The translations under genes and the position numbers were made by a program. The notes beneath the pieces were generated by a model. The model saw only the letters and a program-made list of their open reading frames with translations. It was not told the origin of the DNA and ran no database searches. From Gammaproteobacteria bacterium (GTDB taxonomy: Bacteria > Pseudomonadota > Gammaproteobacteria > Acidiferrobacterales > Acidiferrobacteraceae), in the NCBI GenBank assembly GCA_028064935.1, contig JAPTWT010000326.1:1-11092 (forward strand): a stretch of 11,092 nucleotides of DNA. The letters are read 5' to 3'. Below, in pieces: positions 1 through 11,092 of this stretch (the stretch's first letter is position 1; each line of letters begins with the position of its first letter).

Positions 1-361
1 CGGTCGAGGCGCGCAATGTGCCCCCCTAACCTTGGCCTTCAATGCTGCATGTCGGCGCGAACCGGATCATCAGCAAACATTGGATACCAGTTACGAGCAC
101 TGTCCTGCCGCACCGTAAGCACAATTGCTGCCGTTCTGCGTGGCTGTGTCGAGAAATGTCTGGTCTCGACAGCATTGCGGACATCGATAAAACGAATCTC
201 CAGCGGTGGCTTCGGCCAAGAAATGGGCGGTCGTGCACACGGTCTTAATCGGCTGGTATTCGGCCAAAGCGGAAAGTCTAATTGTTCATCCCGATAGTCC
301 GCTTCACATAGCATAGCAGACGAAGGTGTCAGCGGAACTGTGGTCTATGCAGTTTTGATTG
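1..361. other. gene-free decayed region
   Basis: I see no convincing gene here. Short open frames exist on both strands, but none has a good ribosome-binding site, recognisable motif or sensible composition. The stretch contains repeated words such as TTCGGCCAA (near 212 and 260) and GCGGACAT/TCCGC that also appear in the other gene-poor stretches of this window (for example near 3538). It therefore looks like degenerate repetitive DNA of the kind that accumulates between accessory modules. It lies downstream of the minus-strand peptidase gene and shows no clear terminator for it. Confidence 0.5.
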
Positions 362-895
362 CTAGGGTTCAACTATTAATCCAAGATTTTGGAGTCGTAG
401 CTCCATCGCTTGTTGGCTCACACCAAACCTATTTGCAAGTCGATATATATCCATGTCGGTAAGTTCTTCACCGAACTTTTCTAGTTCTTTTTCCAACATA
501 CCCTTGGGCATCAACAAGTCAGCCGCGAACGCATTTGCTTCTATTTCTTGTTGATACTTTCCAGAGCTTGAATCGACGTTGCGGTAGTAGACCGTTTTAT
601 CGATAAAGACTGCTGAACTGCTGTTCAAGTGTAGGTAGTAGTGGCCAAGCTCATGAGCAATCGAAAACCGTTGCCGATTAGGGTGGTGATTACTATTCAC
701 AGCGAGAAAGACTTTACCTTTCTTTTTAACCAAGAACCCAGACACGTCATTGTCCAGTTCATCGTAGACTAGATTGACATCTGCTTTTTCAGCAAGAAAA
801 GCGACGTCAACTGGCGGTTTTGATTGCTTCCATTCGGCCAATATCTCGGCAGGTTTGGGTTTTGCAGTTTGCTTCCCTTTGGCGAAAGTGGTCAT
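362..895 (-). CDS. ImmA/IrrE-family metallo-endopeptidase
   Basis: A 177-residue predicted cytoplasmic zinc peptidase of the ImmA/IrrE (COG2856) family. The gluzincin motif HELGH is at residues 81-85, and a downstream EIEANAFAADLLMP segment (117-130) supplies the third zinc ligand (Glu117 or Glu119). The length is usual for the family. The ATG at 895 is preceded by a strong ribosome-binding site, AGAGGA, about 7 bases upstream. It lies 52 bp downstream of the HTH gene on the same strand, so the two are probably one transcript. Known members (ImmA of ICEBs1, IrrE/PprI of Deinococcus) cleave a cognate Cro/CI-type repressor, and the neighbour is exactly such a protein. The inference is that it inactivates that repressor under stress or phage attack. 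The C-terminal 50 residues are helical and may sense the trigger. Confidence 0.93.
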   Translation of the reverse strand: MTTFAKGKQTAKPKPAEILAEWKQSKPPVDVAFLAEKADVNLVYDELDNDVSGFLVKKKGKVFLAVNSNHHPNRQRFSIAHELGHYYLHLNSSSAVFIDKTVYYRNVDSSSGKYQQEIEANAFAADLLMPKGMLEKELEKFGEELTDMDIYRLANRFGVSQQAMELRLQNLGLIVEP

Positions 896-947
896 AGTGA
901 TTTCCTCTTTTTGGAATAGTAATACGCGTGGAATGCCTGCGACGAAG

Positions 948-1301
948 TCACTCCTTATCGCCCATCGATAGGTTTTTTATAAGCGCAGCCGTCTTGGGTG
1001 GTATCTCGCTAGGCGGATCCGGCCGTCTTGAAGTGGTATCGGGCAATTGGGCCACGAGATCCTCGACCACCGGAATTACGTCCGAAATTTGCACAGATAG
1101 TTTCGCGCACAGCACGTACAACAAGTGCAAAGGGATTCGCTGCTCTCCCTTTTCAATATTCGTGATCGATGTTCTGGTGACGCCTAGAAGTTCAGCAAGG
1201 GCCGCCTGTGTCAGCCTAGGTTTCTTGGCTTGCCGCAGATCGTGGATGGCTTTTCCGATCCGCCGATACAGGCGATCGACGTCAATCGTTGAATGCGTCA
1301 T
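948..1301 (-). CDS. Cro/CI-type (XRE) HTH repressor
   Basis: A 117-residue DNA-binding protein. The helix-turn-helix is at residues 31-52 (TQAALAELLGVTRTSITNIE), followed by the usual KGEQRIP...LL..LC..L continuation of the XRE fold. The C-terminal tail (88-117) is proline-rich and could be the linker cut by the adjacent ImmA-type peptidase. The open frame extends upstream to 1397. I choose the ATG at 1301 because a consensus promoter (TTGACA, 17 bp, TATACT) ends six bases before it, so an upstream start would lie outside the transcript. The mRNA is then predicted to be leaderless, which fits the absence of a Shine-Dalgarno sequence. The TGTCA-N7-TGACA operator at 1331-1347 covers the -35 box, which suggests autorepression. 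It probably also controls the divergent ubiquitin-like operon. Confidence 0.92.
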   Translation of the reverse strand: MTHSTIDVDRLYRRIGKAIHDLRQAKKPRLTQAALAELLGVTRTSITNIEKGEQRIPLHLLYVLCAKLSVQISDVIPVVEDLVAQLPDTTSRRPDPPSEIPPKTAALIKNLSMGDKE

Positions 1302-1307
1302 TTCGAA

Positions 1308-1336
1308 AGTATAACCAGTCGACCCAGAAATGTCAA
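1308..1336 (-). promoter_or_regulatory. sigma70 promoter of the repressor-peptidase operon
   Basis: Read on the minus strand, TTGACA (1336-1331) is followed by exactly 17 bp and TATACT (1313-1308). This is a perfect -35 with a near-perfect -10. The predicted +1, seven bases beyond the -10 box, is position 1301, the A of the repressor's ATG, which implies leaderless mRNA. The -35 box lies inside operator O1. Confidence 0.8.
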
Positions 1337-1347
1337 TATAGCTGACA
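1331..1347. promoter_or_regulatory. operator O1, TGTCA-N7-TGACA
   Basis: The 17-bp dyad TGTCAATATAGCTGACA overlaps the -35 box of the repressor promoter. Binding there would block repressor synthesis, giving negative autoregulation. Its half-site and spacing match O2 exactly. The site is read directly; that the adjacent HTH protein is the ligand is inference. Confidence 0.7.
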
Positions 1348-1365
1348 ATATCGCGGGTGCGCCTG

Positions 1366-1386
1366 TATGTCAGCTGCGCTGACATA
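1366..1386. promoter_or_regulatory. operator O2, 21-bp near-perfect palindrome
   Basis: The left arm TATGTCAGC (1366-1374) and right arm GCTGACATA (1378-1386) are perfect inverted repeats around a 3-base centre, TGC. It contains the same TGTCA-N7-TGACA core (1368-1384) as O1. Its centre at 1376 is 37 bp from the centre of O1 and 21 bp (about two helical turns) from the centre of O3. It is probably the highest-affinity site for the HTH repressor. Confidence 0.78.
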
Positions 1387-1388
1387 TA

Positions 1389-1405
1389 TGTGTGCAACGT
1401 TGACA
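1389..1405. promoter_or_regulatory. operator O3, degenerate third site
   Basis: TGTGT-N7-TGACA keeps one perfect half-site and three of five bases in the other, with the same spacing as O1 and O2. Its good half is part of the -35 box TTGACA (1400-1405) of the forward promoter. A repressor bound here, helped by O2 two helical turns away, would shut off the ubiquitin-like operon. Confidence 0.5.
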
Positions 1406-1428
1406 GTTATGCTGCTACCAGGTAATGT
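1400..1428 (+). promoter_or_regulatory. probable sigma70 promoter of the ubiquitin-like operon
   Basis: TTGACA (1400-1405), a 17-bp spacer, then TAATGT (1423-1428). The -35 is perfect and the -10 is poor, so basal strength may be low. Transcription would begin near 1435, leaving a leader of about 70 bases before the ATG at 1508. The -35 overlaps operator O3. Confidence 0.5.
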
Positions 1429-1507
1429 TGAGTCTAGCTGTTCAGAGACTGTAAAGAATGGGGCGCTCTAGGGGCCACCTCAAATAATCGCTTTAAGGAG
1501 ATTGATC

Positions 1508-1756
1508 ATGACTACGTCGCCGAACCATGAAGTGAAGATCGAAGTCAATGATATCGAGCGCACTGTCCCCAAGGGGAAATTGTCGTTTGACGATCTGGTA
1601 AAGATAGCATTTGGGTCAAATGCGAATCCGGCGGATGGATATCGGATTTCGTACGATCGTGGCCACGGAAATGCTTCTGGGAAGCTTAAGCCGGGTGAAT
1701 GGATCGAAGTCGTTGAGGGCATGGACTTCACTGTGACAGGGACCGGTCAATCCTAG
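1508..1756 (+). CDS. ubiquitin-like beta-grasp protein (multiubiquitin-domain type)
   Basis: An 82-residue protein that I read as a single beta-grasp domain of the prokaryotic multiubiquitin type (Pfam Multi-ubiquitin family, by pattern memory). It has an initial strand pair (VKIEVNDIERTVPKGKLSF), a helix (DDLVKIAFG), and a closing section with LKPGEWIEVVEGMDFTV. A TTG lies in frame at 1502, but the ATG at 1508 has AAGGAG seven bases upstream and is preferred. Its partner is the E1-like enzyme that starts 20 bp downstream, which should adenylate the C-terminus. The C-terminus reads TVTGTGQS, so the glycine is not terminal. Either two residues are trimmed, or the chain end is used as it is. 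Family role: a modifier attached to other proteins, or a sulfur carrier. The operon context favours the modifier role. Confidence 0.78.
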   Translation: MTTSPNHEVKIEVNDIERTVPKGKLSFDDLVKIAFGSNANPADGYRISYDRGHGNASGKLKPGEWIEVVEGMDFTVTGTGQS

Positions 1757-1776
1757 TATTAGAGGCGAGGCACACA

Positions 1777-2967
1777 ATGGAAAAACTTCCTGAAGCTATC
1801 GATGGGAGTATTCAGCGTCTTTTGGCGGATGGATACGCCATTTACAGACGCGGTACATACATCGTCGCTGCCGTGCCGTACCTGGATGCTGCAGGAAATC
1901 CTCATACTGGCCTAATGGTCGATACACTTAACCTCGACCAGGACGGCAAAGTTCGTGTTGCACCGACTAACCATCAGATGTACTTCGTCGGGCAGCAGCC
2001 GTACGACCACATGGGACGGATTCTGTTTGGCGGCGCTAACGCACACGTTGCCCCGTTGTTCGATGGAAAATCGTCATCATTCTACTGGTCTTGGAAGCAA
2101 CTGGACGCTGCTGGCGTTAAGCGTGACTACCTCAGTCTTTACGAGAAGTTCACCGAATATGTTGTGTATGTCTCGGGGCCTGCTCAGGCAAAGTTTCCGA
2201 CGTATAAGATCACTCCATTCGATGGCGCAGGGCGAGTTGAGGCAACTTGCCCCTTTCCCTTTGAGGACATGAACTCGGCGCGGGCGAACCTTAGGGAACT
2301 TGATAGATTGGTTGAGGGCGACTCAATCGCAATTATTGGCGCGGGCGGGACCGGCTCCTATATTTTTGATCTTGTTTCAAAAACGAGGGTTCAGAAGATC
2401 AAACTATTTGATTACGACGTTCTTGATCTCCACAACGCATTCCGCATACCGGGAGCGACCTACCGAGAAGAACTGGGGCAGCCGAAAGTCAAAGTCATTG
2501 AAGAGCGCTATAGAGGTTGGCATAGGGGAACCGAGGTTTTGGAGGCGAAACTTAACGGCCAGTCAGAGGCATCTCTCGGTGGCGTTACTTTTGCTTTTTT
2601 AGCGGTGGACAAAATTGGCCCTCGCCGCGAACTTGCCAAGTTGTTGCGTGCGATGGGTATTCCTTTCATCGTGGTCGGGATAGGTATTCATCATGGTAAT
2701 CCAGGATTGACCGGTATGGTCGAAACCACTTTGATTGACGAAAAGACTGTACCACACGTATTCGAAGAGGTCGCAGGAGAACAACTCATCGATCTACCCG
2801 ATGAGTACCAGAAGAACATCCAAACGGTGGAATTAAACGCGCTTAACGCGGCAATGGCCGTCTTTATGTACAAGAAATATCGTGGATATTACGCATCGGG
2901 TCGCTCGGTTTATCAGGCATCGTTTACCACGTCTTCCATGCAGCTTGATCGTGCAAGCACCGACTAA
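1777..2967 (+). CDS. ThiF/E1-like adenylating enzyme with N-terminal DUF6791/E2-like domain
   Basis: A 396-residue enzyme predicted to activate the C-terminus of the upstream ubiquitin-like protein with ATP. Residues 1-165 form an extra N-terminal domain of the type found fused to such E1s (DUF6791, proposed to be E2-related). The ThiF/E1 domain spans about 180-380. It has the nucleotide loop GAGGTGS (188-194), acidic Asp212 and Asp214, Asn220 and Arg223 of HNAFR, the family Lys237 in GQPKV, and Asp278 before the R of DKIGPR. The only cysteine in the chain is Cys158, just before the E1 domain. There is therefore no cysteine in the usual E1 catalytic region, nor in the N-terminal PxD...G stretch (QPYDHMG, 74-80), where I recall relatives having Pro-Cys. 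The ATG at 1777 follows a GAGGCGAGG ribosome-binding site. It overlaps the next gene, which implies coupled translation. Confidence 0.88.
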   Translation: MEKLPEAIDGSIQRLLADGYAIYRRGTYIVAAVPYLDAAGNPHTGLMVDTLNLDQDGKVRVAPTNHQMYFVGQQPYDHMGRILFGGANAHVAPLFDGKSSSFYWSWKQLDAAGVKRDYLSLYEKFTEYVVYVSGPAQAKFPTYKITPFDGAGRVEATCPFPFEDMNSARANLRELDRLVEGDSIAIIGAGGTGSYIFDLVSKTRVQKIKLFDYDVLDLHNAFRIPGATYREELGQPKVKVIEERYRGWHRGTEVLEAKLNGQSEASLGGVTFAFLAVDKIGPRRELAKLLRAMGIPFIVVGIGIHHGNPGLTGMVETTLIDEKTVPHVFEEVAGEQLIDLPDEYQKNIQTVELNALNAAMAVFMYKKYRGYYASGRSVYQASFTTSSMQLDRASTD

Positions 2968-3364
2968 CGCGACGAGAACCTTTGGTGTAGTTCGCGGCAC
3001 CATACCCGCGGAACTCTCTAACGGGAAGATCTATGTCAATTTGAGCTGCAACAGAGCTCATCATCTGTGCGCATGCGGGTGTGGGAGTCGCGTGGTGACG
3101 CCTCTCAATAGACATGAATGGCGCCTGACCGGCTCCGATTTGAATCCATCGTTGACTCCATCAGTTGGAAACTGGAGCTTGGAGTGTCAGTCACATTATT
3201 GGATTAGAAAAGGTAAGGTCGTTTGGGCACCGCGTTGGAGCGCTGCCGAAATCGCGGCTGGCAGGGCAAAAGAACAGGAGCCTTACCTCGGGAACACCTG
3301 GCTGGACAAGGCCAAGTCATGGCGCTCACGTATTGCTAAAGTGATATTTCGCACCCGAAAGTGA
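2951..3364 (+). CDS. DUF6527-type Cys/His-rich protein
   Basis: A protein of about 137 residues from the GTG at 2951. The open frame reaches back to another GTG at 2882, but that would overlap the E1 gene by 86 bases, against 17 for the chosen start. Neither has a clear ribosome-binding site, so translational coupling to the E1 stop (2965-2967) is likely. Key features, numbered from 2951, are HHLCACGCG (37-45), then VGNWSLECQSHYWIRKGKVVW (from 72). His38, Cys40, Cys42, Cys44, Cys79 and His82 form a probable zinc site. This matches the DUF6527 family, which I recall recurring beside multiubiquitin and ThiF/DUF6791 genes. Its activity is unknown to me; a structural zinc adaptor, a ligase-like factor or a Ubl-processing factor are all possible. 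The tail is basic. Confidence 0.8.
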   Translation: MQAPTNATRTFGVVRGTIPAELSNGKIYVNLSCNRAHHLCACGCGSRVVTPLNRHEWRLTGSDLNPSLTPSVGNWSLECQSHYWIRKGKVVWAPRWSAAEIAAGRAKEQEPYLGNTWLDKAKSWRSRIAKVIFRTRK

Positions 3365-3401
3365 TGTTGGCTTTCTTCGAACAATAAATAGGAGGCACTC
3401 T

Positions 3402-3422
3402 ATGGATCGTGGTGCGCCTTAG
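3402..3422 (+). pseudogene. truncated gene start behind a good ribosome-binding site
   Basis: AATAGGAGG (to about 3394) stands 7 bases before the ATG at 3402, one of the best translation starts in the window. Only six codons follow (MDRGAP) before TAG at 3420. The position, 37 bp after the DUF6527 gene on the same strand, suggests the start of a fourth operon gene whose body has been replaced by unrelated decayed sequence. A short leader peptide is an alternative. Confidence 0.4.
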
Positions 3423-3859
3423 ACGTTCATGGGAGAGTTTTCGTGCCGTCTGCTTCTCCACGCCAAGTGGACATTCTAGCGATCCAGTGGAAACTTCCGC
3501 TACGGCCGACAACCTGCCGACTATTCAACCGTCGATTCTTCGGCCAATGGCGACATTGGTGTTTCGACTGATTCCGTCCGCAGCGCACGCAAAACCGGAC
3601 ATTGTCAAGGACCGGAACCGTGAACGACGGCTTTGATCAAGCGTGCCAGCGGGGCTCGGCCATAAACAGCCCTTCGTGGGGTCCGCCAAACATCATAAAT
3701 TAGCCAATTTTTCTCTGGGAGGAAACACTGCGGCAGGCTCAAGAGAAGTCACTTGCATTTGAGTCCTTGAGATCTTGCGTCGTAGGTAATCGGGTCGCTG
3801 GAGCGCGAATCGCGGAGGGAACCTGTGGAGATATTCCACTTTTGAAGCTGTTCAGTCAA
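3423..3859. other. gene-free decayed region
   Basis: No gene is supported. An open frame covers 3409-3636, but its translation has no recognisable motif and its start has no ribosome-binding site. The DNA contains TTCGGCCAA (near 3539), ACCGGACATTGTC (near 3594) and a 21-bp word shared exactly with 10377-10397, so it resembles the relic sequence at both window ends. The part from about 3640 to 3859 is unremarkable and shows no clear terminator for either flanking gene. Confidence 0.5.
3503..3523 (+). repeat. copy 1 of a 21-bp direct repeat
   Basis: The word starting CGGCCGACAACCTGCCGAC occurs here and again at 10377-10397 in the same orientation, 21 identical bases. The surrounding bases diverge. 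It marks both gene-poor stretches as carrying the same type of degenerate repetitive DNA. Confidence 0.7.
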
Positions 3860-4654
3860 TCACCGCCCAAACGGGTCCAGCCTCTCATAATTGGGTAGGT
3901 TAATCCCCAAACGTGTCGCTTTTGTCGCGGGCTCTGGTGCGGCGCCTGAAGGTAGCTGATAGAAACCCGTGCACCCTCGCGGTTCGTGATTATGCAGTGC
4001 AGCCCGGTATCGCCATTGGTGGAAATCCAGCGCAAAGACGCAGATCCACGGTCCCTTCATTGTGGTATGCCAGACACATTCGTACCTTAACTTTCCATTG
4101 TTGCAGGCGATCCGGTCAACGTTGCGTGCCGCTCGGTTATCCTTGATTATTTGTACAAAAAGGATGTGCTGCGGTCTGAATTTATCTGGCACGGGGCCGT
4201 CCTTGCTTGGCACGGCCACGAGAAACGGTGTCTGAATCCCGAAACGCGTCTCCGGCGGCGCGGGCTCACCATATAGCGCGGCATGAAAAGCGCGAACCCA
4301 GCGCTCGACAGTGCCGTAGATATTTACGTTGGTCATGGTGACCTGCGCCTTGCCTGTATGTCCGATGGGCTGCACCAGGCTCTTGATTCGCAGCTTGCCG
4401 GGAGGAGGCGGGCGCTTGTCGATGGTCGACATGAATTGCCCGACGCGTTCATCGGTGATTGCGTAGGCGGCATTGCATGCGGAATGTGTCGGAAGTTTTA
4501 AAGGGGAACCGCGGTCGCCGACGGCAAAGCAAGCTCTGGGCGGCACGTGGTCCATATTCCTGGCTACCCCGGCGACAAAGAGTTCGCCGCACACGTAACA
4601 GAAAGGCAACGTTTGTGCCGACTGCAATTGCTTCGCGGTAATCAGCGACGGCAT
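3860..4654 (-). CDS. HNH-type endonuclease-like protein
   Basis: A 264-residue protein whose first 70 residues carry an HNH/treble-clef nuclease pattern. The pattern is CYVCG (Cys19, Cys22), NMDHVPP (Asp35-His36), and LPTHSACN (His57, Cys60, Asn61), followed by a DE pair (68-69). This spacing resembles small HNH proteins with two zinc cysteine pairs and an H-N metal-binding core. The remaining about 190 residues are unrecognised and aromatic- and basic-rich, and could bind DNA or a partner. The ATG at 4654 is supported by GAGAGGTGG about 4 bases upstream. It is convergent with the ubiquitin-like operon and separated from it by about 440 bp of relic DNA, so it is probably an independent cargo gene. 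DNA cleavage is inferred from the motif; the target is unknown. Confidence 0.7.
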   Translation of the reverse strand: MPSLITAKQLQSAQTLPFCYVCGELFVAGVARNMDHVPPRACFAVGDRGSPLKLPTHSACNAAYAITDERVGQFMSTIDKRPPPPGKLRIKSLVQPIGHTGKAQVTMTNVNIYGTVERWVRAFHAALYGEPAPPETRFGIQTPFLVAVPSKDGPVPDKFRPQHILFVQIIKDNRAARNVDRIACNNGKLRYECVWHTTMKGPWICVFALDFHQWRYRAALHNHEPRGCTGFYQLPSGAAPEPATKATRLGINLPNYERLDPFGR

Positions 4655-4846
4655 GCCACCTCTCAGCGTATTTTACCAACGTTAAACAGTATCGTTTGAT
4701 AAAGCTGATCTTTTAACTCCACTGGGGACTCCCACAGTACGTAGTTGTACTGGCGCGTATCAAAATGTACTTGGTCCAGCTCCGAGCCCTAGTTTTCTTA
4801 CTCCTACTGTCTCCGACATAACTTCAACAAGACCCCGTTCACTCGA
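4655..4846. other. intergenic region before the IS3 element, with TGTACT repeats
   Basis: It carries the 5' region of the HNH gene, with a TAAAAT -10-like box on the minus strand at 4675-4670 but no good -35. It also holds an inverted repeat, CAGTAC-N6-GTACTG (4735-4752), and a second TGTACT (4766-4771) exactly 20 bp after the first (4746-4751). Such short spaced repeats resemble transposase-binding arrays at the end of a lost insertion element. No istA 5' sequence is found here, so this is not the missing left part of the IS21 element. Confidence 0.4.
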
Positions 4847-4873
4847 TGAACCGCCCCGGGTTTTGAGGAGGCT
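4847..4873 (+). repeat. IS3 left terminal inverted repeat
   Basis: Begins TGAACCGCCCCGGGT, with the first 15 and last 7 bases identical to the complement of the right end. It ends 24 bases before the orfA ATG, so it probably also holds the element's weak promoter. Confidence 0.88.
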
Positions 4874-4896
4874 CCAGTATCTGAGAGAATGGAGCC

Positions 4897-5220
4897 ATGA
4901 ACAAGTCAAACAAGTTTTCACCTGAGGTCCGTGAGCGTGCGGTGCGGCTGGTGCAGGAGCACCGCGGGGAGTACCCGTCATTGTGGGCAGCGGTGGAGTC
5001 AATAGCCCCGAAGATCGGCTGTGTACCGCAGACGTTGCTGGAGTGGGTCAAGCGTGCGGAGATCGATGCCGGGACGCGACCGGGCACGACCACCACCGAG
5101 TTGCAGCGCATCAAGGAGCTGGAGCGCGAGAACAAGGAGCTACGGCGCGCCAATGAGATCCTCAAGACCGCCAGCGCTTTTTTCGCGCAGGCGGAGCTCG
5201 ACCGCAAACTGAAGTCATAA
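4897..5220 (+). CDS. IS3-family OrfA (HTH and leucine zipper)
   Basis: A 107-residue transposase N-terminal protein. Residues 6-54 ([12 protein letters not shown] through [11 protein letters not shown]) form the HTH_Tnp_1 domain that binds the terminal repeats. Residues 70-103 are a coiled coil ([23 protein letters not shown]...) used for multimerisation. The ATG at 4897 is preceded by GGAG at short spacing. Near its 3' end it contains the slippery heptamer T TTT TTC, where some ribosomes shift to -1 to make OrfAB. OrfA alone normally ends at the TAA at 5218-5220 and acts as a regulator of transposition. Confidence 0.93.
5178..5184 (+). promoter_or_regulatory. programmed -1 frameshift site T TTT TTC
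   Basis: In the orfA frame the sequence reads gcT TTT TTC, a canonical X XXY YYZ heptamer. Slipping back one base gives TTT TTT CGC and enters the orfB frame, which is open from here to 6125. It is a poly-U type site rather than the more usual A AAA AAG of this family. Confidence 0.75.
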
Positions 5221-6125
5221 ATACCTACATCGACCAGCACCGGGACACGTACGGGGTCGAGCCGATCTGCAAGGTCTTGCAGGTTGCCCCGTCGGCCTAC
5301 CGGCGTCATGCCGCCCGGCAGCGCAACCCTGAGCTGCGCAGTGCCCGGGCCAAGCGTGACGAGAGGCTGATGCCGCACATCGAGCGGGTCTGGCAAGCCA
5401 ACATGGAAGTCTACGGCGCGAGGAAGGTCTGGAAGCAGATGAACCGCGAGGATATCGTGGTGGCGCGCTGCACGGTGGAACGGCTGATGCGTCGTCTGGG
5501 TTTGCAGGGTGCGCGCCGTGGCAAGACCGTTCGCACCACGGCGCCTGATGTTTCAGCGCCTTGCCCGCTGGACCGGGTCAATCGCCAGTTCACGGCCGAT
5601 CGTCCCAACCGGCTCTGGGTCTCGGACTTCACGTATGTCTCGACCTGGCAGGGCTGGCTGTACGTGGCTTTCGTCATCGACGTGTTCGCCCGGCGTATCG
5701 TCGGCTGGCGCGTCAGCACCAGCATGACCACGGACTTCGTGCTCGATGCGCTGGAGCAGGCCCTGTACGCCCGGCAGCCCGATCCGGAGGATGACCTGAT
5801 CCATCACAGTGACCGAGGCGCGCAATACGTCTCGATCCGCTACAGCGAGCGGCTGGCCGAGGCCGGCATCGCGCCGTCTGTGGGCAGCAAAGGCGACAGC
5901 TACGACAACGCCCTGGCCGAGACGATCAATGGGCTGTACAAGGCTGAGCTGATTCATCGTCGTGGACCCTGGAAGACGCGGGAATCCGTGGAGCTGGCAA
6001 CCCTGGAATGGGTCTCCTGGTTTAACCACCAGCGGCTCATGGAACTGCTGGGCTATATCCCTCCGGCAGAAGCTGAGGCAAACTACTACAGGCAACTCAA
6101 CGGTCATACTGCTGTGGCAGCATGA
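5178..6125 (+). CDS. IS3-family OrfB integrase (made as OrfAB by frameshift)
   Basis: The catalytic half of the transposase. The frame is open from the slippery site. The characteristic OrfB beginning, [20 protein letters not shown], lies before the first in-frame TTG at 5277, which shows that the protein is normally made by frameshift and not from that codon. Numbering from 5277, an HTH_21-like segment covers 25-85. The retroviral integrase core has Asp117 (WVSDFTY), Asp179 (HHSDRGAQY) and Glu215 ([14 protein letters not shown]). The D-E gap of 35 residues is typical of IS3, and the C-terminal [20 protein letters not shown] is also diagnostic. It ends at TGA 6123-6125, 12 bp before the right inverted repeat. 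It appears intact. Confidence 0.93.
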
Positions 6126-6137
6126 CTTAAACCCAAC

Positions 6138-6164
6138 AGCCTCCGCGATACCCGGGGCGGTTCA
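6138..6164 (-). repeat. IS3 right terminal inverted repeat
   Basis: The reverse complement begins TGAACCGCCCCGGGT and matches the left end at 24 of 27 positions, the differences falling in the middle. The next bases outside (from 6165) are already IS21 istA coding sequence. Confidence 0.88.
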
Positions 6165-6166
6165 CA

Positions 6167-7600
6167 GCGGTAGCCGAATGCTTGGCTCGGGCTACCGCAG
6201 CAGGCTTTATAGGACCTCTACCCCATACCTTAAGCGATCAGGCACTTGAGGAACGCCTGTATCCGGCGGTGCCGACGATTACGCGTTATATCTCGCCTGA
6301 CTGCGCCGCCATGCATCAAGAGCTTAAACGCAAGGGTATGACCTTGCAGCTCTTGTGGAAGGAATACTGTGAGGTCCAGGGATCCAAGAGTTACGGCTAT
6401 ACGCAGTTCTGTGCCCTCTACCGGCGCTTCAAGGAGGGTCTTAAGCGCAGCCTCCGCCAAACCCATGTGGCCGGCGAGAAGTGTTTCACCGACTACGCGG
6501 GTCCCACGGTCCCGGTCGTGAACGGCACCACTGGCGAGATCCGCCACGCCCAGATCTTTGTCGCGGTATTGGGGTGTTCGAATTACACCTATGTCGAGGC
6601 CACCTGGACCCAGACCCTGCCCGATTGGGTGGGGAGTCACGCGCGGGCCTTCACCGCATTCGGTGGCGTCACACGTATCTTGGTTCCGGATAATTTGAAG
6701 GCCGCGGTGACAAAGGCGTGTCGTTACGAGCCGGAACTGAATAGAGTGGCGCAGGACTTTGCCAGTCATTACGGAACAGTAATAATACCGGCGCGTCCCT
6801 ATAAACCAAAAGATAAAGCGAAAGCAGAAAATGGGGTGCTCATCGTCCAGAGATGGGTGGTGGCTCGTCTGCGCCATCAGACATTCTTTACGTTAGCCGA
6901 GTTAAACCAAGCGATTCATCGCTTGGTGGCAGACATGAATATCCGTCCCTTCCAGAAGTTGCCAGGCTGTCGGCAAGAGGTCTTCGAGCGCTTAGACAAG
7001 CCAGCCTTAAAGCCGCTCCCCGTTGCCCCCTATGAGCTGGCCACCTAGAAGATTTGCAGAGTCCACATCGATAGCCATATCGAGGTGGCGGGGCATTACT
7101 ACTCCGTGCCTCAGGCCTTGTGTCGTCAACAGGTGGAGGTGCGGATCACGCATCACACGATCGAGGTCTTTTTTAAGCATCAACGGGTGGCGAGTCACGC
7201 GGTAAGCACCCTACAGGGCGCCCATACCACCGTTATCGACCATTTGCCCAAGGCCCATCAGAAACATCTCACCTGGACACCAAAGCGACTGTTGGATTGG
7301 GGGGCCTCAATGGGTCCGGCGACTCGCGCGGTAGTTGACTGGCAGTTGACCCATAAGCCCCACCCCGAACAAGGCTATCGCGCGTGTCTAGGTCTCTTGA
7401 GCCTCGCCCGTCGCTATACCCCGGAACGCCTAGAAGCGGCCTGTGTGCGGGCGATAGCCATTCCCAGTTTTACCCGTCAGACCGTGCTCTCGATCTTAAA
7501 AAAAGGTCTGGATCGCGCACCCTTGATCACCGCAGAGGACGATACACCAGACACCCTTCCGACCCACGCTAATGTGCGCGGACCGGGTTACTACCATTAA
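6167..7600 (+). pseudogene. istA: IS21 transposase IstA, 5'-truncated with an internal amber stop
   Basis: One continuous frame that meets IstA homology directly at the IS3 edge (AVAECLARATAAG resembles the end of the IstA HTH region). Numbering from the TTG at 6182, the DDE core has Asp104 (FTDYAG), Asp170 (VPDNLKAAV) and Glu216 (DKAKAENGV), with the 45-residue D-E gap expected for IS21. A TAG at 7046-7048 interrupts the frame in the sequence ELAT-stop-KICRVHID. Relatives have a tryptophan at this point (ELA-W-K), so it is probably a single G-to-A change of TGG. The frame resumes unchanged (HYYSVP, then the C-terminal domain) to TAA at 7598-7600. The missing N-terminal DNA-binding domain and the stop make it non-functional unless it is suppressed. 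Confidence 0.88.
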
Positions 7601-7647
7601 TCGATGATAACCCGTTTTACGTAAACACCACCAACACAGGAGACACC

Positions 7648-8388
7648 ATGTTATTACAACAGACCGTAAGCACCCTTAAAGCCTTAAAGCTCACCGGCAT
7701 GGCCCAGGCCCTCGAAGAACAAGAGAGCCAAGCCATTACCCAAGAACTGCCCTTTACCGATCGCTTGACGCTCCTTATGGATCGGGAGATAGCGCATCGC
7801 GATACCAAGCGCTTAACCCGCCTCCTCCAGTTGGCGCACCTAAAGCATGATGCTTGCCTAGAAGATATTGACTATCGGGCCCGGCGCAATCTGGACCGCT
7901 CCCGGATCGTGGCCTTGGGCAGTTGTGACTGGATCCGCCGCGGGCACCCGTTGCTGATTACCGGGCCCACTGGGGTCGGTAAGACCTGGCTTGCTTGCGC
8001 CTTAGCCCATCAGGCCTGTCGTCAGGGTCTCACCGTGCGGTATCTGCGCGTGCCGCGCTTCTTCGAAGAACTACGGGTGGCCCACAGCGATGGGAGCTTC
8101 AGTAAACGGATGGCTGCGCTGGCCAAGATCGATCTCATCCTTCTAGATGATTTCGGACTGGCGCCCCTGACTACCGGTCACCGTCATGATCTCCTTGAGC
8201 TTTTGGATGATCGCGCCGGCACGCGGAGCAGCATTATCACGAGCCAACTTCCGATAGTGAACTGGCATGAACATCTGGGCGACCCCACCGTGGCCGATGC
8301 CATCTTGGACCGTATCGTCCACAGTGCTCATCAAATTGCCTTACAGGGAGAATCTCTGCGGAAGACAAAACGCCCAACCCTTGACTGA
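7648..8388 (+). CDS. istB: IS21 transposition helper ATPase IstB
   Basis: A 246-residue AAA+ ATPase that normally assembles on target DNA and stimulates the IstA transposase. The N-terminal helical segment (1-70) begins LLQQTVSTLKALKLTGMAQAL, typical of IstB. Walker A GPTGVGKT is at 106-113, Walker B ILLDDFG at 164-170, and a sensor-1-like SIITSQ at 195-200. The end, DRIVHSAHQIALQGESLRK, is the family C-terminal signature. The length is normal and the frame intact. The ATG at 7648 has an AGGAG ribosome-binding site 6-7 bases upstream. With istA broken it has no partner in cis, but it could serve a related element elsewhere in the genome. Confidence 0.95.
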   Translation: MLLQQTVSTLKALKLTGMAQALEEQESQAITQELPFTDRLTLLMDREIAHRDTKRLTRLLQLAHLKHDACLEDIDYRARRNLDRSRIVALGSCDWIRRGHPLLITGPTGVGKTWLACALAHQACRQGLTVRYLRVPRFFEELRVAHSDGSFSKRMAALAKIDLILLDDFGLAPLTTGHRHDLLELLDDRAGTRSSIITSQLPIVNWHEHLGDPTVADAILDRIVHSAHQIALQGESLRKTKRPTLD

Positions 8389-8460
8389 TCGCGACCAGGG
8401 GGAGTAGAAACACAGCCACCAGCAAGAGGCGGATACCATAGTGGTCACCATCAAGCGAAA

Positions 8461-8490
8461 TGAGTGGGCGCGATCAGTGAAATACGCACA
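8461..8490 (-). repeat. IS21 right terminus
   Basis: In reverse complement the end reads TGTGCGTATTTCACTGATCG, then continues with GC-rich sequence to TCATTTCGC. It begins with TG, as family ends do, and lies about 70-100 bp after istB, the expected distance. The partner terminus has been lost, so the exact boundary and target duplication cannot be checked here. Confidence 0.6.
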
Positions 8491-8593
8491 ATTCTATGCC
8501 TGGCCGGCAGCGATCGCCCGCGAGATTATCTACAATGGCGTGACGAAGATCGTCGACCTTGCGCAGAACGTGGACGAGCTGGAGCTGCGATGA
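8491..8593 (+). pseudogene. C-terminal tail of a gene cut by the IS21 end
   Basis: Starting at 8492, 33 codons (FYAWPAAIAREIIYNG..., ending DELELR) run to TGA at 8591-8593. They have good codon use and an amphipathic helical look, with no start codon of their own. The frame starts exactly at the IS boundary, so it is best read as the surviving end of a protein interrupted by the transposon. It stops 34 bp before the SIR2 gene on the same strand and was probably its operon partner. The family is not recognisable from this fragment. Confidence 0.55.
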
Positions 8594-8627
8594 CGACGCG
8601 GTACAATAACTGGCAGAGGCTGCGGAC

Positions 8628-10145
8628 TTGAACGACTTTACCTACATTGACGAACAGGAGGGGGCCATTCTCGACGAGATGGCGGACCTGCTCGGCAAGC
8701 ACAAGCTTGTACCGTTTTTTGGCGCCGGCATCTCCCGTCCGCAATTGGGCTTCTCAGCCGCCGGGCTTGCGCAGCAAATGGCGGACCAGATCGAGCAGAG
8801 GTCCGGCACCCTATTGTCGGAGCTGTCGGACTCTTTCGCTGACAAGTTTGGCGAAGAGGCGTTCATCGGCTTTCTTAAGGAAAAGCTGGTGCTGTCCGAC
8901 TTCGACGACACAAAGGTTGCGGCCCACCGGCTCCTGCTCAGTCTGTCACTCAATCTTCTCTATACAACCAACCAAGACAATCTCTTCGAGCAGGTTGCCG
9001 AGCGCTATGGCCGATCATACCGACGCGTGGTAACGCTTTCGGATCTGAGCGACGCCATCCCCGGAGAGCCGATCCTCATCAAATTCCACGGCGACCCCGA
9101 CGTTCCCTCGTCGCTCGTATTTGGCAAGCGCTCCTACGAAGCACGCATCGAGTCGAAGGACCATCCTCTCGACATCAAGCTCCGCGCGGACTTACTCGGA
9201 AAGCGGCTTTTTTTCGTCGGCTACAGCCTGCAAGATGAGAATGTTGGCAAACTTCTGCGTAGTGTTCAGAATGCCTTTTCCGGGAAAATCCCACCATCCT
9301 ACCTCCTCGCCTACGAGTACGACCCCTCGATGGAGGAACTGAGCCGGACCTACGGCATCCAGGTCGTCAATCCGCGCCAGCTCTGCCCGAGCGCCCAGAC
9401 GAACGGCGAAGCCTTCGAGCGCTGCCTGAAAGCATTGTGTGACCGCACGATCAAGATTCAAGCCGGGCGCGGCCTCGACCTGCTGTTTCGAGACGAGAGG
9501 ATCAATCCAAGGGTGGCTATGGAGTTCGAAGTCGAAGTCGTCGCCGGGACCGTTGAAACCAAGTCTTTTCTCGACGCCGTTGCTGGCTTCCGTGCCGTTT
9601 TTGATCAAACAAGGGTACCCATCAGCCTGCAACAGAGGGTGACGGACGTCTTTTTGCGCCTGTGTCAGCGGGTTGACGCTACGAGTGACGCCGAAATGGC
9701 GGCTCTCAGGGCCGTCCTTTTCAATTTCCGCCTGCCGCCCCAATTTTCCTGTCAGGCCATGGCAGCGGTGATGGCGGCGTGCAACCAGCGGCCACCACCA
9801 CGCGCAGCCTTTGACGATTTCGGCGCGCTGCTCTGCCCGGCGCTTCCCGACGGCACTCGTCCGGTTGCCGCCGCATTGGCAATAACGATGATGCATAGCC
9901 GGGGAGAGGTGATTACCGACAATTTCCGAAATCTCGCGACTTCTTGGTTCCAGGGCTTTCAGGAACTCGACCCGAAGATTCTGGAATCGGTCAAGGCCAC
10001 TATTCCTCTCGCATGGTCTGGCACCAAGGCATCCGAATCTCCCTTGAATCGACCGCGTCTTCCGTTCCGTACGAAGGGGTTTCATGAGCTCGTGGCGCAG
10101 CTGACCGGACAGCTTCCGCAGAAATTTAAATCTCCGCGAGAATAA
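8628..10145 (+). CDS. SIR2-domain protein, probable defence NADase
   Basis: A 505-residue protein with an N-terminal SIR2-like (SIR2_2 type) domain. The motifs are FFGAGIS (30-36, NAD binding), TTNQDNLFE (113-121), IKFHGDPD (151-158, catalytic His154) and VGYSLQDEN (197-205). The Asn115 and His154 pair corresponds to the residues needed for NAD hydrolysis in bacterial SIR2 defence proteins such as ThsA and DSR. Residues from about 290 onward are helical and unrecognised, and are probably the sensing or oligomerisation part. The frame begins at a TTG at 8628, after an in-frame TAA at 8607, with a weak AGAGG upstream. An ATG at 8679 would remove 17 residues but keep the fold. The likely role is abortive infection by NAD depletion. 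Its upstream neighbour is only a fragment, so it may be an orphan effector. Codon use is more GC-rich than in the ubiquitin-like operon. Confidence 0.85.
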   Translation: MNDFTYIDEQEGAILDEMADLLGKHKLVPFFGAGISRPQLGFSAAGLAQQMADQIEQRSGTLLSELSDSFADKFGEEAFIGFLKEKLVLSDFDDTKVAAHRLLLSLSLNLLYTTNQDNLFEQVAERYGRSYRRVVTLSDLSDAIPGEPILIKFHGDPDVPSSLVFGKRSYEARIESKDHPLDIKLRADLLGKRLFFVGYSLQDENVGKLLRSVQNAFSGKIPPSYLLAYEYDPSMEELSRTYGIQVVNPRQLCPSAQTNGEAFERCLKALCDRTIKIQAGRGLDLLFRDERINPRVAMEFEVEVVAGTVETKSFLDAVAGFRAVFDQTRVPISLQQRVTDVFLRLCQRVDATSDAEMAALRAVLFNFRLPPQFSCQAMAAVMAACNQRPPPRAAFDDFGALLCPALPDGTRPVAAALAITMMHSRGEVITDNFRNLATSWFQGFQELDPKILESVKATIPLAWSGTKASESPLNRPRLPFRTKGFHELVAQLTGQLPQKFKSPRE

Positions 10146-10182
10146 CTGCCTAGCATGGCGCATCCCTTTGGGACCTAGCTCT

Positions 10183-10203
10183 CCTCGGCCGCCTTCGCCG
10201 AGG
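10183..10203 (+). terminator. hairpin downstream of the SIR2 gene
   Basis: CCTCGGC (10183-10189) and GCCGAGG (10197-10203) form a 7-bp GC-rich stem with a 7-base loop, 37 bp after the SIR2 stop. Only a short TT follows rather than a T-run, so it is at best a weak intrinsic terminator. Confidence 0.4.
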
Positions 10204-10376
10204 TTCGACGTGTGACCGCTCTAGGCTCGAAGGGTCCAACGAACGAATGTCCGCTACGGGTCGGGTGCCACTTTTCGCGGCTCACGAAAGTGGGCGCTCA
10301 GACACCGTGTTGCGTCCGGATGTCGGCAACCTGTGCGATACCGGTCGTCCAGCTGAGGCGACGCCACCGGCAGCTC

Positions 10377-10397
10377 CGGCCGACAACCTGCCGACTA
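10377..10397 (+). repeat. copy 2 of the 21-bp direct repeat
   Basis: Identical over 21 bases to 3503-3523 and in the same orientation, with divergent flanks. The two copies bracket the HNH gene, both IS elements and the SIR2 gene. Confidence 0.7.
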
Positions 10398-10546
10398 ATT
10401 ACTTGTGCGCCTGACCGTCCATTCCTCGGCCTCTGCGGTGGTTTGGGATCTGCGCCACCAACGGCCGCAATGCATAGGTCACCGGCCGTAGGACAGGGAA
10501 CCGTCCGGAATGACCGCTGCGCTCTTCCGGCTACAGCCGGACCCAA

Positions 10547-10636
10547 CCCCAAACCTGCCAACAGTTCACAGGCCCGCGAGCCGAGCGCGGTTTTTCCTAT
10601 CCCAGATCGACCGATAAGAAATATGGGCTTATCCAT
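10547..10636 (-). pseudogene. N-terminal fragment of a P-loop kinase or ATPase
   Basis: From the ATG at 10636 the minus strand encodes MDKPIFLIGRSGIGKTALG and about ten further plausible residues. It is a hydrophobic strand followed by a Walker A motif (GRSGIGKT) at the very N-terminus, as in shikimate kinase-like or other small P-loop kinases. A GAGG lies about 12 bases upstream. The frame continues to 10298, but after about residue 30 the translation turns into Arg/Pro-rich relic sequence with no Walker B or lid region. A gene cut soon after its start is the simplest reading; a chance match remains possible. Confidence 0.35.
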
Positions 10637-11092
10637 GTTAACGCGCGACCTCATTTGGTCCCGAGATTTCGGGTCTTTCCATTATTTTAGCGCCAATACT
10701 CCCCCTTTCCGGTTTGTTGATCTACGAGATAAGCTGGTGACCCCTTAGAGGGCGCGCCAGCCCACTGAAATACCATCACTTTCTGTTCCTTACCCGACCG
10801 CCAACTGTGGGCCTCGGCAAGCGCACCTATACACGACACACGGTCGCTAGTTCTTGAAGTGGCCGACGGCCAAGCCCCGGGCCATTTTTATCGCCTTTGC
10901 CCTCAAGCCTCTGGTTCTGGACCTTTTTCCCTGCTCACAAGAGGTTCGTCCGCAATCAACTGGATGGCGCGTCATATGGCTGCGTCGCAGGCGAACGTCA
11001 TCGTGCAGCGCTCACTTTTCCTGTAGCGAGAATGGCCCAGGTTGTTACAGAATCTCGCACGAGGTCCAAACAGATCGGCTTACTTCGGCTCG

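Follow-up and report, generated by a model that had tools for sequence, protein, structure and literature searches.

Bil (BilABCD) is a bacterial system for the conjugation of ubiquitin-like proteins (Ubls). Operons that pair a Ubl with an E1-like enzyme were also predicted in 2006 as type 6e, which the accessible part of the original description (Iyer, Burroughs and Aravind 2006; PMC1779556) defines by a Ubl of one to three beta-grasp repeats of ~70-75 aa, a central E1 fused to JAB, which an uncharacterised N-terminal domain replaces in a subset, and a small protein with the signature C-x(3)-C-x(35-38)-H-x(2)-C. As far as that part goes, JAB is fused to the E1 or encoded by a neighbouring gene throughout rows 6a-6e, that subset excepted; most type 6e members carry JAB and some an E2/RWD-like domain. 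The authors guessed at a JAB-like role for the uncharacterised domain and proposed that the zinc-finger protein recognises targets or serves as an E3-like adaptor. Experimental study of Bub operons has begun, and in the accessible part of that work (PMC13373217) 219 of 544 Bub operons occur with CapW or CapH+CapP, while phage protection is not demonstrated. On the Synechocystis plasmid pSYSX, according to the accessible part of PMC4963859, genes for a multiubiquitin, an E1, an E2 and a metal-binding protein lie beside an XRE/DUF955 pair that the authors interpret as a toxin-antitoxin, and 70% of PF14452 proteins adjoin such loci with a DUF955 component.

The window, by which we mean the whole 11,092-nucleotide stretch of gammaproteobacterial DNA analysed here, carries three co-directional genes on the forward strand which the list of open reading frames and Pfam identify as Ubl, E1 and DUF6527, each match lying above its cut-off. 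The Ubl (1508..1756, 82 aa) has one copy of Multi_ubiq (PF14452, E 2.3e-7; 31.3 bits, cut-off 24.5). The E1-like enzyme (1777..2967, 396 aa) begins 20 bp further on and joins DUF6791 (residues 12-164; PF20590, E 1.3e-19) to a ThiF adenylation domain (about residues 169-396; PF00899, E 2.6e-12). It overlaps the gene of the DUF6527 protein (2951..3364; PF20137, E 6.5e-24), whose longest frame covers 2882-3364; we prefer the GTG at 2951, since homologues such as P0121 align from there, which suggests a protein of 137 aa and an overlap of 17 bp with the E1 gene. None of the three proteins exceeds any NCBIfam cut-off, and the E1, though below every cut-off there, groups with PRK06153. In PADLOC no model reaches E <= 1 for the Ubl or DUF6527, and the E1 gives weak E1-E2 matches only (best E 1.5e-6; BilD, E 0.055). 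No E2 or JAB model matched in Pfam among the 9 of 54 listed window frames that were scanned. An earlier note on this DNA had described a three-gene operon of a single beta-grasp modifier, a ThiF/E1 enzyme with an extra N-terminal domain and DUF6527, lacking a separate E2 and JAB; these results bear that description out, with the gene limits of Ubl and E1 unchanged and the DUF6527 start moved from 2882 to the inferred GTG.

The note had also taken the arrangement to be unknown, a view that needs qualifying in the light of the type 6e description and the Bub work, even from the parts of these papers accessible to us (PMC1779556, PMC13373217). Both type 6e and the window have a Ubl of the beta-grasp kind, an E1 with a fused N-terminal domain and a small Cys/His protein, and we assume that the type 6e N-terminal domain is DUF6791 and its Cys/His protein DUF6527. 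The window's C-x3-C-x34-C-x2-H has the residues of the published signature with the last two swapped and the spacing one short. Unlike most type 6e members in the accessible account, the window operon has neither JAB, in its three proteins, nor E2. From Bub operons it differs in having no E2 (BubB, Prok-E2_E) and in carrying DUF6791 in place of the JAB deconjugase fused to the E1, whereas the E1 itself is homologous to that of BubCD. The pSYSX cassette, as far as it is described in the accessible text, shares the Ubl, the E1, the metal-binding protein and the neighbouring regulator-like pair but includes an E2 gene. The operon is real and, to all appearances, an intact member of the type foreseen in 2006, some of which is now being studied under the name Bub. 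Our literature search found no experiment on an operon of the DUF6791 type and no paper naming the DUF6527 family.

To see how far the set is conserved, species genomes were searched with an alignment (A1) of 40 E1s. Because at least 582 of the 594 stretches scored encode E1 relatives and the gene order is conserved, the operon is, judged from these sequences, far beyond chance. The best 80 of the at least 582 genome relatives (L001-L080) and three viral contigs, two of which carry fragments only, were taken as 83 loci, in which local profiles found the Ubl in 81, the E1 in 82 and DUF6527 in 80. Among the 80 genome loci the counts are 80 for the Ubl, 80 for the E1 (by construction) and 78 for DUF6527; of the two exceptions, L043 ends inside the E1 and L014 lacks DUF6527 despite ample flank. 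The trio keeps a constant order on a single strand in these 80 loci, although the E1 is split over two frames in L079 and lies about 2 kb from DUF6527 in L042, L055 and L060. In L042 and L060, both from Bacteroidota, the interval holds a further gene of roughly 650 aa that is P-loop-like (2443-4407 and 7153-9111, respectively); in L055 the gap is of equal size and no open reading frame was picked there. Past DUF6527, the next sizeable frame is on the opposite strand in 44 of the 74 loci in which our crude procedure picked one, and no gene beyond the trio was seen fixed in the operon when the flanking frames of the 80 trios, which may include a further partner, were compared without annotation. 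The earlier note had suggested a survey of neighbourhoods and had left a minimal and a truncated system as alternatives: all three genes occur together in 78 of the 80 genome loci, and the window deviates from its relatives at no E1 or DUF6527 column conserved in at least 90%; both points speak against truncation.

Tsuneonella rigui (L001) is the nearest named genome among the matches listed, with 70% E1 identity and the same trio. Clustering the full E1s of the loci (n = 80, with L081 among them) gives 41 groups at 60% identity and 10 at 50%, and relatives on plasmids were found in 114 records for the E1 and, at a looser E-value, in 117 for DUF6527. Gene lengths are equal in the operons of L032, L034, L035 and L043, which come from metagenome-assembled genomes whose names point to different groups; the apparent taxonomic spread is therefore inflated by binning errors or transfer. 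In one further relative, P0067, the E1 and DUF6527 form a single frame; its end diverges, and it may therefore hold a frameshift.

No E2 or JAB was found with these relatives either: a JAB comparator and two E2 comparators, each searched as a single sequence at E 1e-4, matched in 0 of the 83 loci. The result that the note had said would refute its reading, homologues that always carry E2 or JAB after DUF6527, was thus not obtained. Two genome searches, each covering 398 genomes of one phylum (the same set, judging from the identifiers), extend this comparison. Multi_ubiq exceeds its cut-off in 13 of the 398 genomes, and eight of the 13 have a DUF6791-type E1 (G004, G136, G196, G206, G252, G259, G261 and G309), with a Prok-E2_E (PF14462) match listed for none of the eight. 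Three are of the JAB type (G117, G325 and G346), each with a Prok-E2_E match; G344 is JAB-like, its E2 being detected by our own profile only, and G242 lies near a contig end and cannot be assigned. Among eight longer loci of other operon types (L119-L126), five have a DUF6527 relative (L120, L121, L122, L123 and L125). Beside the JAB-type Ubl operons of L121, L123 and L124 are proteins of 1121-1157 aa (encoded at 5691-9164, 753-4166 and 5419-8784, respectively) with an N-terminal region that, by eye, is ImmA-like peptidase. In three E2-bearing operons the DUF6527 relative has as its neighbour a gene of roughly 500-560 aa (5925-7616 in L120, 1443-2951 in L122 and 4240-5733 in L125), and the one in L120 looks kinase-like by eye.

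Sequence comparison gives good support for an intact adenylation site of the ThiF/MoeB type in the E1 and for an E1 that travels with a Ubl of its own. Among solved E1s the closest is Citrobacter BubCD (PDB 9ea4, 9ea5, 9ea8, 9eae and 9eav, structures of BubA/BubB/BubCD), some of the top entries being in complex with BubB and BubA; MccB and ThiF are also among the fold matches. The earlier reading of a ubiquitin-like activation operon is supported, as is the recurrence of the trio as a set. At columns conserved in at least 90% of 120 sequences the window E1 never deviates, and D278 is alanine in eight of the 120, which counts against the reading preferred below. No catalytic cysteine is conserved, the best cysteine column reaching 57 of 120, and Tyr344 (codon 2806..2808) is invariant (120/120) and aligns with BubCD Y370 in a profile alignment. 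The predicted secondary structure of DUF6791 (helix, five strands, long helix) invites comparison with E2/RWD domains. When it was aligned with 35 E2s in hhalign, the best local match spanned 22 columns with a score of 15.1, and a path forced over the full length matched PP(D/N)HxMYF to PPDMFY and, further along, SxK to SRH. Higher scores came from 4 of 59 column shuffles and from two unrelated controls (19.2 and 19.9), so DUF6791, which the note had called possibly E2-like, is at most a candidate E2 relative; the fold search barely tested E1 residues 1-153.

The most constant feature of the Ubl is its last residue. Its tail TGTGQS (codons 1736..1753) is almost invariant in the window's own clade, and the terminal serine is found in 31 of 31 sequences of alignment A2 (the window and 30 of 85 matches) and in all 81 Ubl frames of the loci, where Gly-Gly, the canonical end of ubiquitin, occurs within the last eight residues of none. 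Position -4 is threonine in 75 of the 81, and position -3 is glycine in 46 and D, N, S, T, H, C or V elsewhere. Since the serine codon is TCN in 81 of 81 and never AGY, we examined the overlap of the Ubl and E1 genes, which would favour just such codons. In 77 of 80 loci the spacing of the E1 frame is fixed such that the usual first residue of the E1 falls inside the end of the Ubl, and a start codon was found within this end in 70 of 80. The distance from the E1 frame to the Ubl stop is identical in 76 of the 80 and one codon longer in one more, an unusually constant overlap. As the overlap limits the codon at the end of the Ubl, part of the serine conservation in overlapping loci may stem from the E1 frame. 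The serine is nevertheless kept without overlap, though only four non-overlapping cases are at hand as DNA: L001, L007, L031 and the window all end in TGQS. In contrast, most Ubls of the JAB-type and other-type operons L119-L126 carry FG or TEG and then a few more residues, or continue into a fused E2. L119 has another tail, and the Ubls of L124 and L126, two JAB-type operons, also end in serine, so the tail is not exclusive to the DUF6791 type. Homology to 9cd2, a multi-ubiquitin protein of solved structure (E 0.002; aligned up to residue 221 of 222), suggests a beta-grasp fold for the Ubl, and the genome of relative L037 has three Multi_ubiq domains. Our literature search, which did not extend to the main Bub work, found no description of a serine-ended Ubl tail in such operons. 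With serine at its end in place of glycine, the Ubl may use an unusual chemistry of attachment.

In DUF6527, a probable zinc signature C40-x3-C44-x34-C79-x2-H82 with an additional cysteine, C42, spans 3068..3196. C40, C42 and C44 are present in 104 of 104 sequences and C79 and H82 in 103 of 104, with one gap, and the window protein deviates at no column conserved in at least 90% of them. In other operon types, all five relatives have C40, C44, C79 and H82 and only two of them C42. The first four residues therefore look like a predicted zinc site, and C42 is, on this pattern of conservation, a further cysteine constant in operons of the DUF6791 type.

Upstream of the operon, and divergent from it, lie a CapH-like XRE repressor (948..1397, reverse strand; PF01381, E 4.3e-9; PADLOC capH, E 1.3e-7) and a CapP-like ImmA/IrrE metallopeptidase, a probable regulator (362..895, reverse strand; PF06114, E 6.7e-25; PADLOC capP, E 6.3e-35). 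At the level of the genes, this is the same pairing as CapH+CapP. The true start of the CapH-like protein is probably the Met codon at 1301, its HTH beginning near residue 46-59 of the longer frame. Between the XRE gene and the Ubl is a possible operator (1330..1386), made up of a 21-bp palindrome (1366-1386; 9-nt perfect arms, 3-nt spacer) and, at 1330-1347, an imperfect copy of 18 nt. One of 200 shuffles yielded a palindrome as good. The copy is overlapped by a promoter-like site of the XRE gene (1336-1308, 11 of 12 matches), a kind of site no commoner here than in shuffles (3 found, mean 2.5). CapP-like relatives occur in at least 35 of the 83 loci, every printed match (at most two per locus) lying upstream on the opposite strand, and CapH-like relatives in at least six; both counts are lower bounds from a single-sequence search. 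Downstream, a SIR2_2 protein (8628-10145) is similar to the Thoeris protein ThsA (PADLOC E 1.4e-19), which may mark the region as a defence island; a relative of this protein was found in 0 of the 83 loci. Between the operon and the SIR2 gene are an IS3-like pair of frames (4897-5220 and 5277-6125, by eye) and an IS21 element with istA split over two frames (6182-7048 and 7085-7600) and istB at 7648-8388. The reverse-strand frame 3860-4654 (264 aa) shows an HNH-like Cys motif by eye and has no Pfam match.

Taken together, we think it somewhat probable that the locus is an intact, minimal Bub-like (Iyer type 6e) Ubl conjugation module beside a CapH/CapP-type repressor pair, working as follows; most likely, it activates the Ubl as an adenylate with no E1 thioester. 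The E1 and ATP would adenylate the carboxylate of the C-terminal serine, and no JAB processing would be needed because the Ubl already ends where it must. Since the E1 has no conserved cysteine for a thioester, the acyl group would pass from AMP to the target directly or through an oxygen nucleophile such as Tyr344, DUF6791 (H66, S105, K107) would replace a separate E2, and DUF6527 would act as a zinc-binding partner, serving as deconjugase or as an adaptor for targets. The operon would be turned on through the XRE/ImmA pair by stress, for instance DNA damage or infection by phage. A more specific version is tentative and rather doubtful: a three-protein pathway in which the Ubl is attached through its serine by way of an oxygen ester on Tyr344 or Ser105, the E1 serves as its own E2 through DUF6791, and C42 of DUF6527 is the transferase or deconjugase residue.

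The near-invariant TGTGQS tail of the window's clade could also mark a precursor from which a protease, DUF6791 or DUF6527, removes QS and exposes Gly80, leaving a canonical Gly-ended Ubl. UFM1 is trimmed in this way from GSC to G. The FG or TEG ends of most JAB-type Ubls, with their short extensions or fused E2, fit such cleavage, as does the JAB-like role guessed for the uncharacterised domain in the accessible part of PMC1779556. However, a discarded tail is seldom the most conserved part of a protein, and here the last residue is constant whereas the would-be terminal glycine is kept in little more than half of the Ubls, so we regard trimming as quite unlikely. It is also unlikely that no protein is conjugated at all, the E1 instead modifying the Ubl C-terminus by MccB-like nucleotide attachment or making a ThiS/MoaD-like carrier: the MccB and ThiF fold matches, the fixed non-glycine end and the missing E1 cysteine are compatible with this, but the top solved relatives are BubCD, some complexed with BubB and BubA, and no further gene is seen fixed among the flanking frames compared without annotation. 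The view that a longer Bub operon has here been truncated or is in decay is largely refuted and very improbable. IS-element genes do start about 1.5 kb downstream and JAB-type relatives contain more genes, yet E1 and DUF6527 are intact at every highly conserved column (n = 120 and 104), the trio recurs in nearly all genome loci, three of them with the wide E1-DUF6527 gap, and Tsuneonella rigui has the same set.

The preferred reading, a minimal Bub-like conjugation module, combines a serine end with an E1 lacking a conserved cysteine, and so makes a testable claim against the rule that Ubl modifiers end in glycine and pass through a thioester. The window is useful in this respect: with no overlap between its Ubl and E1 genes, changes to the Ubl tail leave the E1 as it is. 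With at least 582 relatives the DUF6791 type is widespread, and its three proteins are few enough for the pathway to be rebuilt in the test tube.
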